Assembly (NCBI GenBank): GCA_030037645.1
Contig: JASHQI010000186.1
Location: 1-64,000, forward strand
Source: Xanthobacteraceae bacterium
Lineage (GTDB): Bacteria; Pseudomonadota; Alphaproteobacteria; Rhizobiales; Xanthobacteraceae
DNA: 64,000 nucleotides
Reading direction: 5' to 3'
A program made the position numbers and the translations under genes. Below, piece after piece: positions 1 through 64,000 of the stretch. The notes below the pieces were generated by a model. That model made no database searches. It had not been told where the DNA came from and saw only the letters and a program-made list of their open reading frames with translations. Numbering within the stretch: the first letter of the stretch is position 1; every line of letters begins with the position of its first letter.

Positions 1-528
1 CCGCTCGGCATCGTCATGGGTTGGCGCGTGCGCGTCGGCTATGCGCTCGATCCGCTGATGACCGTATTTTACGCAAGCCCGCTGGTCGCACTCGCACCGC
101 TGGTGGTGATCTTTTTCGGCGTCGGCGTCGGCGGCAAGGCCGTCATCATCTTCTTTCTCGCCGTCTTCCCGTTCATCTTCAACGCCTATGCGGGCGTGCG
201 CTCGGTCGACCGGTTGCTCATCAATGTTGTGCGCTCGCTGGGCGGCAGCGAGTGGGACCTGTACATCAAGGTAATCCTGCCCAGCGTCCTGCCCTATATC
301 GTCGCCGCGAGCCGCATTGCCGTCGGGCGGGCGCTTATCGGCGTGCTGGTCGGCGAGTTCTTTGCCGCCTCCGAAGGCATCGGCTACGCCATCTCGAGGT
401 TCGGCGATATTTTCGCAACCGACCGCATGTTCGGCTGCATCCTTACGGTGATGGCGATCGCGGTGGTGCTGACGGAAGGCATACGCTTTGCCGAGCGCAC
501 CGCCTTTCCGTGGCGAGCTGGGCGGTAG
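1..528 (+). CDS. ABC transporter permease, SsuC/TauC (nitrate/sulfonate/taurine) family, 5' truncated by window edge
   Basis: ORF 16..528 open at left edge; permease motif-like ...SLGGSEWDLYIKVILPSVLPYIVAASRIAVGRALIGVLVGEFF. Confidence 0.85.
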   Translation, partial: PLGIVMGWRVRVGYALDPLMTVFYASPLVALAPLVVIFFGVGVGGKAVIIFFLAVFPFIFNAYAGVRSVDRLLINVVRSLGGSEWDLYIKVILPSVLPYIVAASRIAVGRALIGVLVGEFFAASEGIGYAISRFGDIFATDRMFGCILTVMAIAVVLTEGIRFAERTAFPWRAGR

Positions 529-530
529 CG

Positions 531-1388
531 ATGACTGAAATCCAAGCCGGCGCCGTGAATATCGCCGCTGATGCGGCTGACGGCCTCGACGCGCCCCGCA
601 AGACCGTTTGGCAGCGCTTCGAGCCGACCATTTTCGGCACTGCAACGATCATCCTTCTCCTGCTGGTCTGGCAATTCCTGCCTGACTTCGTTCCGCTGAA
701 GGCCGGCACCAAACTTTTCTTCGCCGTGCCCAGCCAAATCGTCGGCACGTTGTGGAATATGTTCGCCACCGGCATGATCTGGGCGCCGCTTGGCGTCAGC
801 GCGTCGGCATTCGGCGTCGGACTCGCGCTCGCCATCGTCGTCGGGCTCCCGCTCGGCATTCTGCTTGGCCGTTCGATCACGTTGAATGCGATGTTCGACC
901 CGTTCATCACCGCGTTCAACGCCACGCCACGCCTGGTTTTTCTGCCGCTCTTGCTGCTGTGGTTCGGCATCGGCTTGTGGTCGAAAGTCGCCATCGTTTT
1001 CATCGGCGCCTTGTTCCCGCTTCTGATCAACACCTACGAGGGTGTGCGCAACGCCGACAGGCTTCTCATCAATGTCGTGCGTTCGTTCGGTGCCACGGAA
1101 TGGGACATCGCCCGGCTGGTGGTGGTGCCGAACTCGTTGCCCTTCATCATGGTCGGATTGCGGCTCGCAATCGGCCGCGCGGTTCTCGGTGTCGTGGTCT
1201 CGGAGTTTTTCGGCTCCGAGAGCGGCCTTGGCGTCATCATGGTTCGAGCTGCCAGCGCCTTCAAGGTCGACGTCGTATTCGCCGGCTTGATCATATTCGC
1301 CGCGCTGTCGCTGATGATGACGGGCATCGTAAAGCTGATCGAGGAACGCCTGAGCCGCTGGCGGCCGGCGCAGGGCAACAGCAATTGA
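531..1388 (+). CDS. ABC transporter permease, SsuC/TauC family
   Basis: ATG at 531 (MTEIQAGAV...), EAA-like motif SFGATEWDIARLVVVPNSLPFIMVGLRLAIGRAVLGVVVSEFF; paralogous to the preceding ORF. Confidence 0.88.
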   Translation: MTEIQAGAVNIAADAADGLDAPRKTVWQRFEPTIFGTATIILLLLVWQFLPDFVPLKAGTKLFFAVPSQIVGTLWNMFATGMIWAPLGVSASAFGVGLALAIVVGLPLGILLGRSITLNAMFDPFITAFNATPRLVFLPLLLLWFGIGLWSKVAIVFIGALFPLLINTYEGVRNADRLLINVVRSFGATEWDIARLVVVPNSLPFIMVGLRLAIGRAVLGVVVSEFFGSESGLGVIMVRAASAFKVDVVFAGLIIFAALSLMMTGIVKLIEERLSRWRPAQGNSN

Positions 1389-1430
1389 TTACGTTCGTCC
1401 TCCCCCGCGAAAAGGGTGAGGACGGCGGTA

Positions 1431-2507
1431 TCAGTCCGCCTTCGTGGGCGCTGCGAGGTTTGTCGGCACGTAGCCCATTTGCTTGAGCGTCGGATCAAGC
1501 AAATTGCGCGCCAGGAACTGTTCCGGATCGGGCAACGGCTTGTCTGCCGGCCATTGCCGCGCGGCGATCATGGTGAGCCGACGCGATTCAAAGATGTCGC
1601 GGAACAGGTCCTTCGGCACTTCGGCACCGAAGGAATCGTGGAGCTGATCCCAGATCAAGCCGGCCTCTTCGTCGTTCTTGATGCTGCCGATATGATGCTC
1701 CATCACCGGGATCGAGCCCGCTTTGTTGGTGCGGAAGTACATGATTGCCTTGGCGATGGCGCGAACGATCTTTTTGACCGTCTCCGGGTTCTTCTGCACG
1801 AATTCTTGCGAGCACCAGATCGTGCCGCCGGCGCGCGGGATGTAGTCGCCGGTACGCAACAGCACCTTCAGTCCGGCTTTCTCAGCCACGATGGCGTGCG
1901 GGATGGACAGCGACGCGCCCTGAATGTCGTTGTTGACCATGGCCGCGATCCGCTCGGGCTCGGCCTGGAAGGAAATGACCTTATAGTCCTTGCCGGCGTC
2001 CATGTGAAAGAAGCGATGCAGCACCGCTTGCGCTTCATCGTAATCGGCGCCGCCGGGCTGGCCCAAGCCGAGCGTCTTGCCTTCGAGATCCTGCGGCTTC
2101 TTGATATCCGCCCGCGTCGTGATGGTCCACTGCGATTTGAGCGATTCGCCGACGATGTACATGATCTTGGCACCGCTCAACGCCGCTTGCGCCCCGCCGG
2201 AGGGGATCGGCGCACAATCGAGGTTGCCGGAAAGCACGGCAGCGACCTGCGACCGCGGTTGCAATTCGACGAGGCTGGCGTCGAGGCCTTCCTGTTTGAA
2301 GAAGCCTTTGTCCAAAGCGATGTAAGTTGGAATGTGGAAGCCGTCGCCGCCGATCACCTTGCCTATGGTGACTTTATTCGATTGTGCCTGTGCACTCGCC
2401 GCAAACGAAACGGTCAGCGCAATCGCCGCAGCGGGTATGACCAGAAGCCGGAGCATCCGCATGAAAAATTCCTCCCTCTTGGCCGATCGAACGAGCGGCG
2501 TCGGCAA
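1431..2507 (-). CDS. ABC transporter substrate-binding protein (NitT/TauT type)
   Basis: Signal peptide MRMLRLLVIPAAAIALTVSFAASAQA; periplasmic binding protein-like body; convergent with the permeases. Confidence 0.8.
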   Translation of the reverse strand: MPTPLVRSAKREEFFMRMLRLLVIPAAAIALTVSFAASAQAQSNKVTIGKVIGGDGFHIPTYIALDKGFFKQEGLDASLVELQPRSQVAAVLSGNLDCAPIPSGGAQAALSGAKIMYIVGESLKSQWTITTRADIKKPQDLEGKTLGLGQPGGADYDEAQAVLHRFFHMDAGKDYKVISFQAEPERIAAMVNNDIQGASLSIPHAIVAEKAGLKVLLRTGDYIPRAGGTIWCSQEFVQKNPETVKKIVRAIAKAIMYFRTNKAGSIPVMEHHIGSIKNDEEAGLIWDQLHDSFGAEVPKDLFRDIFESRRLTMIAARQWPADKPLPDPEQFLARNLLDPTLKQMGYVPTNLAAPTKAD

Positions 2508-2721
2508 CGATACTACGCCTTGGCTGCGAGCGGAAACGGGCGCCGACGCCGCACCCCTGCAACGGACCGCAATATTGATGTAGCCTTACCGCAGAGCTGC
2601 CCGCTGGACGTGCCGAAGTCCACCGCTTAAGCGGCAGCGCTCGTGCCGGCGGCCGGCTCTCACCTTCATCATTCTGATCGACGCGTCGATCAATCGGTCC
2701 CACCACCACGAGGGGAAAGCC

Positions 2722-3711
2722 ATGACATTTCCACGCCGTCAGTTCCTGCGACTCGCAGCAGGCGCGGGAGTCTTGCCGGCGACATCGCAGTTGGCCAGGA
2801 CGGCGACTTATCCGTCGCGCCCGATCACGCTGGTGGTGCCGTTTCCCCCCGGCGGCCCGACCGACACGTTGGCGCGGATCGTCGCCGACCACATGAGCAA
2901 ATCACTCGGCCGATCGGTCATTATAGAAAATGTAAGCGGGGCAAGCGGCAGCGTAGGCCTCGGACGCGTGGCACGCGCCGCGCCCGACGGCTACACGCTC
3001 GTGATCGGACACTGGGCGACCCATGTCGTGATCGGCGCGACCATGAAGCTGCCGTTCGACGTGCTGAATGATTTTGAGCCGGTGGCGGAGCTGGCCGACA
3101 CGCCGATATGGCTGGTCGCGAGAAACAATTTCCCGGCGGCAAACGCCTCCGAACTGCTGGCCTGGCTGAAGCAGCATCCAGGCAAGGCGCTGGCGGGCGC
3201 CGTCGGCGTCGGCAATGCGTCCGACCTCAACGCGGCCTATTTCGAGAAGATGACCGGCACTAAGTTTCAAACGGTGCCCTATCTCGGCGCCGCTCCGCTC
3301 AACCAGGATTTGCTCGCGGGGCGCATCGATCTGTTCTTGGGCATGGCGGCGGCAACGTTTCCATTTGTGCGTAGCGGCCAAATGAAAGCCTACGCCGTGA
3401 TGGCGAAATCGCGCTGGTGGGCCGATCCGGATGTGCCGACCATGGCGGAAGCAGGCGTACCGGGACTCTATGCATCGTTCTGGCACGGCATCTGGGCGCC
3501 GAGGGGAACACCGAAGGATATCATCGCGACGCTGAACTCAGCGATACGCGCGGCTTTGACTGATCCCACCGTGAAGAAGCGATTTGCCGACCAGGGTCAA
3601 GCAATTCCACCGCCCGAGCAGCAGACGCCGGAGGCGCTCGGCAGATTGCAAAGAGCGGAAATCGCGAAGTGGTGGCCGATCATCAAGGCGGCCGGCATCA
3701 AGGCTGAGTGA
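2722..3711 (+). CDS. Bug/TctC-family tripartite tricarboxylate transporter substrate-binding protein
   Basis: YPSRPITLVVPFPPGGPTDTLARIVADHMSKSLGRSVIIENVSGASGSVG, typical Bug motif; Tat-like N-terminus RRQFLRLAAGAG. Confidence 0.9.
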   Translation: MTFPRRQFLRLAAGAGVLPATSQLARTATYPSRPITLVVPFPPGGPTDTLARIVADHMSKSLGRSVIIENVSGASGSVGLGRVARAAPDGYTLVIGHWATHVVIGATMKLPFDVLNDFEPVAELADTPIWLVARNNFPAANASELLAWLKQHPGKALAGAVGVGNASDLNAAYFEKMTGTKFQTVPYLGAAPLNQDLLAGRIDLFLGMAAATFPFVRSGQMKAYAVMAKSRWWADPDVPTMAEAGVPGLYASFWHGIWAPRGTPKDIIATLNSAIRAALTDPTVKKRFADQGQAIPPPEQQTPEALGRLQRAEIAKWWPIIKAAGIKAE

Positions 3712-3753
3712 AACAACTGGCCGTCGTGCGCACGGCAAACAAGGGAGGCTCGA

Positions 3754-4728
3754 ATGCAATGGCATAATCGACGTCGTCTCGCGCTCGCGCTCGTTGCGGG
3801 GATCTCGTTGCTGCTGACCGGCCCGGCTGCCTGGCCGCAGAGCGGCGGAACAATCAGAATGATCCTGCCCTTCCCGCCCGGCGGCCCGGCCGATGCCATG
3901 GCTCGCCTGTTGGCGCAACAGATCGGCGCCGCCGGCGGCCCGACGATGGTGCTCGAAAGTCATCCCGGCGCTGGCACGGAGATCGGAACCGAATTGGCAT
4001 CCCACGCAGCACCCGATGGCAACACTTTGGCGATTATTTCAAATTCGTTCATCGTGCTGCCGCATCTGCGCAAGCTCAACTACGATCCGCTGACGTCCTT
4101 CGAGCCCATTTGCGAGCTCGCGAGCTTTCCGCCTCTGATCGTCGTCAACAGCACCTCGCCTTACCACACCTTCGCCGAGCTCATCGACGCGGCACATGCA
4201 CATCCCGGCGCGTTGACACTCGGCACGCTTGGGCCGGCGTCGGCTTCGCAGATGACATTCGAAATGCTCAAACGTGCGGCCAAGGTCGATATCACATTCG
4301 TTCCATTTCCCGGATATACGCCGGCGATCCAAGCCCTGCTTGGCAATCAGATCACGTCGGCGCTCGCCGACCTCTCGACATTGCAGGGACAATTGCAGAC
4401 CGGCAAGTTGCGCGCACTGGCCACGACGGCGCGGCGGCGGGTGGACTCGCTGCCGAACGTGCCGACCATCGCCGAAGCCGGCTACCCGCAAGCCGAGGCC
4501 GAGTTCTTCGGCGGCGTGGTTGCTCCGGCCAAGACGCCGAAAGAATCAATCGACCACCTCATCGGCTGGTTTAAGACCGCGATGCAGCGGCCAGAGATCA
4601 AGGCAAAATTCGCTGCGCTCGGTTTTTATCCGGGCGGCGCTTGCGGCGCCGATTTTGCCGCCATCCTGCACAAGCAATACGACGATTACGGCCGCATCAT
4701 TCGCGAAACCAACATCAAGGTCGAATAG
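3754..4728 (+). CDS. Bug/TctC-family substrate-binding protein
   Basis: IRMILPFPPGGPADAMARLLAQQIGAAGGPTMVLESHPGAGTEIGTELASHAAPDGNTL. Confidence 0.9.
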   Translation: MQWHNRRRLALALVAGISLLLTGPAAWPQSGGTIRMILPFPPGGPADAMARLLAQQIGAAGGPTMVLESHPGAGTEIGTELASHAAPDGNTLAIISNSFIVLPHLRKLNYDPLTSFEPICELASFPPLIVVNSTSPYHTFAELIDAAHAHPGALTLGTLGPASASQMTFEMLKRAAKVDITFVPFPGYTPAIQALLGNQITSALADLSTLQGQLQTGKLRALATTARRRVDSLPNVPTIAEAGYPQAEAEFFGGVVAPAKTPKESIDHLIGWFKTAMQRPEIKAKFAALGFYPGGACGADFAAILHKQYDDYGRIIRETNIKVE

Positions 4729-4772
4729 TGCAGGTCGTTCCCGCAACCCGGTCGCAATTCGGGTGAGGTCGC

Positions 4773-6227
4773 TTGATCCGAACTCGCCGGTGGACTTCAA
4801 TACCAGGGATTTCACGCCAATCGTGCATGGGCATGTCCGCTGCCGACCCGAAGAACGTTCTTGCAGGCCTGCTGCGCACAGCCGGCAATAGCGAAGCGTG
4901 GCTCCGCCATGTGGAATTGACCGGCAATGAGCCGGCGCTGCCGTCGTCGTTCGCGGTCGGAACCGCGGCGCAGGCGACCATTGCAGCGGCAGCGCTGGCG
5001 GCCGCCGAATTGTGGCGCCTGCGCGCCGGCCACCGTCAGGGCGTGCGCGTCGATATGCGCAATGCGGCGATTGAATTTCGCAGCGAGCGATATCTGCGCG
5101 TCGACGGCGAACCGCCCAATGATCATCATGACACGATCGCGGGTCTCTATCGCTGCGGCGACGGCCGTTGGGTACGCCTTCACACCAACCTGCCACATCA
5201 TTGCAGCGGCTTGCTCGCACTGCTGGGCTGCGAGCACGATCGCGCCGCCGTGCAATGCGCGCTTGCCGGTTGGCAGGCTGAGGCCCTGGAGACCGCGGCT
5301 GCTGACGCCGGCCTCGTTGTCACCGCATGCCGGTCATTCGCCGAATGGGACGCGCACCCACAATCTCGCGCGATCGCCGAGCTGCCGCCATTCACCATCG
5401 AGCGGATCGGCGAAGCGCCGGCAATGCGCTTGCCCGTGGCCGATCGGCCGCTTGCCGGCATCAAGGTACTCGATCTGACCCGCATCATTGCCGGCCCGGT
5501 CTGCGGCCGCACGCTTGCAGCGCATGGCGCCGACGTTCTGCTCGTAACCGCGGCGCACCTCCCGTCATTGCTGCCGCTGGTCGTCGATACCGGCCGGGGG
5601 AAATTGTCCACCGCGATCGATTTGCGCGAAGCGAGCGGGCGCGAGGCGCTCACGGCACTCATACGCGAGGCGGATATTTTGGTGCAGGGCTACCGGCCCG
5701 GTGCCATCGCCGCGTTCGGCTTCGGACCGCAGGACGTGGCTCGGATCCGGCCCGGGATCGTCTACGTCTCGCTTTGCGCCTACGGTCATGAAGGCCCATG
5801 GGCTTTGCGGCGCGGCTTCGACTCGCTGGTGCAAACGGCAAGCGGCTTCAACGTTGCCGAAGCGGAAGCGTTTGGCGACAACACGCCGAGAGCCCTTCCG
5901 GCCCAGGAACTCGACCACGCAACCGGTTATTTGCTGGCCTTCGCGGCGATGTCGGCTCTGGCGCGCCGTGTCGAGCGCGGCGGCTCCTGGCACGTCCGCG
6001 CCTCGCTGGCACAAACTGGATATTGGCTGCGCCGGCTCGGCCGCATCGACGGCATGACCTTTCCCGACCCCCGATTCAAGGACGTGCAGGATTGTCTAGA
6101 GGAAAGCTCATCGGGATTTGGCCGGCTCACGGCGGTGCGCCACTCTGCCGTCATGTCCGAGACACCGCCGTGCTGGGCGCGGCCCACCGTTCCTCTCGGC
6201 ACACACGCACCAGCCTGGCCGAATTAG
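4773..6227 (+). CDS. CaiB/BaiF family CoA-transferase
   Basis: LAGIKVLDLTRIIAGPVCGRTLAAHGADVLLVT...GRGKLSTAIDLRE...ADILVQGYRPGAIAAFGFG; C-terminal VPLGTHAPAWP typical of the family. The start may be downstream of 4773. Confidence 0.85.
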   Translation: MIRTRRWTSIPGISRQSCMGMSAADPKNVLAGLLRTAGNSEAWLRHVELTGNEPALPSSFAVGTAAQATIAAAALAAAELWRLRAGHRQGVRVDMRNAAIEFRSERYLRVDGEPPNDHHDTIAGLYRCGDGRWVRLHTNLPHHCSGLLALLGCEHDRAAVQCALAGWQAEALETAAADAGLVVTACRSFAEWDAHPQSRAIAELPPFTIERIGEAPAMRLPVADRPLAGIKVLDLTRIIAGPVCGRTLAAHGADVLLVTAAHLPSLLPLVVDTGRGKLSTAIDLREASGREALTALIREADILVQGYRPGAIAAFGFGPQDVARIRPGIVYVSLCAYGHEGPWALRRGFDSLVQTASGFNVAEAEAFGDNTPRALPAQELDHATGYLLAFAAMSALARRVERGGSWHVRASLAQTGYWLRRLGRIDGMTFPDPRFKDVQDCLEESSSGFGRLTAVRHSAVMSETPPCWARPTVPLGTHAPAWPN

Positions 6228-6317
6228 CATCGGCGCAGATTATTCCGTCGTTGGCTAATGCGGATTGCCGCCGCGCTCGCCGGCCAAACCCGAAACATTT
6301 CGAGTTGCGTTGGTCCC

Positions 6318-7247
6318 TTATAGAGCACATGCTCTCAGATTGCGCGCGATGCGCGGCAAAATGGGCGTCTCGCCGTATTCGAATTTTTGCCCCGTAATCT
6401 GCTCGTACATCCGGATGTACCGGCGTGACAACTCTTGCACCAAGTCCGGCGGAGCGTCCGGCAACGCCGCATCGCGATACGGATCGCAGTGCTCGACAAA
6501 CCACAGCCGCAAAAATTCCTTGTCGAAATAGGCCGGTTCCTCGGCCGCGGCGAAGCGCGAGTCATAGGAGTCGCGCTGCCAATAGCGCGATGAATCCGGC
6601 GTGTGAATTTCATCGATGAGGACGAGCGCGCCACCGTCCGTTCCGAATTCGTACTTCGTGTCGACAAGAATGAGCCCGCTGCGCGCCGCGAGCTCCTGCC
6701 CGCGCGCGAACAGCGCGAGCGCCGCCGCCTTAATGCGCGCGAACAGCTCCTTGGTGATGAAGCCCTCCGCCATCATTTGCTCGGGAGTGAGCGCCCGGTC
6801 GTGCAGGGCTTCCTTGGTGGTTGGATCAAATATCGGCTGTGGCAACCTTTGGTTCTTTGTCATGCCATTGGGCAAAACTATGCCACCGAAATCCCGCTGG
6901 CCTTTTGCGTATCGCGTCCAGATGGCCGTATCGGTGACGCCGGTGAGATAGCCGCGCACCACTGCTTCGACCGGCACCATCGCGCACTTCTTCGCGATCG
7001 TGACATTCGGGTCGGCAACGGCCCGCACGTGGTTCGGCACGATGTCTTTGGTCCGCTCGAACCACCACGCGCTCACCTGGTTGAGCACCTGTCCTTTCCA
7101 CGGAATGTGGGCGATGATCCGGTCGAACGATGAATGCCGATCGGTCGTAATCAGGATAAGCTTGTCACCCTGGTCATAGACATCGCGCACCTTCCCCGTT
7201 TTCTTTGGCCCGAGAAAATCGAAGTTGGTTTCCCTGAGAATGTCCAT
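6318..7247 (-). CDS. purC: Phosphoribosylaminoimidazole-succinocarboxamide synthase (long form)
   Basis: GKVRDVYDQGDKLILITTDRHSSFDRIIAHIPWKGQVLNQVSAWWFERT...PVEAVVRGYLTG...LVDTKYEFG. Confidence 0.92.
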   Translation of the reverse strand: MDILRETNFDFLGPKKTGKVRDVYDQGDKLILITTDRHSSFDRIIAHIPWKGQVLNQVSAWWFERTKDIVPNHVRAVADPNVTIAKKCAMVPVEAVVRGYLTGVTDTAIWTRYAKGQRDFGGIVLPNGMTKNQRLPQPIFDPTTKEALHDRALTPEQMMAEGFITKELFARIKAAALALFARGQELAARSGLILVDTKYEFGTDGGALVLIDEIHTPDSSRYWQRDSYDSRFAAAEEPAYFDKEFLRLWFVEHCDPYRDAALPDAPPDLVQELSRRYIRMYEQITGQKFEYGETPILPRIARNLRACAL

Positions 7248-7342
7248 GTCAATTTCCGGGCGGCGAAGGCAGGAATCCCGCCGTCCGTTTCGATGTCAAG
7301 CGCTGGCGGCCTTGACCGTTTCAAACAGCGGCCGGGATCGTC

Positions 7343-8305
7343 TTAATCCGGTTGGATATCGGCGTCCTTGACCATCTTTTTCCACTCAATGAGCTGGGCC
7401 TTGATGTAACTCTCCAACTCCTCGGGCGTTGAGGAAAAACCCTCGAAGCCGATGACCTTGAATTTCGCCTGCACATTGGGATCGCCGATGATCGGCCGCA
7501 GTGTCTTGTTGAGCTTGGCGATGACTTCCGGCGGCGTGCCGGTGGGCGCCACCAAGCCGGCCCAGGCGTCGAGGTTAAATCCGGTCACCCCGGCCTCGTC
7601 CATGGTCGGCAGTTCGGGATAGAGCGCGCTGCGCTTGATGCGGGAGAGCGCCAGCGCGCGCAGCTTGCCGACCTTAATAAACGGCATGGCGGTGGTGAAG
7701 TCGGCGAACATCATCGACACGCGGCCGCCCAAAATGTCGTCGAGCGCCGGCGGCGTCGACTTGTAGGGCACGTTGAGCATCTTGATTCCGGCCCAATGCT
7801 CAAGCGTGTCGCCGGCGACGATGCCGGCGGTGTTGCCGCTGGCGATCGACAGCGTGTTGGGATGATCCTTGGCGTAGGCGACCAGCTCCTTGACCGAATG
7901 GAACGGCAGCTTCGGATTGATCACCAGCATCAGCGTGAAGCTTCCCACCCGTGTGATCGGCACGAAATCCTTGAGCGCATCGTATTTGACGTTCTTGTGG
8001 AGAAACGGATCGGCCGAGAGTGGTGAGTTGGTCGCCATCAACAGCGTGTAGCCGTCCGGGGCCGCATGATGGACATAAAGCGCCGACAACGAGCCGTCCG
8101 CGCCGGGACGATCCTCGACGACGACGGGCTGGTGGAGCATGGCGCTCAGCGGTTCGGCGATGATACGGCAGACTGTGTCGCTGCCGCTGCCGGGACCGAA
8201 CGGATTAACGAAGGTGATCGGCCTCGACGGATAATCGTCGGCGTAGAGCGCCGGGCTGAATAATGCGACTCCAGCAGCCACGAGAACGAGAAGCAGCCTT
8301 TTCAT
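7343..8305 (-). CDS. Bug/TctC-family substrate-binding protein
   Basis: MKRLLLVLVAAGVALFSPALYADDYPSRPITFVNPFGPGSGSD; start chosen at 8305 inside ORF 7343..8410. Confidence 0.88.
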   Translation of the reverse strand: MKRLLLVLVAAGVALFSPALYADDYPSRPITFVNPFGPGSGSDTVCRIIAEPLSAMLHQPVVVEDRPGADGSLSALYVHHAAPDGYTLLMATNSPLSADPFLHKNVKYDALKDFVPITRVGSFTLMLVINPKLPFHSVKELVAYAKDHPNTLSIASGNTAGIVAGDTLEHWAGIKMLNVPYKSTPPALDDILGGRVSMMFADFTTAMPFIKVGKLRALALSRIKRSALYPELPTMDEAGVTGFNLDAWAGLVAPTGTPPEVIAKLNKTLRPIIGDPNVQAKFKVIGFEGFSSTPEELESYIKAQLIEWKKMVKDADIQPD

Positions 8306-8452
8306 GGACGTTCCTCCCAAGCTGGCGCAATCGTTGATTGCCAAAATTACTGACGTGTTCTTGTTGCGCCGGCAACCCGCCTCCCCCGGCGGCACAATCC
8401 AGGATAGCATATTTGCGGTGCAATGGAATTCGGTTTCACCGCAAGCAAAGGC

Positions 8453-9433
8453 TCATTGCGTTGTCGCCGCCTTCAACCCGAGAATTTTGGCGATAGCGGC
8501 GAGCTTGTCGCGTTGCGCCTGGACGCTGGCGGCGAATTCGTCCGGACCTCGAATATCCATGACAGTGCCGATGTCGGTGAGCCGCTTGGCAATGATCGGG
8601 TCGGTGGAGACAGCGCGGAAATCCGCGGCAATGCTCTTGCGCAGCGCCTCTGGCATGCCGCGCGGCCCGAACACCCCGCCGACGCTTTCAAATGTTAGCG
8701 CCGGGTAGCCGGCCTCGCTGGCGGTCGGAACGTTCGGTGCGCTCGGCGCACGCTGCCGGCTGGTCACCGCCAAGATTTTGATTTTGCCGGCCTGCGCCAG
8801 CGGCTGTGGGACCGCCAGCGACGTCGACAACACTTGGAGACGATCCTCGGCGAGATCGTTCGGTGCCTGCATGATGTCGCGATAGGGAACGTGCGCGATC
8901 TGCAAGCCCATTTGTTTGATCCAGCCGAACAGCAAAAAATCCGAGATGCCGTTGGCTGCAGCCGCGTTGAGCGTTCCCGGATGCGCTCGCGCCAGCGCCA
9001 CAAGCTGATTGATCGTGTCGATATGCAGCGACGCCGGTACCGAGATTGCCAGCACGACATCCGAGATACTCACGATCGGCACCAAAGCGTGCAGCGGGTC
9101 GAACGGGACCGTCTCGGGCTGGTAGGGAAGCACTGTAAAGGCGCCGGCCGGACCGAACCACAGCGTATGGTCGTCGTGGGCGCTGACAAAGGCCGCCATG
9201 GACACAATGCCATCGCCGCCCGGACGATTTTCAACCACCACCGGCTTGCCCCAACGTGCGGACAGCCGATCGGCAAACAATCGCGCGGTGATATCCGTCG
9301 CACTGGCGGCGCCGTAGGGCAGGATGAAGCGGACGGTCCGTGTCGGATAGATTTGCTGTGCCGATGCGCCGCCGCCGATAACTTGCAAGCAGGCCGTGAT
9401 CGCCACGGCGGCAAGCGCGCTTAGCCGTACCAT
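8453..9433 (-). CDS. Bug/TctC-family substrate-binding protein
   Basis: MVRLSALAAVAITACLQ signal peptide; IYPTRTVRFILPYGAASATDITARLFADRLSARWGKPVVVENRPGGDG. Confidence 0.88.
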   Translation of the reverse strand: MVRLSALAAVAITACLQVIGGGASAQQIYPTRTVRFILPYGAASATDITARLFADRLSARWGKPVVVENRPGGDGIVSMAAFVSAHDDHTLWFGPAGAFTVLPYQPETVPFDPLHALVPIVSISDVVLAISVPASLHIDTINQLVALARAHPGTLNAAAANGISDFLLFGWIKQMGLQIAHVPYRDIMQAPNDLAEDRLQVLSTSLAVPQPLAQAGKIKILAVTSRQRAPSAPNVPTASEAGYPALTFESVGGVFGPRGMPEALRKSIAADFRAVSTDPIIAKRLTDIGTVMDIRGPDEFAASVQAQRDKLAAIAKILGLKAATTQ

Positions 9434-9461
9434 GTGGAGTCCTCCCCTGCGAATTTGACGA

Positions 9462-10652
9462 TCAAGCCGCGGCGATCTGCGCAAGCCTAGGCTGCTTATA
9501 GTCCTTGAGCCGCGGCAGAATCTCTTTCGCGAGCAGCGTCAGGCTGTCAACGGTGTCCTTGTGGTCGAGCAAGCCGGCCTGCGCCATGACCAAGAGGTTA
9601 CCCATGCCACCCGTATATTCGACAAAATCCGTGATCTGCCGATAACACTGGTCGGGAGTGCCGCAGACCATCAGCACCGCGTCGATCAGTTCCTGCACGC
9701 CGGCCGTGCGCATGTCGATGACACGCCGATCCTTGGTGAAGCTGCGCTCCGGCACAAAGCCGCGCATCAGCTTGGCGGCATCGTCGGCCGAGAAATAGCC
9801 GGGCGGGTTCTTGAACGGCGGATAGACGTTGGCGCCGGTGCGCAAATAACCGGCGACGAGTTCGCCCCGTCGGCGCGCCTCGGCCTCGTCGCGCGCGGTC
9901 GCAAACAGCGCCAGATAGGCGAAACGGTCTGGATTGGGCTGCGCGCCGTTGTGGGTGGAGGCATAGCCCTCGCGATAGGCGTCGTAGAGCGCGCGCGTGT
10001 TATAGCCGGAGCCGAGCACCGCAATCACGGCGCCGCGCTCGCCCAGTGCACGCGCGTTCGACTTGCTCGCGGTGGTGCTCCACACCGGCGGGTGCGGCTG
10101 CTGCCACGGCCGCGGCCAGATATTCACCTGTCGATAGTGGAAGTGCTCGCCTTCCCAATTGAATGGGCCGCTGTGGGTCGTCATGGCCTTGATGATGAAA
10201 TCGTGCGCCTCCCAGAAGCGCTCCATGACGCCAACCGGGTTGGCGTTTGAGGCCGCAAACTCGTAAGGCACGCCTTTGACGAAGCCCATGTCGAGACGGC
10301 CATGCGAAATCACGTCGATCGTGGCGAGCTCCTCGGCGGCACGCAGCGGATCGGGGCGATGCCCGATCGGATAACCCAGGATTAACAGCCTGGCCCGCTT
10401 GGTGTTGCGCGCCAGCACCGACAGGCTGACGATCGAGGCCGCGTTCATGCAGGTCGCGGTTTGATGGTGCTCGTTGAGCATGAGATCAAGCCCGAGCTCG
10501 TCGGCAAGCAGATATTCATCGTAGTAGCGATGGAAGAGATCGGCCGCGTTCTTCGGATCGATCGCACGATTGGGCAAGTTGACGCGCAGGTAACCGTGCG
10601 GATCGTTCCAGGCCGACGGATATGGATGCTCGGAGAAGTGATAAATTCTCAT
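9462..10652 (-). CDS. LLM-class flavin-dependent oxidoreductase (luciferase-like monooxygenase)
   Basis: MRIYHFSEHPYPSAW...LGLDLMLNEHHQTATCMNAASIVSLSVLARNTKRARLLILGYPIGHRPDPLRAAEELATIDVISHGRLDMGFVKG. Confidence 0.85.
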   Translation of the reverse strand: MRIYHFSEHPYPSAWNDPHGYLRVNLPNRAIDPKNAADLFHRYYDEYLLADELGLDLMLNEHHQTATCMNAASIVSLSVLARNTKRARLLILGYPIGHRPDPLRAAEELATIDVISHGRLDMGFVKGVPYEFAASNANPVGVMERFWEAHDFIIKAMTTHSGPFNWEGEHFHYRQVNIWPRPWQQPHPPVWSTTASKSNARALGERGAVIAVLGSGYNTRALYDAYREGYASTHNGAQPNPDRFAYLALFATARDEAEARRRGELVAGYLRTGANVYPPFKNPPGYFSADDAAKLMRGFVPERSFTKDRRVIDMRTAGVQELIDAVLMVCGTPDQCYRQITDFVEYTGGMGNLLVMAQAGLLDHKDTVDSLTLLAKEILPRLKDYKQPRLAQIAAA

Positions 10653-10702
10653 GAGCCATTTCCTCCGATGGAGATTACCCGGTCGTGTGCTTTCCCGCGA
10701 GC

Positions 10703-11434
10703 TTATCCCGCGATCATCTCCGCGAGGAGCCGACCGAAGCCGGGAACAGGCTGCCGAACCGAAAGGCGGCGCTGAATTTCCCAGCACCGCGCCGGGACCG
10801 GATGGACGACCGGCACGCCGAGGTCCTGTTCCAGCATGTCGATGATCGGCAGCACCCGCCAGCCGGAGCCAAGCAAATAGATCGCCTGAGCATTCGGATG
10901 CCTCAGATACGAAGCCTTCACGTGCGCATAGACTTCATGGGATGACAACTGACCCACATTTTCGAACGGCGTGGATAGGCCCTCCATGCCAAGGGCCTCG
11001 AAACCGGCATCGGCGAAGTACTTGGCGAAAATCTCGTTGATCTTCCCGGTGAAATAGGTGGCGCCGACAAAGCGCTTGACGCCGAGGGCGCGCAGCGCTC
11101 GCACGTGGTTCGTTCCCGACGTGAAGACGGGCTTGCCGTACTTCTTTTCCCATTCGGCAAGCAGCCTCGCCTCCCCTTTATAGCCAAGCAGCATGAACGG
11201 CGGAGCGCCCTCGGCGTGGATGATATCGCAGCCCTGCCCGGCCAACTTGGCGACCAGCGGCTCGACATAAGTGAAGACTCGTTTGAACTCCGCAGTGGTT
11301 CCCTCGGAAATTTCGAGGAAAAGCGGGATCACGCCTATTCCCTCGGGGAGCATTCGGATCAGCTCCTCAAGGCCTCCCGGACGCATCGTCGGCTTTATGC
11401 AGCCGACCAGGCCGCGCCAGCTTGTGAATGCCAT
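10703..11434 (-). CDS. Asp/Glu racemase / maleate cis-trans isomerase / arylmalonate decarboxylase-like protein
   Basis: WRGLVGCIKPTMRPGGLEELIRMLPEGIGVIPLFLEISEG...GCDIIHAEGAPPFMLLGYKG; fold-level similarity judged by eye. Confidence 0.65.
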   Translation of the reverse strand: MAFTSWRGLVGCIKPTMRPGGLEELIRMLPEGIGVIPLFLEISEGTTAEFKRVFTYVEPLVAKLAGQGCDIIHAEGAPPFMLLGYKGEARLLAEWEKKYGKPVFTSGTNHVRALRALGVKRFVGATYFTGKINEIFAKYFADAGFEALGMEGLSTPFENVGQLSSHEVYAHVKASYLRHPNAQAIYLLGSGWRVLPIIDMLEQDLGVPVVHPVPARCWEIQRRLSVRQPVPGFGRLLAEMIAG

Positions 11435-11597
11435 GCGATTTTGCTCCCTTATTGCCGACGCGCCAGATTTGCTGCGGAGCGCGTCAACATGCGCACGTCA
11501 AACGTGCCGCATTTTGAGGATAGAGTGCATTATCGCGGCCGCCGTGTCGAATAACCATTAAAATGAACAAGGAGACCGGCCGGAGGGAGGATCGCCC

Positions 11598-12623
11598 ATG
11601 TTCATCCGCTGCGTCTGTTTTTGCCTTCTGCTTGCTGGGGCCACGATGCAAACGGCCCAAGCCGATTCCGCTGCGGACTTTTACCGCGGCAAGTCGATCT
11701 CGCTGGTGGTGAGTTCCTCGCCGGGAGGCGGCTACGACGCATTGGCGCGCGCGGTCGCCGGCTTTCTCGGCAAGCACATACCCGGAAATCCGTCGGTGGT
11801 CGTTCGCAACATGCCCGGTGCAGGCGGCATCGTCGCGACAAACTACATCGCCAATGTAGCGCCCCGCGACGGCCTCACCATTGCCTGCGTCCTCAACAAT
11901 ACGCCATTCGAGCCGCTGTTCGGCACCAAGGAAGCCGATTACGACGCGACAAAGCTGACATGGCTCGGCACTCCATCGGTCGAGACCGGACTGTTGATCG
12001 TGTGGCACACCTCGCCGATCAAGACGCTCGACGATGCCAAAAAAATGACCATGACCGCCGGCTCCTCAGGCGCCAACTCGGCGCCGAGCTTTTACGCCAG
12101 ACTGCTGAATGAGCTGCTGGGGCTGAAGATCAAGATCGTCCTTGGCTATCCGGGCCAAAACGAGGCCTATCTGGCCATGGAGCGCGGCGAGCTTGACTCC
12201 TTCGGCGTGACCTTCTGGTCGTCGCTGACCTCGACAAAGGCCGATTGGCTCAGGGACAAGAAGATTCGCATCCTCGTTCAGTACGGCCCGCAGAAGGAAG
12301 CTGCCCTGCCGGATGTGCCTTATGGCCCCGATCTCGTCAGCAATCCCGACGACAAGGCGCTGTTCAAGGCGGCCTACGCACCGCTTGCTGCCGGGCGGCC
12401 ATTCGTCGCCCCACCCGACTTGCCGCCGGAACGCACGGCGGCATTGCGCGCGGGACTACTCGCCACCTTCAAGGACCCCGGATTCCTTGCAGAGGCCGCG
12501 AAGGAACGTCTGGAGATCAACAAGCCAACATCCGGTGAAGCGCTGCAGGCGGAGATCGCTCGCGTCTATCAATCGCCGCAGCGCATTGTCGACCGCCTGC
12601 GCCGCATCGCACAGAGACAATGA
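11598..12623 (+). CDS. Bug/TctC-like substrate-binding protein
   Basis: ADFYRGKSISLVVSSSPGGGYDALARAVAGFLGKHIPGNPSVVVRNMPGAGGIVATNYI. Confidence 0.85.
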   Translation: MFIRCVCFCLLLAGATMQTAQADSAADFYRGKSISLVVSSSPGGGYDALARAVAGFLGKHIPGNPSVVVRNMPGAGGIVATNYIANVAPRDGLTIACVLNNTPFEPLFGTKEADYDATKLTWLGTPSVETGLLIVWHTSPIKTLDDAKKMTMTAGSSGANSAPSFYARLLNELLGLKIKIVLGYPGQNEAYLAMERGELDSFGVTFWSSLTSTKADWLRDKKIRILVQYGPQKEAALPDVPYGPDLVSNPDDKALFKAAYAPLAAGRPFVAPPDLPPERTAALRAGLLATFKDPGFLAEAAKERLEINKPTSGEALQAEIARVYQSPQRIVDRLRRIAQRQ

Positions 12624-12691
12624 GCCTACGCCCTCATGGCGTCCAGCGAGTCCGGTTCGAAGTGGCCGGCCTGATAACACGCTCACCGGCA

Positions 12692-12751
12692 TGTCAACAT
12701 TTGGTTGACAGATGTGTCAATGCATGGTTGACTGTCATCCTAAAGTTGACG
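12692..12751. promoter_or_regulatory. Three tandem operator-like dyads TGTCA(A/T)-N7-TTGAC(A/T/G)
   Basis: TGTCAACATTTGGTTGACA (12692-12710), TGTCAATGCATGGTTGACT (12715-12733), TGTCATCCTAAAGTTGACG (12733-12751), 14 bp before the ATG at 12765. Confidence 0.6.
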
Positions 12752-12764
12752 AAAAGGCGGAGCC

Positions 12765-13145
12765 ATGCCACAGGCTAACAGTACCAAACGCCTATACCGC
12801 TGCTCCTTTTGTGGGAAGGCCCAGACCGAGGTTAAGACACTCGTCGCTGGCCCCGGCGTATTCATTTGCGACGAATGCGTGCACCTCTGTGAGAAAATCA
12901 TCAAAAAGGAGAAGCGGAAGCCAACAACACAAAAGGCGCCCAATCCGCTGTTGCCAGACAACGCGCCAACTGAGACTTTGTTAAACACCCTAACCGGATA
13001 CAATGGTGCATTCGAGAGGATTGATACCGCCATGCAAGATGTCGCCGACATTCTCCGCGAGCGCGACGTAAGCTGGGCGGCGATCGGACAGGCGCTATCC
13101 GTCTCGCGGCAAGCGGCGTGGAAGCGGTTCGGGTCGCCCGTATAG
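12765..13145 (+). CDS. Stand-alone ClpX C4-type zinc-finger protein with C-terminal helix-turn-helix
   Basis: [34 protein letters not shown] matches the ClpX zinc-binding domain; C-term [22 protein letters not shown] is HTH-like; no AAA+ domain. Confidence 0.8.
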
Positions 13146-13269
13146 CTCCCGAGAAGCCAAATGGCGGAAAAATCCGTGTGACCGGCCGGGCAATGTGGCA
13201 AAAAATGCACTCGCTGCAAGCAGATGGCGAGGTGCGTCGACTTGCTCCACGCGATGAAGGGCACCGCAG

Positions 13270-13986
13270 TCAAGCATCCAGTTCCTTGAAATAGCGATAG
13301 ATGCCCCATTGGCTGAATCGAATCCGCCGTTTCGAGGCGAGATAAGCTTTGATGCGCGGCCGCTTGGCCACCCGATCGCGTAGCGCGATCAGGCCGGGCA
13401 CTTTCCTTTCGAAGCGCTTCATGCGTTTGGGAAAGGCGTAGCGCAAGCCTTCGACGATCTCGAACAGCGACAGGTCGACGTAACTGATGCGACGGCCCAC
13501 CATATACGTTCCGCCGTTGTGCTGCAGCACGCGCTCGAAATAGCCCAAAAATTTCGGCACGCGATAGCGCCAGAAATCCTGGGTCCGCCGCCGCGCCGCC
13601 GGCCGCTGCTCCTCGTAATAGAGCCAACCGGAAACGGGGTGATGGGTATCATGGATGTGCACGACCAGATCAGTGATCGTGAGCTGCAACTGGTGCACCC
13701 ATAGCCGCCCCGCCTCATCGCGCGGTGCGAGATTGAGACGCGGCCCAAGATAGAACAAAATCAGCGCGGTCTGCGCGATGATGGATTTCCCAGCTTTGAG
13801 GAACGGCGGCGCATAAGGCGGCCGGGCGGCACGCTTGTCTTCGAGCACTTTCATCATCGCCGGCACGCCACGCTTGCCCCGCCGCCGCGCGACATCGACA
13901 TAGTCGGCGCCGGCCTCCTCCAGCGCGAGGCGAACGAATTCACCCCGCCCCTGGATCGTCGGCCAATAATAAAGTTCGTAGCGCAT
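13270..13986 (-). CDS. Glutathione S-transferase family protein
   Basis: MRYELYYWPTIQGRGEFVRLALEEAGADYVDVAR; C-terminal helical domain GRRISYVDLSLFEIVEGL. Confidence 0.85.
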   Translation of the reverse strand: MRYELYYWPTIQGRGEFVRLALEEAGADYVDVARRRGKRGVPAMMKVLEDKRAARPPYAPPFLKAGKSIIAQTALILFYLGPRLNLAPRDEAGRLWVHQLQLTITDLVVHIHDTHHPVSGWLYYEEQRPAARRRTQDFWRYRVPKFLGYFERVLQHNGGTYMVGRRISYVDLSLFEIVEGLRYAFPKRMKRFERKVPGLIALRDRVAKRPRIKAYLASKRRIRFSQWGIYRYFKELDA

Positions 13987-13989
13987 TGG

Positions 13990-14394
13990 TCACGTCACCG
14001 CGGCTCTATATTGCTCGTCGCTGACCTTCTCCAGCCATTCGACGTGCTTGCCATCGAGTGCCTCCTGGATCGCAATATGAACCATCACCGTGGTCGGGCC
14101 GGCGCCATGCCAGTGCTTCTCATTGGGCGGAATCCAAACCACATCGCCGGCGCGGATCTCGCGCGCCCTGCCGCCCCAAACCTGCACCCGGCCGATCCCA
14201 GAGGTGACGCAGAGCGTCTGCCCGAGCGGATGAGTATGCCAGTTTGTGCGCGCACCCGGCTCGAAGCGCACGAAAGAAGAGCGCACGCGCGCTGGTGCCG
14301 GCGCCTCGATAATCGGGTCCTGCCAAACGGTGCCGGTGAACCATTCCGCGGGCACCCGGCGCGACGGCGCCGAACCACAGGGGTGGATGTCCAT
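13990..14394 (-). CDS. Cupin-domain protein
   Basis: [55 protein letters not shown]. Confidence 0.87.
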
Positions 14395-14596
14395 CCTCGT
14401 CTCCTTTCATAGCTTGATAGGCCTTGTCCTTGCTCCGCGCTTGCGACCGCCCCAATGCGGGGCGGAAAGCAGCGGGGCGCAATGAAGTAAGATAGTAGAA
14501 ATTTCGCCACGATACTCTTGCAACCCGGATGGACAGCCGCGACCGGCTCGCCACGGCCCTCCCGGGGCGGTATGATGGGGGTCAAGCGAGGGGGTC

Positions 14597-14791
14597 ATGC
14601 CGACCGGCTTGCGAGGTATTGTACCGCGTATCGCAGACACTGGCCGCGATAGCACGCTTCGGTTCTTTCTTCTGTTCAGCGTCGGACTGATGCTCGGCGC
14701 CTGCTCCAAATGCGATGTGCCGACGCCATGGGAGCATAGCAGCGGCGCAAGTGCGCCGCTCGCCTGCCACGGCACGCCGCCACTACAATAA
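14597..14791 (+). CDS. Small putative lipoprotein (64 aa)
   Basis: Hydrophobic N-terminus followed by lipobox-like LGAC: FFLLFSVGLMLGACSKCDVPTPWE; Cys-containing short tail. Confidence 0.45.
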   Translation: MPTGLRGIVPRIADTGRDSTLRFFLLFSVGLMLGACSKCDVPTPWEHSSGASAPLACHGTPPLQ

Positions 14792-14820
14792 CGCCGGCGT
14801 CAAGCGAGGATAGATCGCAA

Positions 14821-15456
14821 TTATCCTTCGTGATCGCTGTCCGACGAATTTTTTGCCGAAGCGCCGCGCGATGTCCCCTCGCCTTCGACGCCCGCATCGT
14901 CAGCGCCCTCGGGCGGATAAATGCCGGGCAGCGACTCGTTGCGCGACCGCAGATAAGGCTCGGCCTGCTGCCGTGGCGACAGGCCAGCGAAGGCTGGCGC
15001 GTTGCCGCCGCTCCACCATGTCCAGATCAATCGCCCGAGCATGACCAATAACGCGAGCTGAAAGAAAAGGCCAAGAAACGACGTCACGCTGCTAAGGCCG
15101 CCAAATAAGCCATGACCAAACAACAAACCGAGCAGGCCGGCACCGAGAAAACCGGCCGCAAAGCCGGCGAGCAGTCCGGGACGACTGAATAAATCGCCGA
15201 GCGAACCGGGACGCGTCGGCGGTGCCGCACTGGTGCTGCCGAGCACAGCCGCGATGATTGGTGCGCTTTGCGCAATGCGCGATGTCATGAACTTCGCGGT
15301 TGCGCTTCCGTCGAAGCTCGATCCACTTTCCAGGCTCGCGTCGGCGCCACCCGCCCACAGCAACAACGCCGTAGCGAGCGCCGCGAACGTTGCGAGCGAG
15401 CGAAGCAATCGCATCGGGTCCATCGCAAGCGATAGGATCCCGTCATATTCGCGCAC
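14821..15456 (-). CDS. Glycine-rich membrane protein resembling the N-terminal region of Tim44-like proteins
   Basis: FSRPGLLAGFAAGFLGAGLLGLLFGHGLFGGLSSVTSFLGLFFQLALLVMLGRLIWTWW; start position uncertain. Confidence 0.55.
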   Translation of the reverse strand: MREYDGILSLAMDPMRLLRSLATFAALATALLLWAGGADASLESGSSFDGSATAKFMTSRIAQSAPIIAAVLGSTSAAPPTRPGSLGDLFSRPGLLAGFAAGFLGAGLLGLLFGHGLFGGLSSVTSFLGLFFQLALLVMLGRLIWTWWSGGNAPAFAGLSPRQQAEPYLRSRNESLPGIYPPEGADDAGVEGEGTSRGASAKNSSDSDHEG

Positions 15457-15633
15457 CGTAGGACGCCTCTATTCAAACAACGCACCGCTACTCGGCGCGT
15501 GTTGCGAATGCAGTATTGGTACGCGATGGCTGAGCGCCCACACCTGCCGCAAAGCGTCGCACGCGCGCATGTCGCACCGACGGCTTCCCGCGTAGAATTA
15601 TTAGCTGCCATACGCCTGTCGCAGGACTGCAAG

Positions 15634-17286
15634 TTAGTCGAGCGGCTGAAGCTTGATGATTTCCGCGCCGTGATTATTGCCAGCCCAGAATGTCACGGGG
15701 CTTGTGGAATTATCCACGAAGACTCGACGTATGTTGGTCGACCGTGGCAGCAAGTATTCCACCGCATATCCGCTCCGCGGATCGAAGCGCAGCACGCGGT
15801 CGCTTGCCATCCCGCCACTCCATAATTCACCGTTCTTGTCCATAAAAACATCATACGGATAGGTGTACGGGGTCGGCACGTTCCATTCTTTAAACGTCTC
15901 CGTCTTCGTGTCGAACATCGCAAGCTTGTTGGCGGCGAATTCGGTGAACCATAGCCGTCCCTGATTGTCGAGCATGGTGCGGCGCGGCCAGGAATTCGGC
16001 GTTGGCGTCGGGAACAATGTCGTTTCGCCGGTCTTGGCTTCGACGCGGCCGACATATTCTCCGCCGAAATCCATGAAATAGAGATTGTTTTGGGCATCCG
16101 CCGCCATGCCGTAGGGTCCGTGCTGATAGCCTTTGGAAAGCAGCTTGTAGGGATCGATGAGCTGGTATTTCCCAGTTTTCAGATCAAGGCGCATGATCTC
16201 CTGCTTGGCAACGTCATTGGTCCACACCTTGCCATCGACCTTGAAGGCGCGCGGCATCACCATTGACTGCTGCATGGCGTCGCTGTCGAGATTTGGCTGG
16301 ATGGGGAAGATTTGAAACGTCTTCGTTTTCATGTCGAACTTGGCGAGCCCGGTCTGGAACATCAGGGCGAGCCATAAATTGCCGTCGGCGTCCGGCTCGA
16401 GGTCGAGCGTGCCGGTCGGCGCGTTGGGCTTACTCACGGGAATAGGAAAGTCGCGATTGGCGCCTGTCTTCGGATCGAGCTCACCGAGGTAATTTTCAAC
16501 AAAGTTCGAATACCAGACATTGCCCTGCGCGTCGGTACGCACGTCATGGGGCGCAATCGTTTTGCGCGGCAAGTCATATTCGGTGATGACCACGCGCGTG
16601 GCGCGGCCTTTGGGTCGCGGCAGGGTTTGCAATTTGTAGGGCCAGGTCGGCCCGTGGCTCAGATTCACGGTGGCAAGATAATCGGCAAACTTGCGCGCCA
16701 GATCCTGACGCACGTTGCGTCGCGCGACGCGCAACTGTACGCGCGCCTGTGTGGTGTTGTTGGCGTACTGCGCCATGCGATTGATGACCGCGAGGAACTG
16801 CTCGCCGTTATAGGTCGAGCGCGCGATGCGCTCCAAGGTGTGACAACTCATACATTCGAGCAGCGGCCACTTCTGCGCCGGCGTGCCGGGCATGCTCATG
16901 AACCATTCGGTATTGGTAAGCTGTGCCGCCAGGTCCGAGGTCGGGCGTAGCTTGATCGCAATCTCGGTCGATGTCGCGCCGAGATCGACCGATCGCGGGC
17001 CGTCGAGATCGTAACCCTCGGCGCGAATGCGCAGCATGTAATGCCCGGGGGCAAGTCGGCCGTCTGGAAAGCGGAAGTGGCCGTGCGCGTCGCTGACAAC
17101 GGTGACGGTGATCGGCGAGCCGGCCTTCTGCGCGCTAACCAGCACACCTTCCATCGCGCCCTCCAGAGCGGACCTCACCGATCCGCTCAGTGTCTGCGCG
17201 CAGCAAAAGCCCGTTTGCCAGCCAATGAGCAGGGCCCCAGCCCCGACAAGGCACCAGTTCCTTATTCTCGGTTTATGAAAAAACAT
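15634..17286 (-). CDS. Exported Vgb-like beta-propeller protein with carboxypeptidase-regulatory-like N-domain and a c-type heme motif
   Basis: Signal peptide; LSGSVRSALEGAMEGVLVSAQKAGSPITVTVVSDAHGHFRFPDGRLAPGHY; CMSCH (CXXCH); repeated propeller blades (NVWYSNFVENYLGELDP, NLWLALMFQTGLAKFD, RLWFTEFAANKLAMFD). Confidence 0.75.
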   Translation of the reverse strand: MFFHKPRIRNWCLVGAGALLIGWQTGFCCAQTLSGSVRSALEGAMEGVLVSAQKAGSPITVTVVSDAHGHFRFPDGRLAPGHYMLRIRAEGYDLDGPRSVDLGATSTEIAIKLRPTSDLAAQLTNTEWFMSMPGTPAQKWPLLECMSCHTLERIARSTYNGEQFLAVINRMAQYANNTTQARVQLRVARRNVRQDLARKFADYLATVNLSHGPTWPYKLQTLPRPKGRATRVVITEYDLPRKTIAPHDVRTDAQGNVWYSNFVENYLGELDPKTGANRDFPIPVSKPNAPTGTLDLEPDADGNLWLALMFQTGLAKFDMKTKTFQIFPIQPNLDSDAMQQSMVMPRAFKVDGKVWTNDVAKQEIMRLDLKTGKYQLIDPYKLLSKGYQHGPYGMAADAQNNLYFMDFGGEYVGRVEAKTGETTLFPTPTPNSWPRRTMLDNQGRLWFTEFAANKLAMFDTKTETFKEWNVPTPYTYPYDVFMDKNGELWSGGMASDRVLRFDPRSGYAVEYLLPRSTNIRRVFVDNSTSPVTFWAGNNHGAEIIKLQPLD

Positions 17287-17387
17287 GCGCTTCCCTCGCG
17301 TCATGTCGTCATTCGCCAAGGCCAGGCCGGCCACGAGCGCATGAAGCGAATGTCAAATCCAAAGCTCCACTACGACTGATATTTGCC

Positions 17388-17459
17388 AGTGGTCCTTTGA
17401 TTCCAACATCCGCATGTGAGTCTGCCAAACCGGGATGCAAATGTTGGAATTGAACCACT
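17388..17459. repeat. Extragenic palindromic element
   Basis: Nested inverted repeats: agtggt...accact (17388/17454) and ttccaacat...atgttggaa (17401/17441). Confidence 0.6.
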
Positions 17460-17853
17460 AGCTTTTCTTCAGATAGCACTCGATTTCGATCGGAGCGGTC
17501 GGGTCGGTATGCGGTTGGCGCACGACATTCGCCTGCGTGTAGCCGTCCTTGGCACAGGAAATTGTGACGTCGTTCGGATTAATGTCTTTGCCGAAGCCGG
17601 GGATCTTGTAGACGCCCAGGATGTCGGTGCGCGTCACCAGCGCGCCGCGGTCCTTGAGCGACGCGGTGACTTTGGCGTCTGGCACTCCCGGACCGTCGAC
17701 TTCACGCACAAAACCAAAATAGGAGGGCCCCTCGTCCTCACTGGCAATGTCCTGGTCGCTGAAGCCGATGCCTCCTGCTCGAAGCAGGCCCGGAACGGCA
17801 AACCCGAACGCAACGACCAGAGCCACACGCAACCACACGCGATCGAGCGTCAT
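17458..17853 (-). CDS. Exported carboxypeptidase-regulatory-like domain protein
   Basis: MTLDRVWLRVALVVAFGFAVPGLLRA signal; YFGFVREVDGPGVPDAKVTASLKDRGALVTRTDILGVYKIPGFG. Confidence 0.7.
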   Translation of the reverse strand: MTLDRVWLRVALVVAFGFAVPGLLRAGGIGFSDQDIASEDEGPSYFGFVREVDGPGVPDAKVTASLKDRGALVTRTDILGVYKIPGFGKDINPNDVTISCAKDGYTQANVVRQPHTDPTAPIEIECYLKKS

Positions 17854-17865
17854 GCAGTTCCTTCC

Positions 17866-17940
17866 TAGAGCATGATCCCGAAAAAGCCTGCCCTGGATGT
17901 GATCAAGGGTGGCACGGTTTCCTGAAGGGATCATGCTCTA
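17866..17940. repeat. Extragenic inverted repeat with perfect 14-bp arms (tagagcatgatccc ... gggatcatgctcta)
   Basis: Arms at 17866-17879 and 17927-17940. Confidence 0.75.
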
Positions 17941-18151
17941 ACAATAGCGAGAGCGGGATGGCGATTCGAAGATTAAGTCATCCCGCTCCAGACAAGCCCT
18001 GCCCCCGCTGCGCTGGAGCGCTCAGCGCCGACGCGGGGCGCAATTTATCGCGTCAGGTTACCGCTGAGAAGACAGGCGCCGTCGGCCGTTCATTTATAAT
18101 AATGAGCCGACCCCAACAGCAGCGCGTGGATCGATCCCCAAGCGCCGCGGG

Positions 18152-18538
18152 TCACGGCGTGCTTGCCGTCGGATATGGCTGCCAAAACCACCCGGACATG
18201 AACCTGATGCATTTTGCGCTGTACGGTGCGTTCTCGTTGCTGGGCGGACATGCTGGACCCTGCGACTCGGCAGATCCGCGCCCGCCAGACGAGACCGCCG
18301 GCACGTCCGCCACGGGGCGCACCGGCGGATGCATGGCGGGCAATACCCCTCCGTCAATGAACTTAATGCAGGCCATGCTGAACGGAACGTCGTCCCTATT
18401 GGGACAGACTGAAGCAGCCGGCGGCGCACCTTCGGCGGCCGCCGGCGTTCCGATGACGACGCGATTATTGTGCTCGATCCACAGCAATCCGGCTGCGACG
18501 GCGAGCACAAACGCAACGTCGAGCTTGGACAGCACCAT
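18152..18538 (-). CDS. Small membrane-anchored/exported protein with duplicated Cys motif
   Basis: N-terminal TM; CPNRDDVPFSMACIKFIDGG and CPPSNENAPYSAKCIRFMSGW internal duplication. Confidence 0.6.
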   Translation of the reverse strand: MVLSKLDVAFVLAVAAGLLWIEHNNRVVIGTPAAAEGAPPAASVCPNRDDVPFSMACIKFIDGGVLPAMHPPVRPVADVPAVSSGGRGSAESQGPACPPSNENAPYSAKCIRFMSGWFWQPYPTASTP

Positions 18539-18547
18539 TACGGCCCC

Positions 18548-18958
18548 TCATTGACCGAGGCCGAAGGCGAGCTTCCACCACGGCATCAATGCGTAGATCA
18601 CGTAAGGAATCGCCAAGATCGGGAAGATCCAGATCAGGGCGAGCGGAATTTTCTTGGTGATGCTCTCCGGAAGAAGCATGGCGATGATGCTGAGGACCAC
18701 GCATATGATGATGGCCGTCAGCGTGAAGCCGTACCATAGCATGTTCGGCCCTGCCCCCGGCAGAGCACCGCCATTTCCCCAGGCCAAGTGGTTGATCGCA
18801 GGCCAGTAGGTGACCAGCGGCAAGTTGAAATACACGACCAGGCAATAGACCACCGGCCCGGTGATGGAGAAGGTCGTGGCGAATGTCTTGAACTTGGCCG
18901 ACGCCGCCAAGGACGATGTGGCGGGCGTTGACCTAGACGTCGTTGTCGTTGTGCTCAT
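18548..18958 (-). CDS. Multi-TM membrane protein of unknown function
   Basis: Several hydrophobic segments; ATG at 18958 overlaps the upstream stop (ATGA). Confidence 0.7.
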   Translation of the reverse strand: MSTTTTTSRSTPATSSLAASAKFKTFATTFSITGPVVYCLVVYFNLPLVTYWPAINHLAWGNGGALPGAGPNMLWYGFTLTAIIICVVLSIIAMLLPESITKKIPLALIWIFPILAIPYVIYALMPWWKLAFGLGQ

Positions 18959-19446
18959 GATCCGAACCCGCGGGTGTTGTTGAGAACGTGGCCGACGATG
19001 AAGAGAAACCAGCACATGACCGCGAGCACCAAGGTTACTCCCTTGCGCGCATTGTCATATTCCGGGTTCTGGGCGTTCTTCCAGAAGAACCAATAGCCCG
19101 GCAGCAGAACGAGGCCGAGCGTCGCGACGTGCTCCTTGAAATCAAAGAAACCGCCGGTCTTGTAGAAGTGCCCCGCTTCGAGCGGAATCCGAATGTAGGT
19201 GCGATACTTGGTGTAGATGAACGAGCCGACAAGGAAGGTCAGCACCCACAGAACGCAAACCGCGGTAGCATATCCGGCAGCGGGCACCGAACGGAAGCGT
19301 GTCACGATGCCACCGGCGTGCTGACGCGCGGGCAACGCGACGGCCATGGCCTGGTGGGTCAGCGCTCCGAGCAAGCCAACTGCCAAGATCAGGTGCAGGA
19401 ACAGCCACAGGGTCCAAAATGCGTTGGTCGATATAACTCCGTTCAT
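18955..19446 (-). CDS. Multi-TM membrane protein of unknown function
   Basis: MNGVISTNAFWTLWLFLHLILAVGLLGALTHQAMAVALP...; 4 predicted TM segments; coupled to the downstream gene. Confidence 0.7.
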   Translation of the reverse strand: MNGVISTNAFWTLWLFLHLILAVGLLGALTHQAMAVALPARQHAGGIVTRFRSVPAAGYATAVCVLWVLTFLVGSFIYTKYRTYIRIPLEAGHFYKTGGFFDFKEHVATLGLVLLPGYWFFWKNAQNPEYDNARKGVTLVLAVMCWFLFIVGHVLNNTRGFGS

Positions 19447-19645
19447 TGTGTCTTTCCTCCCGTCTCACCGCATTAATCGAAACGCGCAAATACAACATGC
19501 CGAAGGGGCACGTCCGCGCCCCTCTACACTGAGTTCAAGTGTAAAGCGCATTTTCGTGCTCGACAATTTAATAAGGTTGCCACGATAAAGAATGGAATGA
19601 GTCTAATTCACATGGTCGCATGGTCTCACCGCCCCGGCGCCGCAA

Positions 19646-22225
19646 TCAGGCCGCGAGCGTCTCTTTCACCGCTTCGACAAGTTGCTTGAGCGTGAACGGC
19701 TTGGCCAGGAATGCGAATTGGCCTTCGGCCGGAAGATTCTTCTGGAACGCGTCCTCGGCATAGCCGGAGACGAAGATGATCCTCAGACTCGGGTCACGGC
19801 TGCGCAATTCACGTAGCAGTGTCGGCCCGTCCATTTCGGGCATGACGACGTCGGACACAACGAGATCGATTCGTCGCTCGCTTCGCTCCAGCAAATCGAT
19901 CGCCTCGACGCCGTTGCCGGCTTCCAGCACGGTATAGCCGCGCGAAGCGAGGCCGCGCGCGTTGAGCGCCCGCAAGCCCTCCTCATCCTCAACCAAAAGG
20001 ATCGTCCCTTCGCCGGTCAAATCGGCGCCGGCGACTTGCTTCGGTTGGACCGCGGAGACGGGCGCAGGCCCGACAGCGGAGTCTTCGGCCCCGGCATGCC
20101 GGGGCAGGAAGATACGGAACGTCGTGCCCTGGCCCTCGACGGAGTCGACATAAACGAAGCCACCGGTCTGCTTGATGATGCCGTACACCGTGGAGAGACC
20201 GAGGCCGGTGCCCTTGCCGACATCCTTGGTCGAAAAGAATGGCTCGAAAATCCTGTCGACGATCGCCGCTGGAATGCCGGTGCCGGTGTCAGCAACCTCG
20301 ACAAGCACATAATCAGCCGCCGGCATGCCCTTGGCATGGTATCGCGCACAGTCCGTGGCAGTGACATTGGCGGTGCGCACGGTAAGCCGCCCACCCTCCG
20401 GCATCGCGTCGCGCGCATTGACCGCGAGATTCAGAATCACCTGTTCGAACTGCGAGATATCGACCATCACCGGCCACAGGTCGCGGCCGTGCACCACTTC
20501 GAGGCTGACCCTCTCGCCAATCAGCCGCCGCAGCAGCATATTCAAATCACTCAGCACTTCGCCGAGATCGAGCACCTGCGGGCGCAGCGTCTGCTTGCGC
20601 GAGAAGGCAAGCAAATGCCGCACCAGACTAGCCGCCCGGTTGGCGTTCTGCTTGATCTGCATAATGTCTTGGAACGACGGATCGGTCGGCCTATGCGCAT
20701 TCAATAAAAAATCGGTCGCCATCATGATGGCGCCAAGGACATTATTGAAATCATGCGCCATGCCGCCGGCAAGCTGACCGATCGACTCCATCTTCTGCTG
20801 CTGAATGAGCTTTGCCTCGAGCTCGCGCTGGGCCGTCGTTTCCAGCGCATAAACGATCGCCATTTCCTGGTCGTGCTCCGCCCCCTCGACCGCCGTGACA
20901 TAGAAGCGTCCGAAGCGCTCGGCTTGACCGGCCAGCATGGCATCGACCGGTGCAATATCGCCTTTGCCTTCCGCGGCCTGCCTGATGGGCGCTTCGAGCG
21001 CCGACCGATCGCGCTCGGCAACGATGCTAAGGATCGAGCGATCTTCGCCTTGGCCATCCGCGCCGCGCAGGCCGCGAAAGAGCCGCGCGAACAGCGGATT
21101 CGTGCGTATGACTCCGCCCTGCTTGTCGATGGTCGCAATTGCCATTGGCGTATTGTGAAAGAAACGCATGAAGCGAATGTCAGCGGCGCGCTGCGGATCG
21201 GTGCCGTCGTCGTGCGCGCGATTGAGCACGAGCGTGCGCGACGCGATCGGCGTGCCATCGGCGCCGAAGGCAAGCTTATGAAAAAGTCGAACCGGAAGTG
21301 TGCGCCCGCCGCGGGTTCGCAGATCGAGGTCGAGCACTTCAGTCCTGACCTCGCCCGGTGCCCCTCGCAGCGTCGTCAGCAGCGCCGCGCCGTCGCCCGC
21401 GACTAGATCCGCAAGCTTAAGGCCCCCTGAGCCGACCTGGGCCAGGTCCTGGTCGAGCCAGTTGGCAAGGGTCGCGTTGAGGTAGACGACATCACCTTCG
21501 GCGTCGAGCGAGAAAAAACCGGCAGGCGCATGATCGAGATAGTCGATCGCATGCTGCAACTCCTGGAAGACATTCTCCTGCCGCTCGCGCTCGCGCGTCA
21601 CGTCGCTGAGCGACCAGACGGTTAGGCGGCTGTTGCGTCCGCCCTTGTCGAGCGGGCGAATCCGCAGACGCAGCCAGCGCGCGGGGCGTCCTTTGCTTCC
21701 GGCAATGCGCACTTCCTCTTGCAGGCTCATGCCTTCACGCGCTGCTTTCAGCAAGCGATAGACGGCCTCGGACGCGTCCGCGTCGCCGATGAACACGCGC
21801 TCGACCGGCCGCATTTCGTCTGCATTCGAAGCATTGATCAGATCGAGATAGGCGGCGTTGGCGTAGACCACACGGCCGTCCTCAGCGGTGACGACGACAC
21901 CGTCGACAGCGCTATCGACAACCGCCTTGATCAGCGGATTGACGGTCGGCGTGGTCGAAAGGCGCAGGATGCCGCTCGCGAGCGCGAACAGCGAGAACAC
22001 CCCGACCGTTCCCAACGCTGCAAGGAAGGCAAGGATATATGGCTCGGCGTTGCTCTGGCCGAACACAACGATGCCGGCGGCGGCGGCCACCAGCGCGCCG
22101 GCGATCACAAGCACGAGGATGAGGCTGCCGCTGCGGTCCGCGCCGGCCATGCGGTCGATCACCCGGCGCACGGAGCCGACACCGGTCTGTTGCCGGTCCT
22201 GTGTGACCGTATTCTGCGTCATCAT
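19646..22225 (-). CDS. cckA: Hybrid sensor histidine kinase/response regulator CckA
   Basis: Two N-terminal TM, PAS domains, H-box [22 protein letters not shown], ATPase [43 protein letters not shown]-terminal receiver [18 protein letters not shown]...[13 protein letters not shown]. Confidence 0.9.
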
Positions 22226-22282
22226 GTTCGACCCGCTCGTCCCCGCGCGTGCAGGACTTCCATGCGCTACGCCCGGCGATGG

Positions 22283-22302
22283 ATTCCCGCTGTGGCGGGA
22301 AT
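22283..22302. repeat. Short extragenic palindrome ATTCCCGC-tgtg-GCGGGAAT
   Basis: Perfect 8-bp arms just upstream of cckA. Confidence 0.6.
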
Positions 22303-22403
22303 GAGCGGAAAGACGTTTCCGCCGCACTTCCAGTGCCTCGCCTCACTGAATCGCGCAAGAGGCTTTTGCAGCGTGCCTAATAACTCATCTTGGGAAAGTG
22401 GTG

Positions 22404-23474
22404 TCACCTCGCCACCAAGCGCCGCAACCGCATCAGGTAGCCAATAATCTCAGCGACGGCGCGGTAGTGTTCCGGCGGAATTTCCTGATCGATTTCCACC
22501 GTGCCGTGCAGCGCGCGTGCAAGCGGCGGGTTTTCCACAACTGGGATGCCATGCGCTTGCGCCACCTCGCGGATTCGGCGTGCGATCAAATCAACGCCCT
22601 TGGCGACGCAGACCGGTGCGTTCATCCCGCGCTCATATTTCAGCGCGACGGCGAAATGGATAGGGTTGGCGATGACGACGGAAGCCTTTGGCACCGCGGC
22701 CATCATGCGCTTGCGCATTCGGGCTTGCCGCAACTGCCGAAGTTTGCCCTTGATGATCGGGTCACCCTCGGTCTGGCGGAACTCTTCCTTCATCTGACGC
22801 ATCGACATTTTTTGCCGCTCGTACCATTGCCGATATTGGAACAGGTAATCGGCTGCCGCGACGATGGCGAGAATTGCAACGACAGTTCCGAGCATCTGCA
22901 ACGCAAGGCTCTGAGTAAACGGCAGAATCGCGACCGGGTCGGCGGCGACGAGTCCCGCAATTTGCCGACGCTGCGGCCACAACAAAGATGCGATCACGGC
23001 GCCGATCGTCGCGAGCTTGACAAGCCCTTTGGCGAAATTGGCGAGCCCCTGCCTGGAAAACAGGCGAGCGAGTCCCGCCGCCGGCGAAATTCTTGCCAGG
23101 CGAGGAATGATCGGCTCGATGGAGAGCACGATGCGATGCTGAATCGTCGTACCCACCAGCGCTGCGAGCGCCAGCATCAGAAATGGAATGCCGAGAGCGG
23201 TAAGGACGTCTACGGCGAGAGTCTTGACGAGATTATCGAGTGCCGGCCCGTCGGTCGGAATCTGATAGGAATTGGCGAGAACACCACGCAACGTGGTTGC
23301 AAGACTGTCCGCCATGGGCGCCGCAAAAACCATGAGCATCATTGCTCCGCCGGCAATCATGAACCAGGTGCTCACCTCCGCGCTTTTGACGACATCACCA
23401 CGCTTGATCGCGTCCTCGAGCCGCTTGAACGTGGGGTCTTGTGTGCGTTCGGTATCGTCGCGTTCATCGGCCAT
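22404..23474 (-). CDS. flhB: Flagellar biosynthesis protein FlhB
   Basis: MADERDDTERTQDPTFKRLEDAIKRGDVVKSAEVSTW; NPIHFAVALKY (NPTH-type autocleavage region). Confidence 0.95.
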   Translation of the reverse strand: MADERDDTERTQDPTFKRLEDAIKRGDVVKSAEVSTWFMIAGGAMMLMVFAAPMADSLATTLRGVLANSYQIPTDGPALDNLVKTLAVDVLTALGIPFLMLALAALVGTTIQHRIVLSIEPIIPRLARISPAAGLARLFSRQGLANFAKGLVKLATIGAVIASLLWPQRRQIAGLVAADPVAILPFTQSLALQMLGTVVAILAIVAAADYLFQYRQWYERQKMSMRQMKEEFRQTEGDPIIKGKLRQLRQARMRKRMMAAVPKASVVIANPIHFAVALKYERGMNAPVCVAKGVDLIARRIREVAQAHGIPVVENPPLARALHGTVEIDQEIPPEHYRAVAEIIGYLMRLRRLVAR

Positions 23475-23483
23475 CGCGACCGC

Positions 23484-24260
23484 TCACGCGTGAGGGGCGA
23501 GCTGGTGCAACACGCCGCCGGCGTAATCGAGAAAAAGGCCCATCATGGTGCCCAGCACCAGCAGCAGGAAAAGCAGGCCGATCAGGATCGAAAGCGGCAG
23601 CGCGACGAAGAACACCTGCATCTGGGGCATCAGCCGCGACAGCACACCCAATCCGATATTGAACAACAGACTGAAGGCAAGAAAGGGCGCGGCGAGCTGA
23701 ATACCAATGCGAAACGCGCCGGAGACCGTTTGGGTCATCAGTGCTGCCACATCGCCTGCGGCGGGCAATTCGCCAGGGCGAAACAGCGTGTAGCTGTCGT
23801 TCAGTGCGGCGATAACGAGGTAATGCATATTTGTTGCGAAGAAGAGCGTTATGCCAAGCATGGTGAGGAAATTGCCGAGAATCGCGCCTTGCTCGCCTTG
23901 GGTCGGATCGACCGAGGTGACAAAACCGAGACCGAGCTGCTGAGCGATCACCGAGCCGGCGACATCGAGCGCGGAGATAGTCAATCGCGCAGTGAGGCCG
24001 AGCACCGCGCCGACCAAAATCTCCTCGATCAGCATGACGATGTCCGGACCAATGGCGCCGGTGTCAATCCGATAGGCGCTGCGGTGGAGCGGCAAGAGAA
24101 CAGCGGCAAGGACGAGGCCGATTGTGAGCCGCAGCCGCGGCGAAATGTTCTGTTCGCCAAGCCCCGGCAACAGCATCACCATGGTTCCGGTGCGGGCAAA
24201 TACCAAGAGGAAGGTCGCGCCCAACGCCGGGAGAAAAGATACGTCGATGTGCACGTCCAA
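23484..24260 (-). CDS. fliR: Flagellar biosynthetic protein FliR
   Basis: FARTGTMVMLLPGLGEQNISPRLRLTIGLVLAAVLLP; position after flhB. Confidence 0.93.
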   Translation of the reverse strand: MDVHIDVSFLPALGATFLLVFARTGTMVMLLPGLGEQNISPRLRLTIGLVLAAVLLPLHRSAYRIDTGAIGPDIVMLIEEILVGAVLGLTARLTISALDVAGSVIAQQLGLGFVTSVDPTQGEQGAILGNFLTMLGITLFFATNMHYLVIAALNDSYTLFRPGELPAAGDVAALMTQTVSGAFRIGIQLAAPFLAFSLLFNIGLGVLSRLMPQMQVFFVALPLSILIGLLFLLLVLGTMMGLFLDYAGGVLHQLAPHA

Positions 24261-24267
24261 AACCCGC

Positions 24268-24531
24268 TTAGCCGCTGATGATGTGTGCGGTCAGGCGTAA
24301 AAAATTGCTGTGCAGGGCGTCGGCCATGAACGGCAATGCGATCAACATGGCGAGGAAGATCGCAAGAATCTTTGGAACAAAGACGAGAGTTGTCTCCTGA
24401 ATTTGGGTCAGCGCCTGCAGCAGCGATACGGCGACACCGACAAAGAGTCCAACCAACATCAACGGCGACGCGACAATCAAAAGCGTCCAGATCGCGTCCC
24501 GCGCCACGTCCAATACTTCCGGTCCGGTCAT
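24268..24531 (-). CDS. fliQ: Flagellar biosynthetic protein FliQ
   Basis: PLMLVGLFVGVAVSLLQALTQIQETTLVFVPKILAIFLAML. Confidence 0.95.
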   Translation of the reverse strand: MTGPEVLDVARDAIWTLLIVASPLMLVGLFVGVAVSLLQALTQIQETTLVFVPKILAIFLAMLIALPFMADALHSNFLRLTAHIISG

Positions 24532-24552
24532 GCTGCTCTCCCACCAAAGCCC

Positions 24553-24643
24553 GTCACCCTGACCCCGCCGAAGGCAAGTTTCGAAGGATGACGACTCCGG
24601 GCGACACCCTTCGCGACTTGCCGCGTTCGCACCTCAGGGTGAC
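24553..24643. repeat. Extragenic palindromic element between fliQ and fliE
   Basis: gtcaccctga (24553-24562) / tcagggtgac (24634-24643), inner ggcaagtttcgaagg / cccttcgcgacttgcc. Confidence 0.7.
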
Positions 24644-24664
24644 GCGCGCACGCTGTGCCGATTT

Positions 24665-24985
24665 TCAAATCGGCATTTTTAAGATGTCCTCGTATGCTGC
24701 GATCACTTTGTCACGCACAGACACCAGGGTTTGGATCGCGGTTTCGCTCTCGGCAACTGCAGTGACGACATCGATCATATTGGCTTTGCCCATTGCCGCG
24801 GCCTGCGCCTGAGTGTCCGATTTCTGCGCCGCCTCGTTGACGACATCGACCATGTCCTTGAGTACCGAGCCGAAGCTCGGTCCCGCAGCCGATGTCCCAG
24901 TGGCGGTGCCAAGACTCGCTGTCTGCTCACCCATGCGCGCGAGTGTCGCATAGGCGTTTGCGGCGGCGGCGGTCGGTATCGGCAT
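24665..24985 (-). CDS. fliE: Flagellar hook-basal body complex protein FliE
   Basis: MIDVVTAVAESETAIQTLVSVRDKVIAAYEDILKMPI. Confidence 0.92.
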   Translation of the reverse strand: MPIPTAAAANAYATLARMGEQTASLGTATGTSAAGPSFGSVLKDMVDVVNEAAQKSDTQAQAAAMGKANMIDVVTAVAESETAIQTLVSVRDKVIAAYEDILKMPI

Positions 24986-24992
24986 GTTTCAC

Positions 24993-25406
24993 CTAGCTCT
25001 TGAGAATGTTGATCGTAAGCTGGAGCATGCGGCGCGTGGCGGTGACGACGTTGAGGTTGGCTTCGTACGAGCGCTGCGCGTCGCGTAAGTCGGTCATTTC
25101 GATGAGTTCGTTCACGTTGGGATACTTGACGTTGCCGTTGGCATCAGCGGCTGGATTACCGGGTTCGTGTTTGATGAGAAAATTGGAATTGTCAGATTCA
25201 ACCCGGCCGAGCTTGACCACCCGCGCGCCGAGTGAGCGGTCCAGTTCGGACGTGAAAGTCACGATCTTGCGCCGGTACGGATCGCCACCGGGGGTCGGTG
25301 AGACGGAATCGGCGTTGGCAATATTTTCGGAAATGATTTCCATGCGGCCGACCTGGGCCCGCAGTCCCGAAGCGGCGATCGCCAGCGATTTGATGAAATC
25401 CATCAT
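24993..25406 (-). CDS. flgC: Flagellar basal-body rod protein FlgC
   Basis: AIAASGLRAQVGRMEIISENIANADSVSPTPGGDPYRRK; C-term SYEANLNVVTATRRMLQLTINIL. Confidence 0.95.
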   Translation of the reverse strand: MMDFIKSLAIAASGLRAQVGRMEIISENIANADSVSPTPGGDPYRRKIVTFTSELDRSLGARVVKLGRVESDNSNFLIKHEPGNPAADANGNVKYPNVNELIEMTDLRDAQRSYEANLNVVTATRRMLQLTINILKS

Positions 25407-25465
25407 GTAACTTCTCCGCTGATTTTACGGCCACCGACGAAAAACCTTGCGTCGAGACGCCGCCC

Positions 25466-25867
25466 TCATCCTTCCCCGACTGCGAGCTTGATGAGCGCGA
25501 GACTGCGCGTATAGAGCGAGGCCACCGTCTCGAAGTCCATCTGATTGGACGCGACTTTCATCATCTCGTCTTCGTGGCTGACCGAATTTCCACGCGGCTG
25601 CACCTCGTAGTGGGGATCGGTTTCGGATGCGAAAGGCGAATCGCCAATGCCGTCGCCGGCGATATGATTCGGATCGGTGCGATCGAGACTCAGCGAAGCC
25701 ACCGACAGTTCATTGCTGAAATCCGGCGGCGCAAGGTCACGCGCCTGATAATTCGGCGTATCGGCGTTGGCGACGTTCTCGGCGAGCACGCGCTGGCGCT
25801 CCTGGTGCCACTCCATGCGTTCTCGCAGCATCGAAAGGATTGGAATGTCGGTAATCGGCATCGGCAT
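25466..25867 (-). CDS. flgB: Flagellar basal-body rod protein FlgB
   Basis: MLRERMEWHQERQRVLAENVANADTPNYQARDLAPPDF. Confidence 0.94.
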   Translation of the reverse strand: MPMPITDIPILSMLRERMEWHQERQRVLAENVANADTPNYQARDLAPPDFSNELSVASLSLDRTDPNHIAGDGIGDSPFASETDPHYEVQPRGNSVSHEDEMMKVASNQMDFETVASLYTRSLALIKLAVGEG

Positions 25868-26067
25868 TGGCCCCTGTTCCGGATGTGCGTGGATTTAAGG
25901 TTCCAACTATTCAGCCGCGAACTTGCGTCGGAACTTAAAATCCAAAAACCGCACTAGAATCGCGCAGTTGTCGGTGTGCCCTCTGATTTCGACGGTCGAG
26001 GAAGCGTGCCGCGAACGGTCACGGGCTTGGAAATCGGAACACCCGGCAGACATTGCCGAGCGTATGG

Positions 26068-26082
26068 TTAATGGCCGGTTAA
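26068..26082. promoter_or_regulatory. CtrA-type box TTAA-N7-TTAA
   Basis: ttaatggccggttaa in the flgB/fliO divergent intergenic region. Confidence 0.65.
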
Positions 26083-26271
26083 GTCCGGTTCCCGGGCGAT
26101 TTTGCCATTAAACCGCCGTTTACCATGACAATGCTGCAGCGATCGGGGATTGGCGGCGAAATCGCCCATAGACTTTAATTCTTTGTTAGTATTCAAGACG
26201 GCAAATGTTACCGGGGCCGTTAACCATTGGAAATCCAATGGATCGCCGCGACGAAACGGGGAGAAGAGCGG

Positions 26272-27330
26272 ATGTTTGATGCTTTGTTCGGCGCGGGAAT
26301 GCCGCTCGCCGCACGCTTCTTCTTGGCGTTCCTGATCGTGCTCGGGCTGATCGGTGTGACCGCGTGGGCGGTGCGCCGCTTCGGCACGGGGCGGCTCGGT
26401 GGAACAAGTACGCGCGGCCGCCAGCCGCGGCTCGCAGTCATCGATTATGCAAGCGTTGATGCGCGTCGCCGCTTGATTCTGGTTCGGAGAGACAATGTCG
26501 AGCATCTGCTGATGATTGGCGGACCGACCGACGTGGTCGTCGAATCCAATATCGTGCGTGCCGTCGCGGCGCCGCGCGACATGACGGTGGCGCGACCGGC
26601 CGGCGCACCGGAACCGTCACCGCGCGCCATTCCGTTGCCGGAGAGCGGAAACGGATCATGGCCGCTGCAGCCGGAGCCAAGTTCGGCGTCAGTCACGCGT
26701 CAGTCGCCGCGCATCGAGCCGGCCCCCGAAGAGCCAGCGCCATGGCCGCTGCAGCCTACGGCGGATACGTCGAAGCGTCCGCAGCGCGACACGCTCGCCG
26801 CACTCGCCGAAGAGCTCCAAGCGCGTCCGGCTCCGCAGCGCAATCGCCCGCCCGCAAGCCAACGTGGACAGCCTGTCGAAACGCGCGGCGAGCCGCGCGT
26901 CGAACAGCAGGCAGAACGAACGGCTGAATCTGAGACGGAACCGGCGACTGAAACGCATGCCGAAACGCGTGTTGCGGCAGTTCATCCCGATCACACCGAT
27001 GCAGCGGTGGCCGATCAGAGCCTCGCCGAGATGGCGCACCGCCTCGAAGCGGCATTGCGTAAGCCGAATGCGCAGCCGGACTTACGCCAATCTCGCACGC
27101 CCGCTGTATCGCCGCGCGGGGCGCCGCCCATTGAGCTTTCAGCCACACCACCGCGCGCGATACCGCCTGAGCAACATGCCGCCATGCCGTCGGCGCCACA
27201 ACGCGCTGCACGACCCGCCGAGCCCAAGGCGCCGCGCCCGGATGGCAAACCGACCCAAAGTAAGACGCTTTACGATAGTCTCGAGCAGGAGATGGCGAGT
27301 TTGTTGGGCCGTCCAACGAACAAGACTTGA
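26272..27330 (+). CDS. fliO: FliO-like flagellar biosynthesis protein with long Pro/Ala/Glu-rich C-terminus
   Basis: MFDALFGAGMPLAARFFLAFLIVLGLIGVTAWAVRRFGTGRLGG...RRLILVRRDNVEHLLMIGGPTDVVVESNIVR; ATGA overlap with fliP. Confidence 0.8.
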   Translation: MFDALFGAGMPLAARFFLAFLIVLGLIGVTAWAVRRFGTGRLGGTSTRGRQPRLAVIDYASVDARRRLILVRRDNVEHLLMIGGPTDVVVESNIVRAVAAPRDMTVARPAGAPEPSPRAIPLPESGNGSWPLQPEPSSASVTRQSPRIEPAPEEPAPWPLQPTADTSKRPQRDTLAALAEELQARPAPQRNRPPASQRGQPVETRGEPRVEQQAERTAESETEPATETHAETRVAAVHPDHTDAAVADQSLAEMAHRLEAALRKPNAQPDLRQSRTPAVSPRGAPPIELSATPPRAIPPEQHAAMPSAPQRAARPAEPKAPRPDGKPTQSKTLYDSLEQEMASLLGRPTNKT

Positions 27331-28094
27331 TGACAACATCAAATGGCTGCCGCGTCCGGATCATAACGGTGGCAGCCTCAGTAGCGGCACTCCTCGTATC
27401 GGCAACGCCGCTGGCCGCGCAGGATATCAGCATCAATTTCGGTCAGGGTGCCGCGACCGGCGGTCTCAACGAGCGCGTCATCCAATTGATTGCGCTGTTG
27501 ACCGTACTGTCGCTAGCGCCGTCGATCCTGGTCATGATGACCTCGTTCACGCGGATCGTGGTGGTGCTGTCGCTGCTTCGCACCGCTCTCGGCACAGCGA
27601 CGGCGCCGCCCAATTCCGTCGTCATTTCGCTCGCGCTGTTCCTGACGGCCTTTGTCATGGGCCCCGTGCTCACCCGCGTCTACGACGTCGGCGTCAAGCC
27701 GCTCATTGCCAACCAAATCACCGTCGACGAGGCGTTCGAGCGCGCCAGCGGGCCGCTGCGCAAGTTCATGGAAAAAAATGTCCGCCAAACGGACTTGCAA
27801 ATGTTCATCAATTTGTCCGGCGATAAGCCGCCGGACAAACCAGAAGACGTGTCCATGCGCGTCCTCATTCCCGCTTTCATGATCTCCGAGCTCAAGCGCG
27901 CCTTTGAAATTGGCTTCCTCTTGTTCCTGCCGTTCCTCATCATCGATTTGGTAGTCGCCTCGGTACTGATGTCCATGGGCATGATGATGCTGCCTCCCGT
28001 CGTCGTATCATTGCCGTTCAAACTGATATTTTTCGTCTTGGTCGATGGCTGGACGCTGGTTGCGGGCTCCCTCATTCAGAGCTACGGAACCTGA
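27327..28094 (+). CDS. fliP: Flagellar biosynthetic protein FliP
   Basis: LTVLSLAPSILVMMTSFTRIVVVLSLLRTALGTATAPPNSVVISLALFLTAFVMGPVL. Confidence 0.96.
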   Translation: MMTTSNGCRVRIITVAASVAALLVSATPLAAQDISINFGQGAATGGLNERVIQLIALLTVLSLAPSILVMMTSFTRIVVVLSLLRTALGTATAPPNSVVISLALFLTAFVMGPVLTRVYDVGVKPLIANQITVDEAFERASGPLRKFMEKNVRQTDLQMFINLSGDKPPDKPEDVSMRVLIPAFMISELKRAFEIGFLLFLPFLIIDLVVASVLMSMGMMMLPPVVVSLPFKLIFFVLVDGWTLVAGSLIQSYGT

Positions 28095-28199
28095 CCCACT
28101 CGGACTGCCTGCGTGAGATGGCGTCCTCGGCGTTACTAAGCGCCGTCAATGTGCGCAGAGACAGGCGGTCTGACAAAAATGCCGTGGCGCTGAGATCCG

Positions 28200-29378
28200 T
28201 CATCCCCAGACCTGGCGCGCCGTCTCCACGACCACTTCGAGCTTGCGTCTCTGATCGTCGGCGCTGACCAGATTGCCCACAACGTCCGAAGCAAACCCGC
28301 ATTGCGGCGAGATGGCGAGCTGGTCAAGGGGAAGGAACCTACTTGCCTCCGCGATGCGTCGCTTGAGCGCGTCGACGGTCTCCAGCTCCGGCACCTTGGT
28401 GCTGACGAGACCGAGCACCACCACCCTGCCCTTCGGCACGAAGCGCAGGGGCTCGAAGCCACCTGCGCGCGGTGTGTCGTATTCGAGCAAAAAGCGGTCG
28501 TGCGGGAGCTCATTGAACAGCCGCTCGGCGATGGCATCGTAAGTACCTTCGCGATGCCACATGCTGCGCTGATTGCCGCGGCACAGATGAATGCCGAACG
28601 TCACACCCGGATAATTTGCAACGACCGCCGCTTCCGCACTCAGTGATCGAGCAAAATTTTTCATCGGATTTTCACCGCGCGCACGCATCTGGGCCATCGT
28701 GGATTCGTCGACATAGGCCGTGAAACCCGGCGCGTCGATGTGAACATAGCGGCAGCCGGCGTCGACCAGGCTCGTCACGATTTGGCGCTCGATCGCGATC
28801 ACGTCCGCGAGAAAATCATCGATGTCGCGATAAATCGCCGTTGAACTTTCATAGTCGAAGCGCTGAGAAATGCGATCGGGGCCGATCAGAGATACCTTTG
28901 CCGGCCTGCTCGCCACCTGGCTGGCGAATCGGTATTCCTCGAGCGGGATGTTGCGCGCAAGTTTGAGCCGCGCCTTGGCGGGGCGACGGTGCGATACCGC
29001 CGTTCCGGCGTGGTGCATTGTCGGAATGTCCCAGCGCTGCCCTGGCGCCGAGCCTTCGACGCGCTGCTCGTACACTTTCAGTGTCGACCGGTTGGCGTTA
29101 TAGCCTTCCACAGAGGCGCCGAAACTATCCTGGAAATTAAGCCGGCGCATTTCGCCGTCGGTCACCACGTCAAGGCCCGCGTCCTCCTGAAGCCGCACCG
29201 CCTCGCGGACGGCCCGGTCTTCCACGGCGTGAAGCGTCGCTTCGCTGATCTTGCCGTCATCAAACGCAGTGCGCGCCTCTTTTACAAAAGCCGGCCGCAA
29301 CAGGCTGCCGACCACATCAGTGCGGATTTTTGCCAGCGCGGCTTTGTTCGTCGTGCCGGAGTCTTGAACTGTCGTCAT
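28200..29378 (-). CDS. Cobalamin-independent methionine synthase (MetE C-terminal domain)-like protein
   Basis: VVGSLLRPAFVKEAR...FGIHLCRGNQRSMWH...LALSPQCGFASDVVG-type ending (LAISPQCGFASDVVG). Confidence 0.82.
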   Translation of the reverse strand: MTTVQDSGTTNKAALAKIRTDVVGSLLRPAFVKEARTAFDDGKISEATLHAVEDRAVREAVRLQEDAGLDVVTDGEMRRLNFQDSFGASVEGYNANRSTLKVYEQRVEGSAPGQRWDIPTMHHAGTAVSHRRPAKARLKLARNIPLEEYRFASQVASRPAKVSLIGPDRISQRFDYESSTAIYRDIDDFLADVIAIERQIVTSLVDAGCRYVHIDAPGFTAYVDESTMAQMRARGENPMKNFARSLSAEAAVVANYPGVTFGIHLCRGNQRSMWHREGTYDAIAERLFNELPHDRFLLEYDTPRAGGFEPLRFVPKGRVVVLGLVSTKVPELETVDALKRRIAEASRFLPLDQLAISPQCGFASDVVGNLVSADDQRRKLEVVVETARQVWG

Positions 29379-29551
29379 ACGCGTCCACCACTTCACGTTC
29401 AAACGCGCAGAGTGTGCATGACGGCATGAGAGCCTACAAGCAAAACCCTGTCCCGCATCCCACGAACAGCGCTGCATGGGCCGCGGCGCGATGATGCACT
29501 ATGGAACCGGAACCATCAAAAGCGCGCCGCGTGTGGAGCGATCCCCGATCA

Positions 29552-32500
29552 TCATCGCTGCGCGGTGCGGCCTGCGGCGCGCGTCGGCGGAACGAGCGCC
29601 GGCAATTGCGGCGCAGTCTGAGCCGCGGTGGTTTTCGGCGCCTTTGCGGCGGAGACAGCGGGTGCTGCCTTTGGCACAGCCGGCAGCGGCGGCGGTATGG
29701 CGCTCGCTTCCGGATACTGCGCTTGCATCTCGTGCAGGAAACCATCCAGCGTATCGTCGCTGGCCGCATCGCGGGCGATTTCGCCGAATTCCTTGTCGCT
29801 CGTGCCAAGTGGCGCCGACACGACCTCGAAGGCATGCGCGTCTGGCGTCAGCGCCATTTTCGCCGCATATTTTTGACGGAAGCGGCTGAGCCCGAGCGTG
29901 TCCTGAGCGAGGGCATACCCGATCTCGGCGCGCAAGATGTCGGCACGCTCGACATCGTTCAAAGGCTGCCATTCCTTCCAACGCTCGCCGTACATGAGTT
30001 CGATCTGTTCGGCGGATTCGCGCCACCGCTTGGCGGCCCAGTAAATGTCGGAACGCAGTCGAATGGCCGCACGGCCGTCGACGTCGGCAATGACCTCCAA
30101 GGCGAGATCATGCCGGCCCATGTCGGACAGCGCGCGTGCCTCAAGCAGCAGGCGCTGGTCGCGCAATTCGTTGGAAAGATCGGCGGTGCGAGTCGCCCGC
30201 AGCGTTGCCAGCGCCCGGTCGGGCTTGCGGTTCATGAGGTAGATGACCGCCAGGCGGGTTCCCACTTGCGCGCGCGCCGCGCCCTGTAAACGGTTGTCGA
30301 CCTGGTACTGCAGCAGTGCGGCGGCCTGGTCGAGCAGATCCACGGACACCAACCGATCGGCCAGCCGCCGGATCATCTCGTCGCCGCGTGCACCGATGGG
30401 CGTCAACTCACGGAAATCGTAGAACAACGCCAACGCATCGATCGCGGGCATCGAGTCGCCCTTGCCGGCAAGGAACAGCGCGTCGAAGGTTGCCGCCGCC
30501 TCCTGCTGAATTTTTCGTGTCATCGCCCAATCCGGATGCGCCGCGACGGCGCTACGCATGACGTAGAACGCATCGCGATAGCGGCCTTCCTCGGTGTAGA
30601 GCCGTGCCAAAACCTGCAGCGCCTCGATCTCGGTCTCGTCGCCGCGCCAAACCGTCGTCAGCGTCTCGAGTTCGGAAATGACGTCGTCCCGCTTGAGATC
30701 GCCGAGCGAGTAACGTAATAGCGTCTCGCGCAATTTTCCCTGCGCGGCAGCGCGGCGGTCCCACGAGTCGGCCGCCGTTTGGTAGGCCGCCAGCGCGTCC
30801 TCGGTACGGCCGAGACCCTCAGCCAGACGTCCGATCAGCACCGCTACCGCCGGCTCCATGTCGTGCGGTATGCCGACGGTCTTGAAATCGTTGAGCTGAT
30901 TCGAAGCATCGGAAAAATCGCCGACCTCGATCGCGGAGCGCACTTCTTCCCTGAGCGCCGTGCGCTGCAGCTCGATCGGCAGGGTGTCGACCTCGGACTC
31001 GACGCTTTCGAACCCTTGGCGCGCCTCCTCCCATTTTCCCTGACGCGCGTAAGCAAGTGCTCGCCAGAGCGGGGCATCGTGCTGATCTCCGACCGCCGGA
31101 TCGGACAGATCCTTCAGCGCATCGTCGGGACGATTCATCATGATCTCGGCGACCGATCGAAGCACGAGCGCCGACGCGTTCTCAGCGTCCGGCCGCTCGT
31201 CCTGCAACGTAACATCGAGCACGCCCTTGGCCTCGGGATACATGCCGCGTGCGAGATAGAAACGCGCCAGATCAAGCCGCGGCGCCAAGCGCTTGTTTTC
31301 TGGCGCCGCGGCAGCGGCGGAAATGAGATCGGATTGCCGCTCGTTGTACGACGCTTTTTGATCCAATCCCCAAAGCTGAGAGTCGAACATCACCGGCCGC
31401 AGCCCGCTACCGTGCAACAAAGTCTGCAACGACGTCGACAGTGTCAGACCGGTGGGGCGCGTAATGACGATTTTATCGGGGGTGAGTTCGACGCGGATGT
31501 CGTCGGCGAGCGGCTCAACGACCACGCCTTGCGTCGAGGCGAGCGCGTGAAACTCGACAAAATCCTTGGCATTGACGAAGCCGCGCGCCGGCAGAAACCC
31601 GGTAACGACAATGAGTGCATCGCCGGCCTCGGGATCGTCAATCCGGTGGACCAGATGTGGTTCTTCGAACGGGATGGTGACGCTTGAACGATTCGGTCCA
31701 ATCAGGTCTCGGGTGATCGCGAGCGCGCGTGTGGGTTCAACGTCTTTGTCGCCGATCTGCACCGACCAGCCCGACCCATCGGCGCCAACGCTCGACAGGT
31801 GCGGACGATCGAGCTTGATGCGGACGATATCGGCATTAGGAGCACGGGTGAAAGTGGCGCTGCGGATGGTATGGCTCGCTTCATCTCGCAGCGCGCTAAG
31901 GTCAATCGCGGCGGCACTGTCGAACACGATCCACAGCGTATCAGCCCTTTGAAAAACCGCCCCGGCGGTCGGCAAGGTGAACGGGAACGACAAGGTCATG
32001 TTGTCCCCTTGGTGGGCAAGTTCGACGGCGACTCTGCCACCGCTTTCAGGGGTGGCCGACTTGGCCAGGGCGGCGGGTGCAGAGTGCGTGGCGGGCGCGG
32101 CAATCGGAGCGACATTCTTGGTCGCGGTGGCTGCAGCGCTCGCTTGCGATGGCGCCGGTTGCGGCTTTACCGCAAGCATAGCGGGCTTTGCCGCGTCCAA
32201 GCGCGCCGCTGGTTGAGGCGGAGTTATGGGTGCAACGGCCGAAGCGGCGGTCTTGGTTTGTACCGCTGTGTGGTCCGCCAGCGGCACGGGAGACGCCGCC
32301 CGCTGAACCGCTGGCGTGGGCGAAGCGAGTTGCGACGCAAGGGGCCGTGTCGCGGGCGGATTCGGCACGGTCACGGGTGGCGGCGCAGGCGCGACAACCG
32401 GCGCGGCCACTCCTGGCATTTTTGCCATAACTGTCTGCGCAACGACACGACCGCCTGCAACTTCATGCGGCGGCGCGGCAGGCGCCATTTCCAATTTTGA

Positions 32501-33391
32501 ACCTTGCTGCGTAGCTGCAGGCAATACGCCGGGCTTTGCCGCATTTGCATCGTCGGTGACGATATCGACATCGTAACCCTGACCGTCGCGGAAAGTGCGT
32601 ACATCCACCTTGTCGGCGAAGGTGAAGCGAACCAAAGTCGCGGCACCCTTAACCTGCGTGTCGATCGTCTCAACCGCACGCGGCAGCGCGGCTTCTGCAT
32701 CCCCCAGGTCGAACTTGATTGGGGCATCGAAAGTCAGCAAAAGCTGATCTTTGGGGTGATCGGCCGCAACCGAAGCTCCGGCGGGCACGTCGAACACATA
32801 ACGCGTGAATGTCGGCAGGACCCCGACATGGACACGCACCGGTGCGAGTTCCGTCTGCTGCTGCTCTGCTTGATGCGCCTTGCGTATGATTGCATCGGCC
32901 TCGCGGGCGCGCTGCGCCAGATCGTCAATGACATCCTGCGGCAGACCCGGCGGGAGGCCGGTCCATGTGTCCGGCAAAAGATCGACGAAGAATTTTTCAC
33001 CGGTGGACGTGGCATGGACCTTCACCGGGCGCTCGAGCGCAAAACGAACGGCGCTGCCGTCGGGATCGCGCCGTGCTGCGCCAACATAACCCGGCAGTTG
33101 AGCCGGAACGCGATCGACCGAAACATCGATCGGCTTTTTGAAACTGATCACCAGAACGTTGCTGGCAAGACGAAAGGACGCATCGTTATACCCGCTCATC
33201 GTGAAAACGAGTCGGGCATAGCCGTCGCTGACCTTGGCATCGATAGTGGTCTTGAGCGGGTCGGCGATGGCCGAGCACGGTACAGCAACCGCGACGATGA
33301 TGAGAATGCGGCCGACGACTGCCGTTGCACGGCGCAAAGAATGCAATGAGAAGCCGAAGCAAGCCGTTCGGATGGTGCGACCGCACGCCAT
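29552..33391 (-). CDS. Large exported TPR-containing protein of the flagellar motor region
   Basis: Signal-like N-terminus, AMIN-like beta-rich segments, Pro/Ala linker, then TPR-like helical repeats; single 1279-aa ORF. Confidence 0.75.
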   Translation of the reverse strand: MACGRTIRTACFGFSLHSLRRATAVVGRILIIVAVAVPCSAIADPLKTTIDAKVSDGYARLVFTMSGYNDASFRLASNVLVISFKKPIDVSVDRVPAQLPGYVGAARRDPDGSAVRFALERPVKVHATSTGEKFFVDLLPDTWTGLPPGLPQDVIDDLAQRAREADAIIRKAHQAEQQQTELAPVRVHVGVLPTFTRYVFDVPAGASVAADHPKDQLLLTFDAPIKFDLGDAEAALPRAVETIDTQVKGAATLVRFTFADKVDVRTFRDGQGYDVDIVTDDANAAKPGVLPAATQQGSKLEMAPAAPPHEVAGGRVVAQTVMAKMPGVAAPVVAPAPPPVTVPNPPATRPLASQLASPTPAVQRAASPVPLADHTAVQTKTAASAVAPITPPQPAARLDAAKPAMLAVKPQPAPSQASAAATATKNVAPIAAPATHSAPAALAKSATPESGGRVAVELAHQGDNMTLSFPFTLPTAGAVFQRADTLWIVFDSAAAIDLSALRDEASHTIRSATFTRAPNADIVRIKLDRPHLSSVGADGSGWSVQIGDKDVEPTRALAITRDLIGPNRSSVTIPFEEPHLVHRIDDPEAGDALIVVTGFLPARGFVNAKDFVEFHALASTQGVVVEPLADDIRVELTPDKIVITRPTGLTLSTSLQTLLHGSGLRPVMFDSQLWGLDQKASYNERQSDLISAAAAAPENKRLAPRLDLARFYLARGMYPEAKGVLDVTLQDERPDAENASALVLRSVAEIMMNRPDDALKDLSDPAVGDQHDAPLWRALAYARQGKWEEARQGFESVESEVDTLPIELQRTALREEVRSAIEVGDFSDASNQLNDFKTVGIPHDMEPAVAVLIGRLAEGLGRTEDALAAYQTAADSWDRRAAAQGKLRETLLRYSLGDLKRDDVISELETLTTVWRGDETEIEALQVLARLYTEEGRYRDAFYVMRSAVAAHPDWAMTRKIQQEAAATFDALFLAGKGDSMPAIDALALFYDFRELTPIGARGDEMIRRLADRLVSVDLLDQAAALLQYQVDNRLQGAARAQVGTRLAVIYLMNRKPDRALATLRATRTADLSNELRDQRLLLEARALSDMGRHDLALEVIADVDGRAAIRLRSDIYWAAKRWRESAEQIELMYGERWKEWQPLNDVERADILRAEIGYALAQDTLGLSRFRQKYAAKMALTPDAHAFEVVSAPLGTSDKEFGEIARDAASDDTLDGFLHEMQAQYPEASAIPPPLPAVPKAAPAVSAAKAPKTTAAQTAPQLPALVPPTRAAGRTAQR

Positions 33392-33490
33392 GACTGAACT
33401 CGACCGCCGCCACCTTGGTAAGCAGGCACGCCCTCGCGGCCGTAGCGCCCTATCTCGACGCCGGCCAGCGATGAAGCTACCGCGTCGCCT

Positions 33491-33505
33491 TTAACGTCCG
33501 CTTAA
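33491..33505. promoter_or_regulatory. CtrA-type box TTAA-N7-TTAA
   Basis: ttaacgtccgcttaa, 100 bp upstream of the TPR gene start. Confidence 0.65.
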
Positions 33506-33574
33506 CGTCTTTTTCAACGATTCCAGAAGGTTATCGTCCCCCGCGAAGCGGAGATGAACAAGAAATACTGCTGT

Positions 33575-34615
33575 TTATTCGGCGGCCACGCGGGCCGCGG
33601 CCCGTTCTTGGTCGTAGAGCCGGCCAAGGATGCGGCGAGCCGCAATGACGCCGGCGTCGGCAGCGATGTCGATCTGCGCCGGATTTGCAAAAAGCTTCAA
33701 ATTTCGCTGCTGTGCGGAAAAGACCTCGACATCCTGGAGAAAGGCGGCACGAATCTGCTCAAAAATTTTCTCGGTGGTCGCGGGGTCGTTGATATCGAAG
33801 TCGTGCGCCTGGCCCCAGAAATAATGTGACGTGGTCTCGGTCTCCGGCGTAATCGCATTGAGATTGCGCATGCCGATGCCGCCGACGCGCTTTCCTTCAG
33901 GCGCCCCCGTTCCGGTCGGCGTCGCGCCGACGTCGAGGCGCAAAAACGCCGGCGGTGCAAAGTCGACGATCTGCCAACGGTCAACGTTGCCGCTAAAGCC
34001 CCCGACTTTCTTGAAAGTCGGGGGCGCTTCCTGGTCGATGATCCAGCGCGTGACGACGACACTGTTCGGCCCTCGGTCAACTTTCACCTTGGCGTGCTCG
34101 GCCAGCGCCATGTTACCGATCGTGCTGTCGTGAACAAAGGCAAGGTGGGTGAGATCCAGCAGATTGTCGACGACCAGTTGCCAGTTCGCCTCAACATGGA
34201 GATAGGAGCTTTTTGCGCCCCATTTCGGATCGTCCAACCAATGGAAATCGGTGATCGTCGCCGGATCAGCAAGCGCCGGATCGCCCATCCAAATCCAAAT
34301 CCAATGGTAGCGCTCGACGACCGGGTAGGTTCTGACCCGAGCGCCATTCGGAATGTGCTCTTGCCCTGGGATGCGCACGCAGCGGCCGTCGACGCCGAAA
34401 CGCAGCCCGTGATAGTGGCATTGCAGCGCATCGCCTACGAGCTTGCCCATCGAGAGCGGAAGATGGCGGTGCGCGCAACGATCCTCGAACGCGACCGGCG
34501 CGCCCTGCTCGGTCCGAAACAACACGATAGGCTCCCCGAGGATCATTCGGCCCAGCGGACTGCGGCCGATCTCGGCGTCGGATGCGGCGACATACCAGTA
34601 ATTGCGCAGAAACAT
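33575..34615 (-). CDS. Rieske [2Fe-2S] aromatic ring-hydroxylating oxygenase / vanillate O-demethylase oxygenase-like
   Basis: MFLRNYWYVAASDAEIGRSPLGRMILGEPIVLFRTEQGAPVAFEDRCAHRHLPLSMGKLVGDALQCHYHGLRFG: CxH..CxxH Rieske motif. Confidence 0.9.
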   Translation of the reverse strand: MFLRNYWYVAASDAEIGRSPLGRMILGEPIVLFRTEQGAPVAFEDRCAHRHLPLSMGKLVGDALQCHYHGLRFGVDGRCVRIPGQEHIPNGARVRTYPVVERYHWIWIWMGDPALADPATITDFHWLDDPKWGAKSSYLHVEANWQLVVDNLLDLTHLAFVHDSTIGNMALAEHAKVKVDRGPNSVVVTRWIIDQEAPPTFKKVGGFSGNVDRWQIVDFAPPAFLRLDVGATPTGTGAPEGKRVGGIGMRNLNAITPETETTSHYFWGQAHDFDINDPATTEKIFEQIRAAFLQDVEVFSAQQRNLKLFANPAQIDIAADAGVIAARRILGRLYDQERAAARVAAE

Positions 34616-34802
34616 GGACACCTTCCCCGCCCCTACGTACCAGCTCTGCCGTGGTGCGGTGGCGATAAAGGGGCAAATGAGAGTGGAATTATAATGCAAA
34701 TTGCACTCTGGCGACATCAATCCCGATGCGGGCCGAGAGCGCGCCGCCCCGGTCGGCGGAAAGCAGTAACTCATCGCGCCGGGAACGCGCTGCACTCGCC
34801 CG

Positions 34803-35708
34803 TTACGGCGTCGTTGGCTGGCCTTGGATCTTGGGCAGTTCGGTCGGGCTGCCGCTGCCCGGCTTGGCCTGTTGCGCCTTGCTAGCAAGCTCGACCGTCA
34901 GGCGCTCGGCCGTCTGTGGCGACATCTGCGCCAGAATATCGGCCATCTGCCGCGGATTGATCTGCGAGGCCACTTCGATCAAAACGCCGCTCTCGAGACC
35001 GTCGAAAATCTTTGCTGCATCGCGCGCCTTCATGTTCTCGTACATGGTGACAAGACCTTTCAGGCGCGCATTCTGAACCTGGTCCTTTTGCTGCGTCTCG
35101 GCGGCAATCTTGTTCTCGACCTCTTTGAGCTCGGCAAGCTTCGAGTCCATGCGCTTCTCGGCGGCTTTGATGAGACTCTCACGAATATCGAGTTCACGCG
35201 CGCGCTTGTCGAGCTCCTCGCGGCGCTGCTGCAAACGCTCGAGAATGGCGCGCTCCGAACTGGAAATATGGGCGGGCCCGTTGAGCGCAATCACCGTGCC
35301 GGGCGGTGGCGCGGAAGCCGCCGCCCCAAGACCCGGCACCGCCTTATCGCTCTTGGCGGTGGACGCGCCGCCTTGTGCGGCTTTCGTCGGGACAGAGCCC
35401 GTTATGTCCGCGTTGTCGCCGTCCGCGGGTGACGGGGCGATCGACGAGATTACGGACTCCTGCGTCGAACTACTGCCATCGGGAAAATTGAACATCTGCC
35501 GCGCCCACGAGAGCGCGGATCCTACTTGCTGCACCACGTCCGGCGTCGTGCGAACGACCGACGTGTCCTCATCATCCGTCGGCGCATTGTCGCTCGTGAC
35601 AAAATAGCCGTCGTTGAGGACGAGGTCGGCCGTCTTCAACGCCAACAGGCACGCACTCGCGATCAAAACGATCGGAACGAGGCGCAGCTCGCGGAAGAAA
35701 CGAATCAT
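34803..35708 (-). CDS. motE: MotE-family flagellar motor protein (stator chaperone-like)
   Basis: ARLKGLVTMYENMKARDAAKIFDGLESGVLIEVASQINPRQMADILAQMSPQTAERLTVELA. Confidence 0.83.
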   Translation of the reverse strand: MIRFFRELRLVPIVLIASACLLALKTADLVLNDGYFVTSDNAPTDDEDTSVVRTTPDVVQQVGSALSWARQMFNFPDGSSSTQESVISSIAPSPADGDNADITGSVPTKAAQGGASTAKSDKAVPGLGAAASAPPPGTVIALNGPAHISSSERAILERLQQRREELDKRARELDIRESLIKAAEKRMDSKLAELKEVENKIAAETQQKDQVQNARLKGLVTMYENMKARDAAKIFDGLESGVLIEVASQINPRQMADILAQMSPQTAERLTVELASKAQQAKPGSGSPTELPKIQGQPTTP

Positions 35709-36136
35709 GCCGCGAGACCGTGCACCTTGGTGCGCAGTCTCTCAGCGAAAGCCTGTGCGGCTGCCGCAACCGCCTGCGCGTCGTTGCGCGGGAGGCTCGG
35801 TTCCTGTTGGCGCCCGGCGGCTACGATTTGCGACAGGCGGCTCAATACGTCCTTGCCGGCAGCGACGCCGCGATCAAGATCGCTGCTCAAACGTTCGGCG
35901 CGGCCGATGCGGTCGCCCAGGCCGATATCGCATTCGCGGACGGTGATCTTCAGTCCGGCGATGGCGCGTTCGGCAATCTCGGTCGCCGTAATGAGCTCCG
36001 AAATCGTCGCCCGCAGCGAATGCTCGTCGGCCTTGAGCAACTTGAGACGTCGATTGAGGATCATGCAATAACCGACGGTCAACATGAGTAGAATTGCGAC
36101 CAGGCATTCGATGATCATGCCAAATCCGTTGCTCAT
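35705..36136 (-). CDS. DUF6468-like protein of the flagellar operon
   Basis: MSNGFGMIIECLVAILLMLTVGYCMILNRRLKLLKADEHSLRATISELI; ATGA overlaps on both sides (fliM stop, motE start). Confidence 0.75.
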   Translation of the reverse strand: MSNGFGMIIECLVAILLMLTVGYCMILNRRLKLLKADEHSLRATISELITATEIAERAIAGLKITVRECDIGLGDRIGRAERLSSDLDRGVAAGKDVLSRLSQIVAAGRQQEPSLPRNDAQAVAAAAQAFAERLRTKVHGLAA

Positions 36137-37341
36137 TGGGCCTCCATTGGATTCGTTGAGCCGCCCGCCATTTCGAACATGGCGAATGTCGTGCTCGGTT
36201 TGCGCAAGGGCTTGGCGACGCGCACGGCGACGCGGTCGCCGACGCGTCCCATACGGCCCTCGGTCAGTGTGATGTCGCCGCAACGAACGATGACGAGCGC
36301 ATCCGATTTGAGTTCGAGCATCAGCGTGTCGCCAACTTCAAGTTTCATGATCTGTTTCATCGGTAGCTGCGCTTCGTAAAGCACGGCATCGACCGCGATT
36401 TGCGCTTGTCCGATCTCGGTCGCGAGATGACCTTCCCAGGTCGGATCGCGGCCGAATTTTTCACCCATGAACATCTGCAACAGCACGTCGCGGATGGGTT
36501 CGATCGTCGCGTAAGGCAAAAGCAACTCGATATTGCCGCCGCGATCCTCCATGTCGATGCGCAACCGCACCAGGATTGCGGCGTTGGCCGGCCGCGAGAT
36601 GGCTGCAAAACGTGGGTTGGTTTCGAGCCGGTCAATATCGAACTTCACTGGCGAGAGCGGACGAAATGCAAGCTCGGCGTCGGCGAGCACGACCTCGATC
36701 ATACGTTTGATGAGGTTCGTTTCGATCGTCGTATAAGGACGACCTTCAATGCGGATCGCGGTCTGGCCGCGGCGCCCGCCGAGCAGCACATCGATGATGG
36801 AATAGATCAGGCTTGAGTTGACGGTGAGCAGGCCGAAATTGTCCCACTCTTCGGCCCTGAACACACCCAGAATGGCGGGGAGCGGTATCGAGTTGAGATA
36901 GTCTCCGAAACGAACCGAGGTGATCCGATCGAGCGACACCTCGACGTTATCCGAAGTGAAGTTGCGTAGACTGGTCGTCATCAACCGAACCAAACGGTCG
37001 AAGACGATCTCCAGCATCGGCAACCGCTCGTAGGAGACCATCGCCGAATCGATGATCGCGCGAATGCCGGAATTGTCATTGAGCGAAATGTCGGCAAGGC
37101 TGAAGCCAAGCAGAGAATCGATTTCCTCTTGAGTGAGAATGCGTTCGGCGCCGCCCTTTGTAGCCTGGATGAAGTGGCCGTCATCGACCATAGCGCCCCA
37201 ATTCGTCGCCGTGGCCTCGGCGCCGTTTTCAACGCCGGCAGCCGTCGGCTCGCTATCGGTCGCCGCCTTCTGCTCGGCTTCGAGCGCAACACCCCATTCG
37301 GCGGCAAGCGCGTCCTGGTCGATTTGGTCCTTCAGTGCCAT
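36133..37341 (-). CDS. fliM: Flagellar motor switch protein FliM
   Basis: RILTQEEIDSLLGFSLADISLNDNSGIRAIIDSAMVSYERLPMLEIVFDRLVRLMTTSLRNFTSDNVEV. Confidence 0.95.
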   Translation of the reverse strand: MALKDQIDQDALAAEWGVALEAEQKAATDSEPTAAGVENGAEATATNWGAMVDDGHFIQATKGGAERILTQEEIDSLLGFSLADISLNDNSGIRAIIDSAMVSYERLPMLEIVFDRLVRLMTTSLRNFTSDNVEVSLDRITSVRFGDYLNSIPLPAILGVFRAEEWDNFGLLTVNSSLIYSIIDVLLGGRRGQTAIRIEGRPYTTIETNLIKRMIEVVLADAELAFRPLSPVKFDIDRLETNPRFAAISRPANAAILVRLRIDMEDRGGNIELLLPYATIEPIRDVLLQMFMGEKFGRDPTWEGHLATEIGQAQIAVDAVLYEAQLPMKQIMKLEVGDTLMLELKSDALVIVRCGDITLTEGRMGRVGDRVAVRVAKPLRKPSTTFAMFEMAGGSTNPMEAQ

Positions 37342-37382
37342 CGGCTCACGGTGTCAGATATGAAGTGTTCGGACTCACAACC

Positions 37383-37922
37383 TCACTGCACCACAATCTC
37401 TTTAAACAGCACGGCATTAATTCGGCTCGGCGCGATCGCGATATTGACTCGCCGCGTCAACTCCTCCTTGAGCCGATAGAGTCCCGCCGAGCCGTCGAGA
37501 TCGGTTGGACGCAATTCCCGCAAATAGGTCTGGAATGCATCCATCAGTCGCGGCATGAGGGGCTGGATCTGCGCTTCTTCCGACCGGTTGGGCAGTTCGA
37601 GCACCACTTTCACTTTGAGATATTGCGTGCGATCGCCGCCGCTGCTCGACAGGTTCACCAAGACGTCGGGCATGTCCATGAAAACGGGCGGTTTGACTAC
37701 ATTCGCGGCAACCGCCGCCTCACCGCGGCCAGCAAAGAAGAAGAAATATGCCCCGCCACCGATCGCCCCCAGAGCGACGACGCCTGCAACGGCAATCAGG
37801 ATGAGCTTTAGCGGTAACCGGCGCTTTGCGACGGGGGCTTCCGTTGCCTCCTCGCCCGCATCCTCGACCTCAGCCTCTGCGTCCTTGGCGTCAGCCTGCG
37901 TTTCGTTCTTTGTTGCCATCAC
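37383..37922 (-). CDS. fliL: Flagellar basal body-associated protein FliL
   Basis: Single TM, VNLSSSGGDRTQYLKVKVVLEL...; adjacent to fliM. Confidence 0.92.
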   Translation of the reverse strand: MMATKNETQADAKDAEAEVEDAGEEATEAPVAKRRLPLKLILIAVAGVVALGAIGGGAYFFFFAGRGEAAVAANVVKPPVFMDMPDVLVNLSSSGGDRTQYLKVKVVLELPNRSEEAQIQPLMPRLMDAFQTYLRELRPTDLDGSAGLYRLKEELTRRVNIAIAPSRINAVLFKEIVVQ

Positions 37923-38170
37923 CGTTTCCGCTTGCGTGAGGAGCGCACGCAGCCGGCAGGAATCACGCAGAACGTACGCCGCGAGCGTTGATTGGCGTCA
38001 CCAGCAGCGCCGCCGAAAATCAAGCTAGACAGCAATGGTTAACGGATACTTGCAACGGTTCGGACGGCAGGAATTTTTTGCCCAGTCGAACCGGTCTGGC
38101 GGCGCTTTCTGCCCTCCCATCGGCTGTGGGCTTTTCCCCTAAGCTACTGCCATACGTAAGATTTTCCCAT

Positions 38171-38186
38171 TGGCACGGGTTCTGCA
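38171..38186 (+). promoter_or_regulatory. sigma54-type -24/-12 promoter upstream of flgF
   Basis: TGGCACGGGTTCTGCA: GG-N10-GC with TGGCAC element, one mismatch in the TTGCA element. Confidence 0.6.
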
Positions 38187-38280
38187 AATCGCAGACCAGC
38201 GCGGCTTGGGAGAGCCGGCGGAACGCGCGACGGAGAAGCCTGAAATGCGGCATCTTCCTCGCTCAAGGGGAGAATACCCG

Positions 38281-39051
38281 ATGGAGAATGCTCTTCTCGT
38301 CGGCCTGTCTCGGCAGATGGCGCTCAGTAACGAACTCGACATCATCGCCAACAACATCGCCAACATCGACACCACCGGATTTAAGGCTGACAATGCGACG
38401 TTCGGCGAATATCTCATGCCGGGCGCCAGCAATCACCAATTCCGGGGCAGCGACCGCCTCATCAGCTTCGTGCAGGACCGCGCGAGCTGGATCAATTTCA
38501 GCGAAGGGGCAATCCAACAGACCGGCAATCCCCTGGACATCGCCATCAGTGGCGACGGCTACCTGGCGGTGCAGACGCCGCGGGGGCTGCGCTACACCCG
38601 CAATGGGGCGCTGCAAATCAATGGAACCGGTCAGCTTATCACCGATGAAGGCGACCCGGTGATGGGCGACAATGGACCCATCACGTTTCAGACCGGCGAT
38701 CACGACATCAGCATCAGCCCAAACGGCATCGTCACGGCGCTGTCTGGCTCCGACCCCGATAATGCACCGCGCGGCCGCATTCAGATCGTCGGCTTTGACC
38801 ATCCACAGCTTCTACAAAAGGACGGCAGCAGCACTTTTATGGCGCCGACTGGGGTCAACACCACGGCGCCACCGACCGGCACGCGCCTGGTGCAAGGCTC
38901 AATCGAGAAATCGAACGTCAACGCCGTCGCCGAAATGGCGCGCATGATCCAGATCACCCGGAGTTACACAGACATCGCCGCTATCTTGCAGAACCAGGAC
39001 GACCAGCGTCGCAACGCACTGTCCCAGCTCTCGCAGACGCCCAGCAGTTGA
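38281..39051 (+). CDS. flgF: Flagellar basal-body rod protein FlgF
   Basis: MENALLVGLSRQMALSNELDIIANNIANIDTTGFKADN. Confidence 0.94.
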   Translation: MENALLVGLSRQMALSNELDIIANNIANIDTTGFKADNATFGEYLMPGASNHQFRGSDRLISFVQDRASWINFSEGAIQQTGNPLDIAISGDGYLAVQTPRGLRYTRNGALQINGTGQLITDEGDPVMGDNGPITFQTGDHDISISPNGIVTALSGSDPDNAPRGRIQIVGFDHPQLLQKDGSSTFMAPTGVNTTAPPTGTRLVQGSIEKSNVNAVAEMARMIQITRSYTDIAAILQNQDDQRRNALSQLSQTPSS

Positions 39052-39071
39052 TAGGTTGAGGAGACAGTTGC

Positions 39072-39860
39072 ATGCGTGCGCTCGACACTGCAGCCACCGG
39101 CATGGCGGCCATGGACCTCCAGGTCCAGGTCATCGCCGGCAACATCGCGAACATGAGCACCACGGGCTTCAAGAGTCAGCGCGCTGAATTCCAGGATCTC
39201 ATCTACGAACATGTGCAGCGCATTGGCGCCCAGGCTTCCGACCAGGGCAATATTCTTCCAGTCGGCATCGAACTCGGCTCCGGCGTGAAGACTGTCGGCA
39301 CACCGCGCCTGATGACGCAAGGCACGTTGCAGCAAACCGGCAATACGCTCGACGTCGCGATTCAGGGCACGGGTTGGTTCAAGATCCTGATGCCAGACGG
39401 CACGTACAGCTACACGCGCGACGGATCGTTCCAGATGGATTCGCAAGGCCGCATCGTCACTGCCGGCGGCAATATCGTTCAGCCAACCATCACCATCCCG
39501 GCGAACTCGAGCGGACTCACCATAAACCAGCAAGGCCAGGTATCGGTGACGCCGGCAGGGAGCACCACCTCAAGCATCCTCGGTCAGTTCACGCTCACGA
39601 CCTTCATCAACGATGCCGGCCTGCAAGCGAACGGCGACAATTTGTTCACCGCCACACCGGCATCGGGCCAACCGCAGGACGGCGTGCCGGGGACGAACGG
39701 CGCCGGTACGCTCCTCCAGGGCAGCCTCGAACAGTCGAACGTCGAGGCAGTGACCGAAATCTCCAACTTGATCGCGGCACAGCGCGCCTACGAGATGAAT
39801 TCCAAGGTGATCACCGCCGCCGACGAGATGCTGCAAACGACGTCGCAACTGATGCGCTGA
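39072..39860 (+). CDS. flgG: Flagellar basal-body rod protein FlgG
   Basis: MRALDTAATGMAAMDLQVQVIAGNIANMSTTGFKSQRAEFQDL. Confidence 0.96.
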   Translation: MRALDTAATGMAAMDLQVQVIAGNIANMSTTGFKSQRAEFQDLIYEHVQRIGAQASDQGNILPVGIELGSGVKTVGTPRLMTQGTLQQTGNTLDVAIQGTGWFKILMPDGTYSYTRDGSFQMDSQGRIVTAGGNIVQPTITIPANSSGLTINQQGQVSVTPAGSTTSSILGQFTLTTFINDAGLQANGDNLFTATPASGQPQDGVPGTNGAGTLLQGSLEQSNVEAVTEISNLIAAQRAYEMNSKVITAADEMLQTTSQLMR

Positions 39861-39874
39861 GAAAGGTCCTCTTG

Positions 39875-40942
39875 ATGATCCGCTCCAGCATCCGGAAAAT
39901 CGCCATCGTCCTCGCACTGGCGGGCCCGCTCGCCAGTACCGCGGCGGCCCAGACCGCAGATCCTCAGAGTACGGACGGTCAAATCGCCGCCGCCCAGATC
40001 GCAGTGCCGGCGCTGCGCGACAGCGTCACGGTCACGAGCGACGTCGTGCGCATCGGCGACCTTGTCGAAAATGCCGGACCGGTGGCCGACGTGCCGATTT
40101 TCCGCTCGCCCGACCTCGGCACCACCGGGGTGGTGTCGACCGAAAGCATCGTCGAGGCCATTCGTCCTCACCAGCTCATCGATATCGATACGCGCGGGCT
40201 TGCCGAAGTCACGGTCACGCGCGCAAGCCGCCCGATCACGCTACAGGAAATCTCGGCACGCATCGCTGAGGTACTGTCTCAGCAGTGCGGCCTGGGAGAA
40301 CCGCGTGACATTTCGGTCAATTTCGACCAGGCGGTGCACACCCTCCAAGTGGAGCCGAATGCAATTGGGCCGTTGCAGGTCGTCGGCCTCGACTACGATC
40401 CGCGCACGGCACGCTTCGACATCACGTTCAATTTGCCCACGAGCGCGGCGTTGCAACTACATCCAGCCCGCTTCACCGGCACGGCGTTCGCGACTATTCC
40501 CGCCGTTGCCGTCGACCATCCGGTGGAACGCGGCGGAGTGCTCAAGGCGTCCGATCTCATCGTCGTGCGCCGGCCGAAGTCGGAATCCGACGGCGGAAGC
40601 ATAAGCGATATCGCTGACGCGGTCGGGCTTGCGGCGCGGCATGAGCTTCGTCCGAGCCAGCCGCTCCACGCGACCGATCTGATGAGACCCAATATCATTC
40701 AGCGCAACGATACCGTGACGATCGTCTATCAGGCGCCGGGACTGGTGCTGACGCTGCGCGGCCGGGCGCAGGAGGCAGGCGCGCTTGGCGACTCGATCGG
40801 CGTGCTCAATGTGGAATCAAATCGCGTCATCCAGGGGATCGTTTCGGCTCCCGGGCGTGTGACAGTCAGCGCCGTCCCCACGCGCGTGGTCGATAATACG
40901 GTCGTGGCTTCCCCTTCTTCGTCGCCGGAAAGGTCCGAGTAA
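39875..40942 (+). CDS. flgA: Flagellar basal body P-ring formation chaperone FlgA
   Basis: Signal peptide; SAF-like C-term (VERGGVLKASDLIVVRRP...; LTLRGRAQEAGALGDSIGVLNVESNRVIQGIVSAPGRV). Confidence 0.9.
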   Translation: MIRSSIRKIAIVLALAGPLASTAAAQTADPQSTDGQIAAAQIAVPALRDSVTVTSDVVRIGDLVENAGPVADVPIFRSPDLGTTGVVSTESIVEAIRPHQLIDIDTRGLAEVTVTRASRPITLQEISARIAEVLSQQCGLGEPRDISVNFDQAVHTLQVEPNAIGPLQVVGLDYDPRTARFDITFNLPTSAALQLHPARFTGTAFATIPAVAVDHPVERGGVLKASDLIVVRRPKSESDGGSISDIADAVGLAARHELRPSQPLHATDLMRPNIIQRNDTVTIVYQAPGLVLTLRGRAQEAGALGDSIGVLNVESNRVIQGIVSAPGRVTVSAVPTRVVDNTVVASPSSSPERSE

Positions 40943-40967
40943 GTAGCACTGCGTGAAAGGTAGTCCG

Positions 40968-41720
40968 ATGTCGAATCGTCGTGTGTGGCTTTTGCGTTGC
41001 GCCCTGTTGTCCTCAGTGGCCGCTCTTAATAGTGGTTGCGCAGCGATCGATCGGCTGAAGAACATCGGTGAGACGCCGCCGCTTTCACCGGTCAGCAATC
41101 CGACCACCCAACCCGGATACAAACCCGTTCAAATGCCGATGCCAACGCCACAGCCGGCCATCTACAATCCCAATTCATTGTGGCGCAACGGCTCACGCGC
41201 GTTTTTCAAGGATCAGCGTGCGCATCAGGTCGGCGACATCCTTACGGTGAAGGTCAACATCAACGACACGGCGGAATTCCAGGATCAAACCCAACTCAGC
41301 CGGAGCACCACCGAAGATTCGGGCATCACCAATTTCATCGGCGCCAACACCATCGCCAATCCGGCCAAGGCCGTACTGCCGGGCAGTCTGCTGACCGCGG
41401 ACGGCAACACCCAGATGAACGGCAGCGGCACGATCAACCGGCAGGATCAACTGATCACCAATGTCGCCGCGGTGGTCACACAGGCGCTGCCGAATGGAAA
41501 TCTTGTCATCGAAGGTAAGCAGGAAATCCGGCTCAACTCGGAGGTTCGCGAGCTCGTCGTCGCCGGTATCGTGCGCCCTGAGGACATCGACAGCGACAAC
41601 TCGGTTGAGTTGCCGAAGATCGCCGAGGCGCGGGTCGCCTACGGCGGTAAGGGCACGCTGACCAACGCTCAGACGCAGCCGTGGGGCCAGCAGGTGACGG
41701 ATGTTGTATTGCCGTTCTGA
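40968..41720 (+). CDS. flgH: Flagellar L-ring protein FlgH
   Basis: Lipobox LNSGC; SLWRNGSRAFFKDQRAHQVGDILTVKVNINDTAEF. Confidence 0.95.
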   Translation: MSNRRVWLLRCALLSSVAALNSGCAAIDRLKNIGETPPLSPVSNPTTQPGYKPVQMPMPTPQPAIYNPNSLWRNGSRAFFKDQRAHQVGDILTVKVNINDTAEFQDQTQLSRSTTEDSGITNFIGANTIANPAKAVLPGSLLTADGNTQMNGSGTINRQDQLITNVAAVVTQALPNGNLVIEGKQEIRLNSEVRELVVAGIVRPEDIDSDNSVELPKIAEARVAYGGKGTLTNAQTQPWGQQVTDVVLPF

Positions 41721-41724
41721 TCGG

Positions 41725-41796
41725 GAATCAGATGTCAGCAATCGGTCATCAGAAAGAATGTCTGGGAGCACTCCCCTGATGACTGATGGCTGATTC
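41725..41796. repeat. Imperfect inverted repeat downstream of flgH
   Basis: gaatcagatgtcagcaatcggtcatcag ... ctgatgactgatggctgattc. Confidence 0.5.
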
Positions 41797-41847
41797 CTGC
41801 CCTCCCCGGGGTTACGTCGCGGCAGCGTGCGGGAACCCCGAGACGAC

Positions 41848-41887
41848 GCGGCCTCCGGCAGCTCCCCGCCGGAGGCCGCGGTTTTTG
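41848..41887 (+). terminator. Rho-independent terminator after the flgFGAH operon
   Basis: Perfect 11-bp stem GCGGCCTCCGG/CCGGAGGCCGC with loop CAGCTCCCC G, followed by TTTTTGTTT. Confidence 0.85.
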
Positions 41888-41903
41888 TTTGTTGCGGGAA
41901 GCA

Positions 41904-43532
41904 TCACGCCGACAGCTTGCGCGTGAAAGGCAGGAGCCGCGCCCGCGCCAATTCCGACCGTAACGCAGCGACGACGCTGTCCCATTCGCCGAACTTCGGC
42001 TGTCTGACCAACCGGGCAGTCGGATACCAGGGGCTATCTTGCCGCTCGCGCAACCAACGAAAGTCCGCAGCGAAGGGCAGCAGCAGAAGCAGCGGCTTGC
42101 CCATCGCGCCGGCGAGATGCGCGACTGCGGTGTCGACCGAAATCACCGCATCAAGTTGCGCGACCACGCCGGCAGTATCGGCAAAGTCATGGAACTGGTT
42201 TCCGAGATGAAGCACATTCGTGCATGCTTGCAGTAATGCCGCGTCCTCTTCGCGCACGTCGTGCTGAAGGCTGACGAGCGAGGCGTCGGGCAGCTCCAGC
42301 AGCGGAGCCAGCGTTGCAAGACGCATCGAACGATTGATGTCGTTGTCGTGCAAACGTCCTCCGGCCCACACGATGCCGACAAGCGGCCGCCGCTGCGGCA
42401 GGCGCGATCGCCACGCAGCAATGTCGTCGGCAGCGGGCCTGATATAGGGAACGCCGCTAGGGATCGACGCCAGTTCGGTGCCGAAGGCCAGCGGCAAACT
42501 GAGCAGCGGACAGTGGCAATCGAAGCTTGGCAATTCTTGCCCCCGCGCGATGACAGCCGCGACGCCCGGCATGGGCGACAACAGCCGCACCAGCTCACGC
42601 TGGACTTCCACAACAACCTTTTTGGCGCCGCGCGCGGCCAAAAGCGGTGCATAGCGCACGAACTGAATCGTGTCGCCAGAACCCTGCTCGGCGTGCAGCA
42701 GAATGGTCTTGCCGTCGAGCGGCTCTTTGCCCAACCACAGCGGCGCCGTGAACGTCCGGCGCTGCGAAGCCAGCAGTCCGACTTCCCAGCGCGTCTCGTA
42801 ACCCTGCCAGCCGGCAGCAAAATCACCCAACGTTAATCGCACGATACTCTCGACAAAACGCGCCTGGGCAAAACTCGGACTGCTGACAAGCGCGCGACTC
42901 GCACTCATGAGAGCTTCGTGCGGACGATCAAGCCGGCGCAGCGCAACGGCGCGGTTGGTCAAGAGTTGCGCGTTTTCCGGCGCGATCTTAAGCGCCTTGT
43001 CGTAAGCGGCAACTGCCTCGCTCGGACGATTGAGCTTGAGCAACGCGTTGCCGCGGTTGCCGAGCGCATCGAGATGGACGGGATCGGTGGCCAGTACGCG
43101 TTCGAAAGCGCCAAGCGCCTCGCACGGACGACCAAGCTCCAACAGCGCGACGCCGCGCCGGTTGAGAAGCTCCGTACTATCCGGTTCGATCCGCAGGCCC
43201 GCGTCGTAACTTGCCAGCGCCTCTTTGAATCTTGTCAAAGCATGAAAGACGAGACCCAAGCTTGCAAAACCGTCAGCACGATCGAGGTCGGTCTTCAAAG
43301 CCGCCTGAATGAGCGCGAGCGCCGTGTCCAGGCGCCCGCATCGGTAATGGATCTGCCCGAGACCGTACAACGCATCGAAGTTGTCGGATTGATAGCGCAG
43401 CACGACGTTGTAGAGCCGTTGGGCTTTTTCGAAATCGGCCTCTTCACGTGCGCGCAGCGCACGCCGCAGCATGCGCGAGACGTTCGGTTGCAGGCTGTGC
43501 GACAGGCCGCTCAACATCGCACCATGAGGCAA
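41904..43532 (-). CDS. TPR-repeat glycosyltransferase (FlmG-like architecture)
   Basis: N-terminal TPRs; C-term KTILLHAEQGSGDTIQFVRYAPLL...DTAVAHLAGAMGKPLLLLLPFAADFRWLRERQDSPWYPTARLVRQ. Confidence 0.83.
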   Translation of the reverse strand: MPHGAMLSGLSHSLQPNVSRMLRRALRAREEADFEKAQRLYNVVLRYQSDNFDALYGLGQIHYRCGRLDTALALIQAALKTDLDRADGFASLGLVFHALTRFKEALASYDAGLRIEPDSTELLNRRGVALLELGRPCEALGAFERVLATDPVHLDALGNRGNALLKLNRPSEAVAAYDKALKIAPENAQLLTNRAVALRRLDRPHEALMSASRALVSSPSFAQARFVESIVRLTLGDFAAGWQGYETRWEVGLLASQRRTFTAPLWLGKEPLDGKTILLHAEQGSGDTIQFVRYAPLLAARGAKKVVVEVQRELVRLLSPMPGVAAVIARGQELPSFDCHCPLLSLPLAFGTELASIPSGVPYIRPAADDIAAWRSRLPQRRPLVGIVWAGGRLHDNDINRSMRLATLAPLLELPDASLVSLQHDVREEDAALLQACTNVLHLGNQFHDFADTAGVVAQLDAVISVDTAVAHLAGAMGKPLLLLLPFAADFRWLRERQDSPWYPTARLVRQPKFGEWDSVVAALRSELARARLLPFTRKLSA

Positions 43533-43661
43533 GGATGCGTGGCTTCGTCGCGATGCTGGACGCGCCGCCCGTTGATCCTTAACGGTCGGTAAAGCAACAG
43601 GGTAAATGAAAGCTTAATAGCGACCGCGACGACGATCGATATCGGGACGGATCTCAAGCGA

Positions 43662-44039
43662 TCAGGACTGCAATGCGTCTAGTCGCTTATGCAGGAGCGC
43701 AATCTCATGCTCGATCTTCGCCACTCTATCGGCCATGGCGTGTTCCGACCGGCCATGTTCGGTTGCCGGACTTAAACCGTATTCGGGTCGCCACGTTATG
43801 CCGATATTATTGCCTCTTCGCCATCTGACCTGGACCTGAAAGTATTCGTCCTTATGCGGGATGTAGAGCTCAAATGCATCCGGGAGCATGACGTTCTCGG
43901 AAAATTCGAGACGGCCGCCATTATTGGTGACGTCGCGGACGATACAGTCCATGCTGGACAACCGGTTATTGAAGTAGATTCGTCCCTTGATGAACGTCTT
44001 ATGACGAACGGTCGCGCGACGCTCAGTCATCACGATCAA
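43662..44039 (-). CDS. PilZ-domain protein
   Basis: RRATVRHKTFIKGRIYFNNRLSSMDCIVRDVTNNGGRLEFS. Confidence 0.82.
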   Translation of the reverse strand: MIVMTERRATVRHKTFIKGRIYFNNRLSSMDCIVRDVTNNGGRLEFSENVMLPDAFELYIPHKDEYFQVQVRWRRGNNIGITWRPEYGLSPATEHGRSEHAMADRVAKIEHEIALLHKRLDALQS

Positions 44040-44320
44040 GTCTCAATTTATTGATCCGATGCGGACAACTCCCATCATCTGCGCTCGGTGTTGACGGAAT
44101 GTAACTTGCCTGAAGTCTTGGCAACGCAATAAGTCCCGTAACCGGGGAGATGCAGCAAACACAATGACGCAGATCAAGATGCACTGCGGACCGTGCAGCG
44201 GCGGTTTACAAAGACTGAAATTCGATATCGAGAACAGTCGCTGCCGCGCTTCGCGCACCGACAAATCAACGGAAAATCAGCGTCCGCCGCCACCGTCGAA
44301 AACAGAAAAATTCGGATCGC

Positions 44321-44806
44321 TCAATCGTCCCGGTACACCCGCTCGCGGCGTTCATGACGTTCCTGTGCCTCGATCGAAAGCGTGGCGATCGGTCGCGCTT
44401 CAAGCCGCTTGATCGCAATCGGCTCTCCGGTCTCTTCACAATAGCCGTAGGTGCCGTCTTCGATGCGCTGCAACGCCGCGTCTATCTTGGCGATCAGCTT
44501 GCGCTGGCGGTCGCGGGCTCGCAATTCGATGGCCCGGTCGGTTTCGGAGGATGCGCGATCGGCAAGGTCGGGGTGGTTCTGGCTTTCGTCTTGGAGATGC
44601 TGGAGCGTCTCCTTAGCCTCTTTGAGGATGTCCTCCCGCCAGTTCAGTAGTTTGAGGCGGAAATACTCCCGCTGGCGCTCATTCATGAACGGCTCTTTGT
44701 CCGTGGGACGATAGAACCGTTCCATCGGCAGAACGGCTTTACCGTTCTTATCGGACTTGCCGTCGGATCGACCGTTTCGACTTCTTACCAACTGCATGTC
44801 CCTCAC
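44321..44806 (-). CDS. dksA: RNA polymerase-binding protein DksA
   Basis: LADRASSETDRAIELRARDRQRKLIAKIDAALQRIEDGTYGYCEETGEPIAIKRLEARPIATLSIEAQERHE. Confidence 0.93.
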   Translation of the reverse strand: MRDMQLVRSRNGRSDGKSDKNGKAVLPMERFYRPTDKEPFMNERQREYFRLKLLNWREDILKEAKETLQHLQDESQNHPDLADRASSETDRAIELRARDRQRKLIAKIDAALQRIEDGTYGYCEETGEPIAIKRLEARPIATLSIEAQERHERRERVYRDD

Positions 44807-44968
44807 TCCGCACGCGACCGGTACGGGGTCCTCCCTCGAGGCTGGCCTATATATCCAGGGTCCATGACAGAGACAATAAAGATCATACCACCGCCTCGCG
44901 TAAAATGTGGCGGCAGCCGCGGTTGCTCCCCGCCGCCCTGCCCGCTTAGCTCGGCTTTCTAGGGAAAT

Positions 44969-45379
44969 TCAGCTTATTCCGGCCTTCGCGAGCTCGACTT
45001 CGACTCGGAGCTCGATCTCGGCCAAAACTTGGTCGAGCTTGTCGTCGCCGGAGCCATCCTTAAGGTCGGCAGTCACAGACTTCAGCCGCAGCATCGTCGC
45101 CTGATCGAGGCTGCCGGCGAGCAGCCCGAGCTTGAGCTCGTCCAGCGCATCCAGCGCCCGCCGGCCGTGCTTGACTGCCCGGCGACGGCGTTCGGTCGGA
45201 TCTTCGATCCCCTGCAGCGCGATCAGCGCGTCAATGCCGCCAACCGTTCGTAACGCGATAGCCGCGCTTTGCGCATGCGGGGCGTCCGCTTCCGAGACCG
45301 TGAAGGTGCCAGCGGCGGAACGCCGGACAACCGATGGTGCGGAGGCGACTGCAGTGCCGTTCGGAGCGTAAACGCGCAT
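44969..45379 (-). CDS. fliX: Flagellar assembly regulator FliX
   Basis: MRVYAPNG...; GGIDALIALQGIEDPTERRRRAVKHGRRALDALDELKLGLLAG; divergent from flgI. Confidence 0.88.
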   Translation of the reverse strand: MRVYAPNGTAVASAPSVVRRSAAGTFTVSEADAPHAQSAAIALRTVGGIDALIALQGIEDPTERRRRAVKHGRRALDALDELKLGLLAGSLDQATMLRLKSVTADLKDGSGDDKLDQVLAEIELRVEVELAKAGIS

Positions 45380-45532
45380 ACTCAGAAGGTGTCCGGTTAT
45401 GGTTAATGTGTGGTAAAAGAGTGCCGGCAATAATTGCCCAAGCCGGCAAGGGCTGCTCGCCCAAGCATTCCAGGCATTCCCACCATCAGATAAATTATCT
45501 TTTTATTTCAATAGCTTATTGCGGCGCCCCAC

Positions 45533-45548
45533 TGGCACGCAACTGGCA
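45533..45548 (+). promoter_or_regulatory. sigma54-type -24/-12 promoter upstream of flgI
   Basis: TGGCACGCAACTGGCA: GG-N10-GC, one mismatch, 36 bp before ATG at 45584. Confidence 0.65.
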
Positions 45549-45583
45549 TCGGTCTTGGCGTCCGACCTCTTGGGGAGCAAGAG

Positions 45584-46693
45584 ATGAAAGGGACGGTCAA
45601 AACCGCGCTTGCTGCGCTGGTGGTTCTCGGCTTTGCCGTCTCACCGGCGGCAGCGATGTCGCGCATCAAGGATCTCGCCAATATCGAGGGTATCCGACAG
45701 AATCAACTGCTCGGCTACGGCCTCGTTGTCGGCCTCAACGGGACCGGCGACACACTCAACAATACGCCATTCACCAAGCAATCCCTGCAGGCCATGTTGG
45801 AACGCCTCGGCGTCAACGTCCGTGGCCAGCAGATCCGTACCGGAAACGTGGCCGCCGTCATGGTCACGGCCAATCTGCCGCCTTTCGCCACCCAAGGCAC
45901 CCGGATCGATGTCACCGCCTCGGCGCTGGGCGATGCCAAGAGCCTTCAAGGGGGCACCCTGCTGGTGACCCCGCTCCTCGGCGCCGATGGCAACGTCTAC
46001 GCCGTTGCTCAGGGCTCGCTCGCCATCGGCGGCTTCGAGGCCGAGGGCGAGGCGGCGAAGATCACGCGTGGCGTCCCGACCGTCGGACGCCTGCCGAACG
46101 GCGCCATCATCGAACGCGAACTCGATTTCTCGCTGGATTCGCTCAATCAACTGCGGCTCGCCTTGCGTAATCCAGACCTCACCACGGCCAAGCGTATCGC
46201 CGTTGCAATCAATGACTACATGGGTGGGCCGATTGCCGAGCCGCTCGATCCTTCGACCGTCCAACTCACGCTGCCGAAGAAACCTCCGGAAAACGTCGTG
46301 GAGCTGCTTACCAACATCGAGCAATTGCAAGTCGAACCGGACAACGCGGCTAAAATCGTTATTGACGAGCGGTCGGGAGTCATCGTCATCGGGCGCGATG
46401 TGCGGGTTTCGACTGTTGCGGTCGCCCAAGGCAATCTGACGGTAACAATTTCGGAATCGCCGCAAGTGAGCCAACCGGCCGCCCTTTCGAGGGGCAGTAC
46501 CATCGTGGTTCCGCGCACTCAGGTCGGCGTCCAGGAGGAAGGCAAGGGCTTAGCCGTCGTCCAGGAAGGCGTTTCTCTACAACAGATCGTCGACGGCCTT
46601 AATGCGCTCGGCATCGGGCCGCGCGACCTGATTGTGATCCTCCAGGCGATTAAGGCAGCCGGCGCCATCCAGGCAGACATCGAGGTGATGTAA
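45584..46693 (+). CDS. flgI: Flagellar P-ring protein FlgI
   Basis: SRIKDLANIEGIRQNQLLGYGLVVGLNGTGDTLNNTPFTKQSLQAMLERLGVNV. Confidence 0.97.
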   Translation: MKGTVKTALAALVVLGFAVSPAAAMSRIKDLANIEGIRQNQLLGYGLVVGLNGTGDTLNNTPFTKQSLQAMLERLGVNVRGQQIRTGNVAAVMVTANLPPFATQGTRIDVTASALGDAKSLQGGTLLVTPLLGADGNVYAVAQGSLAIGGFEAEGEAAKITRGVPTVGRLPNGAIIERELDFSLDSLNQLRLALRNPDLTTAKRIAVAINDYMGGPIAEPLDPSTVQLTLPKKPPENVVELLTNIEQLQVEPDNAAKIVIDERSGVIVIGRDVRVSTVAVAQGNLTVTISESPQVSQPAALSRGSTIVVPRTQVGVQEEGKGLAVVQEGVSLQQIVDGLNALGIGPRDLIVILQAIKAAGAIQADIEVM

Positions 46694-47031
46694 TGACAGC
46701 AGGCATAATGCCAAACAGCGCGGACCTTTCCGCGTCGCTTTCCTCAATCGGCGACGCCGCAAATGCGCAAGCGCAGTCGGCGCTGAAGATCAAGGGTAAG
46801 ACAAAGGCTGCCGCGCACGAATTCGAGGCGATGTTTCTCGGCAATATGTTCCAGCAACTGCTCACCGGCGTCGACGGTGACGGGCCGTTCGGCGGTAGTG
46901 GCGCCTTGAAGGTCTGGCGCTCCTTCATGATCGATCAGTATGCCAAGACGTTCGCGCAAAACGGCGGCGTCGGCATTGCCAGCCACGTCTACAACGAATT
47001 GCTGAAGCAACAAGGATTGACCGCATCATGA
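46693..47031 (+). CDS. flgJ: Rod-binding protein FlgJ (N-terminal domain only)
   Basis: AAHEFEAMFLGNMFQQLLTGVDGDGPFGGSGALKVWRSFMIDQYAKTFAQNGGVGIA; TAATG overlap with flgI. Confidence 0.88.
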   Translation: MTAGIMPNSADLSASLSSIGDAANAQAQSALKIKGKTKAAAHEFEAMFLGNMFQQLLTGVDGDGPFGGSGALKVWRSFMIDQYAKTFAQNGGVGIASHVYNELLKQQGLTAS

Positions 47032-47480
47032 GCCCCATCACGACACCTGCAGACGCAGAGCGGGCGATCGACGACATGACGACGTTGATCGCCAAGCTTT
47101 CCATCATCCTTGAGCAGGAAGCGGATTTGATCCGGGCCGGCCGAGTGAAGCGGGCCACCGAGCTCAGTCCGGCAAAGTCGCAACTCGCAAATGCGCTGTT
47201 CACATCCGGCGAAAAGCTGAAGGCGAACGCGAAATTTCTGTTGAAATCGGTTCCGACACACTGCGCGACGCTGCGGCAGGCGCAAGAAGCGTTCCGCGCC
47301 ATACTGCAAAAGAATATGGTCTTGTTGGCCACGACGCATGCGATATCCGAATCGATCGTGCGGCGGCTTTCCGGAGATCTTGCCCGCAAAGCTTCGCCGC
47401 AAGTCTACGGCGCATCCGGGCGCACCACAGCACCAAACCTGAAGTACAGCCGGCCGCTCGCAGTCAGCCGCACGCTGTAG
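47028..47480 (+). CDS. FlgN-like flagellar protein
   Basis: Helical, TTPADAERAIDDMTTLIAKLSIILEQEADLIRAGRVKRATELSPAKSQLA; ATGA overlap with flgJ. Confidence 0.72.
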   Translation: MSPITTPADAERAIDDMTTLIAKLSIILEQEADLIRAGRVKRATELSPAKSQLANALFTSGEKLKANAKFLLKSVPTHCATLRQAQEAFRAILQKNMVLLATTHAISESIVRRLSGDLARKASPQVYGASGRTTAPNLKYSRPLAVSRTL

Positions 47481-47491
47481 CTGGTGCCTGC

Positions 47492-49447
47492 TTGAAGAAA
47501 TCAAGATTTCACCTGAGTGGAGCGCCAAAGCAGTTTGGGCAGCCGCAACGGCCGAGCATATCGCCGCTGGCATCCTCATTTGCCGAAGCCTTGGCGCGAC
47601 ATCAAGCCGGCCGATTGGCGGATGCGGAACGGATTTATAATCAAATCCTTGCAACACGCCCCGATCATTTTGACGCCCGGCATTTGCTGGGCGTCGCTTT
47701 TTTACAGCGCGGCAATCATTCGGAGGCCCTTCGGCAAATTGATCTCGCGCTGAGGAAGAATGCCAACAATGCTCCTGCCCTCAACAATCGCGGTGTGGCG
47801 CTCCAGGAGCTGAAGAGGCCCGAGGAGGCGCTGGCAAGCTTCGACCGCGCGCTTGCTTTGCGGCCGGACTATGTCGAGGCGCACTGCAATCGAGCCAATA
47901 CGTTGAAGGAGCTAAAGCGTTTCGTCCAGGCACTGGCAAGCTACGACCGCGCGCTCGCTTTGCGGCCGGACTACGCTGAGGCGCACTCCAATCGTGGGGC
48001 CACGCTGCACGAGCAGAAGCGGTTCGAAGAGTCGCTGTCGAGCTGCGACCGCGCCCTCATGCTGCGGCCTAACTACCCCGAGGCGCACTGCAATCGAGCC
48101 AATGCCCTGCATGGCCTGAAGCGTTTCGAGGAAGCCCTGTCGGCCTACGATCGCGCAATTGCGCTGCGGCCAGACTACGTCGAGGCGCATTCAAACCGGG
48201 GCAGCACCCTCTACGAGCTGTATCGGTTCGACGAAGCATTGGCGAGTTACGATCGCGCACTCACGTTACGACCGGATTTCGCCGAGGCGCATTCCAATCG
48301 CGGCAACTCCTTGCAAGAGCTGAGGCGGTTCGATGAGGCACTGCAAAACTACGACCGCGCGATCGCGCTGCGACCAGACTTTGCCGCGGCACACTCCAAT
48401 CGGGGCAGCGCTTTGAGGGAGCTAAATCGGTACGCGGAGGCGCTCGCGTGCTTTGACCGTGCGCTTGCGCTGCAGCCGGGCTTTGCCGATGCACATTTCA
48501 ATGCAGCACTGTGCCGAATGCTGAACGGCGATCTTCGGCCCGGCTGGGACGAATACGAATGGAGATGGGAAACCGATCAACTGAAGGGCGAAAAGCGAAA
48601 TTTCGCACAACCGCAATGGACCGGGTCGAATGAGATCGAGGGCAAAACCATTCTTCTCCACGCGGAGCAGGGTCTTGGCGACACGATCCAGTTTTGCCGC
48701 TACGTCCGGCAGGTCGCCGAGCGCGCCGAGCGCGTGATTCTGGAAGTCCAGAAGCCGCTGCAGGAGCTGCTGGGCACGTTGCCGGGCGCCACACAAGTCA
48801 TATCAAGAGGCGACCCACTGCCCGATTTCGATATGCATTGTCCATTGCTGAGCCTGCCGTTGGCCTTCGCGACACAGCTAGAGACGATCCCGGCGGTCAC
48901 GCCGTACCTCGTGGTAGTCGAGACCAAGAGGAATGTATGGGACCATCGTCTCGGCAAGCGCGAAAAGCCCAGAGTCGGCTTGGTATGGGCGGGTGATCCG
49001 CGGAAGCGGCTGCCTAACGCAAATCGGATCGACCGCCAGCGAAGTATCGAATTTGATCGGCTGGCGCCGCTTTTTGAGGTCACCGAATGCGAATTCTACA
49101 GCCTGCAGAAGGGCGACCATGCTGTCGCTCAACTGCAGCGAAGTCCTCTGCGTGATCGTGTGATCGACTGGAGCAAAGACTTCCACGACTTTTCGGATAC
49201 GGCCGCGCTGATCGATAATTTGGACTTGGTCATTGCCGTGGACACGTCCGTGGCGCATCTCGCCGGCGCGCTTGGCAAGCCGCTTTGGCTGCTTAACCGT
49301 TACAACACCTGTTGGCGCTGGCTGCTCGATCGCACCGACAGCCCATGGTATCCGACTGCGCGCTTGTTTCGGCAGGATGAAACGCGGGAATGGGATCAGG
49401 TCATCGCGCGTGTCGCACTCGCATTGCAGGATCACGTTCGTGGATGA
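47492..49447 (+). CDS. TPR-repeat glycosyltransferase (FlmG-like architecture), TTG start
   Basis: ~9 consecutive 34-aa TPRs; C-term KTILLHAEQGLGDTIQFCRYV...DTSVAHLAGALGKPLWLLNRYNTCWRWLLDRTDSPWYPTARLFRQ. Confidence 0.85.
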   Translation: MKKSRFHLSGAPKQFGQPQRPSISPLASSFAEALARHQAGRLADAERIYNQILATRPDHFDARHLLGVAFLQRGNHSEALRQIDLALRKNANNAPALNNRGVALQELKRPEEALASFDRALALRPDYVEAHCNRANTLKELKRFVQALASYDRALALRPDYAEAHSNRGATLHEQKRFEESLSSCDRALMLRPNYPEAHCNRANALHGLKRFEEALSAYDRAIALRPDYVEAHSNRGSTLYELYRFDEALASYDRALTLRPDFAEAHSNRGNSLQELRRFDEALQNYDRAIALRPDFAAAHSNRGSALRELNRYAEALACFDRALALQPGFADAHFNAALCRMLNGDLRPGWDEYEWRWETDQLKGEKRNFAQPQWTGSNEIEGKTILLHAEQGLGDTIQFCRYVRQVAERAERVILEVQKPLQELLGTLPGATQVISRGDPLPDFDMHCPLLSLPLAFATQLETIPAVTPYLVVVETKRNVWDHRLGKREKPRVGLVWAGDPRKRLPNANRIDRQRSIEFDRLAPLFEVTECEFYSLQKGDHAVAQLQRSPLRDRVIDWSKDFHDFSDTAALIDNLDLVIAVDTSVAHLAGALGKPLWLLNRYNTCWRWLLDRTDSPWYPTARLFRQDETREWDQVIARVALALQDHVRG

Positions 49448-49544
49448 TCCCCAAAAATCCGCAACGCACCGCATTCGCACTTAAACTCGGTGGCGCGAGA
49501 TTCGATACCGGGAACCGATCGGTATCGATTCTGCCGCCGCGCTC

Positions 49545-52052
49545 TCAACGGCGACGACACGCTACCTCGGCGAGTTCGCCGCGCAGCCGCTCTAGTAACT
49601 CGTCCCAGTCGCCGATTGACCTTTGCCGGAATATACGCATCGTCGGATACCATGGGCTGTCGGTGCGATCGAGCAGCCAGCGAAAATCGGGAGAGTACGG
49701 CAACAGCAACGCGACAGCCTTGCCCATCGCGCCAGCCAGATGCGCAACCGAAGTGTCGACTGCGACGACCAGGTCGAGCACTGCGACAACCGCGGCGGTA
49801 TCGGCAAAATCGGTAAATTCGCTGCCGAGCTGGCTCACCCCGTGATCGCGCAAGACGGCCGCCTGCGCGTCGCTCACTTCTTTCTGCACACTGATGAAAT
49901 CGAGGCCCGGAACGGATAGCACGCTTGTCAAACGATCAAACGGCAGCGAGCGATTGCGGTCGTTCATGTGCACCCGGGTACCTGCCCAGCACAATCCAAT
50001 GCGCGGCCGCCCATTCTGCGGCAGCCGCGGCCACCAGCTATCGGCATACTCCTGGAACGGGCGCAGATAAGGAACGTTCGCCGGCACCGTGGCAAGTTCC
50101 GTTCCGAACGCCAGCGGCAGGCTCAGCATTGGACAACGCAGGTCAAAATCCGGCAACAAATCGCCATCGGTGAAAACTCCGGAAATGTCCGGCACCGACC
50201 ACATCAGCGTTTTGAGCGGTGGCTGCACCACGAGCAGGACTTTTGCCCCGAGCGCGGCAACGAGTGGCGCATAGCGCACGAACTGAATCGTGTCGCCAAA
50301 GCCCTGTTCGGCATGAAGCAGAATCGTCTTCCCCTTTAGGTCCTTTTCTCCATCCCAGATCGGTTGACGATAGTCGCCGAGCTGCAACGCCAGGTCCTTT
50401 CTCTTCCAGCGATACTCGTACTGCTTCCAACCCTCATGGAAATCGCCTAAGCACAAGCGCGCGATCGCGGAGTTGAAATTCGCATCGGCATGGTCCGGCT
50501 CGAGCGCCAGCACCTCGGCGTAGCTGGCGAGCGCCTCCTCCACGCGCCGTTGCTTGAGAAAAGCATTGCCGCGATTGACATGCGCGGCAATGTCGTGCGG
50601 CGCGACGGCAAGCGCTTTTTCGTAACAGGCGAACGCTTCGTCGAATCGATTCAATTCGGCAAGCGCCGCGCCCCGGTCAGAGAGCACCGATGCGTAGTCC
50701 GGCTTGATCGCGAGCGCCGTGTCGTAATTCTCCAACGCCTCAGCGTAGCGCCTATCACGGATAAAAGCTTTTCCACGATTGATCCAAGCGATGACATTGT
50801 CGGGCTCTCTGGCAACGATGTTATCAAAGATCGTGCGAGCCTCGCCGATCCGATCAAGGTCCAGCAGAATTACGCCACGATTGATCTGGATGTCGGTCCG
50901 CTCCGGCGCCGCCGCCAGCGCCGCGTCGTAGCTTGCCAGAGCCTCCTCAGCACGCCCGAGCTTGCCGAGGATAACGCCGCGGACAGTGAGCGTGTCGGGC
51001 CGCACAGGGTCCTTCGTCAGGATCTTGTCGCATGCCCCAAGCGCTTCCTCGAGGCGATCCAGCATCATCAGCAAACCAACTCTACCGTGTTGCGATCTAA
51101 GATCATTCGGATCGATCGCGAGCGCGCGGTCGTAGAATGGCAGCGCCTCGCCAGGCCGCTCCAGCGTCATCAACGCGAGAATGAGATTGTTGAGTGCATC
51201 GAGGCGTTGCGGCTCGAACGCAAGCACCCGCTCATAGCTCGCGCGCGCCTCCTCCGCTCTGTCGAGCCCTAACAAGGCGTTGCCGCGATTGTAAAGCGCA
51301 TCGGTGTAATCGGGTCTTTCGGCAAGCGCACGTTCGCAACTTTGCAACGCTTCCTGGTACTGCCGAAGCTCCACAAGCACGACGCTGCGATTGTTGAGTA
51401 CTTCGGTGTGGTCCGGTTCGATCGCGAGAGCGGCGTCATAGGCGGAAAGCGCCTCTTCCGGTCGCTTGAGCGCGCAGAGCGCGACGCCGCGCAGGTTGAG
51501 CGCCGCAACGTGGCGCGGTCGCAGTGTCAACGCCTTGGCGTAGTCGGAAAGAGCCTCTTCGTGCCGATCGACCGCACAGAGCGTATTGCCCCGATTACAA
51601 AGTGCATCGATATGATTTGGCGCAAGGATGAGTGCGCGGTCATAGCTCGCCAGAGCTTCCGTGTATCTTCCCAGTCCCTTCAGCGCGTTGCCGCGATTGT
51701 AATGCGTGCTGGCATCGCTTCCGTGTATCGTCAATACTTTGTCGAAATTTTCCAGCGCCTCCTGGTGACGCTTGAGTGCATCAAGAATGACGCCGTAATT
51801 CGTCAGCGCGCTCACCGATCCCGGCTCTGCCTTGAGCGCAGCTGCTACCAGCCGAAGAGCCTCCACCGATCGACCTTGTTGGTGTTTGAGCACTCCGCCG
51901 AGGTGCAGCGCATCGAAGTTGTGCGGATCGCTCGCGAGGACGCAATCGTAGAGCCGCTCCGCTTCCTTGAGTTGCCCGTGCTGGTGCAGCGCCAGCGCCT
52001 GGTCGATGAGGCGCGAGGTTTGCGCCCGCTTCGCCGTTGCGTCCTTCACCAT
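49545..52052 (-). CDS. TPR-repeat glycosyltransferase (FlmG-like architecture), 835 aa
   Basis: ~14 TPRs; KTILLHAEQGFGDTIQFVRYAPLV...DTSVAHLAGAMGKAVALLLPYSPDFRWLLDRTDSPWYPTMRIFRQ. Confidence 0.85.
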   Translation of the reverse strand: MVKDATAKRAQTSRLIDQALALHQHGQLKEAERLYDCVLASDPHNFDALHLGGVLKHQQGRSVEALRLVAAALKAEPGSVSALTNYGVILDALKRHQEALENFDKVLTIHGSDASTHYNRGNALKGLGRYTEALASYDRALILAPNHIDALCNRGNTLCAVDRHEEALSDYAKALTLRPRHVAALNLRGVALCALKRPEEALSAYDAALAIEPDHTEVLNNRSVVLVELRQYQEALQSCERALAERPDYTDALYNRGNALLGLDRAEEARASYERVLAFEPQRLDALNNLILALMTLERPGEALPFYDRALAIDPNDLRSQHGRVGLLMMLDRLEEALGACDKILTKDPVRPDTLTVRGVILGKLGRAEEALASYDAALAAAPERTDIQINRGVILLDLDRIGEARTIFDNIVAREPDNVIAWINRGKAFIRDRRYAEALENYDTALAIKPDYASVLSDRGAALAELNRFDEAFACYEKALAVAPHDIAAHVNRGNAFLKQRRVEEALASYAEVLALEPDHADANFNSAIARLCLGDFHEGWKQYEYRWKRKDLALQLGDYRQPIWDGEKDLKGKTILLHAEQGFGDTIQFVRYAPLVAALGAKVLLVVQPPLKTLMWSVPDISGVFTDGDLLPDFDLRCPMLSLPLAFGTELATVPANVPYLRPFQEYADSWWPRLPQNGRPRIGLCWAGTRVHMNDRNRSLPFDRLTSVLSVPGLDFISVQKEVSDAQAAVLRDHGVSQLGSEFTDFADTAAVVAVLDLVVAVDTSVAHLAGAMGKAVALLLPYSPDFRWLLDRTDSPWYPTMRIFRQRSIGDWDELLERLRGELAEVACRRR

Positions 52053-52230
52053 CCCGGACCCATGTCGGCCGTGATCGATCTCAGCCAGCCCGGAAACGCC
52101 GGCGGTCGCTGCTGCGAAAGTCGGGCAAGATGGTTAACCAAGCGTAAATCCGCACGACGAGAACACCGGATATTAACTGTGCGCTGGCATCAATGGCTGG
52201 TCACGCGACAAGAGTGCCCGGCCAATTCCC

Positions 52231-53082
52231 ATGAGCGTCAGCAGCATTTCGTTCTACCAGCAGGATCAAAGTTACTGGCAGAATCAGCAGTCCTGGAGCC
52301 AGGCTGAGTCGGCTGACAACTCGCTCATCAACACGATCGGACAGGCCGAGGTCACCCAGGCGAAGGGCCTCGCCAGCATCGCCAACCAGACAGCTTTGAA
52401 CCGCGTCGACAACGAGATCACGGCCCTGGTGCAGAGTGTGCTATCGGGCAATTCAACGTCATCATCGTCGAGCAGTTCGACCGGGTCTTCCAATTCCAGC
52501 TCCAGCGGCTCTTCCTCCAGCTCTTCGGCCGCTCCGGCGACCGGAACCGGTACGGCGCCGCTCACGACGAGCACCCCGCTGTCCAGTCTCGGGATTCTTC
52601 CGGGAGGCACGATCACTGTCAGCGCCGGCGCCAATATGACGGTCTACACCTCGACGGGAAACGACACCGTCGCCGACCTCATCGACGCACTCAATGTGGA
52701 TCTCCCGACCAACGCGCAGGTGACCGCCTCGCTGAACAGCAAGGGCCAGTTGGTCATCACCGGCAGAAATACCACTGACACCTTCGTTGTGGGAGGCACC
52801 GGCATCGACGCCTCCGCTATCGGCTTCGGTATCGGGAACAATACATTTGAGCCGACCAAACCCTCTTCCAGTTCGTCCAATGCCTCCGGCACGTCGAGCT
52901 CTTCAGATTCCTCAAGCTCTTCAACGGCGTCCTCATCGACCGGAAGCAGCAATTCGTCGTCAAATTCGTCCACCACTGCCGCCCCGACCGACACGTCGCT
53001 GGCGCTTCAAACCTTCAGCACCGCGGCATCTATCCTATCTGCCGACGGCGTCGGCGGCACTTTGGTCGATATGCTGGCTTGA
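52231..53082 (+). CDS. Ser-rich protein with central flagellin-IN-like domain
   Basis: Poly-Ser/Gly/Asn tracts flank SSLGILPGGTITVSAGANMTVYTSTGNDTVADLIDALNVDLPTNAQVTASLNSKGQLVITGRNTTDTFVVGGTGIDASAIGFGIGNNTFEPT. Confidence 0.75.
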   Translation: MSVSSISFYQQDQSYWQNQQSWSQAESADNSLINTIGQAEVTQAKGLASIANQTALNRVDNEITALVQSVLSGNSTSSSSSSSTGSSNSSSSGSSSSSSAAPATGTGTAPLTTSTPLSSLGILPGGTITVSAGANMTVYTSTGNDTVADLIDALNVDLPTNAQVTASLNSKGQLVITGRNTTDTFVVGGTGIDASAIGFGIGNNTFEPTKPSSSSSNASGTSSSSDSSSSSTASSSTGSSNSSSNSSTTAAPTDTSLALQTFSTAASILSADGVGGTLVDMLA

Positions 53083-53091
53083 CCGGCGCGC

Positions 53092-53943
53092 CTACCCTAC
53101 CCCACGCGCGAGAAACGGCTCGGCGGAGGCGCCTGCAGGCGCGAACTGTGAAGACAGGTCGCCGCAAAACGTCATCGGGCCGACGTGATTGAGCTTGCTG
53201 CCGAGATCCGCCCAGATTTCGCCGCCGATATCGGTCCAGCGCTTGCAGAACGCAAAATCTTCGCTGAGATAGGTGCCGTCCTCAGCAATCATGCATTCGA
53301 ATAAAGCGAAGCGGTTATCGCTTGCGGCCGCGGCGTCGATTGAGTGATCGCGCTTATACTGAAGCTGCGGATATCGGACGCACATGCGCGCCAATGCTTG
53401 ACGCCGGATCATGAGAAAGCCGGTTCCAGCATAGCGGACTTTGACGAAGCCGTGTTGTTCGATCACCGCATTCGGATCATCGACTTCGAAGACATATCTC
53501 AATGCTGCTGCCTGTGGATTGAGACGGACAGTCTCAATTGTTTGCTGGACCTTATTCCAATCAAGCCGCTTGATCGGGTAGACGGCGGCACACATCTCGG
53601 CACCGCACTCGACCAGCCGCAACACTTGGTCCGGCTCAAAGCCGACGTCGGCGTCGATGAACAGCAGATGGGTCGCGCTTGCATCGTCGAGAAATTGCGA
53701 TACCAGGCTCGCTCGTGCCCGCGTTATAAGGGCATCGCTGTCCTTGAACAGCACCTTGAGGCTTACGCCCTTATAGGTTCGCAGACGCTTTTCCAGCTTG
53801 AGCAGCGATGCCGCGTAGATGACGGAAACCTGCCCGCCGAAGCAGGGCGTCGCAACGACGAGATTGACCCTCGTGGGTCCGGCGACCGCAGGCTCGCCCG
53901 CAGTGGCCGTGAGAGTCGTCGGTGTCGGAGAAGAACCGTGCAT
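53092..53943 (-). CDS. Glycosyltransferase, GT2-like
   Basis: NLVVATPCFGGQVSVIYAASLLKLEKRLRTYKGVSLKVLFKDSDALITRARASLVSQFLDDASATHLLFIDADVGFEPDQVLRL. Confidence 0.78.
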   Translation of the reverse strand: MHGSSPTPTTLTATAGEPAVAGPTRVNLVVATPCFGGQVSVIYAASLLKLEKRLRTYKGVSLKVLFKDSDALITRARASLVSQFLDDASATHLLFIDADVGFEPDQVLRLVECGAEMCAAVYPIKRLDWNKVQQTIETVRLNPQAAALRYVFEVDDPNAVIEQHGFVKVRYAGTGFLMIRRQALARMCVRYPQLQYKRDHSIDAAAASDNRFALFECMIAEDGTYLSEDFAFCKRWTDIGGEIWADLGSKLNHVGPMTFCGDLSSQFAPAGASAEPFLARGVG

Positions 53944-53998
53944 CGAATGAGCGCCTATAAAGCTTCAATTATGGTTAACCAATAGCAAACAAGAACGG

Positions 53999-54013
53999 TT
54001 AACGCCGGCTTAA
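53999..54013. promoter_or_regulatory. CtrA-type box TTAA-N7-TTAA
   Basis: ttaacgccggcttaa in the intergenic region between the GT gene and fliC. Confidence 0.65.
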
Positions 54014-54284
54014 GCCAAGGCGTGAAAGCCGCTGAATGCCGCGGAACTATTGCAGCCGCTACGTGGCGAAGATTGAAGCTGCCATGGGCGTCAAATCGCA
54101 CAAGGCGCAGAGTTTTGTTTGGAGAATCTGCGCCACAGCGCGAACTACGTAGATTTACGCGTCTTTAAGCGAAATACGGCAAAGCTTCGGCAGCCGATCG
54201 GGTTGATCGGACCATGCACTCGCCGGTACGGCACGTACGGCAAGTGCAAGCCAGTACGGCCTGTAACCAGAAGGGTACGCTACC

Positions 54285-55442
54285 ATGTCTGACATCACAC
54301 TGACCGCGGGCATTCGGCAGAACCTGCTGTCGCTTCAGCAAACCTCCGCCGACCTGACGACCACCCAGGAAGCGCTCGCCACCGGCAAATCGGTCAATTC
54401 GGCCGCCGACAACCCGAGCGCCTATTTCACCTCGCAGAATTTGACCAACACCGCGAACTCGCTGAGCGCCTTGCTCGACCAGATCGGTCAAGGCCAGCAG
54501 ACGATCAATGCGGCCACCAACGGCCTCACGGGCATCACCAGCCTGCTCCAGCAGGCGCTTTCTACGGTGCAGCAGGCGCAGCAGGCCAGCCAAAACGCGG
54601 CGACATACACCGGAACGGTCTCCGTCGGCAGCAGCACCGTCGGCACCGCGGCGACCGGCACTCTCAACATCCTGGTCGGCACGACCACTTACGGGGTCGC
54701 CGTCACGGCGGGCGAGACGTCGACGGGCATCGAAGCCGCGATCAATGCGGCGACCGGCCTCGGCGGCACCAACGGCGCTCTGACCGCAAGCGACAGCAAT
54801 GGTGACATCGTGCTGACCGCCAACTCGAACAGCACGAACTTCACGATTCTGGCCAATGCGACGTCGGAGGCCATCGGTTTGACGTCCGGCTCCACCAGCA
54901 CCGCCAATAATGTGGTGTGGCAAAACAGCACCACGCGCGGAACGCTGCAAACGAACTACAACGGGCTGTTGACGCAAATCAACGAGCTCGCCAACGACGC
55001 GTCGTACAACGGCGTCAACCTGCTCACCGGCAACGATCTACAGATCGACTTTAATGCCTCCGGATCGAGCTCGTTGACCATCGACGGCGTAACCGACAAT
55101 TACGCGGGCCTTGGCCTGGCGTCGATTAGCGGCAGCGCTAGCGGATCGTTCCAGGACGACAGCGCGCTCAGCACGGCTGTCACGAACATCAACAGCGCGA
55201 TCACGCAGGTGCAAACCCAGACCGAGACGTTCGGCACCAATTCAGGCGTCATCGGAACCCGTCAGACGTTTGAGACCAACATGATCAACACGCTGCAGAC
55301 GGGAGCCAGTAACCTGGTGGTGGCGGACCAGAACGAGGAAAGCGCCGACCTGTTGACCGAGCAAACCCAGCAGCAACTGGAAATCTCCGCACTGTCCATC
55401 GCCAACCAGGCGAACCAGTCGGTGCTCAAGTTGTTCAGCTAA
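54285..55442 (+). CDS. fliC: Flagellin
   Basis: N-term ITLTAGIRQNLLSLQQTSADLTTTQEALATGKSVNSAADNPSAYFTSQNL and C-term ESADLLTEQTQQQLEISALSIANQANQSVLKLFS. Confidence 0.96.
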   Translation: MSDITLTAGIRQNLLSLQQTSADLTTTQEALATGKSVNSAADNPSAYFTSQNLTNTANSLSALLDQIGQGQQTINAATNGLTGITSLLQQALSTVQQAQQASQNAATYTGTVSVGSSTVGTAATGTLNILVGTTTYGVAVTAGETSTGIEAAINAATGLGGTNGALTASDSNGDIVLTANSNSTNFTILANATSEAIGLTSGSTSTANNVVWQNSTTRGTLQTNYNGLLTQINELANDASYNGVNLLTGNDLQIDFNASGSSSLTIDGVTDNYAGLGLASISGSASGSFQDDSALSTAVTNINSAITQVQTQTETFGTNSGVIGTRQTFETNMINTLQTGASNLVVADQNEESADLLTEQTQQQLEISALSIANQANQSVLKLFS

Positions 55443-55470
55443 CGTCTATCTGGTACAGGCCAAAGACGAG

Positions 55471-55501
55471 GGCGGCGGGGCGAAAGCTCCGCCGCTTTTT
55501 T
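55471..55501 (+). terminator. Rho-independent terminator after fliC
   Basis: gcggcgg...ccgccgc stem followed by TTTTTT. Confidence 0.85.
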
Positions 55502-55606
55502 CATCTCGTCGCTCGCCGCCGTGTCCCATTGCCTATTGAGCGTGAGGCACGCGGTTAGCCCGACTTTAACCGGCATCCGCAACCATCGCCTGGCTGGGGC
55601 AGGGTT

Positions 55607-56353
55607 TTGAATGTGGCTCTCAAGCTCGAACTCAAGCCAAACGAACGCGTCATCCTCGGCGACTGCGTCGTGACCAACGGCGCTCAGCGCACGCGTCTCT
55701 CGATCGAAGGGGCGGCTCCAATTCTGCGCGAGAAAGACATCATCACGCCGGACCAAGCCGATTCACTCGCGAAGCGCATCTATCTCGCGGTGCAGCTTAT
55801 GTACACGTCAAAGCGTCCGCAGGAGCATCGTGCTTCGTATTTTCGGCTGGCACGTGAAATGCTGAAGAAGGCGCCCGACGCCCGGCCTTACGTCGAAGGT
55901 ATCAATAATCGAATCTTAACAGGCGACCTGTACAAAGCCTTAAAGGAAACGCGCAAGCTGATTGCCTACGAAGAGGGGGTGCTCAACATGCAATATGCCA
56001 GCAAGGCCTACGCAAAAATCGCCAAGGAAACGGCTTCTCCGCGCGAACTGGAAGCGGGCCTGCTGCTAAAGGCCGCCGCAAAACTGCAGGCAGTGCATGA
56101 CTCCTGGCAGGACAGGCCGAGCGGCCTCGACGACGCCCTGATGTATAACCGCAGGCTTTGGCTGGTATTTATCGACGCCGTGTCCAGGAGCGACAGCAAG
56201 TTGCCGGTCACGATCCGCGACAATGTCATCAAGCTCGGCGCTTTCGTCATGGGCGAGACGTTCTCACTGATGACCAAGCCAAAACCGAAGCACTTAAAAA
56301 CGATCATCAAAATCAATCGCGGCATCGCCGCCGGCTTGCGCAGCAGAGCCTAA
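55607..56353 (+). CDS. FlbT-FlaF fusion protein (flagellin translation/biosynthesis regulators)
   Basis: Residues 1-127 FlbT-like (ALKLELKPNERVILGDCVVTNGAQRTRLSIEG...NNRILTGDLYKALKETRKLIAYEE), residues 128-248 FlaF-like (MQYASKAYAKIAKETASPRELEAGLLLKAAAKLQAVHDSW...NVIKLGAFVMGETFSLMTKPKPKHLKTIIKINRGIAAGL), no stop between. Confidence 0.85.
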   Translation: MNVALKLELKPNERVILGDCVVTNGAQRTRLSIEGAAPILREKDIITPDQADSLAKRIYLAVQLMYTSKRPQEHRASYFRLAREMLKKAPDARPYVEGINNRILTGDLYKALKETRKLIAYEEGVLNMQYASKAYAKIAKETASPRELEAGLLLKAAAKLQAVHDSWQDRPSGLDDALMYNRRLWLVFIDAVSRSDSKLPVTIRDNVIKLGAFVMGETFSLMTKPKPKHLKTIIKINRGIAAGLRSRA

Positions 56354-56394
56354 CCGCCTGCGCAGCGTAGCCTAGCCGCCGATTTGCCGTTGTA

Positions 56395-57531
56395 ATGAGT
56401 ACCGAACTCTCTCTTATTTCCGAATTAGAGAGCGCGATGAAAAGCGGCTCTCAGGACAAACGCGTCGAAACGTTGCGACGCATTACCGATCTTTTTGCTG
56501 CCGAGGCGGAACGCTTCAACGATCGCGAGATCGATGTGTTCGATGGAATTCTGGAGCATCTGATCAACAAGATCGAACATAGAGCACTCGCGGAGCTCAG
56601 TCGACGCCTTGGGCCGATCAAAAATGCACCGTGCAACGTCGTGCAACGCCTGGCAAGGGACGAGGATATCGCGGTCGCCGGACCGGTCCTCAAGCAATCC
56701 ACTCGTCTGAGCGACGCCGACCTGATCGAAATTGCCAACAGCCGACCTCAGGCGCACCTCTTGGCAATTTCGGGACGCGCCCAAATTGACACCTCCGTTA
56801 CCGACGTTCTTCTGCAGCGCGGTGATAACCACGTGTTTCATAAGCTTGCTGAGAACGAAAATGCCGACTTTTCCGACCATGGGTTTGCAACACTTGTGAA
56901 GCACTCCGAGAGCGACGAACAACTCGCCGAGAAGATCGGATTTCGGCGCGATGTTCCGTTGCCTATATTTCGCGAACTTTTACGGCGGGCCACCAAGGTG
57001 GTGCGTTTGCGCCTCTTGGGTTCAGCCAATCCCGACGCCTTCGATCGCATTCACAGCGCTCTCGAGGCCGTATCCGGCGACGAGCAACGCGAGGCGAGCT
57101 CTCAGCATGACCGCGATTTTGCCGAAGCGTACGAGAAGGCACTTGCGCTTCACAGCAATGGCGAAATCAGCGAATCGAAGATTCTCGAATATGCCAGAAT
57201 GGAGCGCTACGCCGACATGCTCGCTGCGCTTTCACTTCTCAGCGGGGCGCCGATGCAGTTGGTGGAAAATATTTTGCAAAGCAAGCACCGCGAGGCGTTT
57301 CTCATACCTTGCAAAGCCGCCGGCTTAAGGTGGTCGACGGTCTGCATCATGATGACCTATCGAGCCAATAACGTGATACTTTCAGGTGCGCAGCATGATT
57401 CCCTTCGGACCGACTATTTAAAGCTATCCGAGACGGCGGCGGCGAGGGTGCTTTCGATTTTGGCAGGGTCAGCCAGCGACTCCAAAGAGTCTCGCCGTCG
57501 CAATGAACTCTCGCCTGCAAACCCCGCTTAG
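56395..57531 (+). CDS. DUF2336-domain protein
   Basis: SELESAMKSGSQDKRVETLRRITDLFAAEAERFNDREIDVFDGILEHLINKIEHRALAELSRRL. Confidence 0.8.
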   Translation: MSTELSLISELESAMKSGSQDKRVETLRRITDLFAAEAERFNDREIDVFDGILEHLINKIEHRALAELSRRLGPIKNAPCNVVQRLARDEDIAVAGPVLKQSTRLSDADLIEIANSRPQAHLLAISGRAQIDTSVTDVLLQRGDNHVFHKLAENENADFSDHGFATLVKHSESDEQLAEKIGFRRDVPLPIFRELLRRATKVVRLRLLGSANPDAFDRIHSALEAVSGDEQREASSQHDRDFAEAYEKALALHSNGEISESKILEYARMERYADMLAALSLLSGAPMQLVENILQSKHREAFLIPCKAAGLRWSTVCIMMTYRANNVILSGAQHDSLRTDYLKLSETAAARVLSILAGSASDSKESRRRNELSPANPA

Positions 57532-57562
57532 CCGTCGGACTCACGGTCTTCAATCGAAACCG

Positions 57563-59077
57563 TCAGCCGCTGACCGCCGACAGGTAATTGACCAGGCTCA
57601 TCTGCGCAAGCCTCGCCGTCACAGCCATCGACGCCGACAGGTCGTTTTGCAGCGTCAGGAGCTGCTCGCCAATGTCATTTTGGTTCACGCCGTCGATATT
57701 CTGCAGCATGTCCTGCAGCGTATTTTGAGTCTGCGTATTCATAGTGGCTGCGTTGGTGACGGTCGTCTGAGCGTTAGCGATGTTGGCCTCAATATCGCTG
57801 ATCGTCTGTACGCCCGGTTGACCGCTTAGGTTTGCCGAGACTGCCTGACTGAGCGCCTGATAGCTTGCCTCGGCGTTCGAATCGCTCGCCGAATAGGTGG
57901 TCGCGGCCAGGGCAGCCACGTTGGCGACCAGCGAACTGATGGCCGGCTCGATCGCTTGCATGCCGTAGGAGACGGTCATGGAGGGGCCGACCTGGGCCGT
58001 CGCGGTCTGCAGCGCCGGCGTGCTACCGTTTTCTCCGGTGTACCAGAACACGGTATTCGCAGGCGTGCCGCTCACCAAAGACGTTGCGGTGTCGTACGGC
58101 GGGCCTTCGACGATCTGCGGCGGGTCCGAGCTGAAAAAGTCGTTGGCCGCGGCAAGTGCCGAAGCGGCCGGCAGCGCGGTTTGCGCCAAATTGCTGATTG
58201 CGCTGGTCAGCGCAGTCTGAAGGTTTGCGGCGGTGTCTGCGGGCGTGGCGCCGATGGTGAACTGATTGGCGCTGGGGGAAGAAGCGGTCGTCGCTGTAAG
58301 CGTGATAGTTTGGCTTGAGCCGTCCGGAAGAGTGAGGTCGAACTGGATCGAGTCCCCGTTATTGGGATTGGAGGAGCCAAGATCGACCGAAATTGAAGGC
58401 GGTGAGCCGGAAGGACCGGACACCGTCGCTCCGGTCAAACTGGAACTCACGCTTGCGAGTTGGAAGCCGAACGGTGAGCCGTCCTGGCTGAGCGTGACGG
58501 TCGACGATCCGGTCCCGCCCACGCTGACGCTCAGGCGCCCAAGCCCATTGGAGCCTTCGTCAGCCTGCAACCGGTTCGCAATCACCTGCGTGAGGCCGGC
58601 CTGAGTAGCGGTGCCGTTCAGGATCGTATCGACGCTGGCAACGGAGGGTTGATCCGTCGCACTGCCGGAGAACAGATAATTGCCTCCGATCTGGGTGTTC
58701 AGCAAGGAAAGGATTTGATCGAGATAACTCGCAGCGGACTCTTGCGTCGCGGTCTGCCCGGTATTGTCGAGCGAAAATGCACCCTGCTGACTGATCGTCT
58801 GCTGGACCGAACTGCCGACACTGCCAAGTTGACTGAGCACCGATTGCGCGATGCCCAGCGTCGTGCCGAGGGCCGTCGTCGTGGTGCTGTAGCCATTGAT
58901 GGCGGCAAGCTGTGCGTTCAGTTGCAGTGCAAGTCCCGCCTGCGACCCGAGGCCGGAATAGGTTGTGGCGGCTTCGCCGGTACTAAGCTCCTCACTGAGC
59001 GTATTGAGCTGATTGCTCATATTATTCTGCGCCAGCAGATTGGCCGCAGTAAGGGATCCGGGACCGGTGATGCTCAT
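57563..59077 (-). CDS. flgL: Flagellar hook-filament junction protein FlgL
   Basis: NMSNQLNTLSEELSTGEAATTYSGLGSQAGLALQLNAQLAAINGY; flagellin-like termini; downstream of flgK. Confidence 0.87.
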   Translation of the reverse strand: MSITGPGSLTAANLLAQNNMSNQLNTLSEELSTGEAATTYSGLGSQAGLALQLNAQLAAINGYSTTTTALGTTLGIAQSVLSQLGSVGSSVQQTISQQGAFSLDNTGQTATQESAASYLDQILSLLNTQIGGNYLFSGSATDQPSVASVDTILNGTATQAGLTQVIANRLQADEGSNGLGRLSVSVGGTGSSTVTLSQDGSPFGFQLASVSSSLTGATVSGPSGSPPSISVDLGSSNPNNGDSIQFDLTLPDGSSQTITLTATTASSPSANQFTIGATPADTAANLQTALTSAISNLAQTALPAASALAAANDFFSSDPPQIVEGPPYDTATSLVSGTPANTVFWYTGENGSTPALQTATAQVGPSMTVSYGMQAIEPAISSLVANVAALAATTYSASDSNAEASYQALSQAVSANLSGQPGVQTISDIEANIANAQTTVTNAATMNTQTQNTLQDMLQNIDGVNQNDIGEQLLTLQNDLSASMAVTARLAQMSLVNYLSAVSG

Positions 59078-60936
59078 TACGAACCTACTTGCAGCAACGT
59101 GGCCATCAGCTCTTGGATTGTCGTCATCACCCGTGCATTGGCGCCATAGGCATTCTGCAACGCGATGAGGTTCGACATTTCGGTGTCGATGTTGACGCCC
59201 GACTCATTGTCGAAGCGCTGTTGCAGCGCGCTCAAGACGGTATCCTGTCCCTGTTGCAGATTGGTGGCCGCAGTGGCCGCTTGGCCCTGCTGGCTGACCA
59301 CTTGGCTCAAATAGTCCGTCAGCGTGCCGCTATAGGGCTCGGACGAGGTGCCTATTCCGGTGGTGGACGAATAGGTCAGCGAAGCATTGGTCATCTGGTT
59401 GAGAATGAAATTCGGCCGCGTCGAATCGCCCGAGGCGGTGCTGGAGGAGTAGGCGACCAGGCTGCCGGGCGAAGCGACGAGCGCGGGGTTGACTTCAATG
59501 GCGCCGGCAAGGCCCGTGGTCTGCGAACCGGCGGCGGTGATTGCGCCGGTAATTGGCTCGGTTCCGTCCGTGAACAGCGAAAGCTGTGCGCTTCCGCTCG
59601 TGAGTGAAGTCACGGTTGCGGTCGCCGACAACGAATTGACGACATTGGAGCTGCCGTTGTTGAGCACCTGCAACACCGTCCCGGACGGATTGGAGAATTG
59701 CAGATTGGCCCCGAGCGCGGCATTGAGCTGCGCGACGACGGAACTCATGCCACCGGAAAAGTTGACGCCAATCTCCTGATTGGCCGAACTCGACGACGTG
59801 CTCTGCGGCAGCGTGCCGCCAGCGCCAAGTGATACGATAGTCACCGTCTGCGGCGACCCCGAACCATTGGTATAAGTGAGCTGGATCGTATTGCCCGGCA
59901 AAAGCGCGCCGACATCGACGCTGTATCCGGACTGCGAGCCGGACGTGACCGCCGTGCCGCTTGTGGTCTGGTTCGACAGCGCCTGCGACATCTGGTTCGC
60001 GAATTCGTCGAGCTGATCCTGCGCTTGCGGCAGGATGCTGTCGCGCATCTGCAGATAAGCGCCGATCTGACCCGACTGGATGGCATCATCCGCAACAAGA
60101 TCGGTGGTCGAGCCTCCTGGCGATGTCAGGGTGATCGTTCCGGCGCCGTCGTCGCTCGGATTGGCGCTCCACAGCGTTGTTGCCGAAAGCGTCCCGACGT
60201 TAGTGAAGCTGAGTTGCGATGCTTGTCCGGCAGCCACAAGTTGCTGGCCGGTCCCGGTAAAGATCGAAACCTGATTTTGCGATCCCTGCAAGACGGTTAC
60301 ATTCATCAACTGACTGAGCTGCGTTATGTCCTGGTCGCGCTGGTCCTCAAGCGTCGCCGTGGTCGTGTCTGAAACGTTGGTTGCTCCGAGTTGCTGGTTG
60401 ATTTGAGCAATCTGCTGCAACGCGGTGTTCGCCGTCTGTACGTCACTGGCGATGCCCTGCTCGGCCTGCGTGCGCAACTGCTGGATGGAGGCGGTCATCG
60501 AATTGAGATTTTGCGCCACCGTCTGCGCGGCGCTGATGACGCTGCTCTGCGCGGAGTAAGAGCTTGGATTCGACGCCAGTCCTTGCAGGGCCGTAGTGAA
60601 ATCGTCGAAAATCGCATCGAAGGAAGTGGATGACCCCGGCGTGCCATAGATCTGCTGTAATTGCTGATAGAACTGTGCACTCAAATCCGCACTGGCGTCA
60701 CCTGACGTTTCCGTCCACAATTGGCTCTGCAATAAGGTGTCGAGGTCGCGATTGATTCCGGTCGTGTCAACGCTTGTCCCGCCGTTGTTGTTGCCGCCGA
60801 CTTCGACCTGATTGACGCTTTCATCGACGTAACCTGGCGTATTGGCGTTCGCCACATTCCCGGCGATGACCGACAGGCTTTGCTGGGTCGCATTCACGCC
60901 GGCCAACGCGGCGGATAACGCCTGGGAAAGGCCCAT
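59077..60936 (-). CDS. flgK: Flagellar hook-associated protein FlgK
   Basis: SQALSAALAGVNATQQSLSVIAGNVANANTPGYVDESVNQVE; C-term SGVNIDTEMSNLIALQNAYGANARVMTTIQELMATLLQ. Confidence 0.94.
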   Translation of the reverse strand: MGLSQALSAALAGVNATQQSLSVIAGNVANANTPGYVDESVNQVEVGGNNNGGTSVDTTGINRDLDTLLQSQLWTETSGDASADLSAQFYQQLQQIYGTPGSSTSFDAIFDDFTTALQGLASNPSSYSAQSSVISAAQTVAQNLNSMTASIQQLRTQAEQGIASDVQTANTALQQIAQINQQLGATNVSDTTTATLEDQRDQDITQLSQLMNVTVLQGSQNQVSIFTGTGQQLVAAGQASQLSFTNVGTLSATTLWSANPSDDGAGTITLTSPGGSTTDLVADDAIQSGQIGAYLQMRDSILPQAQDQLDEFANQMSQALSNQTTSGTAVTSGSQSGYSVDVGALLPGNTIQLTYTNGSGSPQTVTIVSLGAGGTLPQSTSSSSANQEIGVNFSGGMSSVVAQLNAALGANLQFSNPSGTVLQVLNNGSSNVVNSLSATATVTSLTSGSAQLSLFTDGTEPITGAITAAGSQTTGLAGAIEVNPALVASPGSLVAYSSSTASGDSTRPNFILNQMTNASLTYSSTTGIGTSSEPYSGTLTDYLSQVVSQQGQAATAATNLQQGQDTVLSALQQRFDNESGVNIDTEMSNLIALQNAYGANARVMTTIQELMATLLQVGS

Positions 60937-60989
60937 TGCTCTCGCCGTCCGCGCGGCTCACCGGTTACGCCCCAAAGGGGCGCCAATCC

Positions 60990-62972
60990 TCACTGAAGGA
61001 CCTGGAGCAAATTCTGAATCATCTGATCGGCGGTCTGCATGACGCGGGCATTGGCCGAGTAGGCTTGCTGCGCCACGATCAATTGGCTGAACTGGGTGGC
61101 GATGTCGACGTTTGAAGACTCCAGCGAACTGCCCTCGATTGTGCCGGTGGCTCCGTATATAGGGTTACCCGACTCCGGCGTGGCGGCAAAAGCGTCGCCA
61201 CTCAAGGCCTGCAAGGAATCCGCGCCGTTGAATGTCGCCAGCGTGATCTGCGCGAGTGGAATGGTTTGGCCGTTGGAAAACGTGCCGACTATTTCGTTAT
61301 TGTTGCCGACAGACACCGATTGCAGCGATCCCGCGGCATAACCGTTCTGCTGGATTTCGCTGACCTGCGGCGTACCGCTGGAATTTGCGAACTGCGTCAG
61401 CCCATTGGTGCCGAGATTGAGTTGTACGGTGCTCAACGTGTCGCCGTTGACGGTCAGCGCTGGCAGCGTCAGCGCCGTTGACGTCGGCTGAGTTAGCTGG
61501 CCGCTTGAATTGAAGATGAAATTGGTGCCGACATTCTGCCAAGCCGATTGCGTGCCTGTGGCGCTCGAATTGGTCTGGTAGAACAAATTCCATACGCTCT
61601 GGCCGTCACTATTACTGACTTGCGCCCAGCGGAATTGAATATTGACCGGATTGCCGTCGGCATCGTAGGCGGTGAGCGATCCGCCGGACGTCGATTGAGC
61701 GGTAAACGTGGATACATCGTTGCCGATCACCGTGCCGTTGCCGGGAGTCACCGTCGCATTCTGGATGCCGAAAGTTGACGGCGACGCTGTGCCGCCGATG
61801 GCGATCGAGGCGGTCGGGTCCGTCGCCAACAGCGTGATGTCGCCATTGGAGGTATTCACCGAGCCGATCACGCCGGTCAGGTTTTGAACGGCCGTCTGCA
61901 ATTCGCCGAGCGTGGCAACGTCGCCTGCCGCGGAGCCGAAGGTGATCGTCTGCGCCGCGCCGCCGCCAACCGAAACGGTGAGGGTTTTCCCGTTCAAGCC
62001 CTGCGTCAACAAATTGGTCGGCGCGAAAGAGGCGTTTCCAGTTCCAAAGCCGAGATCGGAGGCGTCGTCGGCGCCGCTGCCGCCCACCGTAACTTGAGCT
62101 GTATCGTTATTGCCGGTTAGCACTAAACTGCCGCCGCTGAGTGAGGCTGTCACCGCCGCGTTACCCGAGGCGCCGGAGTTGATTGCGTTGATCAGTTCGC
62201 CAACGGTGGTGCCCGCCGACGCCGTGAAGGTCGTCGTGTTGGTTCCGTCCCCGATTGAAATCGTGTCGCCGGTACCAACTCCGAGCGACGAGAGCGTGGT
62301 CGCGTCCGTAAGATTGGTTACGGTCCCAGTCCCGACCGCTGCCGCATCCGGCTGGAGGGTCGCGCCGGTGCCGATAATTTCCGCCCCGGCTATCGGACTG
62401 TTGGAATAGTCGGATGTATCGATCAGCCCCGAAGTTGGCGTGCTTGGCAGGTTGGCCTGATAGCTTATTGCGGTCGTCGCCTGCGCCGGCACAAAATTGT
62501 TGTTGAACTGCAAAACCTGAGGAACGCTGCCTTCGGGATTGCCGGTGGTCGCATTGACCGGAATTCCCATGAGATAATATCCGGCGCCGTTGACAAGGTA
62601 TCCCTGCGAGTCGAGCTGGAAATCGCCGGCCTGGGTGTAATCGTCGATGCCGGAAAAGACCGGCTGATTATCGCTGACCCCGGTCGGTTGCGCCACCACG
62701 AAAAAGCCCGAGCCATTGATGGCCATGTCGGTCGAAACCGACGTGCTCTGAATCGAGCCCTGCACCGTGTTCGTCGCGACCGAAGAAGCGGTTACGCCGC
62801 CGGCGATCTGTTCTCCCACAGCAGCCTGCGCGACGAGATCCTGAAAGCTGGTGTCGGTTTCCTTGTAGCCGGTGGTCTGAGAGTTGGCGATGTTGCCCGA
62901 TATGTTTTGCAGCGCAAACGACTGTGCCTGCAGACCAGCCACCGCGGTGGTCAATGCATCGAAGATACCCAT
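60990..62972 (-). CDS. flgE: Flagellar hook protein FlgE (660 aa, with flagellin-IN-like inserts)
   Basis: MGIFDALTTAVAGLQAQSFALQNISGNIANSQTTGYKETDTSFQDLV; C-term SSLESSNVDIATQFSQLIVAQQAYSANARVMQTADQMIQNLLQVLQ. Confidence 0.95.
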   Translation of the reverse strand: MGIFDALTTAVAGLQAQSFALQNISGNIANSQTTGYKETDTSFQDLVAQAAVGEQIAGGVTASSVATNTVQGSIQSTSVSTDMAINGSGFFVVAQPTGVSDNQPVFSGIDDYTQAGDFQLDSQGYLVNGAGYYLMGIPVNATTGNPEGSVPQVLQFNNNFVPAQATTAISYQANLPSTPTSGLIDTSDYSNSPIAGAEIIGTGATLQPDAAAVGTGTVTNLTDATTLSSLGVGTGDTISIGDGTNTTTFTASAGTTVGELINAINSGASGNAAVTASLSGGSLVLTGNNDTAQVTVGGSGADDASDLGFGTGNASFAPTNLLTQGLNGKTLTVSVGGGAAQTITFGSAAGDVATLGELQTAVQNLTGVIGSVNTSNGDITLLATDPTASIAIGGTASPSTFGIQNATVTPGNGTVIGNDVSTFTAQSTSGGSLTAYDADGNPVNIQFRWAQVSNSDGQSVWNLFYQTNSSATGTQSAWQNVGTNFIFNSSGQLTQPTSTALTLPALTVNGDTLSTVQLNLGTNGLTQFANSSGTPQVSEIQQNGYAAGSLQSVSVGNNNEIVGTFSNGQTIPLAQITLATFNGADSLQALSGDAFAATPESGNPIYGATGTIEGSSLESSNVDIATQFSQLIVAQQAYSANARVMQTADQMIQNLLQVLQ

Positions 62973-63044
62973 GACAATGTCTCCAACTCGATCTCAACAA
63001 CACCGGCGGGCCAACCGGGCGTAGCCGTCTCGCGCAATCATGCA

Positions 63045-63059
63045 GCAAGGCGCGTGCCA
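63045..63059 (-). promoter_or_regulatory. sigma54 -24/-12 promoter (TGGCAC-N5-TTGC) upstream of flgE
   Basis: plus-strand GCAAGGCGCGTGCCA = minus-strand TGGCACGCGCCTTGC, perfect core, 73 nt before the flgE start. Confidence 0.8.
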
Positions 63060-63266
63060 TCATCTTTATCTTGTCATTTCAATGACTTGCCAGAATGGCG
63101 GCCACCGGCTCTGGTACGGTTGTGCCGGCCTGCGGGGCAAAAATTGCCGGCTCGCGCGATCCACCTTTGTATGACCCGAGAGCCAACCGAACGGCGCGAC
63201 GCACGCCTTGAGAACGACGCGTTGAGGGTGTTGTAATCCACTTGTAAATCAGCTGAGCGGACCACC

Positions 63267-64000
63267 ATGCGCTTCGAAGGCACGAGCGCCTACGTTGCCA
63301 CCGACGACCTTAAAGTCGCCGTCAATGCGGCCATCGCACTCGAGCGTCCGTTGCTGGTCAAAGGCGAGCCGGGCACCGGCAAGACGGTGCTCGCGATCGA
63401 GATCGCCAAGGCACTCGGCGCGCCGTTGATCGAGTGGCACATCAAGTCGACCACCAAGGCACTGCAAGGTCTCTACGAATACGACGCCGTGACGCGGCTG
63501 CGCGACAGCCAATTGGGCGACGCGCGCGTCAAGGACATTCGCAACTACATCAAGCGCGGCAAGCTGTGGGACGCTTTCATTGCCGACGAGCGGCCCGTGC
63601 TGCTCATCGACGAGATCGACAAGGCCGACATCGAGTTTCCGAACGACCTGTTGCAAGAACTCGATCGCATGGAGTTCTTCGTCTACGAAACGGGAGAAAC
63701 GATCCATGCGCGGCGCCGGCCGATCGTCGTCATCACGTCCAACAATGAGAAGGAGCTGCCCGATGCGTTTTTGCGCCGTTGCTTCTTCCATTACATCCGT
63801 TTCCCCGACCCCGATACGATGCGCGCGATCGTCGAGGTGCACTTTCCCGGCATCAAGCATCGGCTGGTCGCCGAAGCGCTAAAGTTGTTCTACGAGATTC
63901 GCGACGTTCCCGGCATGAAAAAGAAACCGTCGACCTCGGAACTACTCGATTGGCTGAAACTGCTGATGGTCGAAGACATATCCGTAGAAACCTTGCGCGA
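63267..64000 (+). CDS. MoxR-family AAA+ ATPase, 3' truncated by window edge
   Basis: RPLLVKGEPGTGKTVLAIEIAKALGAPLIEWHIKSTTKALQGLYEYDAVTRL...RPVLLIDEIDKADIEFPNDLLQELDRMEFFV; open at right edge. Confidence 0.9.
   Translation, partial: MRFEGTSAYVATDDLKVAVNAAIALERPLLVKGEPGTGKTVLAIEIAKALGAPLIEWHIKSTTKALQGLYEYDAVTRLRDSQLGDARVKDIRNYIKRGKLWDAFIADERPVLLIDEIDKADIEFPNDLLQELDRMEFFVYETGETIHARRRPIVVITSNNEKELPDAFLRRCFFHYIRFPDPDTMRAIVEVHFPGIKHRLVAEALKLFYEIRDVPGMKKKPSTSELLDWLKLLMVEDISVETLR

Follow-up and report, generated by a model that had tools for sequence, protein, structure and literature searches.

An in-frame FlbT-FlaF fusion in one genus of Xanthobacteraceae and a promoter-like element within flbT

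The fused gene and its neighbourhood

The window (the whole 64-kb stretch of DNA that was analysed, from Xanthobacteraceae genome G000) carries a stop-free frame at 55607-56353 (+) that spans an FlbT and an FlaF domain. Opposing roles have been reported for these proteins in alphaproteobacterial flagellin control, FlbT being a post-transcriptional flagellin regulator in Caulobacter and Rhizobiales, and FlaF a flagellin secretion chaperone. An earlier note on this DNA had described the two as joined in one frame, and this is borne out: the frame has no stops, and both Pfam domains are full length and above the gathering score. FlbT (PF07378) matches residues 5-126 of the fused protein over profile positions 1-125 of 125 (135.9 bits, cut-off 27), and FlaF (PF07309) matches residues 132-244 over positions 2-113 of 113 (109.8 bits, cut-off 23.6); the NCBIfam equivalogs (FlbT, NF009432; FlaF, NF009435) concur on both halves. 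The open frame is single, as the note had it, but its length of 248 aa needs a small correction. Relatives open with M-x-L-K-x-E-L-K (MxLKxELK), which points to GTG 55613 and not TTG 55607 as the most likely start, giving a fused flbT-flaF gene at 55613..56353 (+) of 246 aa and 27.7 kDa with a TAA stop. The FlbT half occupies 55613..55987 (+) and the FlaF half 55988..56350 (+), the latter encoding 121 aa (13.5 kDa) if ATG 55988 serves as a start. A search of the whole genome found no second copy of flbT or flaF.

The FlbT half resembles other members of its family in its full-length domain, single copy and flagellin neighbour; it differs in its fusion to FlaF, in the loss of an extension found in relatives with overlapping genes and, in most of the genus, in the absence of a multi-flagellin set. 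The FlaF half also has the full-length domain of its family, forming here the C-terminal half of a fusion and probably also occurring alone. AlphaFold models the fusion with high local confidence (pLDDT 92), the relative placement of the halves being uncertain (pTM 0.62). FlbT consists of five short N-terminal strands plus helices, and FlaF is a helical bundle. No relative of either protein was found by sequence search among solved structures. FliS chaperones are the nearest flagellar fold matches of the FlaF half (several entries; Foldseek probability 0.84-0.98, TM to target mostly 0.6-0.7), which is consistent with the known function of FlaF but not significant (E about 1-2; designed helix bundles score alike). 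The CsrA-FliW/FliS flagellin checkpoint known from other bacteria, which also pairs an mRNA repressor with a protein of opposing effect, has been termed analogous (PMC4894983). The N-terminus of FlbT (GERVILGD...RLSIEG) looked CsrA-like, but no sequence or fold relation to CsrA was found: the hhalign probability is 1.9, and CsrA is not among the Foldseek matches listed for this region (model pLDDT only 77).

Directly upstream of the fusion lies a flagellin gene (54285..55442, +), the only one found in the genome. It is followed by a GC-rich hairpin and T run resembling an intrinsic terminator (55465..55510, +; z -5.3), which the consensus scan did not pick up. Between this hairpin and flbT, TTAACCGGCATCCGCAACC (55566..55584, +) was read directly from the sequence as a possible flbT promoter box; most of the fusion genomes, and also G018, a genome with a partly deleted flbT, have a similar sequence ahead of flbT. 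Directly downstream of the fusion, 56395-57531 (+) encodes a DUF2336 protein with a below-cut-off NCBIfam SpbR match; several relatives (L017) have in its place a gene for a CmcI-type methyltransferase, perhaps involved in flagellin modification. Near the flagellin gene, a TPR-rich protein of 835 aa (49545-52052, -) has a layout recalling the flagellin glycosyltransferase FlmG (TPR plus glycosyltransferase), with only TPR-like families among the Pfam matches listed. Upstream of flagellin is also a 283-aa protein with no Pfam match (53092-53943, -); similar proteins adjoin flagellin in L181 and L183.

Distribution of the fusion and decay of FlbT

The genus was sampled with 20 genomes, draft MAGs of uncultured soil bacteria that include G000. 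The fused frame is present in six (G000, G001, G004, G008, G013 and G014). The five besides the window's were assembled independently, and their proteins are 61-70% identical to it. Three of these five are MAGs that separate projects made public (L046, L047, L048), the closest named record being ‘Hyphomicrobiales bacterium isolate bog_931’ (L046). The G004 fusion has a damaged FlbT N-terminus, with 18 FlbT residues missing from the start of the alignment. Seven further genomes have FlaF without an intact FlbT, and the remaining seven, several of them incomplete, have no match to either family; a separate flbT is absent from all 20. No other stop-free fusion was found among the matches listed in the family search (200 genomes from 47 genera, 162 with a match) or the class search (386 genomes, 141 with a match), both of which covered best matches, so that very divergent fusions could escape. 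A further candidate in G274 (a 794-aa frame) was a spurious match inside another gene. Judged from these assemblies, the fusion is real and so far restricted to one genus; both families were already known.

FlbT has decayed to different degrees in the seven genomes that have FlaF without it. G018 has an in-frame gene still joined to FlaF in which FlbT residues roughly 25-97 are deleted, and this is an intermediate between the fusion and the FlaF-only state. The flbT remnant of G019 is out of frame, and only a scrap of flbT is left in G003, G015, G006, G009 and G010. Since searches recovered no rpoB from G001 or G013 and only fragments of it from some others, the tree was built on FlaF and flagellin (about 680 aligned bases; some nodes are weak) instead of being an rpoB species tree. 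G013 and G004, both with fusions, branch first, and FlaF-only genomes are nested among the fusions in three places (minimum 3 changes); a single FlaF-only clade was rejected (AU p=0.002). This topology implies that FlbT was lost or gutted at least three times in the genus, with FlaF kept. A flagellin match occurs in 14 genus genomes, 13 of which also have FlaF, and most genus genomes have one flagellin gene. Between fusions, dN/dS is 0.17-0.50 for the FlbT half and 0.14-0.43 for the FlaF half, which indicates that purifying selection acts on both. Functional loss of FlbT in the window's gene was ruled out, given its complete domain and a dN/dS well under 1.

An internal flaF start codon and a promoter-like element in flbT

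The flaF start at the joint is kept in all six fusions, as ATG or, in G013, GTG, with a Shine-Dalgarno (SD)-like sequence before it. In the window this sequence is GAGGGGGTG (55973..55981, +), ahead of the flaF ATG (55988), with a predicted pairing of -11.5 kcal/mol. Seven neighbouring genes together contain 104 in-frame ATG/GTG codons at internal positions, and the best of these reaches -7.3. Values for the other fusions (-5.5 to -8.8 kcal/mol) lie around or past the best tenth of that set (-5.6). The Glu-rich end of FlbT favours an SD-like sequence, and SD strength alone is no proof of an internal start.

Roughly 70 nt ahead of where flaF starts, on the same mRNA, flbT contains a promoter-like element, TAA-N7-TTAA-N11-TACAAA (55906..55936, +; TTAA at 55916-55919, TACAAA at 55931-55936), with the consensus TTAA-N11-TAYAAR at 55916-55936 and a conserved rare Leu codon, TTA. 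This codon, for FlbT Leu104, is TTA in 72 of 79 distinct contexts with flaF adjacent vs. 4 of 22 without (Fisher 7e-11, a p value inflated by relatedness), while TTA makes up only 24 of 846 other Leu codons in the flaF-adjacent flbT genes. Conservation at this synonymous site spans several Hyphomicrobiales families (flbT of L018-L150); four Afipia loci keep TTA although flaF is not adjacent. The TAYAAR hexamer coincides with Tyr-Lys codons in intact flbT, so that the informative cases are limited to the TTA codon and to genomes that have lost flbT. All six flbT-lost loci retain TTAA-N11-TA(C/G)AA(A/G) at exact spacing in DNA that has otherwise decayed: of the 30 bases that follow the element, only 7-20 agree with G000, and the leader that separates the element from the flaF start ranges from 22 to 52 nt. 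The pattern occurs once in the window and a stricter form once in the genome, and the element was rejected as a genome-wide regulon motif on the latter count.

Because a terminator-like hairpin ends the flagellin gene upstream, flaF in the flbT-lost genomes most likely depends on a promoter within the short interval that remains. The simplest reading of the element is that of a flaF promoter inside flbT that predates the fusion. A sigma-70 consensus scan found no promoter at this position. In CtrA-activated promoters the CtrA box mostly lies at -35 (PMC11264516); its consensus is TTAA-N7-TTAAC, of which TTAA is a half-site (PMC7200025), and CtrA binds the flbT promoter of Caulobacter (PMC6169604). 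At the element, the downstream TTAA of a TTAA-N7-TTAA box is conserved, and the upstream half is weak (mostly NTAA or NCAA, without codon constraint in the larger group). CtrA control is offered only as a suggestion.

The TTA block could instead be an RNA feature of overlapping genes that acts in the loading of ribosomes, in the processing of the mRNA or in pausing at a rare codon ahead of the flaF start. Its place on the flaF mRNA and the rarity of TTA here would fit, but pausing at a rare codon cannot account for the survival of the block where flbT is untranslated, and the variable leader to the start codon also speaks against such a role, which we regard as possible but rather unlikely.

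The earlier note had envisaged a product of fixed 1:1 stoichiometry. If only the fused chain were made, FlbT and FlaF would be locked together, and flagellin repression and export would be mechanically coupled. This is improbable, despite an in-frame fusion in six genomes with both halves constrained, since 6/6 fusions retain a start codon and a ribosome site at the joint, the promoter-like element outlives flbT, and G018 and the FlaF-only genomes have kept FlaF with the FlbT core gone. The AlphaFold model has a continuous helix (108-141) running unbroken through the joint, but model confidence there is low (pLDDT 67 for residues 131-140, with the pTM given above). An apparent internal flaF promoter older than the fusion undercuts the 1:1 reading further. 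Free FlaF is probably made beside the fused protein, because the start codon and ribosome site at the joint and the internal promoter-like element all persist.

Merging of overlapping frames and the roles of FlbT and FlaF

The flaF start of sister genera lies within the 3' end of flbT, some 55-60 bases inside and in the +1 frame, and the last flbT codons (typically about 20) are the opening DNA of flaF read out of frame. Overlapping flbT-flaF pairs of other Xanthobacteraceae (e.g., L067-L078, L084-L086) share gene order and start codon with the fusion, and most share its internal element; they differ in that their genes overlap in the +1 frame, by as much as about 60 bases, where the fusion has one frame. 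Pseudolabrys is a culturable relative with overlapping flbT/flaF. At the joint (CTC AAC ATG, 55982..55990, +), alignment with the sister genera shows one base missing just before the flaF ATG in the fusions, and seven in G014, where the frame is still kept. By this comparison, a net loss of one base just before the flaF ATG of an overlapping ancestral pair brought flbT into frame with flaF. The merged frames exchanged the out-of-frame tail for FlaF, and hence the FlbT tail is absent; the loss of a C-terminal tail claimed in the note holds for this short extension, while the FlbT domain itself reaches the Pfam end. FlbT of Rhodopseudomonas and some Bradyrhizobium is likewise tail-less and ends near the same point. 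A false fusion created by a sequencing or assembly indel, which the note had considered, has next to no probability, even with draft MAGs and a single base parting the two states, since the same open frame recurs in six independent assemblies at the protein identities given above, and a deletion of another length in G014 preserves it.

Reading from the flbT start would yield an FlbT-FlaF chain, probably one 27.7 kDa protein given the purifying selection on both halves, and flaF, which has a start codon and a ribosome site of its own and most likely an internal promoter in flbT, would probably yield free FlaF. In Caulobacter, FlaF binds and chaperones all flagellins and is required for export, and Caulobacter FlbT acts on flagellin transcripts with FljJ, a dedicated flagellin paralogue (PMC7591256); the FlbT level there is constant, and FlaF peaks with flagellin (PMC3930126). 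Because Caulobacter FlbT works via FljJ and most genus genomes show one flagellin, the FlbT role in the genus cannot be identical to that in Caulobacter. We infer that the FlbT half keeps a regulatory role on flagellin mRNA in the fusion species. The indispensable job would be that of FlaF, escorting flagellin to export as in Caulobacter, and single-flagellin life may have made FlbT dispensable.

Overall, we consider it likely that overlapping genes merged into one frame from which the fusion and probably free FlaF are made, and that FlaF is indispensable and FlbT dispensable, the latter having been lost, by gutting or deletion, on at least three occasions, with flaF and the internal element spared each time. 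The fusion gives the impression of ancestral tinkering within a lineage that came to manage without FlbT. It shows that FlbT and FlaF can live in one chain, and the repeated losses of FlbT suggest that, where one flagellin is the rule, FlaF is enough. The changed flagellin checkpoint proposed in the note is plausible, but the stronger evidence lies in these losses, which fall in genomes mostly with one flagellin gene. The conserved element suggests a site of flaF's own control. We lean, if only slightly, towards the broader proposal that a flaF promoter (possibly CtrA-type) is hidden in flbT across several Hyphomicrobiales families and times FlaF apart from FlbT, and that in one genus this prior independence let the genes fuse and FlbT then erode repeatedly, with the promoter block spared.

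Additional flaF copies were seen in two places. In some Bradyrhizobium (L053, L054), the flbT-flaF pair is followed about 0.6 kb downstream by another flaF gene. The G006 MAG has two flagellin-flaF loci (contigs C96 and C170; L182 and L181), both with TTAA-N11-TACAAA, which could reflect duplication or mixed strains.
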